From assembly GCF_000708675.1 (NCBI RefSeq), contig NZ_JELR01000001.1:1426001-1490000 (forward strand): 64,000 bases of DNA, written 5' to 3'. Every line of letters begins with the position of its first letter. Position 1 is the first letter of the stretch. The DNA is from Microbulbifer sp. HZ11. GTDB taxonomy: Bacteria; Pseudomonadota; Gammaproteobacteria; Pseudomonadales; Cellvibrionaceae. The position numbers were made by a program, and so were the translations under genes. The notes under the pieces are model-generated. The model ran no database searches and was not told the DNA's origin. It was given only the letters and a program-made list of their open reading frames with translations. Positions 1-64,000 of this stretch are shown here, one piece after another.

Positions 1-408
1 GATGCCTACCCAGAAAAAATTGCGCGGTTTCAAACGGATTTCTGGCAATTTTTTCGGTTTGAACACCGTGTAGAAAATCAAAACCGCCAGCAGCACCAGC
101 GGCAGTTGTTGCCAGTCGAGATTCGCCAGCCCCAGGGTCATGGCCGCGGAGCCCAGGGTACAGCCGATAAAGAACGAAATGCACTGGTCCCAGCGGATAT
201 GCTCGCGCACATAGACCACACGCGCGAGGTTGTTCATCAGTTGGACCGCACCGTGGATCGGTACCAGGGCGCGCAGGGGGATCACCACATTGAGCGCGGC
301 GAACATAAGGATACCGCCGGCACCGCCGGTCACCGCGGAGATAAACGCACTGACCACGCAGACAAGCAGCAGTAACCCGAGGGCAAGGCCGGGGCTCTGG
401 TCTGGCAT
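1..408 (-). CDS. TauE/SafE family sulfite exporter/permease, N-terminal part (cut by window edge)
   Basis: This is the first 136 codons of a minus-strand membrane protein that runs off the left edge. Translated from the ATG at 408 it begins MPDQSPGLALGLLLLVCVVS and continues with a glycine-rich SAVTGGAGGILMF segment and further hydrophobic helices, the pattern of the TauE/SafE permeases that export sulfite or other organosulfur anions. An in-frame stop lies a few codons upstream, so the start is ATG 408 or a TTG about 30 bases earlier. The substrate cannot be told from this fragment. The family call is good; the role is inferred. Confidence 0.75.
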   Translation of the reverse strand, partial: MPDQSPGLALGLLLLVCVVSAFISAVTGGAGGILMFAALNVVIPLRALVPIHGAVQLMNNLARVVYVREHIRWDQCISFFIGCTLGSAAMTLGLANLDWQQLPLVLLAVLIFYTVFKPKKLPEIRLKPRNFFWVGI

Positions 409-621
409 CAGGCTTAACAGCGAACCCAACTCCGCCAAGGACTACCCCCACGCTTTGAACAGTGATTATTATCGCGCCGATCCCGAGTACTTACGGGTGA
501 AACTCGCAGTGATTCGATCGGTTTTTGAGCGATGGCCAGTCTAGCCGTAAGGACAGCTTCAAACCCAGTAGTCCCGGGCCTGAAGCTGGTTATTTGAGGA
601 CGAGAAAGAATGCACGAACAT

Positions 622-650
622 AAAAAAACCGGCACAGACGCCGGTTTTTT
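622..650 (-). terminator. Rho-independent terminator after accA
   Basis: An AACCGGC/GCCGGTT hairpin is flanked by A and T runs. Read on the minus strand it ends in a T tract just past the accA stop. The symmetric A/T flanks could also let it work on the plus strand, but no plus-strand gene enters from the left. Confidence 0.8.
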
Positions 651-672
651 ATGTCCTGAAGAAGTGTTGGCT

Positions 673-1629
673 TCAGCCTACGACGTTACCGTAGCTCATC
701 AGACGCTGGTAGCGCTTCTCCAGCAACTCATCCAGAGGAATCGCGGTCAGCTTATCCAGCTGTTCAGACAGGCGATCACGCAGGCGCGCCGCCATCAGAT
801 CCGGATCGCGGTGTGCACCACCCAGCGGCTCAGGCAGCGTCTCGTCCACAATACCCAGCTCTTCCAGCACACTGGAAGTCACCCCCATGGCCTCGGCTGC
901 CAGCGGCGCCTTCTCCACGGTCTTCCAGATAATGTTCGCGCAACCTTCCGGCGAAATCACAAAGTACGTGGAGTACTGCAACATATTCAGCTGGTCACCC
1001 ACACCAATGGCGAGCGCGCCACCGGAAGACCCCTCGCCAATCACCGTACAGATAATCGGCGTACGCAGACGGGACATCACCGCCAGGTTCTTGGCAATCG
1101 CCTCGGAAATACCGCGCTCCTCACTGTCGATACCCGGATAGGCCCCGGGGGTGTCGATCAGTGTCAGGACTGGCATCTTGAAGCGCTCCGCCATCTCCAT
1201 AATGCGCTGCGCCTTGCGGTAGCCTTCCGGCTTCGGCATACCAAAGTTGCGCTTCACCTTCTCGTTGACACTGCGGCCCTTCTCCTCACCAATCACCGCC
1301 ACCGGGCGGCCTTCCAGGCGACCGATACCGGCGATGATCGCCTTGTCGTCACCGAAGTGACGATCGCCGTGCAGCTCGTCCCAATCGGTGAAAATGCGCT
1401 CGATATAGTCCTTGGCGTAGGGACGCTGCGGGTGGCGGGCCACCTGCACGATCTGCCAGGGAGAGAGGTCGGAATACAGGGACTCGGTGAGCTTCTCGCT
1501 CTTTTCCCGCAGTCGGGTGATCTCTTCAGCGATGTTCAGGTCGTTGTCATCCCCGACGTGCTGAAGCTCCTTGATCTTGCTTTCCAGTTCCGCAATCGGC
1601 TGTTCAAACTCGAGAAAACTGAAGTTCAT
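673..1629 (-). CDS. accA: Acetyl-CoA carboxylase carboxyltransferase subunit alpha
   Basis: AccA forms the carboxyltransferase with AccD and moves the carboxyl group from biotin on AccB to acetyl-CoA, giving malonyl-CoA for fatty-acid synthesis in the cytoplasm. The product is 318 residues, against about 319 in E. coli. The N-terminal helical region ([19 protein letters not shown]) and the crotonase-like core are intact, with typical segments such as [18 protein letters not shown] and [15 protein letters not shown]. It lies downstream of dnaE on the same strand, the usual gammaproteobacterial order, but 370 bp apart with a hairpin element between, so it may have its own promoter. Confidence 0.97.
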
Positions 1630-1999
1630 TTAATTCGCGCCTTGATAATTCTGTGGGCCTGCCAAATGTTGGAAAATGCGACCAAACTACCCCGAACGGT
1701 CGCAAACAGGCCTCGTCTACTGAAAATGGCGGCTAGCTTACCGGGATAGGACCACTCAGTCGAGTGCATGCGTTCACTTGACTAAATTCCGACAGTACAG
1801 AAAGCCTGAATCGGAAGACTGGTCGCGCAATACAAATCGCTTGGCGTAGCCTCGAGCGAAGGTGGCGATGCCGGGTGCGGTCTTGCGAGACCTTCACCGC
1901 CAAGGATGGCGGTGCAGAGCCCCCAGGGATGGGTGGACGGCGTGTCTCGCAAGACCGCACCCGGCAGCGCCACCGCCACCGAATGGCTCAAGTGAAAAA
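1630..1999. other. Intergenic region between dnaE and accA
   Basis: These 370 bp hold no convincing gene. The dnaE-proximal part contains a class A long-hairpin element (1861-1974). The remaining 230 bp before accA should hold the accA leader and promoter, but no strong -35/-10 pair stands out. Confidence 0.6.
1861..1974 (+). repeat. Long-hairpin element, class A, copy 1
   Basis: Arms 1861-1890 and 1945-1974 pair over 30 bp with one mismatch. The 54-nt loop holds an inner hairpin (CACCGCC and GGCGGTG around AAGGAT) and then the class A motif CCCCAGGGATGGG. It begins 25 bp beyond the dnaE stop, antisense to dnaE. The arms share GGTGGCGATGCCGGGTG with other class A copies but diverge towards the loop while staying complementary. 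No T tract follows, so it is not a standard intrinsic terminator. Confidence 0.85.
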
Positions 2000-4900
2000 T
2001 TACTGCCGTTGATTGTAGTTGAGCTGTACCCGCTCCCGGCCGATCACCTCCCGCAGGGACTGGATCAGCTGGTCATTTGGCTCCACTTTCCACTCATCCG
2101 CCAGGCGGAAGGTACCGCGCGCGTCGCTGCGCTCCACTTCCACCAGCACCGGGCAGGAGCCGCCCACATAGGGACGCAGGCAGGCGCTCAAACGCTGCCC
2201 CATCTTCGGTAATGCCTGAGCACTATCGATCTTGAGGGTCACCCCGATCACACTGCCACTGCGCAAATCGTCCAGCGTCGACACACTATTCACGCTCATC
2301 TTCAGGCCGCCGCTGTAATCGTCGTGGGAGATAGACCCCTCCAGCACCAGCAGCGCATCCTTCACCAGCTTCTCCCGGTGTTCCCCGAACGCCTCACTGA
2401 ATACCGCCGCCTCGATCCGCGCACTGCGGTCATCCAGAGTCACAATCGCCATGGAATCACCGCGCTTGGTCTTCATCACCCGCATACCCACACACAGGCC
2501 CGCCACCTTCTGGTTTTCACGGCCCGGCTTCAGGTCCGCGATGCGCGCCTTCACCAGATGCTTCAGCTCATCTTCGTACTCGTCAATAGGGTGGCCTGTC
2601 AGGTACAGACCGAGGGTGTTCTTCTCGCCTTCGAGACGCTCGCGAATACTCCACGGACGCGCACTGCGGAAATCCTCGTACACATCCCCGTCGGACGCGG
2701 AGCGTACCACCTCGCCGAACAGATCCATCATACCGGCGCTATCGTTCTTGCTCTGCTGCTCGGCGGACTTCACCGCCTCATCCAGCGCGTTGAACAGCAC
2801 CGCGCGCGAGTAATCCAGGCCATCGGCGCTGTTGGTATCCGGGCCGATACTGTCCAGGGCGCCGGAACGCACCAGCGCTTCCAGCGCGCGCTTGTTCACC
2901 TTGCGCGGGTCAATGCGGGAACAGAAGTCGAACAGATCGGTGAAAGGTCCATTCTGTTCGCGCTCGGCAATAATGTTGTCGATGGGGCCTTCCCCCAGCC
3001 CCTTGATCGCACCCAGACCGTAGATGATGCGGTTGTCCACATCCACCGAGAACTGATAAGTACCCAGATTTACATCCGGCGGTACCAGGTCCAGTTTCAT
3101 GGCCCGGCACTCTTCGATAAAGGTCACCACCTTATCGGTTTTGTCCATATCCGAAGACATGGTGGCGGCCATAAACTGCGCCGGGTAATGGGCCTTCAGC
3201 CAGGCGGTCTGGTAGGACACCAGTGCATAAGCGGCGGAGTGAGATTTGTTAAAGCCGTAACCGGCAAACTTTTCCACCAGATCGAAGATCTTGATCGCGA
3301 GCTCCGGGTCGACTCCCTGCTCCTTCGCACCCTGCTCGAAAGTGGCGCGTTGCTTGGCCATCTCCTCCGGTTTTTTCTTACCCATGGCCCGGCGCAACAT
3401 GTCTGCGCCACCGAGGGTGTAACCAGCGAGCTCCTGGGCAATCTGCATCACCTGTTCCTGGTAGACGATTACCCCGTAGGTAGGCTCCAGAATGGGTTTC
3501 AGTTTTTCGTGCTGGTATTTGGCATCCGGGTAGGCGACCTGCGCACGACCGTGCTTCCGGTTGATAAAGTCGTCCACCATGCCCGACTGCAGCGGGCCCG
3601 GACGGAACAGGGCCACCAGGGCGATCATATCCTCGAGGTTATCCGGCTGCAGGCGCTTGATCAGGTCCTTCATACCGCGAGATTCCAGCTGGAATACCGC
3701 GGTGGTCTCGGCGCGCTTGATCATGGCGTAGGTTTCGGGGTCGTCGAGAGGCAGCGCCTCGATCACCAGGGGCTCTTTGCCCTCCCGTGCGCGCTGCTCG
3801 TCCACCATCGCCTTGGCCCAGTCGATGATGGTCAGGGTCCGCAGCCCCAGGAAGTCGAACTTCACCAGGCCCGCGTCTTCCACATCGTTCTTGTCGAACT
3901 GGGTCACCAGGCCTGCACCGGTCTCGTCACAGTAGAGCGGCGCGAAGTCGGTGAGCTTTGTGGGAGCGATAACCACACCACCGGCGTGCTTACCCACGTT
4001 CCGCGCCACGCCTTCCAGCTGCAGCGCCATTTCCCAGATTTCCTGACCTTCCTCATCATTCTCGAGGAACTCCCGCAGCACCTCTTCCTGCTCAAACGCC
4101 TTGGCCAGGGTCATGCCCGGGTCCGCCGGGATCATTTTCGAGAGTTTGTCTGCAAGTCCGTAAGACTTGCCCTGCACCCGCGCCACATCCCGCACTACCG
4201 CCTTCGCGGCCATGGTACCGAAGGTGATAATCTGACTCACTGCATCACGGCCGTAGTGATCGGCCACGTAGTTAATGACCTGATCGCGCTTTTCCATACA
4301 GAAGTCGACGTCGAAGTCGGGCATGGAAACCCGTTCCGGGTTCAGGAACCGTTCGAACAGCAGGTCGTACTGCAGAGGGTCAAGATCGGTAATTTTCTGC
4401 GAGTAGGCAATCAACGAGCCCGCACCGGAACCCCGCCCCGGCCCCACCGGAATATTGTGATCCTTGGCCCACTGGATAAAGTCCATAACAATCAGGAAGT
4501 ACCCGGGGAACCCCATCTGGATAACAATATCCAGCTCAAAGCGCAGGCGGTCCTCGTAAACCTTTTTACGCGCCTCGTAGTCCGGCGCATTTTTGTCGAG
4601 GATGAATTCCAGACGTTCGTACAGTCCGTCGAACGAGACTTTTTCAAAGAATTCGTTTTCCGTCATTCCCTCGGGGATGGGGAATTGCGGCAGGAAGTAT
4701 TTCCCCAGCTGAATCGGCGCAGAACAACGACGCGCGATTTCCACCGTATTCTCTAACGCTTCCGGAATATCCTTGAACAGCGCCAGCATCTCTTCCGGGG
4801 TGCGCAGGTACTGTTCAGATGAATAGCGGCGCTCGCGACGCGGATCATCCAACGCCCGGCCCTCCCGGATACACACCCGAACCTCGTGCGCCTCAAACTC

Positions 4901-5518
4901 GCTGTCTTCAATAAAGCGTACATCGTTCGTGGCGACGACCGGCAGATTCAGCCTGCCCGCCAGACCCACTGCCGCGTGCAGATATTCTTCATCACCCGGG
5001 CGACCGGTACGTTGCAGTTCAAGGTAGTAGCGGCCCGGGAAAATTCGCTCCCACTCCTGCGCCAGAGATTCCGCCTGTGCATTCCGCCCGGCAATCAGCG
5101 CCCGGCCAACATCACCGTACTTGGCCCCGGAAAGCATCAACACACCGTCCGATGCCTGCTCGATCCACTCCCGCTCCACAAACGCATGCCCGTGGTACTG
5201 CCCTTCCATCCAGGCGCGGGAAATCAGCTCGGTAATATTGCGGTAACCGGTGGTATTCATCGCATACAGCGTCAGCAGCGTAGGCTGCTCTTCCCCACCC
5301 TCCTTCAACCAGAAATCGGCCCCGGTAATCGGCTTCACCCCGGCGCCCATACAGCCCCGATAAAACTTCACCTGGCCGTAGAAATTCGTCTGGTCCGTAA
5401 TCGCCACCGCCGGCATTTCCAGCTCGGCAACACGACCCACCAACGGCTTGATACGTACCAGGCCGTCGATCAGGGAGTATTCAGTGTGGATTCTTAAATG
5501 TACGAAGGGTTGGGTCAT
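2000..5518 (-). CDS. dnaE: DNA polymerase III subunit alpha
   Basis: This is the catalytic subunit of the replicative DNA polymerase holoenzyme. The 1172-residue product is close to the E. coli length (1160). It has the N-terminal PHP domain ([13 protein letters not shown] at about 7-19), the C-family polymerase core with PDFDVDF giving the catalytic aspartates at 401 and 403 (the same numbers as in E. coli), the thumb and fingers region ([19 protein letters not shown]), and the C-terminal helix-hairpin-helix and OB-fold parts. It ends with LNYNQRQ. Two long-hairpin elements separate its start from the next gene upstream. The weak Shine-Dalgarno (AGAACAG) lies before ATG 5518. Confidence 0.98.
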
Positions 5519-5572
5519 ATTCTGTTCTATTTAATTTTGGCCCGGAGGTATTTTTAGCTCTGTTCCGGGAAC

Positions 5573-5696
5573 GCACCGAGGGGCGGTAAGCCCTTCCGGG
5601 ACACGAGCTAGGCGCCCCCCGTGAATACATCCATGTAGCTCTGCTCCGACATCCATGTCGGAGAAGGTCCCGGAAGGGCTTACCGCCCCTCGGTGC
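5573..5696 (+). repeat. Long-hairpin element, class B, copy 1
   Basis: Arms 5573-5601 and 5668-5696 are perfectly complementary over 29 bp (starting GCACCGAGGGGCGG). The 66-nt loop holds two smaller hairpins, one closing on TACATCCATGTA and one with arms CTCCGACAT and ATGTCGGAG around CC. The repeated ATCCAT apex defines class B. A class A element follows 88 bp later. Confidence 0.85.
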
Positions 5697-5784
5697 TTAG
5701 TGCAATTCTGGTAATTCGTTACTTCGTAAGCCCGAGAAATCTTATGCGCGTTTTTACTGACAAAGTAGTGCGGCCGAATGCGCA

Positions 5785-5895
5785 GGTGGAGTGCCGGGTG
5801 AAGGTTTTCAGGAGCGTCGCAAACAGGATGTTTGCGCCGCAGCGCCCAGGGATGGGTTCACAGCGGTCCTGAAAACCTTCACCCGGCGCTCCACC
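5785..5895 (+). repeat. Long-hairpin element, class A, copy 2
   Basis: Arms 5785-5813 and 5867-5895 pair over 29 bp with one G-T wobble. The loop has an inner hairpin (CGCAAAC and GTTTGCG around AGGAT), then GCGCCCAGGGATGGGTTCAC. The outer arm is nearly the same as copy 5 at 53386 (GGTGGAGTGCCGGGTG). It begins 15 bp past the stop of the DUF1289 gene at 5911, antisense to it. Confidence 0.85.
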
Positions 5896-5910
5896 GCCAC
5901 AGAAACAAAT

Positions 5911-6153
5911 TCAGTCGGACCACCAAACCCGCTTCAGAGCAACAGCCCGCTCATGGCACAGACTCAATACATGCTTTTTCTGAGCGTTAGACATCCGTCC
6001 CCACTGACTGATCTCAGCCCCGGAACGAAAACACCCCTCACAGATATCGTCACGATTCAACGCACAAACGGAAACACAAGGCGACTTCACCGGAAACTCA
6101 AACGCAGCCTCCGGCTCTTTGTCCTTCACCTTGCTCCAGTCACTCTCGGTCAC
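5911..6153 (-). CDS. DUF1289 domain-containing small cysteine protein
   Basis: An 80-residue protein with the DUF1289 cysteine pattern: CVSVC at 26-30, then CEGC at 38-41 followed by F and R, and a C-terminal tryptophan-containing segment (KRVWWSD). These four cysteines probably bind a metal; no biochemical role is established for the family. Its start overlaps the end of the gamma-carbonic anhydrase gene by 14 bp, so the two are co-translated, with this gene second. It ends just before the class A element at 5785. Confidence 0.85.
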
Positions 6154-6694
6154 TACTTACCGCCTGAGGCATATCCACCTCCACCAACTCGTCTGCAAAC
6201 CGCCGACCGTTGGCCACATAAATCTCACTGCTCGCCTTCAGCAACTCAAACGTCGCCTCATCCAGCGTCTTCACCACCTTACCCGGGCTCCCCAGCACCA
6301 GCGAAAAATCCGGAACCTCCGCATTCTCCGTCACCAGCGCATTCGCCCCGATAATGCAGCAGCGGCCAATCTTGGCCCCGTTCAGGACCACCGCATTCAT
6401 CCCCACCAGCGAATACTCACCGATCTGGCAGCCGTGCAGCGTCACCTTGTGCCCCACCGTCACCCCGGTGCCCACCGTCAGTGGCACACCCGGGTCCGTA
6501 TGCAACACAGAACCGTCCTGGATATTCGCCCGCTCACCAATAGTGATGAGGTCATTGTCCCCGCGAATCACCGCGTTGAACCACACCGAACTGTGAGGCT
6601 GCATCAGCACATTGCCGATCACCCGGGCGCCGGGCGCAATGTAGTGGCCCTCGCCTTCAAGGGTCGGCTGCTTATCGCCCAACCTGTACAGCAT
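6140..6694 (-). CDS. Gamma carbonic anhydrase family protein (YrdA-like)
   Basis: A left-handed beta-helix hexapeptide-repeat protein of about 184 residues. Conserved pieces include [22 protein letters not shown] and [12 protein letters not shown], whose histidines match the trimer-interface zinc ligands of CamH/YrdA proteins. Such proteins may hydrate CO2 or act on other small substrates; many YrdA relatives have no proven activity. I take ATG 6694 rather than 6712, because GGAG lies five bases before it. It overlaps the DUF1289 gene, the second member of the pair. Confidence 0.9.
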
Positions 6695-6785
6695 TTGATC
6701 TCCGGGAAACATTTAGTGGTGGTGGAATTCAGCCGGGCATTATCCCGCCCAGGGCTCCCGATTGCCACCCTGGAACAGCTGTGAC

Positions 6786-7280
6786 TCACCGGACAGGCTG
6801 GCCGATTAACACGCCTTCCAACGCCAGCAAACGCGCCTTCATCTCCAGCCCGCCCGCATAGCCCGTCAGCCTACCGTCTGCGCCAATTACCCGGTGGCAG
6901 GGCACCACGATGGACAGTGGATTGGCCCCGTTGGCCCGCGCCACCGCGCGCACCGCTTTCGGATTGCCGATGGCCTCCGCCAGCTCCCGGTAACTGCGGG
7001 TTTCACCAAAGGGAATGGCACACAGCGCCTTCCACACCGATTGCTGAAACGGCGTGCCGGTAGCATCCATCGGCAGCTCAAATGACTGGATCTCACCACC
7101 AAAATAGGCCTCCAGCTGCTCTGCCGCTGTGTCTGTCAGCTCGGTGGCGCCACGCAGCCAGTCTTCCTTTACCGGCAGCGGCCGCTTGCCCGCCTGCAGG
7201 TCGATCCCCACAAGCCCCGATTCACTGGCGGCGATACCGAGTTCACCAAATGCACTGGGGTAAATTTCATAGTGGATCAT
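6786..7280 (-). CDS. ogt: Methylated-DNA--[protein]-cysteine S-methyltransferase
   Basis: This suicide enzyme removes methyl groups from O6-methylguanine and O4-methylthymine. The 164-residue product has the active-site motif VVPCHRVIG with the acceptor cysteine at 128, and the upstream DNA-binding segment FGETRSYRELAEAIGNPKAVRAVARANGANP with the arginine finger. Only the short MGMT N-terminal domain is present, so it is Ogt-like and not Ada. Its start overlaps the stop of the Ada-AlkA fusion gene by 4 bp, so the pair is translationally coupled and forms an alkylation-repair unit. Confidence 0.93.
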   Translation of the reverse strand: MIHYEIYPSAFGELGIAASESGLVGIDLQAGKRPLPVKEDWLRGATELTDTAAEQLEAYFGGEIQSFELPMDATGTPFQQSVWKALCAIPFGETRSYRELAEAIGNPKAVRAVARANGANPLSIVVPCHRVIGADGRLTGYAGGLEMKARLLALEGVLIGQPVR

Positions 7281-8797
7281 TTGGGCAACCTCTTCTTGGG
7301 CTTGGATTTGGAATTGGGTTTAGGTGTGGTTTTGAGGGACTGCCACAGTAAAAGAGCGGCGTAGGCCCGCCAGGGGCGCCAGGATTCTGCACGGGCCAGA
7401 GCCTGTTTCGGGGTTGCCTTGCGCTCACCATCGCCGAGGACGATCAGGATTCCCAGGTCTGAGGCCGGAAAGGCATCCGGCATGGAGAGACCGCGCATGG
7501 CGGTGTAATGGGCGGTCCAGTCGCCAATACCGGGAAGAGCGGTCATTTGAACGCAAAAGCTCTCGAGATCCGCCGCATTGAAGTCGATATCGCCATTGAG
7601 TGTGGCCGCAACAAACGTCTGCAGGGTCTTTGCGCGGGTGCGGGTAACACCAATGTCAGAGAAGTCCGCATCGCGCAGCTGCTCCGCGGTGGGAAACAAC
7701 AGCAGCGACTCGCCTTCTGGCCCGGTAAACGTCTCGCCGTAACGGCTCGCGACCCGTCCGGCAATGGTGGTGGCCGCAGCCACCGAAATCTGCTGACCGA
7801 GGATCGCGCGCAATGTGTATTCGAACGGATCCCAGGCACCGGGCAAGCGCACGCCGGGAGCCCCCTTCAGCACTTGCTTCAGAAGCGGATCCGTTTGCAA
7901 ATGGCCGCGAATTTCATCACTGTCCGTATCCAGGTCAAACAGGCGACGCAGCTTCTCCCGCAGCGGATAAAGTACCGCTCCACAACCATCGCCGTAAACG
8001 CTGACCCGCAAGCGCTCCTTGTCGGGTTCGTGGGCCACCCGCAGCAACCCGCGCTGGCCGAGCAATTCGAAACTGCGCAGGTATTCCCCCTGTTCAGGAT
8101 CATCACCGGCATCGACCTGCTCCACGCCCGGCAGGGTGCGCGCGGCGAAGAACGCCAGCAGCGCCGGCCAGTCGAACGGCGGCCGATAGCTCAGGTATAT
8201 CCGGATGGGTTTTACACCGCGATCATTGGGCTGCGCTGACACCGACTCGCGGCGAACTTCACTAGGTGTTCGCTGATAAATTCCCTTAAAAACCCCGTTG
8301 AATCGACGCAGGCTATTAAAGCCCGCGGCGAACGCGATATCCCCCACCGGCAGACTGGTATCCCGCAGCAGGCTGAATGCGAATAGCGCCCGCTCCGTCT
8401 GCCAAACCTGCAACGGACTCAGGCCGATATGCTCTGCAAACAGTTTGCGTAGATAACGACTAGTGATACCGAGGCGCTCCGCCAGCTGCTCGATGGATTG
8501 AGCTTCCCGCTCCGCGCGCATCAGGTTTACCGCGCGCTGCACGGTGGTGGATACCAGGCCCCAGGCCGGGCTGCCGGGAGCAGCATCGGGCCGGCAGCGC
8601 AGGCAAGGCCGATAACCCGCTGCGGCGGCTTCTGCGGCGGTAAGGAAGTACTCGACGTTCTTCTCCAGCGGCGGACGCGCCGGGCAAATGGGTCGGCAGA
8701 AGATGCCCGTGGTTTTCACCGCGGTGTAGAAGCGGCCATCAAACCGCTTGTCGCGGGCGAGACGGGCAGAGTGGCAGATACCGGGGTCAGGTTTCAC
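7277..8797 (-). CDS. Ada-type zinc domain / AraC / AlkA fusion: 3-methyladenine DNA glycosylase II with regulator module
   Basis: A 506-residue fusion. Residues 1-75 are an Ada N-terminal zinc domain with Cys34, Cys38, Cys65 and Cys68 (FCRPICPAR, CLRCRPD); in Ada the first-pair cysteine takes methyl groups from phosphotriesters. An AraC-type helix-turn-helix pair follows at about 85-185. The rest is AlkA: its N-terminal fold, then the helix-hairpin-helix LPGIGDWTAHY and the catalytic-type aspartate near 447 (ASDLG). It probably senses alkylation, activates its own operon and excises alkylated bases. The adjacent Ogt supplies the direct-reversal activity that Ada carries in E. coli. The lysine-rich tail is probably disordered. 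Confidence 0.9.
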   Translation of the reverse strand: MKPDPGICHSARLARDKRFDGRFYTAVKTTGIFCRPICPARPPLEKNVEYFLTAAEAAAAGYRPCLRCRPDAAPGSPAWGLVSTTVQRAVNLMRAEREAQSIEQLAERLGITSRYLRKLFAEHIGLSPLQVWQTERALFAFSLLRDTSLPVGDIAFAAGFNSLRRFNGVFKGIYQRTPSEVRRESVSAQPNDRGVKPIRIYLSYRPPFDWPALLAFFAARTLPGVEQVDAGDDPEQGEYLRSFELLGQRGLLRVAHEPDKERLRVSVYGDGCGAVLYPLREKLRRLFDLDTDSDEIRGHLQTDPLLKQVLKGAPGVRLPGAWDPFEYTLRAILGQQISVAAATTIAGRVASRYGETFTGPEGESLLLFPTAEQLRDADFSDIGVTRTRAKTLQTFVAATLNGDIDFNAADLESFCVQMTALPGIGDWTAHYTAMRGLSMPDAFPASDLGILIVLGDGERKATPKQALARAESWRPWRAYAALLLWQSLKTTPKPNSKSKPKKRLPK

Positions 8798-8897
8798 GTT
8801 CAGTTGATCTGTAGCTTGTACTGCCTCCAGTGTACGGACCGGATAACCCCCAAACTAGTCATATTCGGAACTGGCTGGCTATTCGCCCCCGAGGAAC

Positions 8898-8925
8898 GAA
8901 AAAGCGGGCCATGAGGGCCCGCTCT
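8898..8925 (-). terminator. Rho-independent terminator after the M49-like peptidase
   Basis: AGCGGGCC and GGCCCGCT form an 8-bp stem with a 5-nt loop; on the minus strand a T run follows. It lies about 20 bp past the stop of the gene at 8947. Confidence 0.85.
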
Positions 8926-8946
8926 GGAAAAGTTAGGATCGTACGA

Positions 8947-10689
8947 TTATTGAATACCCAGCACTTCCTTACCCTGGATGAACGTCACATCCACCGGGAT
9001 ATTGGCATCTTTCAGTCGATCCAGATCCGCCTGAAGTTCCGCGCCAACCACGCCCATATTGTCGAGCAGGTCTTTCGACTTCTTATAGTCCCCATTGCCC
9101 TGGATGGTCAGGATCAGGTTCGACAGTTTGGTCATCGCCGCCTGCATTTTGTCGAAATCGACACTGTACTGGCCAGTGGCTTCGTCGCGGGTGAAGGCAC
9201 CTTCCTGCTTGAAGAAATTGAAGCGCATCATATTCGCCTTGCCGTGGGCACTGGCGGCACCGAAACGGACACTGCGGAAAATACCGGCGAGGAAGGTGAC
9301 ATAGTTGTCCATCAGCTCGCCTTCTTCAATTTCACCCTTTTCGTGCAACTTGGTGATCATGTACAGACCGAGAATGTCCGCCTTGCCCTCTTCCAGTGCG
9401 GAGGAGGTTTCTTTCAGAGCCTGACGCACATTGGCGCCGTCGGTGACGGTTTTCTTGATCCCGAGACCGTGGGCCACTTCATGGAACATGGTGTTGCCGA
9501 AGAACGCATCGAAGGTGATGTGCTTGCGCTGATCCTCGGCAATCAGCACGCCGCTGATAGGCAGCAGTATCTGGTCGAACTTCGCGCGCATAGCGTTTTT
9601 CAGCTGCAGGCGGCGGGTGCCCTTCTTCAGCTGCACTTCTTCGTCGTTCGGCAGGTTGATGGCGATGGTTTTCGAGCCTGCGTTGCTGTGGCCCGCGTAG
9701 TAGAGCACGTCGTAGGCATTCAGGTCGGAATCGGTTCCCGGGGTTTCCGCCTTGTACTTGTCATCTACCGGCAGGCCGCGCTGCAGCTCCGGAAGGAAGG
9801 CGGCGAACTTGGACAGTTTTTCGCTCCACGCCATGTCTTTCAACAGCACGTAGGACTCATAGGCGGTGCGGTAGGCGAACAGCTGGTCTTCGTAATTTTC
9901 GATAGGGCCGATCACCACGTCGATTCGGTTGTCCTTCATGTCCATCCACGCCATATCGCTATCGCGGAACTGGTCGTTCAGCAGGGCGTCGGCGCGCAAT
10001 TTCAGATAAGCCGCGAATTCCTGATCTTCCGCCAGCTCCGCGGCCTCACGCAGCAGCGCTGAGGCTTTTTCCAGCTCCGCTTTGTAGGCCTCGCTGTAAG
10101 GCACCAGTTCAAGATCGCCGTTGCTATCGCGGCGCACCAGGGAATACAGACCTTCTTTACCCGGCTGTTTCCAGGCTTCAAATTCCTGCTTGGTCATGTC
10201 TTCCGGGTAGAACTCGGCACCCAGCGGCTTGTCGCCGTAGCCCTCGATAAATGGTTTGTTGTCGTTCAGTCGATCCCAGGGACCGTAGTTGATATCCGCA
10301 AACTTGCGTGCGGCACTGTCATCGATGCCACTCAGCAGCTCCTGCGCGGGACCGTAGGACTGCAGCCAGAACAACTGATCCATGATTTTACTGGCGTCAA
10401 TCAGCTTACCGATCATCTGGCACTGGTTTTCAGACAGCGACGAGAGATCCGCATTCAATTCCACCGGCGCGTAGATATCGAAGCGCGCCGGGTCCACACC
10501 TTTTGCGATGCCGCCAGCCTGGGGGCCAGTGGCCGGTTGTGCATTTTTTTGCTCGGCCTCGGGCCCTGATTGCGCCGTCGTTTCTACGGGCGCAGCAGAT
10601 TCCGGTGTGGCGACGGATTTTTCATCAGAAGAGCAGCCGGTAACAATGGCAATTGCCAAGGCCGATGCAGCAAAGAGTGCAGATTTCAT
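8947..10689 (-). CDS. M49-like (dipeptidyl-peptidase III family) zinc peptidase, predicted lipoprotein
   Basis: A 580-residue exported protein. The N-terminus MKSALFAASALAIAIVTGCS is a lipoprotein signal with the lipidated cysteine at 19, followed by a low-complexity Ser/Glu/Pro linker. Zinc ligands are seen as HEVAH (403-407) and EEGKAD (433-438), the counterparts of HExxGH and EECRAE in dipeptidyl peptidase III. The first motif is a five-residue HExxH, not the usual six-residue form; a shortened form is known for the Caldithrix abyssi enzyme. It probably trims peptides at the membrane surface. It is a single gene with its own terminator, and CAGGAACCTGA before the ATG serves as ribosome site. 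Confidence 0.8.
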   Translation of the reverse strand: MKSALFAASALAIAIVTGCSSDEKSVATPESAAPVETTAQSGPEAEQKNAQPATGPQAGGIAKGVDPARFDIYAPVELNADLSSLSENQCQMIGKLIDASKIMDQLFWLQSYGPAQELLSGIDDSAARKFADINYGPWDRLNDNKPFIEGYGDKPLGAEFYPEDMTKQEFEAWKQPGKEGLYSLVRRDSNGDLELVPYSEAYKAELEKASALLREAAELAEDQEFAAYLKLRADALLNDQFRDSDMAWMDMKDNRIDVVIGPIENYEDQLFAYRTAYESYVLLKDMAWSEKLSKFAAFLPELQRGLPVDDKYKAETPGTDSDLNAYDVLYYAGHSNAGSKTIAINLPNDEEVQLKKGTRRLQLKNAMRAKFDQILLPISGVLIAEDQRKHITFDAFFGNTMFHEVAHGLGIKKTVTDGANVRQALKETSSALEEGKADILGLYMITKLHEKGEIEEGELMDNYVTFLAGIFRSVRFGAASAHGKANMMRFNFFKQEGAFTRDEATGQYSVDFDKMQAAMTKLSNLILTIQGNGDYKKSKDLLDNMGVVGAELQADLDRLKDANIPVDVTFIQGKEVLGIQ

Positions 10690-10909
10690 TCAGGTTCCTG
10701 CCTGTTGTCTTATTGAATAGCGCGAGCCACATTAATTGCGGGCTCGAAAGATGTCCAGATACCCCACACTGCTCAGAGGGCACCGGATATTTGACTGCAA
10801 TTATGGGCAAAGATAGGAAATTCCGTGGCGCGTTTCCGTTAGAGGAAAACAATTTACGCCAGCAAATAGATCCACGTTCCGGCATAGTGCCCCGGACTGC
10901 CGCCGGGCA

Positions 10910-12730
10910 TCAGGGAGATAAGGACACATCCTCGCGGTCATCGTATCGCGCCCGTTCCTGCTGCTGCATTCGCCATAGGTCCGCGTAGTGGCCGTTGGCG
11001 GCAATCAGGTCGTTGTGGCTGCCCTGCTCCACGATCCGCCCCCGGTCCATCACCAGAATCAGATCGGCATCCACCACGGTGGACAGACGGTGCGCGATTA
11101 CCAGGGTGGTCTGCTCGCGGGAAATATCCTGCAATGCACGCAAAATCCCCTGCTCCGAGCGACTGTCGAGGCTGGAGGTGGCTTCGTCAAACACCATGAT
11201 GGGAGGGTGCTTGAGAATTGCGCGGGCAATGGCCACGCGCTGCTTCTCCCCTCCAGAGAGTTTGAGGCCACGCTCACCCACGGCAGTATGGACACCATCC
11301 GGAAGCTGGGCAATAAAGTCATCCAGCTGTGCGTGGCGAACCGCCGCCATGACCTCTTCATCCGCGGCGCCTACCCGACCGTAGCGCACATTCTCCAGAA
11401 TGGACTGATTGAACAATACCGTGTCCTGGGGCACCACGCCGATGGCCGCGCGCAGGGAATCCTGACGTACGTCCCGTATATCCTGCCCATCGACCAGGAT
11501 ACTGCCGCGTGTTACGTCGTAGAAGCGGAACAACAGTTTGAATAGGGTGGACTTGCCCGCGCCGCTGGCGCCGACAATCGCAACCTTCTGTTTCGGCGCC
11601 ACGGTAAAGCTGATGCCCTTGAGAATTTCCCGCTCGGGGTTATAGCCGAAATACACGTTTTGAAATTCGATAGCGCCCCGTTTGATTCTCAGTTCACCGG
11701 CGGATTTCACGTCTTCAACCGCCGGTTTTACGTCGAGAATAGAGAACATTTTCTCGATGTTGGCCAGGGCGCCTTTCATTTCCCGATACACAAAACCAAG
11801 AAAGTTGAGCGGAATAAATATCTGCATCATCACGGCATTGATCAGTACAAAGTCGCCGATGGTCATGCTGCCCTGGGTCACATTGACTGCGGCCATCACC
11901 ATGGCGCCGCACATGGCGGCGGCGATGATCATCGCCTGCCCCGCGTTCAGTCCAAACAGTGACAGGCGGTTCTTGCGCCGGGCCTGTTCCCAGGTAGCCA
12001 GCTCGCGATCGTAGTGCTGCGCTTCGTACTTTTCGTTGCCGAAGTATTTGACCGTTTCATAATTCAGCAGGCTGTCGACCGCGCGGCTGCTGCTCTGGGA
12101 CTCCGCCTGGTTCAACTCCCGTACATAGCGGGTGCGCCACTCGGTGGCGACCACAGAAAACCCGATATAGGCTGCCACGGCACCCAACACCAGCAACGCG
12201 AAACTGACGCTGTAATTCCACCACAACAGCCCCACCACCATCAGGATCTCCACCAGGGTGGGGACTATATTGAACACCATAAACCGCATCAGAAAACCGA
12301 TACCGGAATTGCCCCGCTCGATATCCCGGGACAAGCCTCCGGTGCGGCGATTGAGATGATAATCCAGATCCAGCCGGTGCAGGTGCCGGAAAACTTCCAG
12401 ACCGACTCGCCGCTGGGCGCGCTCGGTCACGCGACCGAAAATCGTATCCCGCAATTCACCAAACAGCACCGACGAAAAGCGCACAAAGCCGTAGGCCAGC
12501 AACAGGCCCAGCGGCAAGGCAATCGCTGCGGCGGCACCACCGGCCTGATCCAGATCATCGACGATATGCTTTAACAGGAATGGCAGGCCAACACTGGCGG
12601 CCTTGGCGCCGATAAGACACAGCAGTGCCAGCAGCACCGGGCGCTTGAACTCCAGTAGATAGGGAAACAGGGTTTTGAGGGCGCTCCAGTGGACATCTTC
12701 CAGAGCGACGGCGGACTTGGGTCTGGGCAT
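10910..12730 (-). CDS. ABC transporter, fused permease/ATPase, Atm1/heavy-metal exporter type
   Basis: A 606-residue half-transporter. Six transmembrane helices span about residues 25-310 and an ATPase domain follows with Walker A GASGAGKST, signature LSGGEKQRVAIARAIL and Walker B VFDEATSSLDS. The closest known type is the ABCB7/Atm1/HMT1 group (KYFGNEKYEAQHYD, YVREMKGALANIEKMFSIL), which exports glutathione-linked sulfur or metal species in its studied members. The substrate here is inferred only. It lies between the peptidase and the Nudix gene with gaps over 140 bp, so it is probably transcribed alone. Confidence 0.9.
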   Translation of the reverse strand: MPRPKSAVALEDVHWSALKTLFPYLLEFKRPVLLALLCLIGAKAASVGLPFLLKHIVDDLDQAGGAAAAIALPLGLLLAYGFVRFSSVLFGELRDTIFGRVTERAQRRVGLEVFRHLHRLDLDYHLNRRTGGLSRDIERGNSGIGFLMRFMVFNIVPTLVEILMVVGLLWWNYSVSFALLVLGAVAAYIGFSVVATEWRTRYVRELNQAESQSSSRAVDSLLNYETVKYFGNEKYEAQHYDRELATWEQARRKNRLSLFGLNAGQAMIIAAAMCGAMVMAAVNVTQGSMTIGDFVLINAVMMQIFIPLNFLGFVYREMKGALANIEKMFSILDVKPAVEDVKSAGELRIKRGAIEFQNVYFGYNPEREILKGISFTVAPKQKVAIVGASGAGKSTLFKLLFRFYDVTRGSILVDGQDIRDVRQDSLRAAIGVVPQDTVLFNQSILENVRYGRVGAADEEVMAAVRHAQLDDFIAQLPDGVHTAVGERGLKLSGGEKQRVAIARAILKHPPIMVFDEATSSLDSRSEQGILRALQDISREQTTLVIAHRLSTVVDADLILVMDRGRIVEQGSHNDLIAANGHYADLWRMQQQERARYDDREDVSLSP

Positions 12731-12875
12731 GGCGTATCTCGGTAAATCAGCTGCGCAGTATACCTGACCATGCCTCGCGCACTCTGTACGCGCCTGCTTG
12801 CAGCGAATGGGGACAAGGCTTCAACTCAGCAGTGGCGAACGGTTCGCCTGCAAGCAAACTCGACAGGAAAGTGGT

Positions 12876-13487
12876 TTAGCTCAAAGCCCTGACAGGGACG
12901 TCATCCCGCCGGCCGATAGGGGCATCGAGAACCCGCACCAGAAATTCCGTCAAAACACCCGCCGTAAACCCCCAGATTTCGTAACCTTCGTACTCGTAGG
13001 CGGGCAGGTAGATTCGGCGCTGGTCGATGGTGATACGGTCCGTGCGAATACGTGGATCATCAAAGAACCAGGCCAGCGGTACCCGGAAGATTGCATCCAG
13101 CTCACCGGGGTTCGGTGTCAGTGGTGCATCTGCCGGCACTATGCCCAGCCAGGGAGTCACTTCCACCTGCCAGCGGGTAGTGCGTGTCCACAAAGGACCC
13201 AGTACGCGCACCTGATCCGCCGGCAGGCCGATTTCCTCATGGGTCTCGCGCAGTGCGGTGTATTCGAGAGAGGGGTCTGTATCGTCCCAGCGCCCGCCGG
13301 GCAGTGAGACCTCGCCGGAGTGACTGGACAGTTGCTGCGAGCGCAACGTAAGAATGACTTGTGGGTCTGACTCGTCCGTCAACGCCAGTAGCACCGCCGC
13401 ATGGCCCTGTAATTCCGGGCCACGGGGCACACGTGCCTGCAGTTCATCCCTGACTGCAGAAAATTTCTTTTCTATGGTTTTCAACAT
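12876..13487 (-). CDS. CoA pyrophosphatase, Nudix family (NudL-like)
   Basis: A 203-residue Nudix hydrolase. The Nudix box reads GGRWDDTDPSLEYTALRET then HEEIGL, and the preceding SHSGEVSLPGG is the signature of the NudL/YeaB group that cleaves CoA and its thioesters to phosphopantetheine and 3',5'-ADP. Length matches the family (about 190-210). ATG 13487 is preceded by a short gap from the RND operon, which runs the same way, so read-through from the efflux genes is possible. Confidence 0.88.
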   Translation of the reverse strand: MLKTIEKKFSAVRDELQARVPRGPELQGHAAVLLALTDESDPQVILTLRSQQLSSHSGEVSLPGGRWDDTDPSLEYTALRETHEEIGLPADQVRVLGPLWTRTTRWQVEVTPWLGIVPADAPLTPNPGELDAIFRVPLAWFFDDPRIRTDRITIDQRRIYLPAYEYEGYEIWGFTAGVLTEFLVRVLDAPIGRRDDVPVRALS

Positions 13488-13560
13488 GGCTGTTTGAGTG
13501 CTGCCTCCAGCTCACGGTACCTGTATCACTATACACCTTCTGCCTCAACGGTTCAGGGAA

Positions 13561-16500
13561 TCAGGTCGCACCCGGCTTCTGCACCGGTTTGCTTTTTGCT
13601 TCGCCTTTATCCATCGGTCGGTGTTCCCCCTTAACTTTTTCACGCATGGATTGCACCAGCGCAAAATAGATGGGCACCAGAAAGGTGGAGAAAATACTTG
13701 CAGCAAGCATGCCACCAAATACCGCAAGGCCGAGGGAGATACGGCTGGCGGCACCGGCACCGGTGGCGATCACCAGCGGGAAAATGCCCAGCACAAACGC
13801 CAGTGCGGTCATTAACACCGCGCGAAACCGCAAGCGGGTGGCCTGCAGCGCGGATTCCTCGACGGAAAGCCCGCTATCCCGCTGCAGTACCGCAAACTCC
13901 ACCATCAGAATGGCGGTTTTCGCGGCCATCGCAATCAGCAGTACCAGACCGATCTGTGTATACAGGTCACTATCGCGCCCCATGATAAAACACGCCAGTA
14001 AACCACCGCCGATGGCGATCGGGATTGCCAGCAGCACCGCAACCGGTATGCTCCAGCTCTCGTACTGCGCCACCAGAAACAGGTAGGCGAATAAAATTGC
14101 CAGACCAAACAGGATCGGCGCCAGGTTACCTGCACTGATTTCTTCCAGGCTGGCGCCAGTCCACTCGTAACCATAGCCTTCGGGCAAATGATTTCCCAAC
14201 AGCTCCATCGCCTGCATGGCCTCACCACTGGAGTAACCGGGCGCCGCGGCCCCGTTAATGGTGACGCTGTTGTACAGGTTGTAGCGCTGCACCGTTTGCG
14301 GGGCCACGATAGGTTTGACCTCGGCTACCGAGCTGACCGGTACCAGCCCGCCACTGTTGGCGCGCACAAAAAAGCCACTGAGGTCTTCCTCGCTGTCCCG
14401 GTACTCCGCATCGGCCTGGGCAAGCACCTGAAAGACCTTGCCGAAACGGTTGAAGTCGTTAACGTAATAGCTCCCCAGATACGTCTGCAGGGTAAGATAT
14501 ACATCGGAAAGCTGCAGGCCGAGAATATGCGCCTTGTCCTTGTCCAGATGCAGTTCCAATTGCGGCGAGGCGGCCTGGTAAGTGGTGAATGCCTGAGCGA
14601 TTTCCGGGCGCTGATTGGCGGCGCCAAGCAGTGCGTACAGCACCCCGGCCAGCTCCTGAATTTCCCGCCCCTGCAGATCTTCCAGCACAAATTCAAACCC
14701 ACCGATGGTCCCCAGCCCGGGTAGTGCGGGAACCGGGAAAGCCCGCACCTGGGCTTCCGGAACCGCGGCACCGAGTTTCTGCACCTTATCCAGAATCGCA
14801 AACTGGTCGAGATCCGGTGTCAGGCGCTCCTCCCACGGGTGCAGGATCACAATCATAAATGCCGTATTGGATGCGAGACTGTTGGACAACAGACTGAATC
14901 CCGGCACCGCCATGACATGGGCCACCCCATCGAGTTTGGTGATTTCACTGCTCAGCTTTTCGACCACCGGCGCGGTCCGCTTCAGTGAGGCACCATCGGG
15001 CAGCTGCACATTCATCATGAAGTACCCCTGATCCTCGTCGGGAATGAATCCCGTGGGCACCACTCTGAACAACACAAAACACAGCACACCTGTGCCGACG
15101 ATGGTGGCCAGCCCAAGTAGCGGTAGTCGCACGAAAAAACGCACAACCCCCATATAAAAGCGGGTAGCACGCTGTAAGAAGCGGTTAAAAAAACCAAACA
15201 CCCCAGTCAGCTTTTCACCGTGCTCTCCTTCCCCCTGAGGTGGCCGCAACAGAACCGCGCTGAGTGAGGGGCTCAGGGTGAGCGCATTCACTGACGAGAT
15301 AAAAACCGCGATGGAAATGGTCAGGGCGAACTGCTGATACATCTTTCCCGTCAGCCCCGGCATCAGCATTACCGGCACAAATACCGAGAACAGCACGGCG
15401 GTGGTCGCGATTACCGGGCCGGTCACTTCGCGCATGGATTCCATGGCGGCTTCTTTCGGATCCAGCCCCTCACCCAGCAATCGCTGGGTGTTTTCCACCA
15501 CGATGATGGCATCGTCCACCACAATACCAATGGCGAGGATCAGAGCAAACAGTGTGACGGTGTTGATCGTCATACCCAGTGCCAGCATTACCGCAAAGGT
15601 ACCGATCAGAGATACGGGAATGGCAACGGCCGGGATCAGTGTCGCACGCCAGTCCTGCAGGAATACGAAGACCACCAGAATCACCAGTAGCAGCGCAATG
15701 ACCAGTGTTTCCACGACCTCCTCGATCGAGGCTTTCACGAAACCGGTGGTGTCGTAAATAATTTCAGACTCCAGCCCTTCCGGAAAATGCCGCGCTAACT
15801 GGTCAACCTTATCGCGAATTTTATTCGCCACGTCCAGAGCATTAGCATCCGGCAGCTGGTAGATCGCCATAACCGCCGACGGTTGTCCATCCAGCTCCCC
15901 GTAGGCGCTGTAACTCTGGCTACCCAACTCCACCCGGGAAATATCCCGCATGCGTACAATGCCACCATCCGGCCGGGAGCGGATGCTGATATTTTCGAAC
16001 TCTTCAACACTCTCCAGGCGACCCTGAGCGAGAATACTGTATTGAAACTGTTGTTCCTGTTTGATTGGTGGCGCACCGATTTTTCCTGCGGCCACCTGCA
16101 GGTTCTGCGCGCGAATCGCGGCGATCACATCGTTGGCGGTGACATCCAGCGCGGCCATCTTGTCCGGATTCAACCACAGGCGCATGGCGTAATCCTGGGC
16201 GCCGAGAATCTGCACATCACTGACGCCATCAATCCGTGACAGCTCGTCTTTTATAAAAATATCGCCGTAATTGGCGAGAAATAGGGTGTCAAATTTATCG
16301 TCCTTGGACAGAAGGTTGACCACTAGCAGAATGGTGTTGGATTTCTTCTCTACGGTGACCCCACTGCGGGTCACCTCATCCGGCAGGCTTGGTGTGGCCT
16401 GTTGCACCCGGTTCTGCACATTGACCTGAGCAATATCCCCGTCATAGCCACTCTCGAAAGTCACCGTCAGGGTATAGGTGCCGTCGTTGCTGCTGGTGGA

Positions 16501-16740
16501 AGACATATATTTCATGCCCTCCACTCCGTTGACCTGAGACTCGATAGGTTCCGCCACACTGTCGCGCATGACTTCCGCACTGGCACCGGGGTAGGATGCC
16601 GTAACCACTACCGTGGGCGGGGTAATGTCGGGAAACTGGGCAATGGGTAATAGCGGCAGGGACAGCACGCCCGCAAGGGTGATCAGAATAGAGATCACCA
16701 AGGCAAAGCGCGGCCGTCGGATAAACGTCGCGCTGATCAT
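13561..16740 (-). CDS. RND multidrug efflux permease (AcrB/MexB type, HAE1)
   Basis: The inner-membrane proton-drug antiporter of a tripartite pump, 1059 residues. It has the N-terminal helix (MISATFIRRPRFALVISILI), two large periplasmic loops and twelve transmembrane helices. The proton-relay pair Asp409-Asp410 sits in GIVVDDAIIVVENTQRLL, matching Asp407-Asp408 of AcrB. The C-terminal duplication reads LVLLIAMAAKTAILMVEFAVL. The adaptor gene is 33 bp upstream on the same strand, so they form an operon. No outer-membrane channel gene is near, so a TolC-like protein from elsewhere is probably used. Confidence 0.95.
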   Translation of the reverse strand: MISATFIRRPRFALVISILITLAGVLSLPLLPIAQFPDITPPTVVVTASYPGASAEVMRDSVAEPIESQVNGVEGMKYMSSTSSNDGTYTLTVTFESGYDGDIAQVNVQNRVQQATPSLPDEVTRSGVTVEKKSNTILLVVNLLSKDDKFDTLFLANYGDIFIKDELSRIDGVSDVQILGAQDYAMRLWLNPDKMAALDVTANDVIAAIRAQNLQVAAGKIGAPPIKQEQQFQYSILAQGRLESVEEFENISIRSRPDGGIVRMRDISRVELGSQSYSAYGELDGQPSAVMAIYQLPDANALDVANKIRDKVDQLARHFPEGLESEIIYDTTGFVKASIEEVVETLVIALLLVILVVFVFLQDWRATLIPAVAIPVSLIGTFAVMLALGMTINTVTLFALILAIGIVVDDAIIVVENTQRLLGEGLDPKEAAMESMREVTGPVIATTAVLFSVFVPVMLMPGLTGKMYQQFALTISIAVFISSVNALTLSPSLSAVLLRPPQGEGEHGEKLTGVFGFFNRFLQRATRFYMGVVRFFVRLPLLGLATIVGTGVLCFVLFRVVPTGFIPDEDQGYFMMNVQLPDGASLKRTAPVVEKLSSEITKLDGVAHVMAVPGFSLLSNSLASNTAFMIVILHPWEERLTPDLDQFAILDKVQKLGAAVPEAQVRAFPVPALPGLGTIGGFEFVLEDLQGREIQELAGVLYALLGAANQRPEIAQAFTTYQAASPQLELHLDKDKAHILGLQLSDVYLTLQTYLGSYYVNDFNRFGKVFQVLAQADAEYRDSEEDLSGFFVRANSGGLVPVSSVAEVKPIVAPQTVQRYNLYNSVTINGAAAPGYSSGEAMQAMELLGNHLPEGYGYEWTGASLEEISAGNLAPILFGLAILFAYLFLVAQYESWSIPVAVLLAIPIAIGGGLLACFIMGRDSDLYTQIGLVLLIAMAAKTAILMVEFAVLQRDSGLSVEESALQATRLRFRAVLMTALAFVLGIFPLVIATGAGAASRISLGLAVFGGMLAASIFSTFLVPIYFALVQSMREKVKGEHRPMDKGEAKSKPVQKPGAT

Positions 16741-16773
16741 CGCATCACGCCCTGCACCCGGGGACCGCGGATA

Positions 16774-18135
16774 TCATTTGCCATCAAAATAGGCATCCGG
16801 TTCCTTATCCTGGCCCAGGGGCTCACTGCGTTCGCTGTCCGGTTCCGGCAGTTGTTGCCCGCTACCGTCACGCATTTCCGCCTCGATCTGCTGCAGATCT
16901 GAACCGGTGCCAGACGCGCCGGACTGACGACGCTCTTCCGGCGAGACCTCACCTTCGCGAAACTGTGTGACGGGGCTGGTCTGTGCAGGCGGTTGTTCGG
17001 TCTTGATCCCCTTGTAGGGATCCAACGCGACGTTCTGCGGTGCTACCGGCTGCCCATTGGTAACCCGCTGCAAACCGTTGACGGCAATTCTTTCACCGGG
17101 TTTGAGTCCATCTTCCACCGCCCACAGGGCGTTTTCTCGCTGCCCGAGCTTGAGAAAACGTTTCTGCGCAATATTCTTGTCATCGACGACGTACACGAAA
17201 TGCCCCTGCATATCTTCGAGCACCGCAGATTGCGGCACGAGCGGCTTTACCGCTTGCGCACCGGCAAACACACTGATGACGACGCGGGCGAACTGCCCCT
17301 GCACCAGCAGGCGTTCCGGGTTGGGAAAACGGGCGCGTACCAGCGCAGATCCGGTCGCCTGGTCGATCTGGTTATCCACAAAAACCACGATGCCGGGATA
17401 GGGATAGAGTTTTCCATCCGGCTGTTTGATGCGCACTTCCCGTTTCACTGGCGCGATGCCCTGCTGGCGGCGCCGCTCGGTCTCTTCCTGTACCGCAAAC
17501 AATCGATTCTCCGGTACCTCGAAGGTGACGTAGATCGGGTCCATGCGCACGATGGAGGTGAGAGGGTCGGTGCTGGGACCTACGAGAGACCCCTCGGTAT
17601 ATTCCGAGCGGCCAACCAGACCGGTGAGCGGCGCGCGGATTTCGGTATAGGAAAGATTGAGCTGGGCGGTTTCCACATCTGCCTGCATGGCGGCAACTTT
17701 GGATTCCGCCTCTTCGAAATTGCCGGTCAGCTCGTCCATCTGCATTTTGCTGATGGCACCGGTCTTAATCAGTTCGCTACCGCGCCGGTAGTTGCGCTGT
17801 GCGACCTGCAGCGCGGAGCGTGCCTGCGCCAGATTGGCGCGCTGGTTATCCAGTGCGGCAATAAACGGTTTGGGGTCGATCTGATACAGCAGCTCGCCCT
17901 TCTGAACCAGCTGCCCCTCAACGAAATTGCGCGTCTCGATATACCCCTCTACCCGCGGGCGCACCTTGTATTCATCCGTAGCTTCCACCCGCCCCACATA
18001 TTCGTAGCGCGGAACCACCTGATGCGCGCGCACCGCCAGGACCTCAACCGGCGGCGGTTTGGGCTTGGCCTGCTCCTCTTGCTTACTGCAGGCCATCGCC
18101 AAAATGGCAATTACTAAAACGAGAATACGCGCCAT
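16774..18135 (-). CDS. RND efflux periplasmic adaptor (AcrA/MexA type), predicted lipoprotein
   Basis: A membrane-fusion protein linking the RND permease to an outer-membrane channel. From ATG 18135 it is 453 residues and starts MARILVLVIAILAMACSK, a lipoprotein-like signal with a non-ideal lipobox. The hairpin, lipoyl and beta-barrel domains are clear (VRPRVEGYIETRNFVEGQLV, RAPLTGLVGRSEYTEGSLVG, GQRENALWAVEDGLKPGERI). A TTG at 18162 preceded by AGGA is a possible earlier start. After the core there is an unusual tail of about 75 residues rich in Glu, Ser, Gln and Pro and ending DAYFDGK, which AcrA and MexA lack. Confidence 0.92.
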   Translation of the reverse strand: MARILVLVIAILAMACSKQEEQAKPKPPPVEVLAVRAHQVVPRYEYVGRVEATDEYKVRPRVEGYIETRNFVEGQLVQKGELLYQIDPKPFIAALDNQRANLAQARSALQVAQRNYRRGSELIKTGAISKMQMDELTGNFEEAESKVAAMQADVETAQLNLSYTEIRAPLTGLVGRSEYTEGSLVGPSTDPLTSIVRMDPIYVTFEVPENRLFAVQEETERRRQQGIAPVKREVRIKQPDGKLYPYPGIVVFVDNQIDQATGSALVRARFPNPERLLVQGQFARVVISVFAGAQAVKPLVPQSAVLEDMQGHFVYVVDDKNIAQKRFLKLGQRENALWAVEDGLKPGERIAVNGLQRVTNGQPVAPQNVALDPYKGIKTEQPPAQTSPVTQFREGEVSPEERRQSGASGTGSDLQQIEAEMRDGSGQQLPEPDSERSEPLGQDKEPDAYFDGK

Positions 18136-18225
18136 GGAAAACCAGCCATCGCTACTGCACAAAAATCCTACTTACCACTATAGAAGGAAGATGGCTGGCG
18201 AACTGGCGCTTACTGCGACCGCGGG

Positions 18226-18231
18226 TATACT
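18226..18231 (+). promoter_or_regulatory. Candidate -10 box placing transcription start at the nudC-like ATG
   Basis: TATACT ends 6 bp before the ATG at 18238. If it is a true -10 element, transcription starts on or next to the A of the ATG and the message is leaderless. No Shine-Dalgarno is seen before the ATG, which agrees. The -35 region is poor, so this is a candidate only. Confidence 0.4.
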
Positions 18232-18237
18232 TGCGCC

Positions 18238-18774
18238 ATGAAATTTTGCAGCCATTGCGGCCACACCGTTGTTTTCGAGATCCCCGCCGGGGACGACCGC
18301 CCCCGCCACCTGTGCCACGATTGCGGTGCCATTCACTATGTGAATCCCCGCGTCATCGTCGGCACCCTGCCCTACCTGGGCGATCAGGTTTTACTGTGCA
18401 AACGTGCCATTGAGCCCCGTTACGGGCTTTGGACCCTGCCTGCCGGGTTTATGGAAAATGGAGAGAGCAGCGAGCAGGGCGCGCTCAGGGAGTCTTGGGA
18501 AGAGGCGCGCGCCAAGCTGCGCGTGGATGAGCTGTTTTCGGTGTATGACATTCCCCATATCAATCAGGTGTACCTGATTTACCGCGGCGAGCTCACCGAC
18601 ACGGATTTCGGTCCGGGGCCAGAATCGCTGGATGTAGAACTCTTCGACGAAAAAGATATTCCGTGGAACGAGATGGCATTTCCGGTGATGACGCAAACGC
18701 TGAAACACTATTTCAGCGACCGCGAGAAGGGGCAGTTTGCTTTACACAGGGGAGTGATTGAGCGGAAGCTTTAA
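18238..18774 (+). CDS. Nudix hydrolase with N-terminal zinc ribbon
   Basis: A 178-residue protein. The N-terminus has two CxxC pairs (CSHCG at 4-8 and CHDCG near 26-30), a small zinc ribbon. The Nudix domain has the box GFMENGESSEQGALRESWEE, which departs slightly from GX5EX7REUXEEXGU at its end (EEARAKL in place of EEXGU). Homologues are annotated as ADP-ribose or nucleotide pyrophosphatases related to NudC; the substrate cannot be decided. It is divergent from the efflux adaptor gene and convergent with the NIF3-like gene, and its initiation may be leaderless. Confidence 0.88.
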   Translation: MKFCSHCGHTVVFEIPAGDDRPRHLCHDCGAIHYVNPRVIVGTLPYLGDQVLLCKRAIEPRYGLWTLPAGFMENGESSEQGALRESWEEARAKLRVDELFSVYDIPHINQVYLIYRGELTDTDFGPGPESLDVELFDEKDIPWNEMAFPVMTQTLKHYFSDREKGQFALHRGVIERKL

Positions 18775-18789
18775 GCGCACTCCGCGGAA

Positions 18790-18818
18790 CTGGATCCCGG
18801 CCTTCGCCGGGATGGCGG
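18790..18818. repeat. Solo half of the cloverleaf-type intergenic repeat
   Basis: CTGGATCCCGGCCTTCGCC begins a 29-bp segment matching, with few changes, the right half of the larger repeat at 40166-40250. It forms one small hairpin (ATCCCGGC and GCCGGGAT around CTTC) between two convergent genes, where it might stop transcription, although no T tract follows. Confidence 0.6.
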
Positions 18819-18823
18819 CAAAA

Positions 18824-19141
18824 TCAGTTACAGCGGTCGTCCAGCTTCCACAGATCAAACGCCGGTTCCTCGTAGGGATGGGCGCCGCGCATCGCCGCAA
18901 GCACCCCATCCACCACCTCATCCGCACACACGGTTTCCACCCGGTACTCGGGCACCTTTTCCACTTCACCCTGCTGCCCGATAAAGGGCTGGCTGCCATC
19001 CAGCGGGCGAAACTGGCCGGTGCCGAGGACCTGCCAACAGCAGCTGTCGTAGTCACCGATACGCCCGGCGCCGGCGGCGAAGATCGCCTGTTTGACCGGC
19101 TCCAGATGGGTTTCGGGGATGTAGATACAGAGTTTGTACAT
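18824..19141 (-). CDS. NIF3-like/YqfO family protein, single-domain
   Basis: A 105-residue protein beginning MYKLCIYIPETHLEPVKQAI with the ending GAHPYEEPAFDLWKL. This is the PII-like insert domain of the NIF3/YqfO family occurring as a free protein, common in gammaproteobacteria. Full NIF3 proteins bind a dinuclear metal centre, but that part is absent here. Its function is unknown. It follows the thioredoxin-like gene by 17 bp on the same strand, so they are probably co-transcribed. Confidence 0.85.
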   Translation of the reverse strand: MYKLCIYIPETHLEPVKQAIFAAGAGRIGDYDSCCWQVLGTGQFRPLDGSQPFIGQQGEVEKVPEYRVETVCADEVVDGVLAAMRGAHPYEEPAFDLWKLDDRCN

Positions 19142-19158
19142 GGCGCTTGCGTTGACGA

Positions 19159-20013
19159 TCAGAACATCAGGGTCATCAGCTTGCGCTGGTAAGTAGTCGC
19201 CACCGGGTCGCCGGCACCCAGCGCCTTGACAATATCCAGGTAGGCCTGTTTGGCTGCGCCGTCGGCAAAGCCCAGGTCCTTGCGCAACAGGTTCAGCAAA
19301 ATTTCCAGGGCCTCTTCGTGGCGGTCCGCCTGGCTGAGTTGCACCGCCAGCTTGTAGGCGGACTCACTGTCTTCAGGGTTTGCCGCCAGTGCCTGTTGCA
19401 AGGCCTTGATTTCCGGAGAGTCAGCAGCGGCCTGCTTCAGCTCGAGCTGTGCCATCAGTTGCTGATAGTCTGAATCCTGATCCGTCATCAGGATCTTGCC
19501 GAGTATGTCTTCTGCGTCCTTGGTGCGGTTTTTCTCCAACAGAACGGCGGCGTATTGCTTGGCAATATCCGCGCGCTCGCCGGAATCGCCGTAAGCCTGA
19601 CGCAGCAGCGGCAGCGCCTCGTCCAGCTCGCCCTCACCCACCAGTTTCTGCGCCTGCTGGAATTGCAGTTCCCAGGCCTTGGGCAGGTACTTGTCCAGCA
19701 TCTCGCGAATTTCTTTTTCCGGCTGGGCGCCTGCGAAGCCGTCCACCGGTTGGCCGTCTTTGAGTACCATGACCGTGGGCAGGCTGCGCACACCCAGTTG
19801 ACCTGCAAGCGCCTGTTCGGTATCCGCATTGAGCTTCGCCAGCAGGAATTGGCCGGCGTACTCGTTGGCCAGTTTTTCCAATACCGGCATCAGCTGTTTG
19901 CAGGGCTCACACCACTCGGCCCACACGTCTACCACCACCGGGCGCTTCATGGACTCTTCAATCAGTACCTGCTGCGCATTCTGTGCCGTCACATCGACGA
20001 TAAACTCTTCCAC
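19159..20013 (-). CDS. Thioredoxin-TPR co-chaperone (CnoX/YbbN family)
   Basis: A 284-residue protein with an N-terminal thioredoxin fold and C-terminal tetratricopeptide repeats (about 120-284). The redox site is WAEWCEPCK, so both cysteines are present, whereas E. coli CnoX has lost the classic pair. CnoX proteins protect unfolding clients under oxidative stress and pass them to GroEL or DnaK. The open frame extends to 20160, but I choose GTG 20013 because AGGAG lies five bases before it and the thioredoxin domain starts directly after. Confidence 0.9.
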   Translation of the reverse strand: MEEFIVDVTAQNAQQVLIEESMKRPVVVDVWAEWCEPCKQLMPVLEKLANEYAGQFLLAKLNADTEQALAGQLGVRSLPTVMVLKDGQPVDGFAGAQPEKEIREMLDKYLPKAWELQFQQAQKLVGEGELDEALPLLRQAYGDSGERADIAKQYAAVLLEKNRTKDAEDILGKILMTDQDSDYQQLMAQLELKQAAADSPEIKALQQALAANPEDSESAYKLAVQLSQADRHEEALEILLNLLRKDLGFADGAAKQAYLDIVKALGAGDPVATTYQRKLMTLMF

Positions 20014-20238
20014 GTCTACTCCTGATAACTTGCTGGCGGGCTGCCACATACGGGCAGCCACGAATGGGCGCATGATACCTGATTCACCGGAGTTTGCGCC
20101 TCCTTGTACCCTCTCCTTGTACCCACCCCACTGCACGTTCCAGGGGTATTCCGTTTTCATTGCCCGATTTAGAGGCTGAACCGGCCCACTCGTCTACCCA
20201 GACACATCCAATATATTACGCATAAACCCAAACTCTGT

Positions 20239-21624
20239 TTACCAGTTCAGAGATGACGGCAAGCGCGGGGAGGACAACAGGCGAGAGAACTTTTGCCAGC
20301 GCTCACCGTGACTCTCCGCACCCTGCTCTACATATTCCTTCACTAACTGTTTACCCCAGTTGTAGTTGATAACGTAGGCACCGTAGGTATCCACAAACTG
20401 CACACGCTGGGCAGCTTTTTCCGGGCTCATAGCGGTGTATTTCTGGAAGCGTTCGATGGCTTCGTCGCGGTCGATGTCACCATCAATATACTCCCGGGCG
20501 ACAATGTTCTCCGCAAACTTCAGCTGCGCCAGTAAATCCAGAACCTGTTGATACTTTTCTGCACCGGCGGGATCCAGCCCTGCCAGCGGATAGAGGGTTT
20601 CTTTTTCAAAGCGGGTTTTCTCATCCCCGGGAAAGGCCAGTTCAATACCGTAATTAGCACTGCCTTCGGCAATCAGCGATTGGGGGCTGAACAGCGGATA
20701 GACACTGTATTCGACCCAGCCCTGATCATTGACCAGTTTCTCTTCCAGAAGCGCATTGTAGGTATGGTGACCGGGATAGCCTTCATGGCAACCGAGGTCC
20801 ACGGCGCGATCGATATGAATGGGGAGGCCGCTGTTGATCTGAATCAGACTGTGGGCCTTACCCTGATACCAGTTGTAGCCGCTCCAGGGTTTGTCCTGAA
20901 CATATTCCAGCCGAAAACTTTCATTCTTCGGCAACTGGATCTGGGCCTGGGTGCGTTTTTTACATTCGTCGATCGCAGCTTTGAACACGCTGTCGAGTTT
21001 GTCTTCGGGAATCCGGTACTGCTCACGGAATGCCTGCACACGAAAATGGAGCGGCTCGTCACCGGGAAGCGCCTGATTCAGTGCGGCCAGTACCGGATCA
21101 AAGTCTGCATATTGCTGCACCGGTGGCTCGGTGTCGTAGAGTGCGCGAGCTTCTTTCTGGAAATTCCGAAAACCCGCATCGGCGATATGGTGCGCATGGG
21201 CAGCGACGGCCTTCAACTGGGTTTTCAGGTAGTGCTGACGCTGGGTGTTCAGGTCTCCCGCGGGCTCAACGCTGTCCGGTAATTGAGCGAGCAGGCGCTC
21301 CGCACGGTTGGCCAGTTCTGCCGGCGAGGCACCATCCTGTGCCGCTTCGGCCTTCCAGGGGGCCGGGCCGTAGTAGGCATCCACGTAGCTTTTATCGTGA
21401 TTCCCGAGCGTTAGGACCAGGCGCACATACTGCTCCGCCAGTGCGTCCAGCGCGGCATCGCTGTGCGACTCCGGTTGCACTTCTGACTTTTCAGCCCCAG
21501 AAGCCTCCACCGGTTGCTGCTCCGATGTCTTTTTTTCCGTGCCGCCGTCACAGGCGAACTGAAAAATGGCCAGCAGGAATACAGCCGCGGCACCGATTCG
21601 TCTATCCACAATAGTCTTTCCCAT
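20239..21624 (-). CDS. DUF885 family protein, predicted zinc-peptidase-like lipoprotein
   Basis: A 461-residue exported protein. The signal MGKTIVDRRIGAAAVFLLAI ends at a FQFAC lipobox and is followed by a Ser/Glu-rich linker. The motif HEGYPGHH at 280-287 with EGSANYGIEL about 40 residues on is the DUF885 signature, thought to form a metallopeptidase active site. No substrate is established. The gene starts 6 bp after the LysR gene stop on the same strand, so the regulator and this protein are probably co-transcribed. Confidence 0.8.
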   Translation of the reverse strand: MGKTIVDRRIGAAAVFLLAIFQFACDGGTEKKTSEQQPVEASGAEKSEVQPESHSDAALDALAEQYVRLVLTLGNHDKSYVDAYYGPAPWKAEAAQDGASPAELANRAERLLAQLPDSVEPAGDLNTQRQHYLKTQLKAVAAHAHHIADAGFRNFQKEARALYDTEPPVQQYADFDPVLAALNQALPGDEPLHFRVQAFREQYRIPEDKLDSVFKAAIDECKKRTQAQIQLPKNESFRLEYVQDKPWSGYNWYQGKAHSLIQINSGLPIHIDRAVDLGCHEGYPGHHTYNALLEEKLVNDQGWVEYSVYPLFSPQSLIAEGSANYGIELAFPGDEKTRFEKETLYPLAGLDPAGAEKYQQVLDLLAQLKFAENIVAREYIDGDIDRDEAIERFQKYTAMSPEKAAQRVQFVDTYGAYVINYNWGKQLVKEYVEQGAESHGERWQKFSRLLSSPRLPSSLNW

Positions 21625-21630
21625 GGTGAT

Positions 21631-22551
21631 TTATCTTTGCAATTCCACCCGCCCGATTTCCGGCGAAAGCCCGGCGAGTGACTGTTTGATCCAGTCGAGA
21701 AACAGTTGCACCTTGCGCGTGCGGTGCATATCCCGGTGGGTAACCAACCACAGGTTAGTGCACCACTCCGGCGGCGGTTCAATTAACCGCTGCAGTCCCG
21801 GGCGCGCTTCCGCACACCAGTGGTTCAGGGCAGCGATACCCACACCACAGCGAGCCGCATCTTCAAAACCGGAGAACTCATTGCAACGGAATACGATCTG
21901 CTCGTCCGGAACTTGTCGGGTAATCCAGTGGAGGCTCGGGATAAAGTCGTAGGCTTCGGTGGGCCCGATAAACCGATGCCCGGCCAAGTCGTCCAACCCA
22001 TTGAGCGGCCCACACTCCTGCAGGTACTCGGCCGAGGCGTATAGTGCGCTGTTCAGGGTAATGGCTGGTTGCACCACGTAGTCGGGCTCGGTGGGCCTGG
22101 CGCCCGGACGGATCCCGATATGCGCCTCGCCATGATCCAGCCGCAGGTGCCGCCGGTCTGCCACCAGCTCCAGGCGCAGGTGCGGATTTTCCCGCTGAAA
22201 ACCGCGGATCACCGGCATCAACAGCGGAATCAGGGTATTCACCGTGGTAATTACCAGAGACCCCTGCAGTGTTTCCTCGGCGCCCTGCATTTTACCCACC
22301 AGCAGATCCAGCTGGTCCTGCATGTTCTCCGCAGCCCCCATTAGCATCTGCCCCGCCTCGGTGGGTACATAGCCCCGTGGGTGGCGGATAAACAGGCGGG
22401 TTTTCAACGCCTTTTCCAGTGCATCGATACGCCGCAACACCGTGGAGTGGGACACTTCCAGCTCAAGCGCGGCACCGGACAGGGTGCCCGCCTTGGCCAC
22501 GGCAAGGGCGTAATGCAGATTGTTCCAGTCCTTGACCGAGCTCACCGCCAA
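21631..22551 (-). CDS. LysR family transcriptional regulator
   Basis: An N-terminal winged helix-turn-helix (WNNLHYALAVAKAGTLSGAA, then HSTVLRRIDALEKALKTRLF) is followed by a substrate-binding domain, about 306 residues. Several non-ATG starts are possible: TTG 22551 with GGAGG nine bases upstream is best, while GTG 22545 and TTG 22578 are alternatives. It is divergent from an FMN reductase gene across an interval holding a perfect 22-bp palindrome, so it probably controls that gene and itself. The co-inducer is unknown. Confidence 0.9.
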   Translation of the reverse strand: MAVSSVKDWNNLHYALAVAKAGTLSGAALELEVSHSTVLRRIDALEKALKTRLFIRHPRGYVPTEAGQMLMGAAENMQDQLDLLVGKMQGAEETLQGSLVITTVNTLIPLLMPVIRGFQRENPHLRLELVADRRHLRLDHGEAHIGIRPGARPTEPDYVVQPAITLNSALYASAEYLQECGPLNGLDDLAGHRFIGPTEAYDFIPSLHWITRQVPDEQIVFRCNEFSGFEDAARCGVGIAALNHWCAEARPGLQRLIEPPPEWCTNLWLVTHRDMHRTRKVQLFLDWIKQSLAGLSPEIGRVELQR

Positions 22552-22614
22552 TATTTGCTCCCTCCGCAATGTCCGCAATCAGCTTGCCTGCGTCAACTCT
22601 AGCCGCGGCCGACC

Positions 22615-22636
22615 TTCTGTGCAAATTTGCACAGAA
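22615..22636. promoter_or_regulatory. Perfect 22-bp palindrome, candidate LysR operator
   Basis: The half-site TTCTGTGCAAA is mirrored exactly to give 22 bp of dyad symmetry. It lies between the divergent LysR and reductase genes and overlaps the candidate -35 box of the reductase promoter. LysR proteins usually bind T-N11-A dyads near the divergent promoter, so this is the obvious operator candidate. Confidence 0.7.
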
Positions 22637-22655
22637 CCTTTGCATGGATTGTATT
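22627..22655 (+). promoter_or_regulatory. Candidate sigma-70 promoter of the FMN reductase gene
   Basis: TTGCAC at 22627-22632 and TGTATT at 22650-22655 are 17 bp apart. The -35 box lies inside the right half of the palindrome, so a bound regulator would contact or block polymerase there. Confidence 0.5.
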
Positions 22656-22728
22656 TCTGTTCCTCTGTGGCTTCGACAAAATAGCCCCATTGCCAGCCCC
22701 TGAGGGCACCATTTTCAGAGGACAGAAT

Positions 22729-23328
22729 ATGAATACGCGACACAAACCCCACCTGTTGGCCCTGGCCGGCAGCCTGCGCAAAGACTCCTGGAACCGCCAA
22801 CTGGCCAGTGCGGCCGCGGAATTAGCCCGCGAGGCCGGCGCAGAAGTTACCGAAATCGACCTGCGCGAGTTCCCACTTCCCTTGTTCGACGAAGATATCG
22901 AGGCGGCCGGTGTACCTGAACAGGCGAGCCGCCTGAAGGCTCTGTTCGCCTCTGCTGACGGCCTACTGATCGCAAGCCCGGAATACAACGGCTCGGTAAG
23001 CGCAGCGCTCAAGAATCTGATTGATTGGGTGTCCCGCCCTGACGGACAGTTTGGACGTGCCGAAGTGTTCCACGGCCGCCGCGCGGCACTATTTGCCACT
23101 TCCCCTGGCGGGCTCGGGGGCATGCGCGGACTGAATCACCTGCGGGATATTCTGCAGCCACTGGGCACCTGGATCGCGCCCACCATGCTGGCAGTACCGT
23201 CGTCCATGACCGCTTTTACAAACGGCAGACTGGTCGACGAAAGCGCCACCGCGCAGCTGCGTGCACTGGTGCAGGATACCTTGCGCTCGATCGAGGTGAA
23301 TGCCCGCTCGTCCGCAAACACCGCATGA
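22729..23328 (+). CDS. NADPH-dependent FMN reductase family protein
   Basis: A flavodoxin-like protein of 199 residues. LLALAGSLRKDSWNRQLA is the phosphate-binding loop and ASPEYNGSVSAALKNLIDW is the second conserved motif of the ArsH/YieF/ChrR group that reduces quinones, chromate or azo dyes with NAD(P)H and FMN. ATG 22729 is preceded by AGAGGACAG; the frame extends further upstream, but that part reads as leader. Control by the divergent LysR protein is inferred from the shared palindrome. Confidence 0.9.
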   Translation: MNTRHKPHLLALAGSLRKDSWNRQLASAAAELAREAGAEVTEIDLREFPLPLFDEDIEAAGVPEQASRLKALFASADGLLIASPEYNGSVSAALKNLIDWVSRPDGQFGRAEVFHGRRAALFATSPGGLGGMRGLNHLRDILQPLGTWIAPTMLAVPSSMTAFTNGRLVDESATAQLRALVQDTLRSIEVNARSSANTA

Positions 23329-23347
23329 CTGCATGCCCCGGCGCACA

Positions 23348-23782
23348 CTATTCTTCCAGCTGTTGAGTCCAGAAACGCTGCATTTTCAGGAACAGGAAGG
23401 AAGCGGTCCAGGTGATCATCACCAGGCCGGTGAGAGCCTCGAGCCCTGCGGTAAACCGCAGGGCTCCGTGAGGTTCGATATCGCCAAACCCGAGGGAGGT
23501 GTAATTGGTGAAAGAGAAGTAAACACAGTCCAGCATGGCGCCATTGAAATTACCCGTCAGGGTGCCAAACAGCGGCGAGTGATACATAAAGTAATACCCC
23601 ACCGCGAACATCCAGATTTCCACCACATGGGCGATGAGCGCACCGAATACACCGATCAGTACCGCTACATTACGGCGAAATTTCCAACGGTGCGACACCC
23701 AGAACAGGGTATTCAGCGCCTCGTGGTGGATCACCACCGCGAAAGCCACCAGGAACATATTGATCAGTGTCGCTACCAGCAT
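23348..23782 (-). CDS. Small ion channel (two-transmembrane potassium-channel type)
   Basis: From ATG 23782 the product is 144 residues with several hydrophobic helices and a pore segment FSFTNYTSLGFGD. The filter TSLGFGD (95-101) departs from canonical TVGYGD, so strict K+ selectivity is uncertain. There is no C-terminal regulatory domain. The gene starts 1 bp after the tadA stop, so it is likely co-transcribed with tadA. Confidence 0.8.
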   Translation of the reverse strand: MLVATLINMFLVAFAVVIHHEALNTLFWVSHRWKFRRNVAVLIGVFGALIAHVVEIWMFAVGYYFMYHSPLFGTLTGNFNGAMLDCVYFSFTNYTSLGFGDIEPHGALRFTAGLEALTGLVMITWTASFLFLKMQRFWTQQLEE

Positions 23783-23783
23783 T

Positions 23784-24239
23784 TCAGCGTCGCTTCTGAA
23801 AAAATTCCCGTACCAGGGTACCGGCCTCGTCCTGCAACACGCCACCTTCCACCTGCACCCGATGATTGAAAAACCTCTGTTCCGGCAGCTGTAGCTGGCT
23901 GGCGACCACACCGGCGCGGGGCTCCGCCGCCCCGTAAACCAGCCGCGCTATGCGCGCGTGCACCAGAGTACCGAAGCACATGGTGCAGGGCTCAATGGTG
24001 ACGTACAGGGTGGCTCCGGGCAGACGATAATTCTGCTGATGCTGCGCGGCTGCGCGTAATGCCATGACTTCGGCGTGGGCGCTCGGGTCCGAGGAGGAGA
24101 TGGGTTGATTGAACCCCTCCCCTATGACCTCGCCCCCCAGAACCACTACAGCGCCCACGGGCACTTCGCCCAGCTCGGCCGCTTTTTTTGCCAGACCCAG
24201 GGCCTGCTGCATAAACATAAAATCGCGTGGTGTCGCCAC
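23784..24239 (-). CDS. tadA: tRNA-specific adenosine deaminase
   Basis: TadA converts the wobble adenosine of tRNA-Arg(ACG) to inosine. The 151-residue product has the deaminase motifs HAE (His55, Glu57) and PCTMC (Cys85, Cys88), which hold zinc, plus VPVGAVVV at the fold's start. The length is right for a bacterial TadA. It follows rlmA by 2 bp on the minus strand, so two RNA-modification genes and a channel gene form a tight group. Confidence 0.95.
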   Translation of the reverse strand: MATPRDFMFMQQALGLAKKAAELGEVPVGAVVVLGGEVIGEGFNQPISSSDPSAHAEVMALRAAAQHQQNYRLPGATLYVTIEPCTMCFGTLVHARIARLVYGAAEPRAGVVASQLQLPEQRFFNHRVQVEGGVLQDEAGTLVREFFQKRR

Positions 24240-24241
24240 GG

Positions 24242-25063
24242 TTAAGGGTCCTGATTTCTTGTCATTCGGCGCAACAGAAAATCTGCCTCCAATTGCAGAG
24301 AAGTTTCCGCTTCAAGCTGCTGGCGCGCCTGGTTATTTCCCTTCCAGGCAAAAGGGGTCATGGTCAGAAAGTCCGTCACCGCCTCTACGCCGTCAATGTC
24401 GAGGGGAAATTCACAGCGCATTTCACTTTCCGGCGTGAACCCGGCGATTGCAGCGGGAACACTGTGTTGCTGAGGCGTATCATACAGCCGGGATTTCAGG
24501 CTCCAAAGGTGATTGGGCCCTGGCGATACGTCGAGCAATACTCCTCCCGGTTTCAACACGCGTGCCAGCTCTTCCGCGGGGCCCGGCGCAAACACACGCA
24601 TTACCGCGTCGACGCTGGCATCGGCTACCGGCAAATGGAAACTGCTGGCCACCGCAAATTGTGCCTGCGGCTGTTTTTTTGCCGCCAGCCGCACGCCGGC
24701 CTTCGCAATATCGATACCGTAAATCAAGTCCGCCGGCCAATCATTGCCGGCAATTTGCCGCGCGTAATAGCCTTCACCACAGCCAATATCCAGAAGCACG
24801 GGAGCCGACTTGCTCACCACGCCGGCACGCAGCTGCGCACAGATCGCATCGACTAACGGCTGATAATGACCGCCTTCTAGAAAGCGGCGGCGCGCGTTCA
24901 GCATTTCCGCCGAATCCCCCGGTTCCCGGCTGCGCTTATGTTGTACCGGCAGCAGGTTTACATAACCCTCTTTCGCCTGATCAAAGTTGTGGCCGTTATC
25001 ACAGCACCAGCTTCGCTGTTGCAGGTTCAGGGGTTCTTTACAATGGGGGCACTGCCAGATCAT
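24242..25063 (-). CDS. rlmA: 23S rRNA (guanine(745)-N(1))-methyltransferase
   Basis: A 273-residue SAM-dependent methyltransferase acting on helix 35 of 23S rRNA. The N-terminal zinc finger has Cys5, Cys8, Cys21 and His25 (CPHC, CDNGH), followed by the family signature FDQAKEGYVNLLPVQ. The SAM-binding loop is LLDIGCGEGYYA. Its ATG overlaps the end of the GMC oxidoreductase gene by 4 bp. RlmA and TlrB are related; the G745 position is assumed from the Gram-negative members. Confidence 0.9.
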   Translation of the reverse strand: MIWQCPHCKEPLNLQQRSWCCDNGHNFDQAKEGYVNLLPVQHKRSREPGDSAEMLNARRRFLEGGHYQPLVDAICAQLRAGVVSKSAPVLLDIGCGEGYYARQIAGNDWPADLIYGIDIAKAGVRLAAKKQPQAQFAVASSFHLPVADASVDAVMRVFAPGPAEELARVLKPGGVLLDVSPGPNHLWSLKSRLYDTPQQHSVPAAIAGFTPESEMRCEFPLDIDGVEAVTDFLTMTPFAWKGNNQARQQLEAETSLQLEADFLLRRMTRNQDP

Positions 25064-26688
25064 GCGCTTTCGCTGACTTCCTGCATATTTCGCACCGTCG
25101 ATTTATTCAGTATCAGCTCCGCCGCTTTTTCGGCGATGGCAATCACCGGTGCGTTGGTGTTGCCGCTGATGAGGGTGGGCATTATGGAGGCATCCACCAC
25201 ACGCAGTCCATCCACACCACGCACGCGCAACTCACTATCCACTACAGCGAGCTCGTCCTGACCCATCTTGCAAGTCCCCACCGGGTGATAGATGGACTCC
25301 GCTTTCTGGCGAATAAAATTGGCGATGGCGTCTTTACTGGTGAGCGAATTTTCCGGCAGCCACCGACGCTTCTGCAACTTATTCAGTGCGGGTTGCTCGA
25401 TGATGTCCCGCGCCATTTCAAATCCTTCTATCAGTACCTGCAGATCTTCCGGCTCTGCCAGATAGTTGGGCTGAATCGCCGGTAGCGCGCGCGGGTCACG
25501 GGATACCAGAGTGATCTGGCCCCGGCTCTTGGGGCGCAGGGCGCAAGCGTGCAGCGAATAACCGTTGCCGGGACGCTTGTCGAGGCCGTGATTAAACAGT
25601 GGCGCCGCGCTCAAGTGGAACTGGATATCCGGATGCTCTCCAGCAAGACCAGAACTGGCAAAGCCTCCCGCTTCCGCCACATTGTTGGTCAGCTTTCCTC
25701 GGTTGAGCAAAAGGTACTCGGGAAAATGCATTGCCGCACCCAGCTTGGACAGAAACGCGTCGTTAAAGCCAACAGGGCGATTAGTTTCCACCACCTGGGT
25801 AATATCGAGGTGATCCTGGAGATTACGTCCCACACCGGGGAGGTGGCACTGGGGAACAATCCCCAATTTTTTGAGTTCATCCTCGGGGCCAATACCGGAG
25901 AGCATCAGTAGTTGAGGCGACTGAATAGCGCCTGCGCAGAGAATGATTTCCTTATTCGCCACCACGCGCTGGCCATTGACCAGCGTGACGGCACTCACCC
26001 GATCCCCCTTGAATTCCAGTCCCGCCACCGGAGAGCTGGTGTAAATGCTTAAATTGGGGCGCGCTTTAGCCGGATACAGATAGGCCGTGGCCGACGAGCA
26101 GCGGCGTCCGGCCTTTTGGGTTACCTGGTAAAAACCAACACCGTTTTGCTGGTGGCCGTTGAAATCGTGATTGTGGCGGTGCCCGGCCTCCTGCGCGGCA
26201 CTGACGAAGGCGCATCCAGCCGGTGACTTCCATTTGAGATCGGATACCGACAGGGGACCAAAGCCGCTGTGCCAGGCATCACTGCCACGCTGATTGCCTT
26301 CGGCCATCAGAAAATACGGCAGTATGCCGTCCCACCCCCAACCCGGATTTCCCGCCTGTTCCCAGGCGTTGTAATCCCCAGAATTGCCACGGATATACAG
26401 CATGGCATTAATCGCGCTGCTACCTCCTAGCACACGACCTCGGGGCCAGAACAGACGGCGGTTATCTAGGTTTGCCTGGGGTTCGGTGTAGTGATGCAGA
26501 TTGAAGCGCTTACCCGGCACCAGGTAGCCGATTCCCACGGGCATTTGAATCAACAGATTGTGATCGGAGGGACCAGACTCCAGTAAGCAGACGCGATTCT
26601 GCTCAGCTTCACTGAGGCGGTTGGCCAGCACACAGCCCGCCGATCCGCCGCCAACAATCACGTAGTCGTATACTTTACTTCTCGCCAT
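25060..26688 (-). CDS. GMC family FAD oxidoreductase (choline/alcohol dehydrogenase-like)
   Basis: A 542-residue flavoprotein. The FAD-binding motif YVIVGGGSAGCVLANRL is at the N-terminus, PRGRVLGGSSAINAMLYIRG is GMC signature 1, and SIYHPVGTCKMG with SGNTNAPVIAIAEKAAELI carries the catalytic His/Asn pair. It resembles choline dehydrogenase and other alcohol dehydrogenases, but no betaine operon surrounds it, so the substrate is open. I use ATG 26688 because AGGAG precedes it; the open frame begins 36 bases earlier. Confidence 0.9.
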   Translation of the reverse strand: MARSKVYDYVIVGGGSAGCVLANRLSEAEQNRVCLLESGPSDHNLLIQMPVGIGYLVPGKRFNLHHYTEPQANLDNRRLFWPRGRVLGGSSAINAMLYIRGNSGDYNAWEQAGNPGWGWDGILPYFLMAEGNQRGSDAWHSGFGPLSVSDLKWKSPAGCAFVSAAQEAGHRHNHDFNGHQQNGVGFYQVTQKAGRRCSSATAYLYPAKARPNLSIYTSSPVAGLEFKGDRVSAVTLVNGQRVVANKEIILCAGAIQSPQLLMLSGIGPEDELKKLGIVPQCHLPGVGRNLQDHLDITQVVETNRPVGFNDAFLSKLGAAMHFPEYLLLNRGKLTNNVAEAGGFASSGLAGEHPDIQFHLSAAPLFNHGLDKRPGNGYSLHACALRPKSRGQITLVSRDPRALPAIQPNYLAEPEDLQVLIEGFEMARDIIEQPALNKLQKRRWLPENSLTSKDAIANFIRQKAESIYHPVGTCKMGQDELAVVDSELRVRGVDGLRVVDASIMPTLISGNTNAPVIAIAEKAAELILNKSTVRNMQEVSESA

Positions 26689-27053
26689 GATCTCCTCTCG
26701 TTTTATGCTTGTTATCGAGCCCACTCACCCAACGCAAGGCGGTGGCGCCCAATCTAGCAGCTAACTTTCTTCAGCATGCCTTCAACCACGGGAAATACAC
26801 GAGTAATTCCGAAATCCGTGAGAGATATGCCGGCAGCAACTCCAGTCAATCCAGCAATTGTAGACCCGGGACACCGCGGATTTTTCGCTGTGTATGACCA
26901 GATCACAGGGAAGTGCACAATCACGGAAGAAGCCAGAGAAGCAGCAAGTAACGGAAAGGAACAGAAAGGAGCTGAACAAAAAAGGGGCATCCACAAATGG
27001 ATGCCCCTTTCTGTCAACGCTGCGGCACTGGTGCCGCAAAGGTCGCGAGTGAT
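26689..27053. other. Intergenic region between the GH20 gene and the GMC oxidoreductase gene
   Basis: No gene is supported in these 365 bp. The left part has the terminator of the hexosaminidase gene. The rest, about 240 bp of lower-GC sequence, is the leader and promoter region of the GMC gene; I see no convincing promoter pair. Confidence 0.5.
26981..27012 (-). terminator. Rho-independent terminator after the hexosaminidase
   Basis: AGGGGCATCCA and TGGATGCCCCT form an 11-bp perfect stem with a CAAA loop, followed on the minus strand by a T run. It is placed 42 bp past the stop at 27054. Confidence 0.92.
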
Positions 27054-29750
27054 CTAGAGCGCCACAGCGCGTCCGGTACGCCGGCCATCCGCGCTCTGGG
27101 CTCGCACGGCTTTCACCGACTCGGCCGCCACATCAGCGGAAAGTGGCCGCCACTGTTCACCATCGAAGTATTCGATTGGCAACCCGGGGAACGGCAGTGC
27201 CGTTAGCACGCCTCCAGACGCAACCGCTGCGCCAGGCACGGGTACCCGGTACCCGATGCCAGCGCGATCCAGTTTCAACAACTCTTTGTTGCCCACTGCA
27301 GCGGAGAAGCGCGACCAGTCTGCAGCCAGTGCTTTTTTGTCCACAAAAGTGGTCTCGGCATTGAAGCGCTGCCCCGGCTGTATTGGCAATTCCCACTCCG
27401 CCTTGTGCCAGGCGCGCTCGGCAAGTGCCAGCAGACGCGGGAACACCTGGTATTCCACTGCCTCATCAGTACGCACCACCTCACTCCACAACTGGCCCTG
27501 GATTCCCCGCACACTGTCCGCGAACACCGGGTCAGGGGAGGTCGCCTCCCAACCCTGTCCATCTCGATTCGGGTAGAGCTCCGCCAGCTGCGCGGTATTC
27601 AGGGGCGCATAGCTGAATGTTTTCCGCGTATCGGTGTAGCGGGAAGCCCAGTAGTAACCCAGTTCCTTCGGATCCACTTCCTGGGGCATATCAAAGTACA
27701 GGTAATCGGAGTGAGACTGCACCAGGTCAAATCCGGTTTCGGCAAAATGTACACTCTCGTCGCCACCGCCCCAGAACAGTGGTGCCCAGGAGTTCACATA
27801 GTTCTTTTGCGTCGCCAGTTCCTCTTCAGCGTCGCTGATCTTCTTCACGCCATCATTCCACGCCGCCATGGTCGGAATGCCGGCATCCGCCACCAGCTTG
27901 CTCACGCGCTTGGCATACAGCTCGCCCAGCTCATCAATGGCCTTTACTTCGCCGCTGGCGATCAGCTTCTGACATTGAGGAGAATTACTCCACGGCTTAC
28001 TACGCTGCTCGGCGGAGACATCACCTTTCTCCGGATCTTCACCCGGACCGACTTCAAACGCATCAGCAGCGAGAATATTGACCGCCTCATCGCCGCCGAA
28101 ATGCCAGGTTTTCAGCGGGTGGCCGGCGCGGTCGTGCATCGCCTTCACTTCATCAATCAGCTTGCCGACAAAGTGGTACGTGGAGTCGATACAGGGATTG
28201 ATATAGCTGTCGTTGTAAAACTGCACCGACAGGTACTGGGTATCATCCTGCGGGTCGATCAGGCGATAGGCCTCGGCCGCTGCGGGATCAGTGTCTTTCA
28301 GTTTGCGGAAACGCGCTTCCATCGCCACCACTGCGGAGCGGGCGTGCGCTGGCATATCAAATTCCGGCACCACCTCAATATGGCGGTCCGCTGCATAACG
28401 CAGAATTTCCACATAATCGTCCACACTGTAGAAACCGCTGCCAAAGTTATCCGCAAAGGGGCCAGAACCCAGCTGTGGCAACAGGCAGCGACTTTCTTCC
28501 AGGTCGAAGCAGCGCTGGCTACCGATCTCGGTCAGTTCAGGTAATCCGGGAATTTCAAGCCGCCAACCCTCATCATCCGACAGATGGAAGTGGAAGCGAT
28601 TGAGCTTGTAAGCAGCCATTTGATCCAACAGTTTCAGAATCACTTCCTTGCTGTGGAAATTTCGGCCCACGTCCACAAACATACCCCGGTGCGGAAAGCG
28701 CGGGGCATCGTTTACCACCGCCGGCGGCAGGGTGGCACCTTTCAGGTCTACCAAGGCCAGCAGGGATTGCACACCGTAGAAGGCGCCGCTTGCATCGGCA
28801 CCGATAACCTCGGCACCCTGCTCATTGGCGGTCAGGCGGTAAGCACCCGCGGGCTGGGTATCGAAGGCACCTGCATCAATTTTAACGGAGACCGGATAGG
28901 CTTTATCTCCCACAGCTGATAACTGCAACGTGGCCAGACGCTGCTCCAACGCATCCACGTGTCCAGCCTCCAGCCCTTCCGCCTGAAGCGCAATACCGGC
29001 ACCGAGCTGGATCAGCGGTGCATCCGGCAACTGAACGCTGACGGGCTGAGGAATAATACGGCCCCGCCATTCCTGCTCCTGCACCGGCTGAATGTCGGCG
29101 GTAAACTCCTGGAAGCGGCTACTCGCAGTGGCCAGGGTATTGGCATCGTCAGCTACACGCTTCCAGTTGTTGGGGTCGTTCTTGGTAATGGGCAGAACGA
29201 TGTCGGAGAGGTCATCGGTGTCGGTAGAGCGGATGATATGAGGCTCGCCTTCACTATCCACCACGAACAGTCGCGGCTGGAAGTCCGACTCGAACTGCAT
29301 CCAGCTCTCGGCCAGCAGGTCCAGCTGTAGGGTTTCGCCACTGCCGATGCCGGCAAACTGCTCGCTGGGAATCAGGCGGTGCAGGTCGCCATTGACCCTT
29401 TCCAGGGTAAATGCATCGGTATTCAGTAACGCCAGGGAGCGGCGCACGCTGTGGAAGTAGAGTGTCCAGTCGCGTTCATCGGCGGCCACCGCCGGACCGT
29501 TGTTGATCAGACTGATACGGTAGGTCGAACATGTCGCAGCACTGCCGCCCGCCTGCTTGCACTGCGCACGCAGCGCGTCATCCACCCCCTGAAAATTGAG
29601 CAGTACTTCCTGAGTGACGTCAAAATTGGCAGCAATACGCTCTGGCGCAGACAAACCGACCTCAGCGGTCGTCTGGCTGGATTCGGGCTCCGCGCAGGAA
29701 GCAATAAAAGCGGACAGGGCCAGGCTGGCAAAGAGTGGGATCCGTCTCAT
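27054..29750 (-). CDS. Beta-N-acetylhexosaminidase, GH20, predicted outer-membrane lipoprotein
   Basis: An 898-residue exported chitobiase-type enzyme that releases N-acetylglucosamine from chitooligosaccharides. The signal MRRIPLFASLALSAFIASC has a lipobox with Cys19. After it come the carbohydrate-binding-like N-terminal domain (about 35-200), the GH20b domain, the catalytic barrel and a C-terminal immunoglobulin-like domain ending at 898. The catalytic pair Asp554-Glu555 is in HFGGDEAVN, and HFHLSDDEGWRLEIPGLPEL is the conserved barrel entry. It is a single gene with a strong terminator. It points to chitin use, fitting a marine polysaccharide degrader. Confidence 0.93.
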   Translation of the reverse strand: MRRIPLFASLALSAFIASCAEPESSQTTAEVGLSAPERIAANFDVTQEVLLNFQGVDDALRAQCKQAGGSAATCSTYRISLINNGPAVAADERDWTLYFHSVRRSLALLNTDAFTLERVNGDLHRLIPSEQFAGIGSGETLQLDLLAESWMQFESDFQPRLFVVDSEGEPHIIRSTDTDDLSDIVLPITKNDPNNWKRVADDANTLATASSRFQEFTADIQPVQEQEWRGRIIPQPVSVQLPDAPLIQLGAGIALQAEGLEAGHVDALEQRLATLQLSAVGDKAYPVSVKIDAGAFDTQPAGAYRLTANEQGAEVIGADASGAFYGVQSLLALVDLKGATLPPAVVNDAPRFPHRGMFVDVGRNFHSKEVILKLLDQMAAYKLNRFHFHLSDDEGWRLEIPGLPELTEIGSQRCFDLEESRCLLPQLGSGPFADNFGSGFYSVDDYVEILRYAADRHIEVVPEFDMPAHARSAVVAMEARFRKLKDTDPAAAEAYRLIDPQDDTQYLSVQFYNDSYINPCIDSTYHFVGKLIDEVKAMHDRAGHPLKTWHFGGDEAVNILAADAFEVGPGEDPEKGDVSAEQRSKPWSNSPQCQKLIASGEVKAIDELGELYAKRVSKLVADAGIPTMAAWNDGVKKISDAEEELATQKNYVNSWAPLFWGGGDESVHFAETGFDLVQSHSDYLYFDMPQEVDPKELGYYWASRYTDTRKTFSYAPLNTAQLAELYPNRDGQGWEATSPDPVFADSVRGIQGQLWSEVVRTDEAVEYQVFPRLLALAERAWHKAEWELPIQPGQRFNAETTFVDKKALAADWSRFSAAVGNKELLKLDRAGIGYRVPVPGAAVASGGVLTALPFPGLPIEYFDGEQWRPLSADVAAESVKAVRAQSADGRRTGRAVAL

Positions 29751-30345
29751 GGATGATCTCTATTTTGGTGAGGCTCCCTCTACGCGCGTAATCCGGAAAG
29801 AGCACCCGTGGATTCTTATGTTGTATGCCGGTATTTCAGAATCCGGCCAGTGCACCACAATAGCGAAAAAGACAGCGCTGTCAACACACCCCACATATTC
29901 CATCTCCCCGTCGGGTAGAACGTATTAAGTGGACGGCACCGGCAGAAGTTACGCTGCCCTGGTGAGCCACTATTCAAAGTGACCATATGCGCGCCAACAG
30001 TTTCCGACTGGGGAACCACGGTCCCAGTTACCACTCTCACTAATGATTCCCCCCATCCGTCACTAGACAATGTTTTTATAAGCGACACCGTGACTATACG
30101 GTTTTTATATTAAAAAACATTGGCGGAAACATCCCCGCAGGCCCCGCAAACTGGACAAAACTCAATACAACCAGCACTGGCGGGGCTCGCAGCGAAATGA
30201 CTGAATTTGACACAGAATTCACAACCAGCATTGGCACTTTTCCGGATTTTGTGAGATACAACGTCATGTTCAGGGTGAGCCATAATAAATTCAGTGGTTG
30301 TTCAGTAACCAACTGAGCCAAGTAAATACTCCCCGGGGTGGAAAA
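29751..30345. other. Long non-coding interval between the GH20 gene and an unknown exported protein
   Basis: This 595-bp interval separates divergent genes and is less GC-rich than its surroundings. Short open frames have no recognisable product. It contains a separated inverted repeat (CAATGTTTTT near 30068 and AAAAACATTG near 30114) and a candidate promoter at 30231-30260. It should hold the promoters of both neighbours. Confidence 0.5.
30231..30260 (+). promoter_or_regulatory. Candidate promoter of the unknown exported protein gene
   Basis: TTGGCA at 30231-30236 and GATACA at 30255-30260 are 18 bp apart. This would give an approximately 80-nt leader before the ATG at 30346. Only matches by eye support it. 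Confidence 0.35.
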
Positions 30346-30852
30346 ATGGATTCTCGCAGTACTCGGTTTCTTTCCTCTAAGCGCCTGGCCAATGCCCTGC
30401 CGGTAGTGCTTGGTCTCATTCTGCTCCCAGCTTCCTCCACCCTCCTCGCTGACGAGATCTTTATCCCAGACTCCAACGGTGCGCTAAATCTTCAGGCCGA
30501 CAACGCCTTTTTCATCGACAGTGCCTTTGGTATGGACAACAACGCTCTGTACGAATCCGCGGAGAATCTGCGCAACAATTCCATGGGAATGATTCACCGC
30601 CGACTGAATCACCAGTGGCTGGAGCAACATACCCGCCCCAGTGAGTATGTGGATAAAACCGGTGGCCGCGCGGTAAACGAAATTCTGAAGATGGGTTTCA
30701 AAACCTATATGGAGCAGCACAAGCGCAGCAAACAACACCCCTTGTTGCGCTACACCCAAGGCGAAGGCAAGTTCAATTTCAACAATGCGCTGGACTACGA
30801 CTTCCGCCTGTCTGACGACAAGTTCAAGATCTCTGTCGAATACGAGTTCTGA
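30346..30852 (+). CDS. Uncharacterised exported protein
   Basis: I do not recognise this 168-residue protein. From ATG 30346 (GGGGTGGA upstream) it starts with basic residues, then a signal peptide hydrophobic core ALPVVLGLILLPASSTLLA that likely ends before DEIF. The mature part is about 135 residues, mixed alpha/beta in look, and finishes with alternating residues and a terminal aromatic (FKISVEYEF), as outer-membrane beta-barrel strands often do. It may be a periplasmic or outer-membrane-associated protein. It stands alone after a long non-coding region. Confidence 0.7.
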   Translation: MDSRSTRFLSSKRLANALPVVLGLILLPASSTLLADEIFIPDSNGALNLQADNAFFIDSAFGMDNNALYESAENLRNNSMGMIHRRLNHQWLEQHTRPSEYVDKTGGRAVNEILKMGFKTYMEQHKRSKQHPLLRYTQGEGKFNFNNALDYDFRLSDDKFKISVEYEF

Positions 30853-30884
30853 AGTCCGACGCTGTTCTCCCGTCTAACCTGCTA

Positions 30885-30917
30885 GAATCTCCGCCACGTT
30901 ACTACAGGCGGAGATTC
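30885..30917 (+). promoter_or_regulatory. Perfect hairpin covering the ribosome-binding site of the RDD gene
   Basis: GAATCTCCGCC (30885-30895) and GGCGGAGATTC (30907-30917) pair over 11 bp around an 11-nt loop. The right arm holds the Shine-Dalgarno of the GTG start at 30920, so the folded RNA would hide it. An extended -10 (TGCTAGAAT, 30880-30888) overlaps the left arm; a transcript from there would lack most of that arm, while one from upstream would carry the full hairpin. Confidence 0.55.
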
Positions 30918-30919
30918 CC

Positions 30920-31417
30920 GTGCCCGACACCGTCAAGACACCCACCCAGTTCAATCAACTTCCCCACGCCGGCGTAGTACCTCGGCTGATAGCCCTACTT
31001 TACGATGCGCTGATCGTCGCGGGCCTGTGGATGGTGTATGGATTCTTCGCGATGCTGGTGGCATCGACTTTCGGCGGATTGCACTGCCAGCCGGAACATG
31101 TGGATTACACCCCCTGCGTCGGCGGCCCTCTCTACCAGTTCGGACTGCTTCTTGTCACTGCAGGCTACTTCTTCTGGTCCTGGCGCGCCGCGGGTCAGAC
31201 CATTGGGATGCGCGCCTGGCGCCTGATGGTGGCCAACAATAACGGGGTACAGCTGAGCTGGTATCAGTGCTTCATCCGTGCACTGGTCGGCCCGCTATCA
31301 GTGGCATGTTTGGGCCTGGGGTACTTCTGGGGATATTTTCGCGCAGACCGCGCCAGCTGGCATGACCTGGCATCGGATACCGAAGTGCGCCAGCTGCCGA
31401 AAAAGAAGAAGAGGTAA
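30920..31417 (+). CDS. RDD family membrane protein
   Basis: A 165-residue inner-membrane protein. The RDD motif is seen as PRLIALLYDALIVAGLW (Arg then Asp), followed by WRAAGQTIGMRAWRLMV and a third helix, with a lysine-rich C-terminus (PKKKKR). RDD proteins are mostly uncharacterised; a few have Na+/H+ antiport activity. The start is GTG 30920, and its ribosome site lies within a strong hairpin. It converges with lptG. Confidence 0.88.
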   Translation: MPDTVKTPTQFNQLPHAGVVPRLIALLYDALIVAGLWMVYGFFAMLVASTFGGLHCQPEHVDYTPCVGGPLYQFGLLLVTAGYFFWSWRAAGQTIGMRAWRLMVANNNGVQLSWYQCFIRALVGPLSVACLGLGYFWGYFRADRASWHDLASDTEVRQLPKKKKR

Positions 31418-31448
31418 GACATGAGGCCCGCGCGGTAGCAAAATGCGA

Positions 31449-31485
31449 GGGTGCCGATGCCAAGTGCGGTAGCGGTACCGCCACC
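31449..31485. repeat. Degenerate or truncated relative of the class A hairpin arms
   Basis: GGGTGCCGATGCCAAGTGCGG followed by TAGCGGTACCGCCACC resembles the outer arm ends of class A elements (GGTGGCGATGCC, GGTATCGCCACC) joined without the conserved loop. The match is partial. It lies between the convergent RDD and lptG genes, the same type of location as the full copies. Confidence 0.4.
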
Positions 31486-31513
31486 ACGCTGGAAATTGTT
31501 ACGCCAGCGAGGC

Positions 31514-32575
31514 TTATCTCGCCCGCTTCAATAGCGCCCACCCCAGCAAGAAGCTCGCCAGAATCGGCACAATCACCGCAACAAACGGCGGAAATCCGAA
31601 CACCACTGAAGACGGCCCGAGCATATCCTGAACCGTCTGAAAGACGATGCCCACAATCACTCCGGTAAATACCCGCAAGCCGGTCGTTACTTCGCGCAAC
31701 GGCCCAAATATGAAAGAGATGGCCATCATCACCAGACCGGCGATGGTCAGGGGCTGCAGAATCTTTTTCCAGAACGCCAGCCAGTAGCGCGCAGACTCTT
31801 CGCCCTTGCGATCGAGGAAGCGACCATAGGACCACAGATTGCGCGGCGACAGATCCGAAGGCAGCGGCACAACCAGGGAAAACAGATCCGGAGACATGTC
31901 GGAGTCCCATGTGGATTGGGCTTCCCGGGTACTGCTCGCGCGCTCCGGGGTCAGACTTGTCTGGCGACTGTTCTGCAACTCCCAACGGTCATTGGCAAAG
32001 TGCCCTCGCTCGGAAAATACCACCTGTTCCAGTTGCTGTTTCTGGTCGAACTTGTAGCGGGTAATACCGAACAGGGTACCGCCCGGCAGTGCGGCATTGA
32101 AATGGACAAACTCGCCCCCCTCAAACAGCCATAAACCCTGTTCCAGACCGGCATTTTCGAACTCACCCTGGGCAATGGCACGCCGGCTCTCCGCGGTCTG
32201 GTTGGTAAAGGGAATCACCAGCTCAGCGAGGGCTAGCCCCAGAACAATCAGTACCAGCACCGGTTTCATTACCGCCCAGGCGATACGACCGATGGAGATA
32301 CCCGCTGCGCGCATGACCGTCAGCTCGCTGGTTCCGGCGAGTGTGCCGAGTCCCACCATACAGCCCACGAGAGCCGAAAAGCCGAGCTGGCTATAAATAC
32401 GCTCTGGCAGAGTCCACACCACATATTCGAGCATATTGGTGAACTGGTAATTACCTCCCAGATCGCCCAGGCCGTCGACAATTGCAGAAATCACATCCAG
32501 GCCGAGAATGACCATCAGCACTGCCAGGATCGCCAGAGTAACGGTACGTGCGATATAACGATCAAGCAGGGACAT
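31514..32575 (-). CDS. lptG: LPS export ABC transporter permease LptG
   Basis: LptG forms the inner-membrane LptB2FG complex with LptF, extracting lipopolysaccharide for transport to the outer membrane. From ATG 32575 (GGGAGGTG just upstream) the product is 353 residues beginning MSLLDRYIARTVTLAILAVL, with three N-terminal helices, a periplasmic jellyroll domain at about 125-270 and three C-terminal helices. The start overlaps the end of lptF by 14 bp. Confidence 0.95.
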   Translation of the reverse strand: MSLLDRYIARTVTLAILAVLMVILGLDVISAIVDGLGDLGGNYQFTNMLEYVVWTLPERIYSQLGFSALVGCMVGLGTLAGTSELTVMRAAGISIGRIAWAVMKPVLVLIVLGLALAELVIPFTNQTAESRRAIAQGEFENAGLEQGLWLFEGGEFVHFNAALPGGTLFGITRYKFDQKQQLEQVVFSERGHFANDRWELQNSRQTSLTPERASSTREAQSTWDSDMSPDLFSLVVPLPSDLSPRNLWSYGRFLDRKGEESARYWLAFWKKILQPLTIAGLVMMAISFIFGPLREVTTGLRVFTGVIVGIVFQTVQDMLGPSSVVFGFPPFVAVIVPILASFLLGWALLKRAR

Positions 32576-33704
32576 GCTCACCTCCCTTATCTGCACCACC
32601 ATCACCGCCGCGCTTGCGCGGTTTTTTCAGGTTGCGCCCACCGAGGAGAAACAACCCGAGAATCAAAAACGGAGGATGCACCAGCCAGATGGCCCAGGCC
32701 TGCTGAATTTTGCCGTCTTCGATGGCACCACGTACCCCCTGCAGCGCCACCAGATAAACGATATACAGCAGCACCGCCGGGATCATCTTGGCATAGCGCC
32801 CCTGACGAGGATTGGTACGGCTCAGGGGAACCGCGAGAATCGCCACCACCAGTACCAGCACCGGTAGGCTGAAGCGCCAATGCAGATTCACCCGCTCACG
32901 GGGATCTTCACTTTTCCACAGAGCAGCGGTGGACATGGACTGCAGTTTTTCACTGGCCTTGGAACGCAAGCGCGGTACTTCAAGGAGCACCTCGTAACTG
33001 GAAAATGCCATCTGGCGGTAATCGCTCTGCCCCGGTACACCCTCGTAGCGGTAGCCATCGCGCAACACCAGATATCGGAGGCCGGTTTCCGGGTCTATCT
33101 GCTGTACCCCCTCACTGGCCACTGTAACGATCTGGTGATCGGTTTCGGTATCTCCGCGGGAGTTACCCAGCTCCGCGAGAAATACGTTGTGCATGGTGGA
33201 GCGGTCGTCGCTCAGCCCTTCTGCGTAATACACCGCACGACCGCCACCGGTGGCGACAAATTTCTTCGGCACCAGATGATCAAACTCATTGCGGGTCTTG
33301 TCAGCTGTCAGCAGGTGCGATGTGCGCTCGATGCCAGTGGGTGTCAGGTACAGGCTCATGGCTGCGACAAACGCCGCCACCATCAGCGCCGGCACCAGGG
33401 TATAACGGAGAAGCTGGCGTTCACTGAACCCGCAGGCGTGGAGCACGGTCATTTCACTTTCGATGTAGAGACGGCCATATGCCAGCAGAATACCGACAAA
33501 AAAGCCCAGCGGGATCACCAGCTCGAGAAAGCCAGGCAGGCGGAAACCCATCAGAGAAAACAGAATGCCGGCGGAAAGATCACCAGCTGCGGCCTCCGCC
33601 AGATACTTCACAAAACGGCCACTCATGACCATCAGCAGCAACACGGCACTGACAGCCAGGGTGGCGCCGAGTAACTCGCGGCAGAGGTAGCGGAAAATAA
33701 TCAC
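32562..33704 (-). CDS. lptF: LPS export ABC transporter permease LptF
   Basis: A 380-residue membrane protein starting MIIFRYLCRELLGATLAVS, with helices at both ends and a central periplasmic jellyroll domain, as in all LptF proteins. It is the first gene of the lptFG operon and is divergent from pepA, the common arrangement in gammaproteobacteria. The C-terminus carries a short basic and glycine-rich tail (KKPRKRGGDGGADKGGEH) not essential to the fold. Confidence 0.95.
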   Translation of the reverse strand: MIIFRYLCRELLGATLAVSAVLLLMVMSGRFVKYLAEAAAGDLSAGILFSLMGFRLPGFLELVIPLGFFVGILLAYGRLYIESEMTVLHACGFSERQLLRYTLVPALMVAAFVAAMSLYLTPTGIERTSHLLTADKTRNEFDHLVPKKFVATGGGRAVYYAEGLSDDRSTMHNVFLAELGNSRGDTETDHQIVTVASEGVQQIDPETGLRYLVLRDGYRYEGVPGQSDYRQMAFSSYEVLLEVPRLRSKASEKLQSMSTAALWKSEDPRERVNLHWRFSLPVLVLVVAILAVPLSRTNPRQGRYAKMIPAVLLYIVYLVALQGVRGAIEDGKIQQAWAIWLVHPPFLILGLFLLGGRNLKKPRKRGGDGGADKGGEHVPA

Positions 33705-33853
33705 TGAACGACCAGCTTCCCTGATTGCACTGTTTGGATTGGACGATTGGAAATGCGATTCCGGTTTATTGGCATCGTCGGGTGTCAGAGTAGAACACCT
33801 GATCAGAGGTTCCCGAGCAAAGCGATGCTTCTCGGGTTAAACTTGTGCGGCGC

Positions 33854-33882
33854 ATTATCACCAAAAAGCCCGGCAATGTCTC
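33854..33882 (-). promoter_or_regulatory. Candidate sigma-70 promoter of lptFG
   Basis: On the minus strand GAGACA (33882-33877) and GATAAT (33859-33854) are 17 bp apart, about 150 bp before the lptF start. The remainder of the 301-bp pepA-lptF interval shows a CCCGAG/CTCGGG hairpin near 33822-33846 and no other clear signal. Confidence 0.4.
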
Positions 33883-34005
33883 GGTCCGCCACTTTTTCTC
33901 TGGCCTACCGACAGCAAGACACACCCCGAGCCGCAATCTCTGGCTCGAATAAATCGTCTGCGCCCTGGCCGCGGCACGCGAATAAAACCATCAAGGAACC
34001 ATTAC

Positions 34006-35475
34006 ATGCAGTTTACCGCCAAGGTCACCGACATCCTGAAACAGCGCACCGCCTGCGCGATCATCGCCGTCGACAACAAGAACCGCCTAACCGACAGCGG
34101 CAGCGCACTGGACAAGGCAACCGGTGGCAATCTGGCCAAGCTCCTGAAACGCGGCGACCTGGGCAGCACCACCGGCAGTACCCTGATGGTCCCCAACCTG
34201 GACGCTGGCGCCGAGCGCGTGCTGCTGGTACGCAGCAGTAAAGCACCGATCTCCCAGGCAGAATTCCGCAAGCTGGCCAACAACAGCGGCTGCGCGGTCA
34301 AATCCCTGAAAGACGCCACCTCTTACCTGACCGAAGTCTCCGTAAAAGACGCCGACGCCACCTGGCAGGGCGCACAGCTCGCACTCGCCGCCGGCCTTGC
34401 CAGCTACAAATTCACCCGCTGCCACAGCGACGCCAAGCCCAACCCCCTGGCCAAGTTCACCGCCCACGCGCCAGATAAAAAGCAGTTGAAGGCCCTGCAG
34501 AAAGGCGTGGAGATTGGTGGTGGTCAGGCCCTCGGTAGCAACGTGGCCCGGGAACTGGGCAACCTGCCCGGCAATATCTGCACCCCCAGCTACCTGGCGA
34601 GCGAGGCCAAAGCACTGGCGAAAAAACACGCAAAACTCACAACCACCGTTCTCGACAACAAGAAAATGGAGTCCCTCGGCATGGGCGCCTTTATGAGCGT
34701 GGCCAAGGGCAGTGACGAACCAGCGGCGATGATCGCCATGAACTACAAAGGCGGTAAAACCGGCCAGAAGCCGATTGTGCTTGTAGGCAAGGGCATCACC
34801 TTCGATACCGGCGGCATCAGTCTCAAGCCCGGCGCCATGATGGACGAAATGAAGTTCGACATGTGCGGCGCCGCCAGCGTCTTCGGCGTGATGAACGCCC
34901 TGGTGGAAATGAATGCTCCGGTCAATGTGGTGGGCGTAGTCGCCGCCGCAGAAAACATGCCCAGCGGTCGTGCCAGCAAGCCCGGTGACATCGTCACCTC
35001 CATGAGTGGCAAGACCATCGAGATCCTCAACACCGACGCGGAAGGTCGTCTGGTGCTGTGTGACGCCCTGACCTGGGCCGGCAAATTCAAGCCCAGCGTA
35101 GTGATCGACGTCGCCACCCTCACCGGCGCCTGCGTGATCGCCCTCGGCCACCACGCCACCGGCCTCTACGCCAACCAGGACAAGCTTGCGGAAGAGCTGA
35201 TCGCCGCTGGCGAAACCACCGGCGACCGCGCCTGGCGCATGCCGTTGTGGGATGAGTACCAGCCCATGCTGAACTCCAACTTCGCCGATATGCAGAACAT
35301 TGGCGGCCGCGAAGCCGGCTCCGTTACTGCGGCCTGCTTCCTCGCCCGCTTCGCCGAAGACTACAACTGGGCCCACCTGGATATCGCCGGCAGCGCCTGG
35401 AAATCCGGCGCCGCCAAAGGCGCCACCGGACGCCCGGTTCCATTGCTGCTGCAATACATCCTGAATAAAAAATAG
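34006..35475 (+). CDS. pepA: Leucyl aminopeptidase (cytosol aminopeptidase)
   Basis: PepA is a hexameric two-zinc aminopeptidase of the M17 family, in some species also a DNA-binding protein. The 489-residue product has the N-terminal macro-like domain, the metal and catalytic segment GKGITFDTGGISLKP, and the signature NTDAEGRLVLCD. AAGGAACC lies before the ATG. It is divergent from lptFG and followed by two head-to-head long-hairpin elements before holC. Confidence 0.97.
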   Translation: MQFTAKVTDILKQRTACAIIAVDNKNRLTDSGSALDKATGGNLAKLLKRGDLGSTTGSTLMVPNLDAGAERVLLVRSSKAPISQAEFRKLANNSGCAVKSLKDATSYLTEVSVKDADATWQGAQLALAAGLASYKFTRCHSDAKPNPLAKFTAHAPDKKQLKALQKGVEIGGGQALGSNVARELGNLPGNICTPSYLASEAKALAKKHAKLTTTVLDNKKMESLGMGAFMSVAKGSDEPAAMIAMNYKGGKTGQKPIVLVGKGITFDTGGISLKPGAMMDEMKFDMCGAASVFGVMNALVEMNAPVNVVGVVAAAENMPSGRASKPGDIVTSMSGKTIEILNTDAEGRLVLCDALTWAGKFKPSVVIDVATLTGACVIALGHHATGLYANQDKLAEELIAAGETTGDRAWRMPLWDEYQPMLNSNFADMQNIGGREAGSVTAACFLARFAEDYNWAHLDIAGSAWKSGAAKGATGRPVPLLLQYILNKK

Positions 35476-35512
35476 TCACAACTTAAATCGAAGTAATTAA
35501 CTTCGGGCGAAG

Positions 35513-35622
35513 GGCCTGATACCGATAACGGTTCACAGGACCTTCCGCGAGAGGGACCTCGCGGAAGAGCCCCCACGGATGGGTTCACGGTGTGTCCTGT
35601 GAACCGTTATCGGTAGCAGGAC
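35513..35622 (+). repeat. Long-hairpin element, class A, copy 3
   Basis: The core arms 35520-35540 and 35595-35615 pair perfectly over 21 bp (TACCGATAACGGTTCACAGG is the start) and extend about 7 bp outward with two mismatches. The inner hairpin has 10-bp arms CTTCCGCGAG and CTCGCGGAAG around AGGGAC, then GCCCCCACGGATGGGTTCAC. It lies 38 bp after the pepA stop in the sense direction. Confidence 0.87.
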
Positions 35623-35665
35623 CGCCACTAACGGAGGTTCGGTGCTCTGGACCACGTAAAGTGGC

Positions 35666-35779
35666 GGTGCCGCTACCGGGTACAGCTTTGCGAGACACGC
35701 CGTGAACCCATCCATGGGGGCTCTTCTAAAACGTCCCTGTTTTAGAAGGTCTCGCAAAGCTGTACCCGGTATCGCCACC
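35666..35779 (-). repeat. Long-hairpin element, class A, copy 4, inverted
   Basis: Arms 35666-35695 and 35750-35779 pair over 30 bp with two mismatches. On the minus strand the loop carries an inner hairpin with arms CTTCTAAAAC and GTTTTAGAAG around AGGGAC, then CCCCCATGGATGGGTTCACG. The AGGGAC loop is the same as in copy 3 while the inner arms are entirely different, a clear compensatory change. Copies 3 and 4 point towards each other. Confidence 0.87.
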
Positions 35780-35817
35780 TTCGCATCAGCCTCCTGCGCC
35801 TATACAAGTTCCTGCTA

Positions 35818-36243
35818 ATGACCCGTATCGACTTCTATGTTTTGGCCTCAGAGAATCCCGATGAGATTCAGAACTTTGCCTGCCGGCTTGCCGAAAAAGC
35901 GTTCCGCAGTGGTTTGCGGGTACTGATTGCTGTTGATAACGAGCAACAGGCCAAACAATTTGATGAGCTGCTGTGGACCTTCAGGGAAGACAGTTTCCTG
36001 CCCCACGCCCCGCAGAACCTGGATCAGCAGGCCGCCATCGAAATCAACAGCGGCGAAGACCCCGGCCAGCACCACGGACTCCTGATCAACCTTTGTACAG
36101 AAGTGCCCGGCTGGTTCAGCCAATTCGACCGCCTTGCCGAAATCGTCTGCCAGCACCCGGACTCCCTCGCCCGCTCAAGAACGCGATACAGTCACTTCCG
36201 CGACAGGGGATATCCGTTACAATCCCATAAAATCGCCCATTGA
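35818..36243 (+). CDS. holC: DNA polymerase III subunit chi
   Basis: HolC links the clamp-loader complex, through psi, to single-strand binding protein at the replication fork. The 141-residue product starts MTRIDFYVLASENPDEIQNF and has the family pieces VDNEQQAKQFDELLWTF, FLPHAP and LLINL. The C-terminal 15 residues are less conserved. No Shine-Dalgarno is seen, and a TATACA box ends 12 bp before the ATG, so the leader may be very short. It lies in the usual pepA-holC-valS order. Confidence 0.93.
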   Translation: MTRIDFYVLASENPDEIQNFACRLAEKAFRSGLRVLIAVDNEQQAKQFDELLWTFREDSFLPHAPQNLDQQAAIEINSGEDPGQHHGLLINLCTEVPGWFSQFDRLAEIVCQHPDSLARSRTRYSHFRDRGYPLQSHKIAH

Positions 36244-36264
36244 TCAGAGCCCGAGCCAAGCGCC

Positions 36265-37179
36265 ATGTCCGGCCGAAAGAAGAATAGAAAGCACCGCCAC
36301 GGTCAGCCGCCCCACGAATTGCTCAGCGAGCTTAACTCGCTGCACGAGCTGCTCGGCAGCGATATGGAAGCGGATATTCCTCTGCTGGACCAGGTCGCCA
36401 GCCCCAATGGCAGTAACCGCCCTGCCCCACCACCGGTACTCAAGCCCGTATCAGCGAGCACTCAACAGCCGACACAGCAAGCCGCACCGCTGGCACCTCC
36501 GCGACCGCTGGAGGAAGCCGATCTGCCAATCCTGTTCAGTCCTATCGACGAAGAGCTCACCGAGGAATACGCACCAACCCTGAGTGACGCGGATCGTGAA
36601 CTCCTGCGCCCACTGCAGGATCTCCCCCGGCCCGCCGGCCGAGACGAACCTGCCCCGGTCGCGAAGCAAGCCTCGCCGCAGCAGTTCCCGCAAGCGGCCT
36701 CCGAGGCCCGTGCAGAGTTTCAACCCGGGCTTTTCGACGCACCGCGCAAAGAAGTCCAGCCGCAGGCGCAAAGCCCCAAATCACCAGCACCGTCCAGCAC
36801 AGCACATGCCTCTAACGCGGCAAAAATACAGAAGCCCGTGGAGACGGAAACCGGCGGAGACGTGAAAACCGCGGAAAAGGTGCGGGCCGCCGCCCCGCCT
36901 CTAGCCCGGGCCGCAACAGAAAACCCGTTTCTGCCACCGCATATCCGCGCACGCCTGACCGGTGGACGTATCCCCAAACCGGAGGCTGAGGTCACAGTAT
37001 CGGCCACGGAGTCTCAGCCGGAAGCCGAACATACAGGTAAGGCCGCATCTGAGGACGAGCCCGGTATACGAGAACAGCTGATCGAACAGCTGATGGCCGA
37101 GCAGTTGCCCGAGCTAGAGCGACAGTTGCGTGCCAATATCACCGTCCTGGTGGACGAGATCTATCCGGAAGAAAGCTGA
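36265..37179 (+). CDS. Uncharacterised proline/alanine-rich protein between holC and valS
   Basis: A 304-residue soluble protein with no recognised domain. It has a basic N-terminus ([20 protein letters not shown]), a short helical [22 protein letters not shown], a long low-complexity middle rich in Pro, Ala, Glu and Gln (about 50-255), and a helical C-terminus ([20 protein letters not shown]). Proteins with this layout are found beside holC in related bacteria, and the end helix may be a binding element. Function is unknown. It is 21 bp after holC, so co-transcribed. Confidence 0.75.
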
Positions 37180-37206
37180 GCTCGACGAGCACCCGGCGCC
37201 ACTCCT

Positions 37207-37234
37207 TTGCCCTGCCCGACCCCAGCGGTATAAT
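37207..37234 (+). promoter_or_regulatory. Sigma-70 promoter of valS
   Basis: TTGCCC at 37207-37212 and a perfect TATAAT at 37229-37234 are 16 bp apart. Transcription would start near 37241, about 78 nt before the ATG at 37319, which rules out upstream in-frame starts such as 37130 for this promoter. Confidence 0.65.
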
Positions 37235-37318
37235 TCCGCCCCTTTTATTTATTCAATGCCCCCGGAACCGATAATGACCGGGCGGCCAGCCCATATAACG
37301 CAAGGCATTCCCCAGCGC

Positions 37319-40090
37319 ATGGACAAGACATACCAGCCCAACGCCATCGAACAACAGTGGTACAAAACCTGGGAAGAGAACGGCTATTTCAAGCCCTCCG
37401 GCGACACCCAGGCCACTCCCTACTCCATCATGATTCCGCCACCCAACGTCACCGGCAGCCTGCACATGGGTCACGGTTTCCAGGAATCCATCATGGACGC
37501 GTTGATCCGTTACCACCGCATGAAGGGCGACAACACCCTGTGGCAGGTAGGTACCGACCACGCCGGTATCGCCACCCAGATGGTGGTGGAGCGTCTGCTG
37601 GCAGCGGAAGGTAAAAATCGCCACGAACTGGGCCGCGACAAGTTCATCGAGAAAGTGTGGGAGTGGAAGGAAGAGTCCGGCGGCAACATCACCCGCCAGC
37701 TGCGTCGCCTCGGCGCCAGCCCGGACTGGTCCCGTGAGCGCTTCACCATGGACGACGGTTTCTACAAGGCGGTGCAGGAAGTGTTTATCCGCCTGTACGA
37801 AGACGACCTGATCTACCGCGGCAAGCGCCTGGTGAACTGGGACCCGAAACTGCACACCGCCATTTCCGATCTGGAAGTGCTGAATGAGGAGGAACAGGGC
37901 AGCCTGTGGCACTTCCGCTACCCGCTGACCGATGGCTCCGGCCACCTTGTGGTCGCCACTACGCGCCCGGAAACCATGCTCGGCGATACCGCCGTGGCGG
38001 TGCACCCGGAAGACGAGCGCTACAAGCACCTGATCGGCAAGACCATCACCCTGCCGTTGGCCAATCGTGAAATCCCGATTATTGCGGACGATTACGTGGA
38101 CCTGGAATTCGGTACCGGCTGCGTAAAGATCACCCCGGCCCACGATTTCAACGACTACGAAATGGGCCAGCGCCACGATCTGGAAATGATCAATATCCTG
38201 GACCAGGACGCCAACCTGAACGAAAACGTGCCGGAAAAATATCAGGGCATGGAGCGTTTCGCCGCGCGCAAGCAGGTGGTGGAAGATCTGGATGCCCTGG
38301 GCCTGCTGGAAAAAATCGAACCGCACACATTGAAAGTCCCCCGCGGCGACCGCTCTGGCGTCGTAATCGAGCCATGGCTCACCGATCAGTGGTATGTGAA
38401 AACCCAGCCGCTGGCCGACGAAGCCATCAAGGTGGTGGAAGACGGCCGCGTGGAATTCGTGCCGAAGAATTACGAGAACATGTACTTCTCCTGGATGCGC
38501 GATATCCAGGACTGGTGTATCTCCCGTCAGCTGTGGTGGGGCCACAGAATCCCGGCGTGGTACGACAACGACGGTAAGGTTTATGTGGGCCGCTCGGAAG
38601 AAGAAGTGCGTGAGAAGCACAACCTGGGCGATATCGAACTGCGTCAGGACGAAGACGTACTCGATACCTGGTTCTCCTCCGGCCTGTGGACCTTCGGCAC
38701 CCTCGGCTGGCCGGAAGAAACCCCGGAGCTGGCGGCGTTCCACCCGACCTCGGTACTGGTTACCGGCTTCGACATCATCTTCTTCTGGGTCGCGCGCATG
38801 ATGATGCTGACCCTCTACTTCAAGAAAGAAGTCCCGTTCAAAACCGTGTACGTACACGGCCTGGTGCGTGACAGCCAGGGCCAGAAGATGTCCAAGTCCA
38901 AGGGCAACGTGCTGGATCCCATCGACCTGATCGACGGTATCGATCTGGAAAGTCTGGTGGCCAAGCGTACCTCTGGTATGCAGGTGCCGCGCCTGCGCGA
39001 GAAAATTGAAAAGCAGACTCGCAAGGAGTTCCCCGAAGGTCTCGCCGCCTACGGTACCGACGCCCTGCGTTACACCTATTACTCGCTGGCCTCCACCGGC
39101 CGCGATATCAAGTTCGACGTGGGCCGCATCGAAGGCTTCCGCAACTTCTGCAACAAGATCTGGAACGCCTCCCGCTATGTGCTGCAAAACTGCGACGGCC
39201 ACGACTGCGGCCAGGATGGTAGCGAAGATTTCGAGCTGAGCATTGCGGACCGCTGGATCATTTCCCAGCTGCAGCGCACCGAAATAGCCGTAAAAGAAGC
39301 CGTTGAAAGCTACCGCTTCGACCTGGCTTCCCAGGCCCTGTATGACTTTGTTTGGAGCGAGTACTGCAGCTGGTACCTGGAGCTGTCCAAGCCGGTACTG
39401 TGGGACGACAACGCCAGCGACGCGATCAAGAAAGGCACCCGCCGCACCCTGATCCGTGTTCTGGAAACCATCCTGCGCCTGGCGCACCCGCTGATGCCGT
39501 ACATCACCGAGGAAATCTGGCAGCGCGTGAAGGACCTGGCGGGCAAGGCCGGCGACACCATCATGCTGCAGCCCTACCCGGAAGCCAATGCGCACCGCAT
39601 TGACGAGAATGCCGAAGCGGCCATCGCGTGGCTGAAAGGCGTGATTGAAGGCGTGCGCAATATTCGCGGTGAAATGAATATTTCCCCGGCGAAGAAGATC
39701 CCGCTGATCCTGCGCGGCGGCTCCGAGCACGATGAAGACCTGCTCAAGCAGACCCGCAGCCTGCTCACCAAACTGGCGAGCCTGGAATCCATCGACTGGC
39801 TGGCAAAAGGCGCCGAAGCACCGGCCTCCTCCACCGCTTTTGTCGGCGAGCTGGAATTGCTGGTGCCCATGGCCGGCCTGATCGATGTGGAAGCGGAAAG
39901 TGCGCGGGTTCAGAAGGAGCTGGACAAGCTGGACAAAGACCTGAAACAGGTTGCCGGCAAGCTGCAGAACCCGAACTTTGTGGACAAGGCACCGGAAGCG
40001 GTCGTGAACAAGGAGAAGCAGAGACTGGCGGACCTGGAAAGCACCCGCACGCGCTTTGTCGAACAGCTGGAATCGCTGAAGAACCTGTAA
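37319..40090 (+). CDS. valS: Valyl-tRNA synthetase
   Basis: A class I synthetase charging tRNA-Val in the cytoplasm. From ATG 37319 the product is 923 residues, starting [20 protein letters not shown], as in other ValRS. The ATP-binding motifs are HMGH (49-52) in [15 protein letters not shown] and KMSKS (523-527). The CP1 editing domain, anticodon-binding domain and C-terminal coiled coil (about 860-923) are intact. The open frame extends back to 37130 over the end of the preceding gene, but homology and the promoter set the start at 37319. Confidence 0.97.
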
Positions 40091-40165
40091 ACGAGTGGGT
40101 TGTTTCACCGAGAGGCCCATGCGGAATCTTATGTAGTGATTCCCATGGGCCATCGATATTCTCGC

Positions 40166-40250
40166 CCGTCATCCCGGCCTTGAGCCGGGATCCAGAATTG
40201 CACGATGCCCAAAGCTCAGCACTGGATACCGGCTTTCGCCGGTATGACGG
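40166..40250. repeat. Cloverleaf-type intergenic repeat, full copy
   Basis: The ends CCGTCAT and ATGACGG pair, and two inner hairpins (CCCGGC/GCCGGG and ACCGGC/GCCGGT) follow, giving a three-way junction. Repeats of this form are widespread in proteobacterial intergenic DNA. It lies between convergent valS and the ATP-grasp gene. Short repeated motifs (TATAG..CTAAGGGCT) follow at about 40266-40306. Confidence 0.7.
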
Positions 40251-40288
40251 TCATTAAGCTAAAGGCTATTTATAGCGCTAAGGGCTTT

Positions 40289-41278
40289 TTATAGGGCTAA
40301 GGGCTTAGCCGCAAAATAATCCATCGAATAAGCCACCCGTTCATCCACATTTTTTTCCAGCTGCTCCAGGTCCATATTCTCGATATGCTCCAGACGCGTG
40401 CGCAAGCCGACTCCGTTGGCGATCTGGATCGCGAGCCCGGGGCGCGCATTGGCTTCCAGCAGCAGCGGCCCGCGTTTGCGGTCCAGCACGATATCACAGC
40501 CGAGATAACCGAGCCCGGTCATTTCGTAACAGCTGGCGGCTAGCCGCACCAGCTCTTGCCAGTCCGGTACTTCCAGGTCCGAAAATGGCATCTGGGTATC
40601 CGGGTGAATATCCACGCGTATGCCCCGCTGCACCGCATGAGAGGCCTTACCGGTGGCGAGATCCACGCCCACGCCAACCGCACCCTGGTGCAGATTGGCC
40701 TTGCCGTCGGAGTCGTGGGTGGAGCAACGGAGCATGGCCATTACCGGGTAGCCGCGGAATACGATCACACGAATATCCGGCACACCCTCAAACGAGTACT
40801 TGTCGAATATCGGATCAAAATCCACCAGAGCTTCAATCATCACCCGGTCAGGCTTGCCGCCCAGGCTGTAGAGACCGCTGTGGATATTGCTCACGTGGCG
40901 CTGGATATCCAGGGCAGTGACTTGATTGCCGGAGGGCTTTACATAGTGTTCCCCGTCGCGACCTACGATCACCAGAATACCCTTGCCGCCAGAGCCGCGT
41001 GCCGGCTTGATCACGAACTTATCCAGTGGCTCGATCACCTCCATTACCCGCGTACGACTGGGCTGGGTTTCAAAGGCGGCGATCAGTTCGGGGACGGGGA
41101 TACGATAGCGCTTGGCTTGGCGCTTGGTATTCAGCTTGTCATCGACAATGGGGTACTTGTCGCGGTCGTTGTAACGCGCAATGTAGTGCACATTGCGCGC
41201 GTTCATGCCCAGCACACCGAGCTTTCTCAGCGCAAACGGTGAGACCAAACCTCCGCGAAAGAAAGACGGCAGATGCAT
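40289..41278 (-). CDS. ATP-grasp alpha-L-glutamate ligase-like protein
   Basis: A 329-residue RimK-related ATP-grasp protein. Conserved features are KFVIKPARGSGGKGILVI for ATP binding and the metal site in LLLEANARPGLAIQIANG. Family members are predicted to add amino acids to a peptide or small acceptor; the acceptor is unknown. The start overlaps the transglutaminase-like gene stop by 1 bp (TGATG), so translation is coupled. It is the last gene of the three-gene cluster 40289-43623. Confidence 0.88.
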   Translation of the reverse strand: MHLPSFFRGGLVSPFALRKLGVLGMNARNVHYIARYNDRDKYPIVDDKLNTKRQAKRYRIPVPELIAAFETQPSRTRVMEVIEPLDKFVIKPARGSGGKGILVIVGRDGEHYVKPSGNQVTALDIQRHVSNIHSGLYSLGGKPDRVMIEALVDFDPIFDKYSFEGVPDIRVIVFRGYPVMAMLRCSTHDSDGKANLHQGAVGVGVDLATGKASHAVQRGIRVDIHPDTQMPFSDLEVPDWQELVRLAASCYEMTGLGYLGCDIVLDRKRGPLLLEANARPGLAIQIANGVGLRTRLEHIENMDLEQLEKNVDERVAYSMDYFAAKPLAL

Positions 41279-42810
41279 CAGCGCACCAGCTGGCGGAACC
41301 GCGCCAGTTCACCGAGCCGATAACCGGTGTAGTTACCGACAATCATGATAAAGCCCAGCAATACCAGTAACAGCTCAGGGAAGTTGAAGGTCCAGTGCTC
41401 GATATAGCGATTGGTCATCACCCACCAGGCGATCACCGCCACCAGCAGGCTGCCACCGGCCTGCACCACCACTTCGTAGGGGCCGTCTTCTTCCCACACG
41501 ATGGACATACGCTCAATGGTCCAGGCGAGAATGATCATCGGGAAGAAAGTCACCGTCAGCGCCTGCTCGATACCGAGCTTGTAACTCACCACACTGATCG
41601 CCCCCATCAAGATCACCACCGTGACCACCACCGCGGCGATCCTCGCCACAAGGAGCAGGTTGAGCCTGCTGAGATAGAAACGGATCCACAGACCGAGGAT
41701 CAGAATCAGCACGAAAATCGCAAGACCGGTAAACAGCTGGGTCTCGATAAAGGCGATGGCCAGCAGCACCGGCATAAAGGTGCCGGAGGTACGCAGGCCC
41801 ACAAACACCCGCAGCAGAACAACCACCAGAGCGCCCACCGGCACCAGCAGGATCAGCTTGAAGATACTCTGCTGTTCAATCGGCAGGCTGTAGATGGAGA
41901 AATCCACCAGCGCTTCTTTTTCCTGGCTGGTACTCAACATGGCCACATCGCGGGCCGGCACATCATTGGAAATTACCGAGAAGGTCACGCCGGAGTTCCG
42001 GCCGCCCTCCACATCCAGCAGGCTCTTGCCCCCGCGCTGCCAGATAAAGAAATTTTTCGGTACGCCGGGGGAGCCGCTTTGAGGCTCGAACACGATCCAG
42101 CGCTTGCCATCGTATATTTCCAGCAGGTCTTCCGGGTCCAGACGGCGACGATCGTCTTCCAGGTACAGCCCGCGAATGCGGTGTGCGGGGATATCGGCGG
42201 CGGCAAGTACCAGCAGTGCCACATCCACAAAGGAGCGATTTTTGTAGTACCCGAATATCAGGTTACTGTCCTGGTTGCGGTTGTCACTGAGCGCGGTGAG
42301 TAATTCAGAGGTGAAAGTACTGGTATCGGAGGAACGCTCACGCGCACTGCCAACCAGGGAATAGATCGCCTGGCGCACCGCTTCCTGTTCGGCCGCTCCG
42401 AGCAATGGTTTGACAACCTGGGTACTGAGATCCAGCGGCTGCTCCAGCGCAGCGCCGGGCGTCTGGTGTACATCCAACTGGTAAAACAGCGACTGTACGC
42501 CACTGGCCTGACGCTTGGCCCAGACCGCACGATACTCGTCGTCCTCGCTGATGATATTGAAACCGTAACCGGAGGAGCTGAAGGTTTCCCCCAGCACTTC
42601 CATATTGCGCTGCTCGCGGGGCAGGGTCAGCGCCGCCTTGGCGGGACCGCCATCGGCCGTGAAGCGCACCTTGGCCTCAATGGTCCACACGGTACGGTAT
42701 TCACCGGGCAACAGTGGGAAGCCCAGTTCGACATTTTTATAGATGGTAAGGCCGGCGCCCATCAGGGCGAGAATCGCGGCGAGAATATAGACCTGAGCCC
42801 GTGGCGACAT
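41278..42810 (-). CDS. Inactive transglutaminase-like protein with seven-helix membrane domain
   Basis: A 510-residue protein. One N-terminal helix (about 7-28) leads to a periplasmic domain, then a transglutaminase-like core at about 180-265 (SFVDVALLVLAAADIPAHRI then DLLEIYDGKRWIVFEP). The catalytic Cys and His positions are replaced, so it should be inactive. The last 200 residues hold about seven transmembrane helices. It is always paired with the ATP-grasp ligase in known genomes, and probably presents or exports a ligase product. Confidence 0.87.
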   Translation of the reverse strand: MSPRAQVYILAAILALMGAGLTIYKNVELGFPLLPGEYRTVWTIEAKVRFTADGGPAKAALTLPREQRNMEVLGETFSSSGYGFNIISEDDEYRAVWAKRQASGVQSLFYQLDVHQTPGAALEQPLDLSTQVVKPLLGAAEQEAVRQAIYSLVGSARERSSDTSTFTSELLTALSDNRNQDSNLIFGYYKNRSFVDVALLVLAAADIPAHRIRGLYLEDDRRRLDPEDLLEIYDGKRWIVFEPQSGSPGVPKNFFIWQRGGKSLLDVEGGRNSGVTFSVISNDVPARDVAMLSTSQEKEALVDFSIYSLPIEQQSIFKLILLVPVGALVVVLLRVFVGLRTSGTFMPVLLAIAFIETQLFTGLAIFVLILILGLWIRFYLSRLNLLLVARIAAVVVTVVILMGAISVVSYKLGIEQALTVTFFPMIILAWTIERMSIVWEEDGPYEVVVQAGGSLLVAVIAWWVMTNRYIEHWTFNFPELLLVLLGFIMIVGNYTGYRLGELARFRQLVR

Positions 42811-42927
42811 TCGCCATTCCCCGTTTCAAAATGGATTGCAGCTTTTGGCCGCGTATTTTGCCGATTACCGCAAGTTCTGCCAGTAACCGCGCCACATTTC
42901 CGAGGCTTACCCGACAGTGATCACGGA

Positions 42928-43623
42928 TTATTTGCCAACTACCGACACAGAACCATTGCCCTGGACCAGCTTGCGGCTCACATCGACCACCGCCGCATCT
43001 TTGAGGAAGTTCCGCCCGACCAGCAGCGGGAAGTCAAACTCCCCCCGCTCCACCAGGTTCACTTCCACCATGTGGGTCACCTCCCCAATGGTAAGGCTCA
43101 TATTGACTACCGGACGACGCTGACGATCAAACCCCGGTCGCGCGACCCGTACATGACGCTTGATGGGAAGCTCGATTTTCACCGGCTCTCCATCGCCACC
43201 ATCAGACAGGTCGAAGCGCACCCAATCGCTACCGTCACGCTCGAACGGCGTCAGCGCCACCACACTCAGTGAGCAGGTTGCAGCACCGGTGTCCACCAGC
43301 GCTTTGAGCCGCAGACCACCGGGCTCAACCACAAAATACTCCTCCGAGCCTAAAACGAGCTTGTCTTTGGCAACCGGGACTTCGACGATTTTCTCGAACT
43401 TGCGCTCGATCACACGCTCCACAACTTTCACTTCTGGCTCGGCACACACCACCGCTTCCACGGGCGGGCATTGACCGGCAGCGTCCGGAGCCACCTGCGC
43501 GGCAGGGGTATCTTCGAAGACGTTGGGGGCTTGCGGAGAGGCCGGTTCCGACGGACGCAGCGTCTCACAACCGGCCAGCAGCTGAACAAGCAGCAACAGG
43601 GAAATAAAAGGCAAAAACCGCAT
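42928..43623 (-). CDS. Retropepsin-like 'ATP-dependent zinc protease' family lipoprotein
   Basis: A 231-residue exported protein with the lipoprotein signal MRFLPFISLLLLVQLLAGC (Cys19) and an acidic linker. The aspartic protease-like motif LVDTGAATCS has Asp111-Thr112-Gly113. The family name comes from an old assignment; the fold is retropepsin-like. Length and the conserved SLPIKRHVR-like and LLVGRNFLKD parts fit the family. It is the first gene of the cluster, 117 bp before the transglutaminase-like gene. The three proteins probably process or tag a periplasmic peptide. Confidence 0.87.
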   Translation of the reverse strand: MRFLPFISLLLLVQLLAGCETLRPSEPASPQAPNVFEDTPAAQVAPDAAGQCPPVEAVVCAEPEVKVVERVIERKFEKIVEVPVAKDKLVLGSEEYFVVEPGGLRLKALVDTGAATCSLSVVALTPFERDGSDWVRFDLSDGGDGEPVKIELPIKRHVRVARPGFDRQRRPVVNMSLTIGEVTHMVEVNLVERGEFDFPLLVGRNFLKDAAVVDVSRKLVQGNGSVSVVGK

Positions 43624-43899
43624 CTGTTCTTATTACTACCTTAGGGCGCGGGATCGGCCCTTTGCACTGTTATCAAGTAATCCTGGCGGTATGACAGCGG
43701 GTGCTCCTTGCACCCTGAATTTTGCAAAGCCCGGATATTACCTTATCCACTTCACAACTGCACCGGGGGCCCGATCACCCTTTTCACGGGTGGGGCGCAC
43801 GCCTGGAGGAAAGAGTAGCCGGCAATCGGCGAGACGCGATGGTACCAACTGGTCACAACGAATCAAGCGACATTCAGCGAAATACGACCCGGGAGAGGC

Positions 43900-44226
43900 T
43901 CAGCCGCGAACCAGTCGCTCGTCAATTTCGGTCAGTTTGGCAACCAGAATCGCACCCGACAGACTACCGCCGCGGAAGTGCTCCTCTGCCATAGGGGCGA
44001 TACCGCACTGCTGTGGCAACGGTTGTTCAAATTCCACCAGATGGCTCATGCGTGCCAGGAATACAAACTGCAACCACTGCGGAAAGGTCAGAGTGTCCAC
44101 ACAGAAGGGCTGAGTGCTGGCGAGGGCCTCGGCGCTGGGCGGGGTGTCTTCCCAGAGATCAAGGGCGCGCAGCTCCGCTTCGATTTCCAGCAGCAGGGTA
44201 GCTATATCCGAATAGATAGACTTCAT
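43900..44226 (-). CDS. YqcC family protein (DUF446)
   Basis: From ATG 44226 the product is 108 residues: MKSIYSDIATLLLEIEAELR, then TQPFCVDTLTFPQWLQFVFL, typical of YqcC. The fold is all-helical and the function is unknown. The frame is open upstream to 44409, but that part overlaps dinG and lacks the family start. It follows dinG by 55 bp on the same strand. About 276 bp between this gene and the retropepsin-like gene show no further feature. Confidence 0.85.
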   Translation of the reverse strand: MKSIYSDIATLLLEIEAELRALDLWEDTPPSAEALASTQPFCVDTLTFPQWLQFVFLARMSHLVEFEQPLPQQCGIAPMAEEHFRGGSLSGAILVAKLTEIDERLVRG

Positions 44227-44281
44227 AACAGGTAACTTTCCAGTCGATTGAGGGGCCCAATCAGCGGACACAATCAACGAA

Positions 44282-46441
44282 CTAACTAATGGCGCGCCTG
44301 AACGGCGGAAGCGAGTCCAGCATGGCACGGCCATATCGCTTGGTGACGATGCGGCGGTCCAGCAGGGTGATGGTGCCGCTGTCCCGCTCTGTCCGCAGCA
44401 GACGACCACAGGCCTGCACCAGTTTCAACGCCGCATCCGGTACCGTAATCTGCATAAACGGGTTGCCGCCCTTGGCTTCTATCCATTCCGCCAACGCGGC
44501 CTCAATTGGATCATCCGGTACTGCAAATGGTAGTTTGGCAATAATCACATGACGGCAATAATTACCGGGCAGGTCGAGCCCTTCCGCGAAACTGGCAAGA
44601 CCGAACAAGACACTGCGCCCACCCTTGTCGACACTTTTTTTATGGCTCTCCAGCAGTTGCTGGCGGGATTGTTGCCCCTGCATCAGTATGCGGTTGCGCC
44701 AGGTTCCCGGCAGGGACTCGTACACCGTTTCCATCTGCCGGCGGGAAGCAAACAGTACGAGAGCCCCCCCCTCTTCGTCCGCCGCTAACAGGTCCGGCAA
44801 GGCCCCGATCACCGCATCGGTATGCAGGTCCGCATTGTTGGCCTCCACCGCATCTTTCGGCACACGCAATTCCGCGCGGGAGAAATCGAACGGACTGGGC
44901 ACAACCTCGTAACTGGCGTTATCCGGTGTGCCTGCGCGCATTTTGAGCCGATCAAAACGTCCCAGGGCGGTGAGTGTGGCCGACGTCAGCACGGCGCCAT
45001 AGCAGCGGCGCCACAGACTGTATTCCAGAGTTTTGCCGGCGAGGATCGGCGAACTGCACACTTCGAAATCAAAGGAACCGCCCCAGTCCACCAGGGTAAT
45101 CCAGCGGGCCTGCGGCACAGAGCCCTGGTCTTCCCGGGAGTAATTTGCCCACAACTGTAAATTTGCCTCGGCACGCCCATGCCAACCGCCGAGCACCGGA
45201 TACCAACGCTCCAGATCGACAATTGGCACCGGACTGTGGGCATCTTCCATCATGCGCTGGACCACCTGCACCATTTTGCCGAGCAGCGCTTCCATTTCAT
45301 CGAAGTCCTCGCGCAACTGATCGGCCAGCTGCATCAGGGGTTCCGGTACCACGCCGCCTTCAAAGCGGAAACGGGCACTGCGAGACTGCTGGCCGCCGCG
45401 GCCGCGCTCCTCCTCGAATTCGCACAGGTCTTCAATCAGCGGCCAGGCCATTTCCAGCTTCTGCTTGGCGGAAGCGAACAGCGCGGGTAAGTCCTCGCCG
45501 GCGCGATCCAGCTCGCCGCCATCACCGATCTCCCCCAGTAACTGACTCAGGTTTTTATTGGCCTGATCCAGCCAGCCGGTGGTGGCTCCCACGCGGCTGT
45601 GGTGGGCAAAGTGATTAAGCGCCTTGTCCGGCAGGTGGTGGGCCTCGTCAAGGACGTAAATAGAGTCTTCCGGCGCCGGCAGAATAGCGCCACCGCCCAA
45701 TGCCAGATCCGCCAGCAGCAGATCGTGGTTGGCCACGATCACGCGGCTTTTGCCCAGGCTTTCACGGGCGCGGAAGAAGCTGCAACTGCTCACATGGGGA
45801 CAGCGACGGCCGCTGCACTGGCGGTGGTCGGTAGTGACGCGGCTCCAGTCTTCCCCCTCCAGGGTGTCTTTCCAGTTATCGCGGTCGCCGTCCCAGCGGC
45901 CGCTGGCCAGCTCATCGGCCATTTCCCGATACAGTTTGACGCCCGCCTCGTCCACCTGGGGCTTTTCATCCTCGTACAGGGCAAGGGAGGCTCCAACACC
46001 GCTGGAGGTGAGCTCGGTAAGCAATTGATCCAGTTTTGATAAACACAGGTAGCGCCCGCGGCCCTTGGCCAGTGCCACATCGAATTTAAGCCCGGAATGA
46101 CGCACCAGCTCCGGCAGATCCTTGAGGATGATCTGCTCCTGCAGGGCTACGGTAGCGGTGGAGACAACGAGGGTTTTGTCGTGGGCGATGGCCATGGGGA
46201 TCGCCGCCAGCAGGTAAGAGACGGTTTTACCGGTACCAGTGCCCGCCTCCACCACACAGATATGCTGGCCGTCGGTCTTGCCGTGGTCGCGCTCACCGGC
46301 GCCGTTGCGCTCGATACCGCCCAGGGTGCGGGCAATCGCCGCAATCATCAGTTTCTGGCCGTAGCGGGCTTTCAGCTCGCGGCCGTTGAGAAACTGACGA
46401 TAGGCGTTCTGGATGGATTCTTTGTCTTTTTCGCTGAGCAC
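44282..46441 (-). CDS. dinG: ATP-dependent DNA helicase DinG
   Basis: A superfamily 2 XPD-like 5'-3' helicase that acts on R-loops, D-loops and G-quadruplexes, 719 residues. Walker A is EAGTGTGKTVSYL (65-77), the DEAH box reads VLDEAHHLPD, and the Fe-S cysteines are in RGRYLCLSKL and RRCPHVSSC. The end motif QACGRLLRTERDSGTITLLD is motif VI. In E. coli the gene is SOS-regulated; no LexA box was looked for exhaustively upstream and none stood out. Confidence 0.94.
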   Translation of the reverse strand: MLSEKDKESIQNAYRQFLNGRELKARYGQKLMIAAIARTLGGIERNGAGERDHGKTDGQHICVVEAGTGTGKTVSYLLAAIPMAIAHDKTLVVSTATVALQEQIILKDLPELVRHSGLKFDVALAKGRGRYLCLSKLDQLLTELTSSGVGASLALYEDEKPQVDEAGVKLYREMADELASGRWDGDRDNWKDTLEGEDWSRVTTDHRQCSGRRCPHVSSCSFFRARESLGKSRVIVANHDLLLADLALGGGAILPAPEDSIYVLDEAHHLPDKALNHFAHHSRVGATTGWLDQANKNLSQLLGEIGDGGELDRAGEDLPALFASAKQKLEMAWPLIEDLCEFEEERGRGGQQSRSARFRFEGGVVPEPLMQLADQLREDFDEMEALLGKMVQVVQRMMEDAHSPVPIVDLERWYPVLGGWHGRAEANLQLWANYSREDQGSVPQARWITLVDWGGSFDFEVCSSPILAGKTLEYSLWRRCYGAVLTSATLTALGRFDRLKMRAGTPDNASYEVVPSPFDFSRAELRVPKDAVEANNADLHTDAVIGALPDLLAADEEGGALVLFASRRQMETVYESLPGTWRNRILMQGQQSRQQLLESHKKSVDKGGRSVLFGLASFAEGLDLPGNYCRHVIIAKLPFAVPDDPIEAALAEWIEAKGGNPFMQITVPDAALKLVQACGRLLRTERDSGTITLLDRRIVTKRYGRAMLDSLPPFRRAIS

Positions 46442-46527
46442 TGGGGACCGACTGAAGCTGCACTAAAGGAGTAAATCAGCCGGGCATTATCCATGCTTGC
46501 TTAGGATTGCGCCAATCAGGATTCCGC

Positions 46528-47703
46528 TCACTGCTCGAAAGCGAGCCGCGAAACCACCGGGTTTGCGTACCCCTGGATGGCCTTGTCCCGCCAGCGCTCG
46601 TCAATGGCAGCCATACGCTGCTCGAATTGCTCGCGGATCTCCTGGTGCTCATCCGGGTGCCAGGGCTTGGGGGGATAGCCCACGGGTACCTGAGGCGCTT
46701 CCCCATAGATCATCTGATAGGCAATCAGGTTGGTAGGGTGCAGCACATAGTTGCCGATAATCTGACGATCGATCTCGTCCGCAAGCGCCGCTACATCATT
46801 GAAATCTTTCTCGATCGGGGTGCCGAAGGCCGCGTGGATATGGCCCTTCTTGCCAACAACGCCCTTGCCGATGCTGCCGAGATCTTCGTGGGCTTCCTTC
46901 TGGTACTCGTCCTGGTGTTCCTTGATGTACAGCTCGCGGGCCTTGTAGCGGTCACAGGGGTCCCACTCGTAGGAAATGGACAGGGGAACAATATGCAGCT
47001 CACGCCAGAAGTCGGCGAATGACTGCTCTTTGGGCTTGGCCATGGCAAACATCGCCGCCAGCGCCGGGTTGGTGCGGTCCAGGCCGTCTTTGGCGCGGCC
47101 AGCGCGCTGGGCGATCCACACATGTTCATTGTCATTGACGATGGAGTGGTGGATGTATTTCGACAGGGTCGTGGCCGCGGTCAGTTTTTCGCGGCGGCTA
47201 CCGGAACTGCGCTTAACCACAAAACACTTGTTGAGTTTCATGATGTCCGAGGCAAACTGCTTCGACAACAGGTTATCGCCGATGGCAATACGCGAGGTTT
47301 CATGTCCCTCCTTGAACATGGCGAGAATCGCCAGCGCAGGGTCCATGGCAATATCCCGGTGGTTGCTTACGAACAGACACGCGCGGTCCCGCGGCAGAGT
47401 ATCCAGGCCGGAGATGGTGAGGCCGCAACTGGTGCGGTTGACCGCTTTCTCCAGATACTTGGCGATGACTTCCTGCACGCCGCGCACATTATTGGCGTTG
47501 CGGAACTCAAAACGCACGAACTGGCGTACCAGCCAGGCGAGGGGGCGCTCCAGCTTGCTGGCCGCGCCGGGGAGCAGGAAATGGGCCACCACCCGGGACA
47601 TTTCCGGGTCTTCTACCAGGCGGCGCAGCGCGGGGCGCACTTCGTCGTCCCGGTAGGGGCGGATTTCATCAAACTGACTGGGGTCGATATTTCTCGCATT
47701 CAT
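46528..47703 (-). CDS. 1-acyl-sn-glycerol-3-phosphate acyltransferase family protein (PlsC-like)
   Basis: A 391-residue soluble-looking protein with an acyltransferase domain. The active-site motif is FVSNHRDIAMD, with His115 and Asp121 giving HX5D, or Asp117 if HX1D is considered, where classical PlsC has HX4D. This is a known subgroup annotated as acyltransferase. The N-terminal 80 residues are helical and extra. Substrate is unknown. It is divergent from nhaC. Confidence 0.8.
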   Translation of the reverse strand: MNARNIDPSQFDEIRPYRDDEVRPALRRLVEDPEMSRVVAHFLLPGAASKLERPLAWLVRQFVRFEFRNANNVRGVQEVIAKYLEKAVNRTSCGLTISGLDTLPRDRACLFVSNHRDIAMDPALAILAMFKEGHETSRIAIGDNLLSKQFASDIMKLNKCFVVKRSSGSRREKLTAATTLSKYIHHSIVNDNEHVWIAQRAGRAKDGLDRTNPALAAMFAMAKPKEQSFADFWRELHIVPLSISYEWDPCDRYKARELYIKEHQDEYQKEAHEDLGSIGKGVVGKKGHIHAAFGTPIEKDFNDVAALADEIDRQIIGNYVLHPTNLIAYQMIYGEAPQVPVGYPPKPWHPDEHQEIREQFEQRMAAIDERWRDKAIQGYANPVVSRLAFEQ

Positions 47704-48040
47704 GGAGTAGTGCTACCTGCCAACTTCAGCGCGCCGAGGATTCGGGCCCGCCACGCTCTGGCTCATTCTTATTTTGGCCCAGCCTGCACCCTCCGATACC
47801 TGACCGGGGGCATTGCCGGGCGAAACCGGCGCAGAACATACCGGATGCAGCGGCGAACTGCCAGCGCCAGTGGCGACTCGCAGGTAACCTGCGGGCCTTT
47901 GCCACTACCAGCCTCACCGGCATCCCTATAGACATATGCGGAGCCCGCCCCGAGAATAGACCGCTTTATAACAAGAAACTGACCTGGCTCCCTGGTCACA
48001 AGCTGAGAGCCGGATACTTGCCTGCCACTAGGAGACCGCC
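47704..48040. other. Divergent promoter region between the acyltransferase gene and nhaC
   Basis: No gene is supported in these 337 bp. TTTATA near 47966 could be a -10 box for nhaC, with no good -35. GC-rich stretches could fold, but I see no riboswitch I can name. Confidence 0.45.
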
Positions 48041-49531
48041 TTGAGTCACACCAGTTCCAGCGAGTCGCATCACGACTCCCGTACACCCAGCTTGCTGGAT
48101 GCCCTGATCCCGCTCCTGATCCTGATCGCGCTATTATCCCTGTCGGTATATTTTTATGGCGCCGATTCGTCCTACGGCCCCAATCAGATTGCATTACTGC
48201 TGTGTGCCGGTGTGGCTTCGTTGGTGGGCATGAAAAACGGCTTCACCTGGAAGGAAATGGAAGGCGGTATGCTACACGGCATGAGCCTGGTGTTCGGCGC
48301 CATCCTGATCCTGTTGGCGGTGGGGGCTCTGATCGGCAGCTGGATTCTCGCCGGCACCGTGCCGTCAATGATCTATTACGGGGTGCAGATGCTCTCACCC
48401 CAGTGGTTCTACGCCGCCAGCTGCATTATCTGCGCGGTTGTCGGCCTCAGCATTGGCTCCAGCTGGACCACCGCCGGCACCCTGGGTGTAGCCCTGATGG
48501 GGATCGCCGCCGCTCTTGGCCTGAACCCGGCAATCACCGCCGGTGCGGTCATCTCTGGAGCCTACTTTGGCGACAAGATGTCGCCACTATCCGATACCAC
48601 TAACGTGGCAGCCGCCGTCACCTCCAACGACCTGTTCCTGCACATCCGCCACATGCTGTGGACCACCATTCCGGCGTTTACCATCGCGCTTGTGGTCTTC
48701 GCCGTCATCGGGCTTAGCTCCGATACCGGCCACGCCTCCGCGGAAGATATCCAGACACTGCTTGGCGCTCTGCAGGATGAGTTCAGCATTTCTATCGTGA
48801 GCATGTTGCCCCTGGCACTGCTGTTGGCGATGGCGTGGAAGAAAGTACCCGCTTACCCCACGCTGATAATCGGTGCGCTGGTTGGCTGTATGATCGCGAT
48901 GATTTTCGAGCCCAACGCCACTCGCCAGCTGGCCGGCGGTGAAGGGCCGCTGAGCCTGCTGAAAGGCGCCTGGCACAGTCTGTTCGACGGCTACAAGTCC
49001 ACCTCCAGCAATGAAGCCGTGGCCTCTCTTCTCTCCAAGGGCGGCATGAGCAGCATGCTCAATACCATCTGGCTGATTATTTCCGCGATGGCCTTCGGTG
49101 GCGTAATGGAGCGCGCCGGCTTCCTCGAGCGAATCGTCAACTGGGCGTTGTCAGGCGTGAAGACGGTGGGCGGTCTTATCACCTCAACGGTGCTCACCTG
49201 CTTCGGTATGAATGCCGCCGCTGGCGACCAGTACATGGCCATTATTATTCCCGGCCGTATGTTCCGCGAAGCCTTTGAAGGCAAAGGCCTGCACGGTCTG
49301 AATCTGTCGCGCACCCTGGAGGACTCCGGCACCATAACCTCGGTACTGATTCCGTGGAATACCTGTGGCGCCTATATGAGTGCCACCCTCGGTATTGCCA
49401 CTTTCACTTACGCGCCCTTCGCCCTGTTCAATATTATCTGTCCGCTGCTCGCCATCGCCTACGGCTGGCTGCATTTCAAACAGATGCCTCTGGGCGTGCA
49501 GCAACCCTTACAAGATGCCGAGAAAGCCTGA
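48041..49531 (+). CDS. nhaC: Na+/H+ antiporter NhaC family
   Basis: A 496-residue membrane protein of about 12 helices that exchanges Na+ for H+, useful for a marine bacterium. Conserved segments include SIGSSWTTAGTLGVALMGIA, ISGAYFGDKMSPLSDTTNVA and MNAAAGDQYMAIIIPGRMF. The start is TTG with AGGAG upstream; SHTSSSESHHDSRTPS is a short hydrophilic N-terminus. The DUF3549 gene follows by 8 bp. Arginine/ornithine or malate exchange is known for some relatives, so Na+ is the likely but not proven substrate. Confidence 0.9.
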   Translation: MSHTSSSESHHDSRTPSLLDALIPLLILIALLSLSVYFYGADSSYGPNQIALLLCAGVASLVGMKNGFTWKEMEGGMLHGMSLVFGAILILLAVGALIGSWILAGTVPSMIYYGVQMLSPQWFYAASCIICAVVGLSIGSSWTTAGTLGVALMGIAAALGLNPAITAGAVISGAYFGDKMSPLSDTTNVAAAVTSNDLFLHIRHMLWTTIPAFTIALVVFAVIGLSSDTGHASAEDIQTLLGALQDEFSISIVSMLPLALLLAMAWKKVPAYPTLIIGALVGCMIAMIFEPNATRQLAGGEGPLSLLKGAWHSLFDGYKSTSSNEAVASLLSKGGMSSMLNTIWLIISAMAFGGVMERAGFLERIVNWALSGVKTVGGLITSTVLTCFGMNAAAGDQYMAIIIPGRMFREAFEGKGLHGLNLSRTLEDSGTITSVLIPWNTCGAYMSATLGIATFTYAPFALFNIICPLLAIAYGWLHFKQMPLGVQQPLQDAEKA

Positions 49532-49539
49532 CGTACCCA

Positions 49540-50598
49540 ATGGCCAACACCTTAACCGACCTGATTACCGACGCGGACTTTGATCTGCGCTGGTTCGACC
49601 TGGGGCGCCGTGTGCGCCCGGTTTCCAGAAAGTCCGCGCAAGAATTTGAAAACGGCGCCGCCCCGTGGCCCCACCCCTATTTGCGTCACGCCTGGTGTGG
49701 TCTGCTCTTGACCCCACGGGAAACCGACAAGGAAAGTGCTGCAGAACCCGCAGTGTGGTTCCTGCGCCTCCCGCTGGATGAGCAGGGAAAGTTACTCCTG
49801 CCGATCCGCGACCGCTTTTTACGGGAGCTGCAGCAGGCGCTCATACCGCAGCAACAGGGCGCCCCAGCCCCGGCCAATGCCCTGCAGCAGGCGCTGGAAC
49901 ACAGCGGACTGATGTTTACACCCGCCGCGGACAAGCGTGCGGTTTTCCACGCGCAAGCGGCGAAGCTGCTGGGACGCCCTGCCAGCGACCACTACCCCGC
50001 CGCCAGGGCGTACGCCAAGGATCCGGCCGCGTTTCCCTGGGAGCAACTGGCTCTACAAGGTCTGGCGGATCTGGCGGTGCGCTGGGGTAAGGAGCAGGAC
50101 AATCTGGCAGTGAATCTACCCCGCTTTGCCGCGCCGGCTCTCATTTCTCTGTGCCAGTGCCTGGAGAGCGAGGCCATTGACCACCAGCTGACAGGCCCCC
50201 TGATTACCCGCGCCCGGCAATCCCTTGAATCTGCATCTCCGGATTTCACCCTGGTAATCGCCGTTATTCGCGGCGTATCACACAGCACGGCAGCGGGTAT
50301 GCGGCGACAATTTCTGACATGGCTCCTAGAGCAGGATCCCGCTGGTGCCGCCACTCAACCAGAAGTGCTTGCGGCTATTGGCAGTCGCTGCAGTGACGAC
50401 CTTATGGAACCGGACCTGGCAAAAAGCTGGCTGGAGCGTCTCAGCGCGAGCCAGCCCCAGGAAACCTTCAATCTGCTGCTGACCGATTTGCTGTTTCTTC
50501 CCCAACTGCGCAACGTGCTGCTGGGTGTTTTGCGCGACCCGCAGCGCCAGGAATCGGTGGCTGTCTCTTTCGGTCGCTTCTTGCAATCCGGTACCTGA
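49540..50598 (+). CDS. DUF3549 family protein
   Basis: From ATG 49540 the product is 352 residues, starting MANTLTDLITDADFDLRWFD. This N-terminus and RRVRPVSRKSAQEFENGAAPWPHP are typical of DUF3549, a soluble helical family found in gammaproteobacteria. No role is established. The frame is open further upstream, but inside nhaC. It is 8 bp after nhaC and may be read by the same transcript. Confidence 0.82.
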   Translation: MANTLTDLITDADFDLRWFDLGRRVRPVSRKSAQEFENGAAPWPHPYLRHAWCGLLLTPRETDKESAAEPAVWFLRLPLDEQGKLLLPIRDRFLRELQQALIPQQQGAPAPANALQQALEHSGLMFTPAADKRAVFHAQAAKLLGRPASDHYPAARAYAKDPAAFPWEQLALQGLADLAVRWGKEQDNLAVNLPRFAAPALISLCQCLESEAIDHQLTGPLITRARQSLESASPDFTLVIAVIRGVSHSTAAGMRRQFLTWLLEQDPAGAATQPEVLAAIGSRCSDDLMEPDLAKSWLERLSASQPQETFNLLLTDLLFLPQLRNVLLGVLRDPQRQESVAVSFGRFLQSGT

Positions 50599-51051
50599 GC
50601 CGCCACCGCTTCACTTTTATTCCGCAAAAAAGTGCCCCACTGACACCTCCCGATTTACGCGTATAAAAAAATGCGCGTAAATCTACGAGCTTTTATCTGC
50701 ATTTTCCCGGCCATTTTTCAATTTCTGGCGCCGCCTTCTTCGCTACATCACAGCAAAGAAGGAAAAAAAATTCTTTTTCACTTTACTGAAAAAAAATAAT
50801 ACCCACTCTGCTGCACCGCAGAGCGGCTGCTAAACGCAATTTGGCGTTTAACCCTTTAAATTCAGGCCCACAGGGACGACAAACTGGCGGCGTTTTTATC
50901 CTGAATTCACCTGTGGCGGCTATTTTAACCGCGCGCCTATTACACTCCATTGGGCGGTATGTTTGTAGAAAAGATTTTTACAAAGCACACCAAACAGGTG
51001 ACGTTTTATTGTCTATGCTATTGACTAACATCAACGGAAAGGAGTTAGGGG
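50599..51051. other. Structured AT-rich leader region before a small lipoprotein gene
   Basis: No gene is supported in these 453 bp. Features seen: an inverted repeat ATTTACGCG/CGCGTAAAT near 50652-50684; an A/T-rich tract with runs of A (50757-50800); a hairpin 50806-50823 (CTCTGC/GCAGAG); and, 7 bp later, a hairpin 50831-50850 (TAAACGC/GCGTTTA). The paired hairpins about 200 bp before the lipoprotein start may end the previous transcript or belong to a leader RNA. Confidence 0.5.
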
Positions 51052-51246
51052 ATGAATTTCACTCCAGCCAAGTACTTAACCGGAATTATTTGTGCACTGG
51101 TCCTCGCAGGTTGTTGTGCACCGGCTCCGATGCCGGCCGCCTGCCCTCCAGGATCAGAGCAAATTCCGACCTCCATGGCTTGTCCTGCGGACGCGGATTG
51201 CTGGATGGCATCCGATAATGTTCGCTGCATGAAAGTGGTTAAATAA
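51052..51246 (+). CDS. Small cysteine-rich lipoprotein
   Basis: A 64-residue protein. MNFTPAKYLTGIICALVLAG is a lipoprotein signal with lipidated Cys21. The mature part has cysteines at 22, 31, 44, 50 and 59, so disulfides or metal binding are likely. AAGGAG lies ten bases before the ATG and a strong terminator follows, so it is an independent gene. I do not recognise a family. A similar size and layout occurs in many Gram-negative surface lipoproteins. Confidence 0.8.
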   Translation: MNFTPAKYLTGIICALVLAGCCAPAPMPAACPPGSEQIPTSMACPADADCWMASDNVRCMKVVK

Positions 51247-51268
51247 CCGCTCTCAGACAGGTTCATGC

Positions 51269-51295
51269 AAATGCCGCTTTTCGAAGCGGCATTTT
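51269..51295 (+). terminator. Rho-independent terminator after the small lipoprotein gene
   Basis: AAATGCCGCTT and AAGCGGCATTT form an 11-bp perfect stem with a TTCG tetraloop, 22 bp past the stop. It ends in a short T run. Confidence 0.9.
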
Positions 51296-51538
51296 GCATT
51301 CTGCCCTCCGAGATTTATTCCATTCCGCTCTGCAAGCTCCGGCTTCCCTCTTCTCACGCGGCTCAACCACAACGCATCGACTCAGTTATCGGTCGACCGC
51401 TCTGTAACTTGTGGCTGTTTTGCTGCACCGTAATTGCACACGCAAAACCGATTGGCATCACACTGGCCGCACTGCGTATTTGTCGCTAATATCAGCAGTT
51501 TTCCTGCCGAACATAAATTTTTTTTCAGCGAAGAACTA

Positions 51539-53158
51539 ATGACCATGGATGCTCTCCCCCTGTCTGCCGCCATTGCCTCTCTGCAACAACACAAGGACCA
51601 GCAGCGTTGGTCATTGCGCGACCTGTTTGCCACTGATGCAGAGCGGGCGCAAACCTTCTGCGCAGAAGCTGCGGGTATTTATCTGGACTACAGCAAGAAC
51701 CTGCTGAGCACAGACACACTGCAACAGCTTCTGGACTACACAACTACCGCACAACTCAAAAACCGCATCGGCGCCCTGTTCGCCGGCACCAACATCAACA
51801 ACACAGAACACCGCCCGGCCCTGCACACCGCCCTGCGCTTTCAGGGCGAGCCCAAGTCCGAGCATGAGCAGGCAGTGGCCGACTGCCGCGCGCAGATGGC
51901 CCAGTTCGTCGAACAGATTCACAGCGGCACCTGGACCGGCTTTAGCGGCAAGCGTATCCGCCATGTGGTCAATATTGGTATCGGCGGTTCCGACTTGGGG
52001 CCGCGCATGGTGTGGGAAGCACTGCGCCCCTGGCACAACCCCGAGCTGACGGTGCACTTTGTGGCGAACATCGACGGCGCCGACCTAAGCGACACCATCG
52101 CTCCCCTGCCCGCAGACGAGACGCTGTTTATCGTCGCCTCTAAGTCCTTCTCCACCCTCGAAACCCGCCAGAACGCACTTTCAGCACGCCAGTGGGTGCT
52201 CGACGCCGGGTGTGCAGAGTCCGATCTGGAAAAACACTTTGTCGCGGTGAGCAGCAATATCGTCGCGGCCCAGGACTTCGGCATCGCCGCACAGAATATT
52301 TTCCCCATGTGGGACTGGGTGGGTGGCCGCTACTCACTCTGGTCCGCCATCGGATTGCCTGTCGCCCTGGCCTGCGGGTTTGAGGTGTACAGCGAGCTGT
52401 TGGAAGGTGCCAACGCCATGGACCGTCACTTCGCGGAGGCGCAGTTCGCGCAGAATCTGCCGGTGCTGATGGCGCTGATTCATTTCTGGTACCGCCAGTG
52501 CTGGGGGGCCAGCAGCCTCGCGGTTCTCCCCTATGCCCAGCGCCTGGCCAAGTTTCCGGCGTGGCTGCAGCAATTGGATATGGAGAGCCTGGGCAAAAGC
52601 GTGACCCGCGGTGGCGAGCACTTGCCCTATCCGAGCGGCGCGGTGATCTGGGGTGCCGAGGGCAGTAACGGCCAGCACTCTTTCCACCAGTTGCTGCACC
52701 AGGGCACGGATATGATTCCAGCGGACTTTATTGCCATCAAGGAACCGACGTCTGAACTGAAAGAACAGCACCAGTGGCTGTTGTCCTGCTGCCTGAGCCA
52801 GAGCCAGGCACTACTCAAGGGTAAGTCCCTGGCGGAGGCCCGCAAGGAGCTGGAGGCCTCGGGCCATACCCACAAAGAGGTGCATCAACTGGCCCCCCAC
52901 AAGGTGGTGCCGGGCAACCGCCCGAGCAATACCCTGGTGGTGGAAAAGCTGGATCCGTTCCACCTGGGTAGCCTGCTGGCGCTCTACGAGCACAAGGTGT
53001 TTACCTTTGGCTGTCTGTTAGACATCAATCCGTTTGATCAGTGGGGCGTGGAATTAGGCAAGGTGCTGGGCAATGGTGTGCACGCGGCCATTGATGGGGA
53101 TATCCCAGAGGATTGGGATGGCTCTACGGCCCATCTACTGAAGCTGCTTCTCAAGTAA
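51539..53158 (+). CDS. pgi: Glucose-6-phosphate isomerase
   Basis: Pgi interconverts glucose-6-phosphate and fructose-6-phosphate in the cytoplasm. From ATG 51539 the product is 539 residues, close to 549 in E. coli. It has the sugar-phosphate isomerase core with VNIGIGGSDLGPRM, GGRYSLWSAIGLPVAL (PGI signature) and NGQHSFHQLLHQGTDMIP with the catalytic histidine, and ends with GWVELGKVLG-like sequence. ATG 51545 is an alternative. Two long-hairpin elements follow it. Confidence 0.96.
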   Translation: MTMDALPLSAAIASLQQHKDQQRWSLRDLFATDAERAQTFCAEAAGIYLDYSKNLLSTDTLQQLLDYTTTAQLKNRIGALFAGTNINNTEHRPALHTALRFQGEPKSEHEQAVADCRAQMAQFVEQIHSGTWTGFSGKRIRHVVNIGIGGSDLGPRMVWEALRPWHNPELTVHFVANIDGADLSDTIAPLPADETLFIVASKSFSTLETRQNALSARQWVLDAGCAESDLEKHFVAVSSNIVAAQDFGIAAQNIFPMWDWVGGRYSLWSAIGLPVALACGFEVYSELLEGANAMDRHFAEAQFAQNLPVLMALIHFWYRQCWGASSLAVLPYAQRLAKFPAWLQQLDMESLGKSVTRGGEHLPYPSGAVIWGAEGSNGQHSFHQLLHQGTDMIPADFIAIKEPTSELKEQHQWLLSCCLSQSQALLKGKSLAEARKELEASGHTHKEVHQLAPHKVVPGNRPSNTLVVEKLDPFHLGSLLALYEHKVFTFGCLLDINPFDQWGVELGKVLGNGVHAAIDGDIPEDWDGSTAHLLKLLLK

Positions 53159-53197
53159 CGCGTAGTTTGGTGGTAATCACTTAGGCGACCCTGTGGC

Positions 53198-53309
53198 GGC
53201 AAAGCACTGGGTATCTGTTTTCAAAACCGCTGTGAATACATCCCTGTACGCTGCGTCGGCAACATCCCTGTTGCCGACGCTTTTGAAAACAGATACCCAG
53301 CACTTTGCC
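53198..53309 (+). repeat. Long-hairpin element, class B, copy 2
   Basis: Arms 53198-53226 and 53281-53309 pair over 29 bp with two mismatches (GGCAAAGCACTGGGTATCTG start). The loop has a small hairpin TACA/TGTA around TCCC and a 12-bp hairpin (GCGTCGGCAACA and TGTTGCCGACGC around TCCC). The ACATCCCTGT apex corresponds to ACATCCATGT in the other class B copies. It starts 39 bp after pgi. Confidence 0.83.
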
Positions 53310-53385
53310 TTCGCATCTCACTACGTGCTCCACCCCAAAAGACGTTACCCCTCAGTTTGAGCTAGGCCACACACTTCGAATTTAA

Positions 53386-53468
53386 GGTGGAGTGCCGGGT
53401 GCGGGTTTTCAGGAGCGCCCAGGGATGGGTTCACAGCGGTCCTGAAAACCCGCACCCGGTGCTCCGCC
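53386..53468 (+). repeat. Long-hairpin element, class A, copy 5, short form
   Basis: Arms 53386-53414 and 53440-53468 pair over 29 bp with minor wobble. The loop is only 25 nt, GCGCCCAGGGATGGGTTCAC and five more bases, and the inner hairpin is absent, so the CCCAGGGATGGGTTCAC segment is the essential class A part. It ends 9 bp from the slipin stop. Confidence 0.85.
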
Positions 53469-53477
53469 GCCACTTAA

Positions 53478-54248
53478 CTAGCTAGTGGGACCACCACGCT
53501 TCGCCCCTTGATCAATTAACGGCTTAATCAAATCCATCGGCAGTGGGAACACAATCGTAGAGTTCTGCTCCCCAGCAATATCAATTAGAGTTTGCATGTA
53601 TCGCAGCGTAATAGCGTTCGAGTTCTTGGAAAGCTGATCCGCCGCCTCAGTGAGCTTCCGTGCCGCCTGCGCCTCACCCTCGGCATGAATCACCTTCGCC
53701 CGCCGTGAACGCTCCGCTTCCGCCTGCTGGGCGATTGCACGGATCATGCTCTCATCCAGATCAATGTGCTTAATTTCCACATTGGTGACCTTTACGCCCC
53801 AGGCATCGGTCTGCTCATCGAGGATTTTCTGAATATCCACATTGAGCTTGTCGCGTTCGGATAGCATCTCATCCAACTCGTGCTTACCCAACACAGAGCG
53901 CATCGTGGTCTGGGATAACTGGCTTACCGCCTCGTGGTAGTTTTCCACATTGATGATTGCCGACTGTGGATCGATTACCCGGTAGTACACCACCGCATTC
54001 ACTTTGACCGACACATTATCCCGGCTGATCACATCCTGAGTGGGCACATCCATCACTACCACACGCAGGTCCACCCGCTCCATCGTCTGGAGCACCGGAA
54101 TGATAATGATCAGCCCCGGTCCCTTTACCGCCTGGAAACGCCCGAGAAAGAACACCACCGCACGCTCGTACTCCCGCAGGATGCGGATCGCGTACATGAC
54201 TATCAGCACAACCGCCAGAATCAACAGGCTGGCAAAATAACTGATCAT
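53478..54248 (-). CDS. Slipin/stomatin-like SPFH domain membrane protein
   Basis: A 256-residue protein with an N-terminal membrane helix ([20 protein letters not shown]) and an SPFH/band 7 domain ([36 protein letters not shown]). Slipins organise membrane microdomains and act with NfeD-type proteases. The gene follows the NfeD gene by 30 bp, the classic slipin-NfeD pair. It converges with pgi across two long-hairpin elements. Confidence 0.93.
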
Positions 54249-54278
54249 AAGAATGCTCCTTTTTCGCCTTGTAAATGG

Positions 54279-55733
54279 CTATTCCGGTTGAACCCGAAGG
54301 TTCAATCCATGCTCCGCGGTGACCGTCACCAGCTGCCCTTCGGTCAATAGATTGTCACAGTGGGCCCGCCAGATTTCGCCGTCGATTTTTACCAATAACT
54401 CCGGTTCCACTTCGATCACCACCGCGGTTCGCCCCACCATGGCCTTGTTCGCGGCCACCTTGGGCTTCCGCAGACTATGACCCACGGCGTACAGTAAACC
54501 CAGAAGCCCCAATCCACTGACCGCAGCAATGGAGCCGATCAATGCCTTGGAAACCTGCATGCCCGGCACATCGCTGTCGATCAGCATGACCGAGCCAATC
54601 ACCAGGGCAACAACCCCACCAATACCCAGTGCGCCAAAGCTCGGTACAAACAGCTCCGCCGCGATCAACAGCGCACCCACGATAATCAGCGCCAACCCTA
54701 CGTAGTTGATCGGTAGGACCTGTAACGCATAAAACGCCAGTAACAAACAGATCACACCGACAACGCCGGGTACGATGGCGCCGGGGCTGTAGCCTTCAAA
54801 AATAAGACCGTAAATTCCGATCAACAGGAGGATATAGGCGATCTGTGGGTTGGTTATCAATGACAAAAGCTCATTGCGCCAATCGGGCTCGTAAGCGACT
54901 ACCGGTAGCTCATTGATCGTGCTGGCGATCTGTTGCTTGCTGCCATTCAATAGGATTTCACGATTGGGCAGTTGTTTAATCAACCGTTGCTGGTTTTCGG
55001 CCACCACATCGATGACGTTGTCCGCCAATGCCTCCTTGGCGGTCAGTGTTGCGGCATCGCGCACGGCTTTTTCCGCCCAGTCCGCATTGCGTCCGTGACG
55101 ATGAGCCAGACCGCGGATATAGGCCACGGAGTCGTTAATAACTTTGCGCTCCATAGCGCTACCGGATTTTATCGCCCCCGTTTCCGCATCACTTTCATCG
55201 CTCCCGCCCGATTGTTTTTCATCGCTTTTATCATCCGCCGATTTGTCGGGCGATCTCTGCGGAGGCTCCTGCTGTCCGGGCATACCGCCAATCTGTACCG
55301 GTGTCGCCGCACCCAGGGTTGTCGACGGTGTCATCGCCGCCACATGACTGGCATAGAGAATATAGGTGCCGGCGCTGGCGGCCCGGGCACCGGCGGGCGT
55401 GACGTAAGTGACGTAGGGAACCTCAGAGGCAAGAATATGCTGAATAATATCCCGCGTGGCCGCATCCAGCCCGCCCGGGGTATCCATATTTACGATAAAC
55501 AAGCGCGCTCCCGCTTCCCGGGCGCTCTCGCTGGTGCGAATCAGATAATCGGTGGTCGCAGGCCCGATCGGGCCATTGATGGAAAGCTGCGCGATATGGG
55601 GCTGATTCTGCACTTCCGACGGCGCTGAATCTTCCCCCTCCTGCTCCACTTGGGAAAAACCAGAATGGGAAAACACCTGCGCCAGAATCAGCAGCAGGCA
55701 GGCGGTTACTACTTTCGAACACCACTGTTGCAT
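54279..55733 (-). CDS. NfeD family membrane-bound serine protease (long form)
   Basis: A 484-residue protein: signal peptide (about 1-30), ClpP/crotonase-like protease domain (60-240) with the nucleophile serine in ARAASAGTYILYA, an insertion rich in Gln, Ser and Asp (about 155-185), several membrane helices (275-420) and a C-terminal OB-fold NfeD domain. It cleaves the C-terminus of stomatin partners in archaeal relatives, so the neighbouring slipin is the likely partner. The inserted acidic, Ser/Asp-rich stretch is longer than usual. Confidence 0.92.
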   Translation of the reverse strand: MQQWCSKVVTACLLLILAQVFSHSGFSQVEQEGEDSAPSEVQNQPHIAQLSINGPIGPATTDYLIRTSESAREAGARLFIVNMDTPGGLDAATRDIIQHILASEVPYVTYVTPAGARAASAGTYILYASHVAAMTPSTTLGAATPVQIGGMPGQQEPPQRSPDKSADDKSDEKQSGGSDESDAETGAIKSGSAMERKVINDSVAYIRGLAHRHGRNADWAEKAVRDAATLTAKEALADNVIDVVAENQQRLIKQLPNREILLNGSKQQIASTINELPVVAYEPDWRNELLSLITNPQIAYILLLIGIYGLIFEGYSPGAIVPGVVGVICLLLAFYALQVLPINYVGLALIIVGALLIAAELFVPSFGALGIGGVVALVIGSVMLIDSDVPGMQVSKALIGSIAAVSGLGLLGLLYAVGHSLRKPKVAANKAMVGRTAVVIEVEPELLVKIDGEIWRAHCDNLLTEGQLVTVTAEHGLNLRVQPE

Positions 55734-55866
55734 AAGTGTTATCCCGGGTGCGAAAGAACAGGAAACACAAGCGTAACAGAATTGAGGAAGAAGACAGGGA
55801 AAGGCGCGCCGGTTGCAAATAAGCGACTATTCAGAACCAGCGTGCCGCGCTCTAAGATGTGGGCAC

Positions 55867-57543
55867 TTAATTTGCTGCCAAGTACCGCCTGGCAAACTTG
55901 GAATCCATTTTTTCCAGGTCCACCACCACCAGGCCATCCACCGAGTCGCAGAAATCCGGGTCAATATTGAACGCATGAAAACTGGTACCGCCGGGGCTGG
56001 TCACCGCGGTGTATTTCTTGAAAAGTGGCGGTAGAACAACGCCCTCCTCTTTCAGAATCTGCTTCAGCTGCAGCATGTCCTCATTGGCATCACCGTTGAG
56101 CTCCGGTAGGTCCGCTCGGGCTTCGACAAACGGCAAACGCGCGTTACCCATGGGCTGCTGGGTTGCGAAGTGGTGCAGAAAATAACGCACGATGGCAGAC
56201 TTGGCTCGGCGGGAGAAATTACCGGGCATGGAAACCGGGCCAAACAGGTAGCGGCGGTCATTGCGCAGTATCCACTGGCCGATACCACACCACAACAGAT
56301 CCAGGCCACGGCTGCGCCAATACTCCGGCAGCAGGAAGCTGCGCCCCAGCTCCGCCGATGCCGGCAGGCACTCTTCCGGCGAACGGGAATAGTTGAACAG
56401 GGTGGTGCTGTATATCTTGTCTGCGGTGAGACCATCGGTACTTACCAGGCGATAAGCGCCGGCTATTTGCTGGCGCTCTTTGTCCCAAAGCAACAGGTGA
56501 TCGTACCAGGCGTCAAACGCATCCCAGTCGCGGCTGTTGCCGGTACCCTCGCCCACCGCGCGGAAGGCGATCTCCCGTAGACGGGACAGCTCCCGCATCA
56601 CCGGGCAATCCGGACGCTGGCGGTAGAGTTTTACCTCAAACTCACTCTGTGCCACCAGCGTCTCACAGTCGCCCAGTACCGCCGCCACTTCGGGAGCGGC
56701 TTCCGCTCCGGCGATTGGCTCCGGCGCCAATCCCTGGGGGTTTTTGTGCAGGCGGTAGACCTGTTTTTTCCACAGCTTGGCCTGTGCGCGGGGCGCCATA
56801 GGCCAGTCTCGATAGTGCTCCGGGGTTACCGGTGTGCCAATGCGGATATCAATCCCTTTGCTGACCTGCTTGAACATTTCGCGAATCAGCCACAGCGTCG
56901 ACAGGGGCTTGTTCACCATCGACAGACCATACCACCACAGGGAATTTCGCCCGCGTACCTGTACCGGCAGAATTGGCGCACCGGTCTTGTCCGCAAAGCG
57001 GATAAACCCGGGGTTCCAGCGGCCATCCCGCACACCCTGAGGAGTCAGCCGCGACACCTCTCCTGCTGGGAATACGATGATCACTCCGCCGGCGCGCAGA
57101 TGGCTGTAAATACCTTCAACGTCTTCACGGCGGGTGCGACCGTTAAAGTTATCCACCGGCAGTAGATAGCCACGCAGGGGTTCAATATTCCACAGCAACT
57201 GGCTGGCCACTGCTTTCACATCTTTGCGTACCCGCGCCACCATATCGATCAGCGCGAGCCCATCGAGACTGCCCAGTGGGTGGTTGGACACTATCACCAA
57301 CGGGCCAGACGTGGGTATCCGCTCCAGTTCCGCCAGATTGACGTCGTAATGGAAATCAAAGGAGCGGAATACCTGTCGGATAAAATCCAGGCCACCAAGA
57401 TGCGGGAAGTTCTTGCCGAATTGCTGCAACTGCTGCTCACAACAGATTTTCTTTACCGTGGCAGATACCAGGCGGCGTGCTGGACTCTTCGGCGCAGCAC
57501 TATACCAAGGGTTTTTTTGCAACAGGTTTTCTAGCTGAATCAT
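55867..57543 (-). CDS. Fused PlsC-type and OlsB-like acyltransferase (OlsF-type ornithine lipid synthase candidate)
   Basis: A 558-residue fusion. The N-terminal half is a lysophospholipid acyltransferase with IVSNHPLGSLDG (His88, Asp94) and FPAGEVSRL. The C-terminal half is an OlsB/hemolysin-like GNAT N-acyltransferase (VAQSEFEVKLYRQRPDCPVM, SAELGRSFLLPEYW). The same layout is found in OlsF, where one protein makes ornithine lipid in two steps. Such lipids replace phospholipids when phosphate is short. Its start overlaps the LpxH-like gene stop by 4 bp. Other amino-acid lipids are possible products. Confidence 0.83.
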   Translation of the reverse strand: MIQLENLLQKNPWYSAAPKSPARRLVSATVKKICCEQQLQQFGKNFPHLGGLDFIRQVFRSFDFHYDVNLAELERIPTSGPLVIVSNHPLGSLDGLALIDMVARVRKDVKAVASQLLWNIEPLRGYLLPVDNFNGRTRREDVEGIYSHLRAGGVIIVFPAGEVSRLTPQGVRDGRWNPGFIRFADKTGAPILPVQVRGRNSLWWYGLSMVNKPLSTLWLIREMFKQVSKGIDIRIGTPVTPEHYRDWPMAPRAQAKLWKKQVYRLHKNPQGLAPEPIAGAEAAPEVAAVLGDCETLVAQSEFEVKLYRQRPDCPVMRELSRLREIAFRAVGEGTGNSRDWDAFDAWYDHLLLWDKERQQIAGAYRLVSTDGLTADKIYSTTLFNYSRSPEECLPASAELGRSFLLPEYWRSRGLDLLWCGIGQWILRNDRRYLFGPVSMPGNFSRRAKSAIVRYFLHHFATQQPMGNARLPFVEARADLPELNGDANEDMLQLKQILKEEGVVLPPLFKKYTAVTSPGGTSFHAFNIDPDFCDSVDGLVVVDLEKMDSKFARRYLAAN

Positions 57544-58331
57544 GCGGCTACCGCCTCTGTCATGATGCGCGCAATCTTCGGCGTCCGGTGCCAGTGCAGT
57601 ACGCTTAGGGCGCCACTTTTTTCTTCCACAATGGCGGTCATGGAGTCGACCCAGTCTCCGCAGTTGGCATAAGTTACCGCGCTGTCTTTCGCAGCGCTGT
57701 GACGAATACCCGCACGATGGATGTGCCCACAGATAACGCCGTCGAAACCGCGACGACCGGTTTCGCGAATGGCCACCTCCTCAAATTTGTTCATCATCCG
57801 TCGAGCCGCATTCACACGATTTTTTACGTGATTGGCCAGAGACCACCAGGGCTTATCGAACCGGCTGCGCCAGTAATTGATCCAGCGGTTGATCCGCAAC
57901 ATCAGGTAGTAGCTCTGGTCACCGATGTGGTAGCTGACAGGATTGATTTCGATGTGGTGTTCAAACTGATCGCCGTGGGTCACCCAGTAGCGCTTGCCAT
58001 CCGCACTGGTATGTGTCCACTCGCGTTCAACCCGGATATTGCCAAGACGCTTGCCAGCCCAGCTGCGCATGGGCGCATCGTGGTTACCGGGGACATAGAT
58101 GATTTCCGGCACACGGGTACTGAGGTCTGAGAGCATCTCCAGCAACATACTGGAAGCCTTGCACCAGCTGCCCTTCCCCTGGGACATGGCCTTCATATCG
58201 AAAATATCGCCCACCAGGTACACGGTATCTGCGGTGTTCTGGGCCAGGAAATCCGCCAGCCTCTGTGGCTCGCTATCCCGGCTGCCCAGGTGAACGTCAG
58301 AAATCCACAGTGCGCGATATCGATTACTCAT
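57540..58331 (-). CDS. UDP-2,3-diacylglucosamine diphosphatase-like metallophosphatase
   Basis: A calcineurin-like phosphoesterase of 263 residues from ATG 58331. Metal-binding motifs DVHLGS, GDIFD, GNHD, HGD and GHIH are all present. It resembles the LpxH family, though this UDP-diacylglucosamine-like subgroup also includes proteins of unknown substrate. It is upstream of and overlaps the fused acyltransferase gene. A frame-open ATG 58373 lacks the typical start; GGAACTTGCC precedes ATG 58331. Confidence 0.82.
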   Translation of the reverse strand: MSNRYRALWISDVHLGSRDSEPQRLADFLAQNTADTVYLVGDIFDMKAMSQGKGSWCKASSMLLEMLSDLSTRVPEIIYVPGNHDAPMRSWAGKRLGNIRVEREWTHTSADGKRYWVTHGDQFEHHIEINPVSYHIGDQSYYLMLRINRWINYWRSRFDKPWWSLANHVKNRVNAARRMMNKFEEVAIRETGRRGFDGVICGHIHRAGIRHSAAKDSAVTYANCGDWVDSMTAIVEEKSGALSVLHWHRTPKIARIMTEAVAA

Positions 58332-58510
58332 TGGCAAGTTCCATCCAGATTCCATCAAGGGTTTGGACCACATCAGATGGGATAAAACTTTGCTTGAGTT
58401 TTCTTACAAACCGGCGGCTGTTTCTTGAAGCTTCTATTGCAAACCGGCCACAAGGAGGAAAATAGTGACGAAAAGTGATTTTTTGGGGAATAACAGTATG
58501 GTTTCCACCA

Positions 58511-59353
58511 TCAGTTGCGCACCCGCTGAATGGTTTCCAGCCGCGATACACTGCCCAGATAATCCTGCCAACTGGCCTCCAGTTCGGCGGTCTGGTAGCG
58601 CTGGTACTTCTCCCGGTCCAGCCAGTAAACGCGGGTGCGGGCCCGCCGCAGGTCGATCAGTGGCAGTTGATCGATCGCCGCCGATCCCCGCTTGAAGACC
58701 GAACCGGCGCGAGAATTCTGAATCATATCGCTGACAATAGTGAGATGGACGTTCTCAGCGGCCGGGTCCAGATGATTGAGCGCCACCACATCGGATAGCG
58801 CCTCGTAGATGGGAGAGACCGGTTGCTCGCCACCGGATACCGCGCGGCCGATAGCGTGATCCAGGGGCTGCTCAAAGCGCTGTTTATACAATGCCTGCAC
58901 AAACTGCTGGTTCGCCGTCAGCGCACTGACGTCTTCCCCGGAGTGCGGCTTGCACAGATTGATTACCGGCTCCGACAACCCGTTGTAATGATCGTCCAGC
59001 ACGAATATGGAAAAACGATCATTGACCGCCGCCGACTCCAGCAAGCCCGACAAATGTGTTTTGAGGAAGTGGGTCTGGTGCGCCGAAAGCGTGTCGGAAG
59101 CGTCGATAACCACAAGGTGCTGGGCAAAGCGCGGAAGGTGCGGATTGCACAGGGTGACCTTATCGAAATCCCGCGCTGGCGAGCGCACCACCTGCAGCGC
59201 AAACACCACCAGCGCTGCCAGGATCAGCGCTCCCAAGGCAAAAATCAGCGTGCCTCTTTTGTCTTCCCTGGACAATCGTCGCCAGGGGCGAGCCCGGCTG
59301 AGCGAACGACCGGGTGAGCGACAAGAGCGGCGACGGTGAAAGCCTCCCATCAC
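58511..59353 (-). CDS. Membrane-anchored protein with von Willebrand A-like domain
   Basis: A 280-residue protein, not a recognised family. It has a basic N-terminus (HRRRSCRSPGRSLSRARPWRR), one transmembrane helix at about 34-56 and a C-terminal domain with HLVVIDASDTLSAHQ, where Asp84, Ser86 and Thr88 fit a DxSxT metal-ion site of vWA domains; YEALSDVVALN and LTIVSDMIQNS follow the fold. The mature part would face the periplasm if the positive-inside rule holds. Its ATG overlaps the upstream gene stop by 4 bp, so the two are coupled. Confidence 0.72.
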   Translation of the reverse strand: MMGGFHRRRSCRSPGRSLSRARPWRRLSREDKRGTLIFALGALILAALVVFALQVVRSPARDFDKVTLCNPHLPRFAQHLVVIDASDTLSAHQTHFLKTHLSGLLESAAVNDRFSIFVLDDHYNGLSEPVINLCKPHSGEDVSALTANQQFVQALYKQRFEQPLDHAIGRAVSGGEQPVSPIYEALSDVVALNHLDPAAENVHLTIVSDMIQNSRAGSVFKRGSAAIDQLPLIDLRRARTRVYWLDREKYQRYQTAELEASWQDYLGSVSRLETIQRVRN

Positions 59354-60723
59354 GCTCTCCGCAAACCGTTGTCCAGTTCCAGTTTATCCACCAGCGCCCC
59401 CAGGGACGCCTGAATGGCCTCACAACGACAATTAACCACATCCACCGCATCGCAATAGCTCTGGTCAAGCTCTTCCATGACCGCCTCAAAGGTAATGAGG
59501 TCACGCTTATGCTGTTCCAGCCCTGTGGTATTCAGCTGCGGCAGCTTGTCCAATTCGAAGCGCAACAGCTCGCCAAAGTAGGCAGAGCGCCGGTTCATCA
59601 TGCGAGCAGAGTAGGATTGATAGTACCGCACCAACTCATCCAGAAGCCCCTGTGCCTTTACGATGTCTTCGTGATAGTGGCGATGAATTTCTTCGCTACG
59701 CTCGATACTGGCCTTGAACTGGATAAACTGGGCGCGAATGGTTTTTTCCGTATCGGAGATGGTTTCCTGAATGTCCTCCGCCATCTCGTTCACACTTTCA
59801 ATGGCGTCTTCATGGGCCTCGCGCCACGCCTGCTGTTGCTGCTTTACCCGTCGGGTGATTGCGGTGTAACCAGGGTAGCGGTCATCCACCACAAAGAATT
59901 TTGCTGTCAATAGAATCACCGCGATGCCACTGACCACCACCATAATCCAGGAATTGAAATCCTGAATGCCCAGCGGTTGCGCCAGTAAAGTGGTCATCGC
60001 CATCTGGGAGGCCGCAAACGGATTGGTCTCCAGCGCCTCGCGGTAATGCCCCACACTGAGCACAAAGATCGCGGCGGCAAACAGTACGCCCACAAACAGT
60101 GTGCCGGCACAGAACTTTCTTGCCGGGTTATGGTGAAAACAGTGACGCAGAGAAAACGCAAGGAACACGGCAAAACCGAGATTGATCATGGAGATGATAA
60201 ATGCCTGGAAGAAGCCACCTACCAGACCAAGCTCACTACCCTTAGACAGAAAAAACGCGTTCAGTACCGTTTCCATGATGACGATAAAAAAGATCACCGA
60301 GAGGTGCAGAATCCTGGATTCACGGTATACCGCCTCTCGGGTAAGCCCATTGCGCTGGCGGAACATTTCCAGATCCATACGCTGCGCGGAATACTCCTGC
60401 GCGCGCTGCTTGAGTCCGCTCACCAGATTTGCCAGGCGCCCGGCAACGGTTTTCTCCACCAGCGATTCGGTATTTTTCAATTCCTGATGCAGTTGCCGGA
60501 TATCCACTGCGCTGCGATCGGCCAGTTCCCTGTCCAGCTCGCGCTGACGATTTGCGTGTACCCTGCCGATAATCTCCCGCACCACATAAGAGCGCATGCT
60601 CTCTTCGCTTTCGGTATGGTTGCGTCGATCAACTTCAGGGATACCCGCTTTCACGTCGCGCTCCACGCGCTGTTCGATTTTGAGGGCGGTGATGGCGGCT
60701 TTGGTGGCCGGAATAGAGGTCAT
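59350..60723 (-). CDS. Four-helix membrane protein with flanking coiled coils, unknown function
   Basis: A 457-residue protein. Residues 1-135 are charged and helical (coiled-coil like), four membrane helices lie at about 141-158, 168-190, 205-224 and 257-278, and residues 290-457 form another long helical region (VKQQQQAWREAHEDAIESVN). I recognise no family. The gene overlaps the vWA-like gene by 4 bp. The pairing of a membrane coiled-coil protein with a membrane vWA protein suggests a sensor or envelope complex, but that is inference. Confidence 0.72.
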   Translation of the reverse strand: MTSIPATKAAITALKIEQRVERDVKAGIPEVDRRNHTESEESMRSYVVREIIGRVHANRQRELDRELADRSAVDIRQLHQELKNTESLVEKTVAGRLANLVSGLKQRAQEYSAQRMDLEMFRQRNGLTREAVYRESRILHLSVIFFIVIMETVLNAFFLSKGSELGLVGGFFQAFIISMINLGFAVFLAFSLRHCFHHNPARKFCAGTLFVGVLFAAAIFVLSVGHYREALETNPFAASQMAMTTLLAQPLGIQDFNSWIMVVVSGIAVILLTAKFFVVDDRYPGYTAITRRVKQQQQAWREAHEDAIESVNEMAEDIQETISDTEKTIRAQFIQFKASIERSEEIHRHYHEDIVKAQGLLDELVRYYQSYSARMMNRRSAYFGELLRFELDKLPQLNTTGLEQHKRDLITFEAVMEELDQSYCDAVDVVNCRCEAIQASLGALVDKLELDNGLRRA

Positions 60724-60940
60724 GCTGTCACCTAAAAACTTCCACTACATTTTAGGTTTTCGGGAGGAGTCACTCCCTTTTTCAGCATAGCTGGCAGTGT
60801 TTCGCCGACACCGTCGATGCGACAAATGGCCCTTAAAAAGAAATTGTCACGCCAGAATTTCCCCACCTTGGCGCGCCTCTCTACCCACGGGCCGCCATTT
60901 CCCTTTTTGCCGCGGCGCGCGGACCATAAACTCCGAACAT

Positions 60941-60967
60941 AAAAAAACGGGCCAATTGGCCCGTTTT
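60941..60967 (-). terminator. Rho-independent terminator after the DUF1820 gene
   Basis: AAAACGGGCCAA and TTGGCCCGTTTT form a perfect palindrome. On the minus strand a T run follows, about 22 bp past the stop at 60989. Confidence 0.88.
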
Positions 60968-60988
60968 CACATTCTCGATTGATTCCAC

Positions 60989-61321
60989 TCAGTCGGAATC
61001 TGTCGGGTGTCGCATGGGTGCCGGAAACGGGAACTGTGCCACCTTGTCGCCCTTCACCTCGTGCACCTTGCCTACGCCCTCTTTCTCCACCTCGTCGATA
61101 CGCACAATGCTGTGCATGGGGATATAGGAACGCTTCACTGATGAAAACTCGGTCTTCAGCTTTTCTTCACTGGGATCCACCACCAGCTGGGACTTCTCCC
61201 CAAAAACGAACTCTTCCACTTCGATAAAGCCGTACATCTCACTCTGGTAGATGGCACGCGCGTAGAGCTCGAACACCTGGTTCTGATTGTGGAAAATGAC
61301 TTTGTAGATTGGGTTTGCCAT
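60989..61321 (-). CDS. DUF1820 family protein
   Basis: A 110-residue soluble protein. MANPIYKVIFHNQNQVFELY and the ending HEVKGDKVAQFPFP are characteristic of DUF1820, a conserved gammaproteobacterial family with no known role. It is divergent from miaB and has its own terminator. Confidence 0.88.
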   Translation of the reverse strand: MANPIYKVIFHNQNQVFELYARAIYQSEMYGFIEVEEFVFGEKSQLVVDPSEEKLKTEFSSVKRSYIPMHSIVRIDEVEKEGVGKVHEVKGDKVAQFPFPAPMRHPTDSD

Positions 61322-61443
61322 AGATCGCTCAATGAGGGGGCGGAAATGTACAAGGGAAATTGCGAAAGCCCCGTGAATTCTAGTGTGCGGGTGGCCTCAG
61401 CCACGAAAAGCGCGGAAGGGTACCACTGGATCCAACCCCCGTC

Positions 61444-61472
61444 TATGCAGCCCCAAACGCGGCCGGTATAAT
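61444..61472 (+). promoter_or_regulatory. Sigma-70 promoter of miaB
   Basis: A perfect TATAAT at 61467-61472 follows a weak -35 (TATGCA at 61444-61449) by 17 bp. Transcription would begin near 61479, 35 nt before the miaB ATG. Confidence 0.55.
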
Positions 61473-61513
61473 GCCCCACCTTTTGAACTGACCAGTTTTT
61501 AACCAGGCCCAAC

Positions 61514-62917
61514 ATGTCTATTGAGATGTCCCCCGAGAAGTCCTCCGAACCGACCGAAAAACCGGTGAAGAAGCTCTTTATCAAGACCCACGGCTGCCAG
61601 ATGAATGAGTACGATTCTGCGCGCATGCGGGACCTGCTGGGCGAATCCCACCAGATGGTGCCCACCGACGACCCGGAAGACGCGGACGTGCTGCTGGTAA
61701 ATACTTGTTCTATCCGAGAGAAGGCACAGGAAAAATTGTTCCACCAACTGGGCCGCTGGAAGCACCTGAAAGAAAAGAATCCGGACCTGGTGATCGGGGT
61801 TGGCGGCTGTGTGGCAAGCCAGGAGGGGGAGGCCATTGCCAAGCGCGCCCCTTATGTAGACCTGGTATTCGGTCCGCAGACCCTGCACCGACTGCCGGAG
61901 ATGATGGAAACCAAGAAACAGCAGAGCGGTGCCATCGTTGTCGACGTGTCTTTCCCGGAAATCGAAAAATTCGACCGCCTGCCGCAGCCGGAAGCGGACG
62001 GGGTAAGCGCCTTCGTTTCAATCATGGAAGGCTGCTCCAAGTACTGCACCTTCTGCGTGGTGCCCTACACCCGTGGTGAGGAAGTGAGCCGTCCGGTAGC
62101 GGACGTGCTGGCAGAAGTGGCGCACCTGGCAGACCAGGGGGTCCGTGAGGTAAACCTGCTGGGCCAGAACGTAAACGCTTACCGCGCGCCCGGCGAAGAC
62201 GGCCAGATCGTGGATTTTGCCGAGCTGATCACCTACGTTGCCGCCATCGACGGCATCGACCGCATCCGCTACACCACCTCGCACCCGGTGGAGTTTTCCG
62301 ATGCGCTGATCGATGTGTACGCGGAAGTACCGGAGCTGGTAAACCACCTGCACCTGCCGGTTCAGAGCGGTTCCGACCGCATCCTGATGGCGATGAAGCG
62401 CGGCCACACGGCGCTCGAGTACAAGTCCAAGATTCGCCGCCTGAAGGCGATCCGCCCGGATATCTGCCTGTCGTCCGATTTCATTATCGGCTTCCCCGGT
62501 GAGACCGAGCGCGACTTCGAGGCCACCATGAAGCTGATTCAGGATGTGGGTTTCGATATTTCCTTCAGCTTCATTTACTCCGCCCGCCCGGGTACCCCGG
62601 CGGCGGATCTGCCGGACGACACCCCGGAAGAGGTGAAGAAACAGCGTCTGCAACTGCTGCAACACCGTATCAACCAGCAGGCCCGGGAAATCGCGCGTCG
62701 CATGGTGGGGAACGTGGAGCGCGTTCTGGTCAGCGGCGTCTCCAAGAAAGACCCGGGCCAGTTGCAGGGCCGGACCGAAAACAACCGCGTGGTCAATTTC
62801 CGCTGTGACCAGCTGGAGCTGATCGGCAAGTTTGCCGATGTGCTGATTGAAGAAGCACTGCCGAACTCCCTGCGCGGAACTCTGGTGGCTTCTGAGCTGG
62901 ATGGGCCGCTGAGCTGA
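61514..62917 (+). CDS. miaB: tRNA-2-methylthio-N6-dimethylallyladenosine synthase
   Basis: A radical SAM methylthiotransferase that adds the 2-methylthio group to i6A37 of tRNAs. The 467-residue product has the N-terminal cluster ligands Cys28, Cys65 and Cys99, the radical SAM triad Cys174, Cys178 and Cys181 in [16 protein letters not shown], and a C-terminal TRAM domain ([20 protein letters not shown]). It is followed by two long-hairpin elements and then phoH, the common miaB-phoH order. Confidence 0.97.
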
Positions 62918-62954
62918 TTTAACCTTCGGGGCAACCGATTAGTAGGCCCCGAGG

Positions 62955-63069
62955 CGGCCCTGCTGTCGGGATTCGTTTCCGGGACACGCTACAAGCACAT
63001 CCATGTGCGCTCGGACACGGCCATCCATGGCCGCGTACGGTCCCGGAAACGAATCCCGACATCAGCGCC
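62955..63069 (+). repeat. Long-hairpin element, class B, copy 3
   Basis: Core arms 62964-62984 and 63041-63061 pair perfectly over 21 bp (TGTCGGGATTCGTTTCCGGG) and extend outward with mismatches. The loop has two small hairpins, GCACAT/ATGTGC and CGGCCAT/ATGGCCG, each around CC, giving the ATCCAT apex of class B. It starts about 38 bp after miaB and is followed by a class A element. Confidence 0.85.
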
Positions 63070-63135
63070 TTAGCTTTTGACAACTGTGATTTTCGACCTG
63101 TTCAGGGGCGAAAATACTGGGAACTCGGGGTTAAG

Positions 63136-63245
63136 GCGCCGATACCGATAGCCCTTTGTGAGACCTTCCGCGAGAGGGACCTCGCGGAAGAGCCCCCAGG
63201 GATGGGTTCACGGCGTGTCTCACAAAGGGCTATCGGTAGCGGGGC
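63136..63245 (+). repeat. Long-hairpin element, class A, copy 6
   Basis: Core arms 63143-63163 and 63218-63238 pair perfectly over 21 bp (TACCGATAGCCCTTTGTGAG). The loop, from the inner hairpin CTTCCGCGAG/CTCGCGGAAG around AGGGAC through GAGCCCCCAGGGATGGG, is almost identical to copy 3 at 35513, though their outer arms differ over half the stem. It lies in the 516-bp miaB-phoH interval, the rest of which holds no gene. Confidence 0.87.
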
Positions 63246-63433
63246 CGCCACACCACCACCTACGAAGCACCACAGCCCACTACGAAGTACCGAATTCCCG
63301 AAGCGACCTCAAACCTTCATACTCCCCTGTTATAAGCCACCGGACCGGTTAGAACCCATTCGTCACAAACCGGCCTTTCCCATATTGGCGAAATGGGTAT
63401 AACCTACAGACTGAACCATCAGACAAAAGGTGC

Positions 63434-64000
63434 ATGGAAACCAATTTGGATACACAAGCCCTCGCTCACAGCATCACTCTCGAGCCTAACGACGCTCGCC
63501 GCCTGGCCAACCTCTGTGGCCAATTCGATCAACACCTACGCCAGATAGAACAGCGACTGGATATCGAAATCCGCAATCGCGGTAATCAGTTTGCTTTTTA
63601 TGGAGACGCCAAGTCCGCCCGCGCCGCCGGTGAGATCCTCAACAACCTGTACCAGGAAGCCGGAGCCAATGACGAAGTGACCCCGGAGCAGATCCATCTT
63701 GCTCTGCAGGAGTCCGGCGTCGAAGAGCTGACCAATGGGAAACAGCAGATCCAGGAAGGTGAGGACGACCAGGTTGTACTGATCCGCACCAAAAAGTGTT
63801 CCGTACGCCCGCGCGGAATCAACCAGCGCAAATATGTACGCGCGGTTCAGACCAACGATATCAACTTCGGTATTGGCCCCGCCGGTACCGGTAAAACCTA
63901 TCTGGCGGTGGCCTGCGCCGTAGAAGCTTTGCTCAAGGACTCCGTGGAGCGCATCCTGCTGGTTCGCCCGGCGGTGGAAGCCGGCGAGAAACTGGGCTTT
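63434..64000 (+). CDS. PhoH family protein, N-terminal part (cut by window edge)
   Basis: The first 189 codons of a PhoH-like P-loop ATPase, starting METNLDTQALAHSITLEPND. The N-terminal KH-like region (IRNRGNQFAFYGDAKSARAA) and Walker A GPAGTGKTYLAVACAVEAL are present and the frame is open to the edge. PhoH/YbeZ proteins act with YbeY in rRNA and RNA processing. A possible -10 box TATAAC is at 63398-63403, 31 bp before the ATG; AAAAGG lies upstream as ribosome site. Confidence 0.93.
   Translation, partial: METNLDTQALAHSITLEPNDARRLANLCGQFDQHLRQIEQRLDIEIRNRGNQFAFYGDAKSARAAGEILNNLYQEAGANDEVTPEQIHLALQESGVEELTNGKQQIQEGEDDQVVLIRTKKCSVRPRGINQRKYVRAVQTNDINFGIGPAGTGKTYLAVACAVEALLKDSVERILLVRPAVEAGEKLGF

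Follow-up and report, generated by a model that had tools for sequence, protein, structure and literature searches.

The paired hairpins of the window, a 64,000-nucleotide stretch of the Microbulbifer sp. HZ11 genome (here, the home genome), are two opposite copies of one dispersed DNA element. The original prediction had described hairpins of two classes, B followed by A, in three intergenic regions. Both hairpins are present in each region, with arms 30 to 39 bases long that are 85 to 100% complementary and with 88, 76, and 65 bases between the stems. However, A and B are not separate classes. When class A is reverse complemented it has the layout of class B, and the two are a single ~122-nt element on opposite strands. 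Therefore, "B then A" describes an inverted, tail-to-tail pair. The best explanation, which we hold to be moderately probable, is that these units form a dispersed mosaic family that occurs in tail-to-tail pairs and would carry a putative bivalent CsrA-type RNA site.

Read in the class B sense (the "+" or top strand; the class A sense is the bottom strand), a unit consists of an outer arm, GTGAA, a hairpin with the core CATCC(A/C)TG (hairpin 1), GCTC, a second hairpin (hairpin 2), GGTC, and an outer arm. This is a three-way junction, in which a long outer stem encloses two short hairpins. The unit is ~122 nt long, or about 165 nt including weakly conserved 5' and 3' ends of about 23 and 22 nt, respectively. 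An alignment of 29 copies folded into the long stem with its inner hairpins, and 25 of the 32 predicted pairs were changed on both sides in at least one sequence.

A covariance model was built from this alignment and used to search the home genome (4.2 Mb) at an E value of ≤0.001. There were at least 144 units (73 "+" and 71 "−", from the best 150 scored candidates). Hairpin 1 was read in 142 of them and fell into the subtypes CCC-I (77 units), CCC-II (32 units), and TAC (31 units, the original class B), with 2 units unassigned. The window also contains a solo unit and a head-to-head pair (Table 1). Genes adjoining the window units encode DNA polymerase III alpha and chi, a hexapeptide-repeat protein, phosphoglucose isomerase, an SPFH protein, an M17 aminopeptidase, and a radical-SAM protein with UPF0004 and TRAM domains.

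Table 1. Units in the window (positions are those of the window)
Feature	Position	Strand	Arms, loops, and context
CCC-I solo unit	1858..1981	−	
TAC-subtype unit with CTAGGCGCC insert (original class B)	5578..5687	+	Stem arms 5573-5602/5667-5696
Loops CATCCATG (top strand) of the 5578..5687 unit	5628-5635 and 5650-5657		Bottom strand ATGGAT
CCC-II unit (original class A)	5782..5902	−	Arms 5785-5816/5864-5895; plus-strand GGA loops 5825-5829, 5847-5855
CCC-I unit, left half of head-to-head pair	35509..35630	−	
CCC-I unit, right half of head-to-head pair	35659..35782	+	
TAC unit	53191..53313	+	Arms 53198-53229/53278-53309; loops 53239-53246, 53263-53270; 3' of phosphoglucose isomerase gene
CCC-II unit without hairpin 2	53382..53475	−	Arms 53386-53418/53436-53468; loop 53420-53428
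TAC unit	62949..63072	+	Arms 62956-62985/63040-63069; loops 62998-63005, 63022-63029
CCC-I unit	63132..63253	−	Arms 63135-63173/63208-63246; plus-strand GGA loops 63175-63179, 63197-63205

There was no Rfam match in the window at the gathering score. A permissive Rfam search of the three loci gave 14 matches, all of them under the gathering score and 11 of them to microRNA models, and these were rejected. The titles found when the literature was searched by exact sequence were all unrelated. Neither these units nor a dispersed CsrA-site repeat had been described in the top-ranked matches of a literature search that covered few subscription journals.

Close neighbors in the home genome were always inverted. 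Among the at least 144 units, 20 neighboring pairs were less than 150 bp apart (28 to 94 bp), of which 17 were "+−" (tail-to-tail), 3 were "−+" (head-to-head), and none were in the same direction (two-sided binomial P values of 1.9e-6 for 0 of 20 in the same direction and 0.0026 for 17 versus 3). At 150 to 1,500 bp there were four "+−," two "−+," and two same-direction neighbors, and beyond 1.5 kb there were 46 same and 65 opposite (142 units). Two other genomes of the genus gave 14 "+−," 4 "−+," and no same-direction close pairs (G002; 110 units after removal of double calls) and 7, 3, and none (G008; 72 units), although some orthologous sites are common to the home genome, so these counts are not fully independent. 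The gaps between paired units are mostly the units' own weakly conserved ends, and thus the paired units abut. At 75 loci in other genera, 21 pairs were less than 300 bp apart, and these were 17 "+−," 3 "−−," and 1 "++." The predicted composite is therefore real, as an inverted and abutting pair. We also saw some same-direction arrangements. In Tolumonas osonensis (L136, 3945-5053), four same-direction units form two close tandem couples, and two Shewanella loci (L083 and L112) have same-direction couples, with that of L083 lying inside a tandem repeat of about 350 bp.

A fixed plus-strand order of the two hairpins had also been proposed. It holds in the three window regions but not genome-wide. 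In 13 tail-to-tail pairs of unlike subtypes, the TAC unit was first in 8 and second in 5, as expected where one composite may lie either way round. The constant order in the window is thus accounted for by inversion, or strand symmetry, together with a small sample. What is nonrandom in the genome-wide count is the opposite orientation, the closeness, and a mild preference for unlike subtypes. TAC and CCC units were partners in 15 of the 20 close pairs (permutation P of 0.03), and TAC units were enriched in pairs (17/31, versus 23/111 of the others; P of 5e-4). However, most units (104 of the 144 listed) are outside any close pair. No replication-strand bias was visible in G002 or G008, assuming that position 1 is near the origin. 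If an inverted pair (that at 35509-35782 and others) were on one transcript, the loops of its two units can be complementary (AUCCAU with AUGGAU), and such kissing loops could hide GGA sites.

We analyzed the outer stem at three levels. First, within the home genome, the inner ~21 bp had 141 distinct sequences among 142 units (a few of them short fragments of damaged units). Nevertheless, 2,828 of the 2,971 aligned arm positions of this inner stem were Watson-Crick pairs, with 20 G·T and 35 A·C on the top strand. Over the whole stem, the figure was 3,762 of 4,181, with 25 G·T and 202 A·C, many of the A·C at fixed positions as judged from the sequences. In none of the subtypes did sharing the same hairpin 2 make copies more alike in the variable block of the stem (likeness for shared versus different hairpins 2 of 0.387 versus 0.382, 0.434 versus 0.462, and 0.423 versus 0.422). 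Second, for 67 loci in other genera (of 75 given), which were chosen by the hairpin-1 motif only, the arms were more complementary than 99% of mismatched controls in 54; the 13 below this level included both Shewanella inventionis loci. Third, in 29 orthologous units with conserved stems, 563 arm pairs were unchanged, 47 had changed in both arms and were still paired, 34 had changed in one arm (15 to A·C, 4 to G·T, and 15 to others on the top strand), and 4 had changed in other ways. The 47 double changes are probably far more than independent arms would give. In other genera, counted over units with clear arms only, A·C outnumbered G·T among top-strand mismatches by 50:7, which corresponds to wobble pairs on the bottom strand. 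Selection on the stem as an RNA read from the top strand was considered and rejected because G·T is rare there.

The bottom strand is also the one that folds better. It had the lower folding energy for 127 of 142 home units and 82 of 97 units elsewhere with RNA parameters, and for 130 of 142 and 83 of 97, respectively, with DNA parameters. The flanking control leaned the opposite way (bottom strand lower in 25 of 142). We then examined the bottom-strand loops, which were picked by structure and not by motif. ANGGAN was present in 167 of 199 six-nucleotide loops in the home genome and 143 of 153 in other genera but in only 7 of 464 in the flanks. Positions 1, 3, 4, and 5 of these loops are conserved, and positions 2 and 6 are free. 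Five-nucleotide loops carried AGGAN in 39 of 75 cases at home, 4 of 18 in other genera, and 1 of 278 in the flanks. In other genera hairpin 1 is fixed by the search pattern but the remaining hairpins are not, and 92 of these 122 pattern-independent hairpins carry ANGGA or CAGGA. GGA was found in 5 of 317 top-strand loops. At least two GGA-type sites were present in 130 of the 142 home units (12 had fewer), with a median spacing of 24 nt (middle half 23 to 24 nt; 5th to 95th percentile 23 to 40 nt), and in 90 of 97 units from other genera, with a median of 23 nt.

Two kinds of insert were also noted. One, of 15 to 16 nt (around CTAGGCGCCCCCC), precedes hairpin 1 in 29 of 142 home units by a loose pattern, including the unit at 5578-5687, and could form an extra small hairpin in the bottom-strand fold. 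The other enlarges hairpin 2 and ends in GGCGCCTTCGGCC (home C2:152058, C2:1649029, C2:1919732, and C1:969582); it may displace or remove that hairpin's GGA loop.

These loops and their spacing resemble CsrA/RsmA sites. The review PMC7652899 gives the CsrB repeat as CAGGA(U/A/C)G, the SELEX consensus as RUACARGGAUGU, and an ANGGAN hexaloop with RsmE, and it describes CsrA as bridging two sites 10 to 63 nt apart, with the best spacing above 18 nt. The bottom-strand loops of the units are of these types (ANGGAN hexaloop or CAGGA(U/A/C)G), and the distance between them is within the bridging range and above its optimum threshold. Some TAC-type loops, such as those of the unit at 53191 (GTACAGGGATGT), match the SELEX consensus letter for letter. 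Stem length is one point against this reading. Most SELEX ligands had stems of four pairs or fewer, taken in the same review as a hint that very stable stems hinder CsrA binding (PMC7652899), whereas the hairpin-2 stems of the units often exceed four pairs.

We also looked for CsrA itself. Each of the 18 genomes searched had a csrA match, that of G008 being partial. There was one match in each of the unit-rich genomes G000, G001, G002, G005, G008 (the partial one), and G012, and the unit-poor genomes G003, G004, G009, and G010 had 12, 5, 7, and 19, respectively. Exceptions to this pattern were G006, with 64 units and 9 matches, and G011, with 2 units and 1 match. Unit number did not track csrA copies cleanly (Spearman coefficient of −0.44, P of 0.13, for raw match counts in 13 genomes). 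In G003, G004, G006, G009, and G010 (5 to 19 matches), several csrA matches are close together. The sole G008 match covers 32 of 53 positions within a 1,703-amino-acid open frame (G008:C1:2905002-2905097), and the gene may have been missed, be broken, or be divergent there. The CsrB family (RF00018) was found in 0 of 15 genomes, and RsmZ (RF00166) was over the cutoff in 0 of 15, with two weak matches below it (G011 and G012), although RF00166 also gave subthreshold chance matches in two control genomes.

RsmX, RsmY, and RsmZ are sponge RNAs of the same group as CsrB and CsrC. The units are like CsrB and CsrC in having GGA hairpins spaced for a CsrA dimer, with CAGGAUG loops in those RNAs as described in PMC7652899. 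Unlike all of these RNAs, the units have two sites each, are dispersed over more than 100 loci, have a long outer stem, and have no Rfam match at the gathering score.

From these sequence features we infer that the units may bind CsrA, be transcribed, and move. The bottom strand would be transcribed, for example, by read-through from the gene just upstream. The resulting RNA would carry a pair of CsrA sites on top of a stable stem, with which it would titrate or recruit CsrA, and an inverted pair would give one such unit whichever direction is transcribed. For units between tandem genes, transcription entering from the preceding gene would read the bottom strand in 44 cases and the top in 37, which gives no indication that reading of the CsrA-type strand is selected for. 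The elements would spread and reshuffle as members of a non-autonomous mosaic family, with the outer stem staying at its locus, its arms changing together, and the inner hairpins being swapped between copies.

To follow individual loci, we compared orthologous sites in the genus. Flank mapping placed 66 related units next to loci occupied by home units, and for 62 there was a home counterpart; the mapping started only from home loci that carry units and thus gives no loss rate. In 30 of the 62 rows the stem identity was at least 0.8, and among these the hairpin-1 type differed in 5 and hairpin-2 identity was below 0.8 in 11. Therefore, the stem can stay with a locus while its inner hairpins are exchanged. 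Stems differed more in the remaining 32 rows, by divergence or replacement. The direction was the same as that of the matched home unit in 49 of the 62 rows and opposite in 13.

Insertion as one block had been suggested for the pairs, with gain or loss of the whole block expected at orthologous intergenic regions. At the 53198 site, G002 does have the same pair; the stem of its first unit is nearly identical, and the orthologue of the home unit that lacks hairpin 2 (53382..53475) has one. G008 has a pair there with the subtypes exchanged. At this site in G001, about 14.5 kb is inserted (G001:C21:197825-212387), with no unit in the 500 printed bases at either edge. However, the change at the 62955 site involves single units. 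By eye, G008 has the first unit alone and G001 the second unit alone, each inverted in place together with its ends. The stem is almost the same in G008 and similar in G001, and no unit was seen in G002, G005, G012, G011, G010, G003, or G004. Stem likeness suggests that the whole head-to-head pair at 35509-35782 may be inverted in G002, and at another site a second unit is left only as a remnant in the home genome. Thus, in Microbulbifer units are also lost or flipped singly. One further site (C2:350759-351029 of the home genome; L158:60-330) has a unit pair in G002 and one unit in G008, but in the home genome it is occupied by another kind of palindromic repeat (CCGTCATGCCGGACTTGATCCGGCAT...CCGGAATGACGG).

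One unit of Stenotrophomonas sp. VV52 had 40 matches, of which the 29 longest listed were examined (83 to 100% identity; L348 matches in the middle only). A tail-to-tail partner was present for 17 of these copies by the model and for 1 more, interrupted, by eye; 11 were solo. Several loci have the same partner, with the spacer varying in length, and this recurrence fits movement as a block. Some of these spacers contain stretches that look, by eye, like REPs listed in PMC2817692. The copies suggest that the element is mobile at least in Stenotrophomonas. More widely, the matches listed for the hairpin-1 motif include Alteromonas, Glaciecola, Arenimonas, Xanthomonas, Stenotrophomonas, Vreelandella, Alishewanella, Nitrincola, Marinobacter, Shewanella, Oceanisphaera, Zobellella, Tolumonas, and others. 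With stricter filters, the covariance model matched 28 genomes, the home genome among them, in a sample of 185 from across the class. The element is a mosaic palindrome, intergenic and probably mobile.

Mobility of this kind raises the alternative that the units are REPIN/BIME- or MITE-like non-autonomous elements, whose folded bottom-strand single-stranded DNA is read by a transposase or recombinase, with the GGA loops and the junction as its marks. The tail-to-tail pair would then be the mobile form with two unlike ends, and solo units would be remnants. We consider this less likely than the CsrA reading. The recurrence of the VV52 composite with variable spacers (18 of 29 copies partnered tail-to-tail), the inversion of all 20 close home pairs, as in the inverted doublets of REPINs and BIMEs, the flipping in place of single units and apparently of whole pairs, and the enrichment of TAC units in pairs all agree with it, and the conserved GGA loop could equally be a transposase mark on folded single-stranded DNA. 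Inverted repeats between the two flanks were also slightly in excess (8-mers, 8 versus a mean of 3.2; 1 of 200 permutations was as high). However, direct repeats of 6 to 9 nt at the unit edges were within the permutation range (6-mers, 50 versus a mean of 44; 9-mers, 4 versus 1.8), and home units gave no clear signal of target-site duplication, unit boundaries being uncertain in both cases. Nor does this alternative predict the exact variation pattern of ANGGAN. A link to REP transposases was not supported. Genomes rich in units are not those rich in Y1 transposase (PF01797) matches (0 matches and 52 units in G012, 4 and 2 in G009, and 6 and 5 in G010), and the nearest listed home unit (of at least 144) is about 7.9 kb from any of the four home matches. 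No RAYT gene with cognate flanking repeats was found at the listed home units.

According to PMC3116915 and PMC2817692, REPINs and BIMEs are high-copy intergenic palindromes, mostly inverted doublets with variable spacers, compensatory arm changes, and a mosaic structure, all of which is like the units. However, REPs are 20 to 40 bp long (PMC3733652), whereas the units are ~122 nt with two inner hairpins, are conserved inside with a free outer stem, and have no RAYT-type gene beside any listed home unit. Outside Microbulbifer, 15 of 109 model matches had a GT(A/G)G head like that of REPs; of the home units anchored on TGGCG, most are headed by GTGG (113/142; G in 92%). Compared by description only, the RU-1 to RU-3 repeats (ERIC-like) and other bacterial MITEs are also mobile repeats, of 103 to 168 bp, in multiple intergenic regions (PMC2759123). 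The units appear to differ from a plain copy-and-paste MITE in sharing their inner loops and not their stem sequence.

The position of the units relative to genes suggests another alternative, that they are ordinary 3'-end hairpins that stabilize or terminate the transcripts of preceding genes without a specific binding protein. The median distance to the 3' end of a facing gene was 42 nt (155 cases), and by crude gene calls the context of the 142 units was convergent for 35, tandem for 81, and divergent for 7 (19 were not classified, and 15 overlap a called frame). The folds are also very stable. However, the home units do not have the T-run after the stem that is expected of intrinsic terminators, as five Ts within 15 nt were found at the tail of 7 and the head of 1 of 142 units, compared with 3 and 3 in the control. 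Neither the conserved loop sequence nor the 23- to 24-nt spacing is needed for such a role, and we regard it as improbable. Finally, a structure-recognized recombination site of the attC kind, or another folded-DNA site read by shape instead of sequence, would fit the stem that is free in sequence yet complementary in other genera (54 of 67 loci above the 99% control) and the bottom-strand folding bias, but the units lie at gene ends in both directions with no cassette array, and one unit had no match in plasmid or phage collections. This alternative seems very improbable. The E. coli collection likewise gave no match to one unit.

We return to the putative bivalent CsrA-type site. A more specific proposal, which we make tentatively, is that a mobile or once-mobile repeat of the Gammaproteobacteria spreads more than 100 candidate bivalent CsrA/RsmA modules per genome and might thereby connect genes to the Csr network or act as a chromosome-wide sponge within it, with the tail-to-tail pair keeping one module readable from either direction. 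Long intergenic palindromes of bacteria are often classed as selfish or structural DNA. In this family, a two-site motif is kept across many genera while almost everything around it varies, and comparison gives clear evidence of concerted change in the two arms of a bacterial palindrome. If it folds into twin CsrA sites, the element may represent a type of regulatory repeat that has gone unrecognized in marine and environmental bacteria, and if CsrA binds the units, the family would be a large unrecognized arm of a global regulator.
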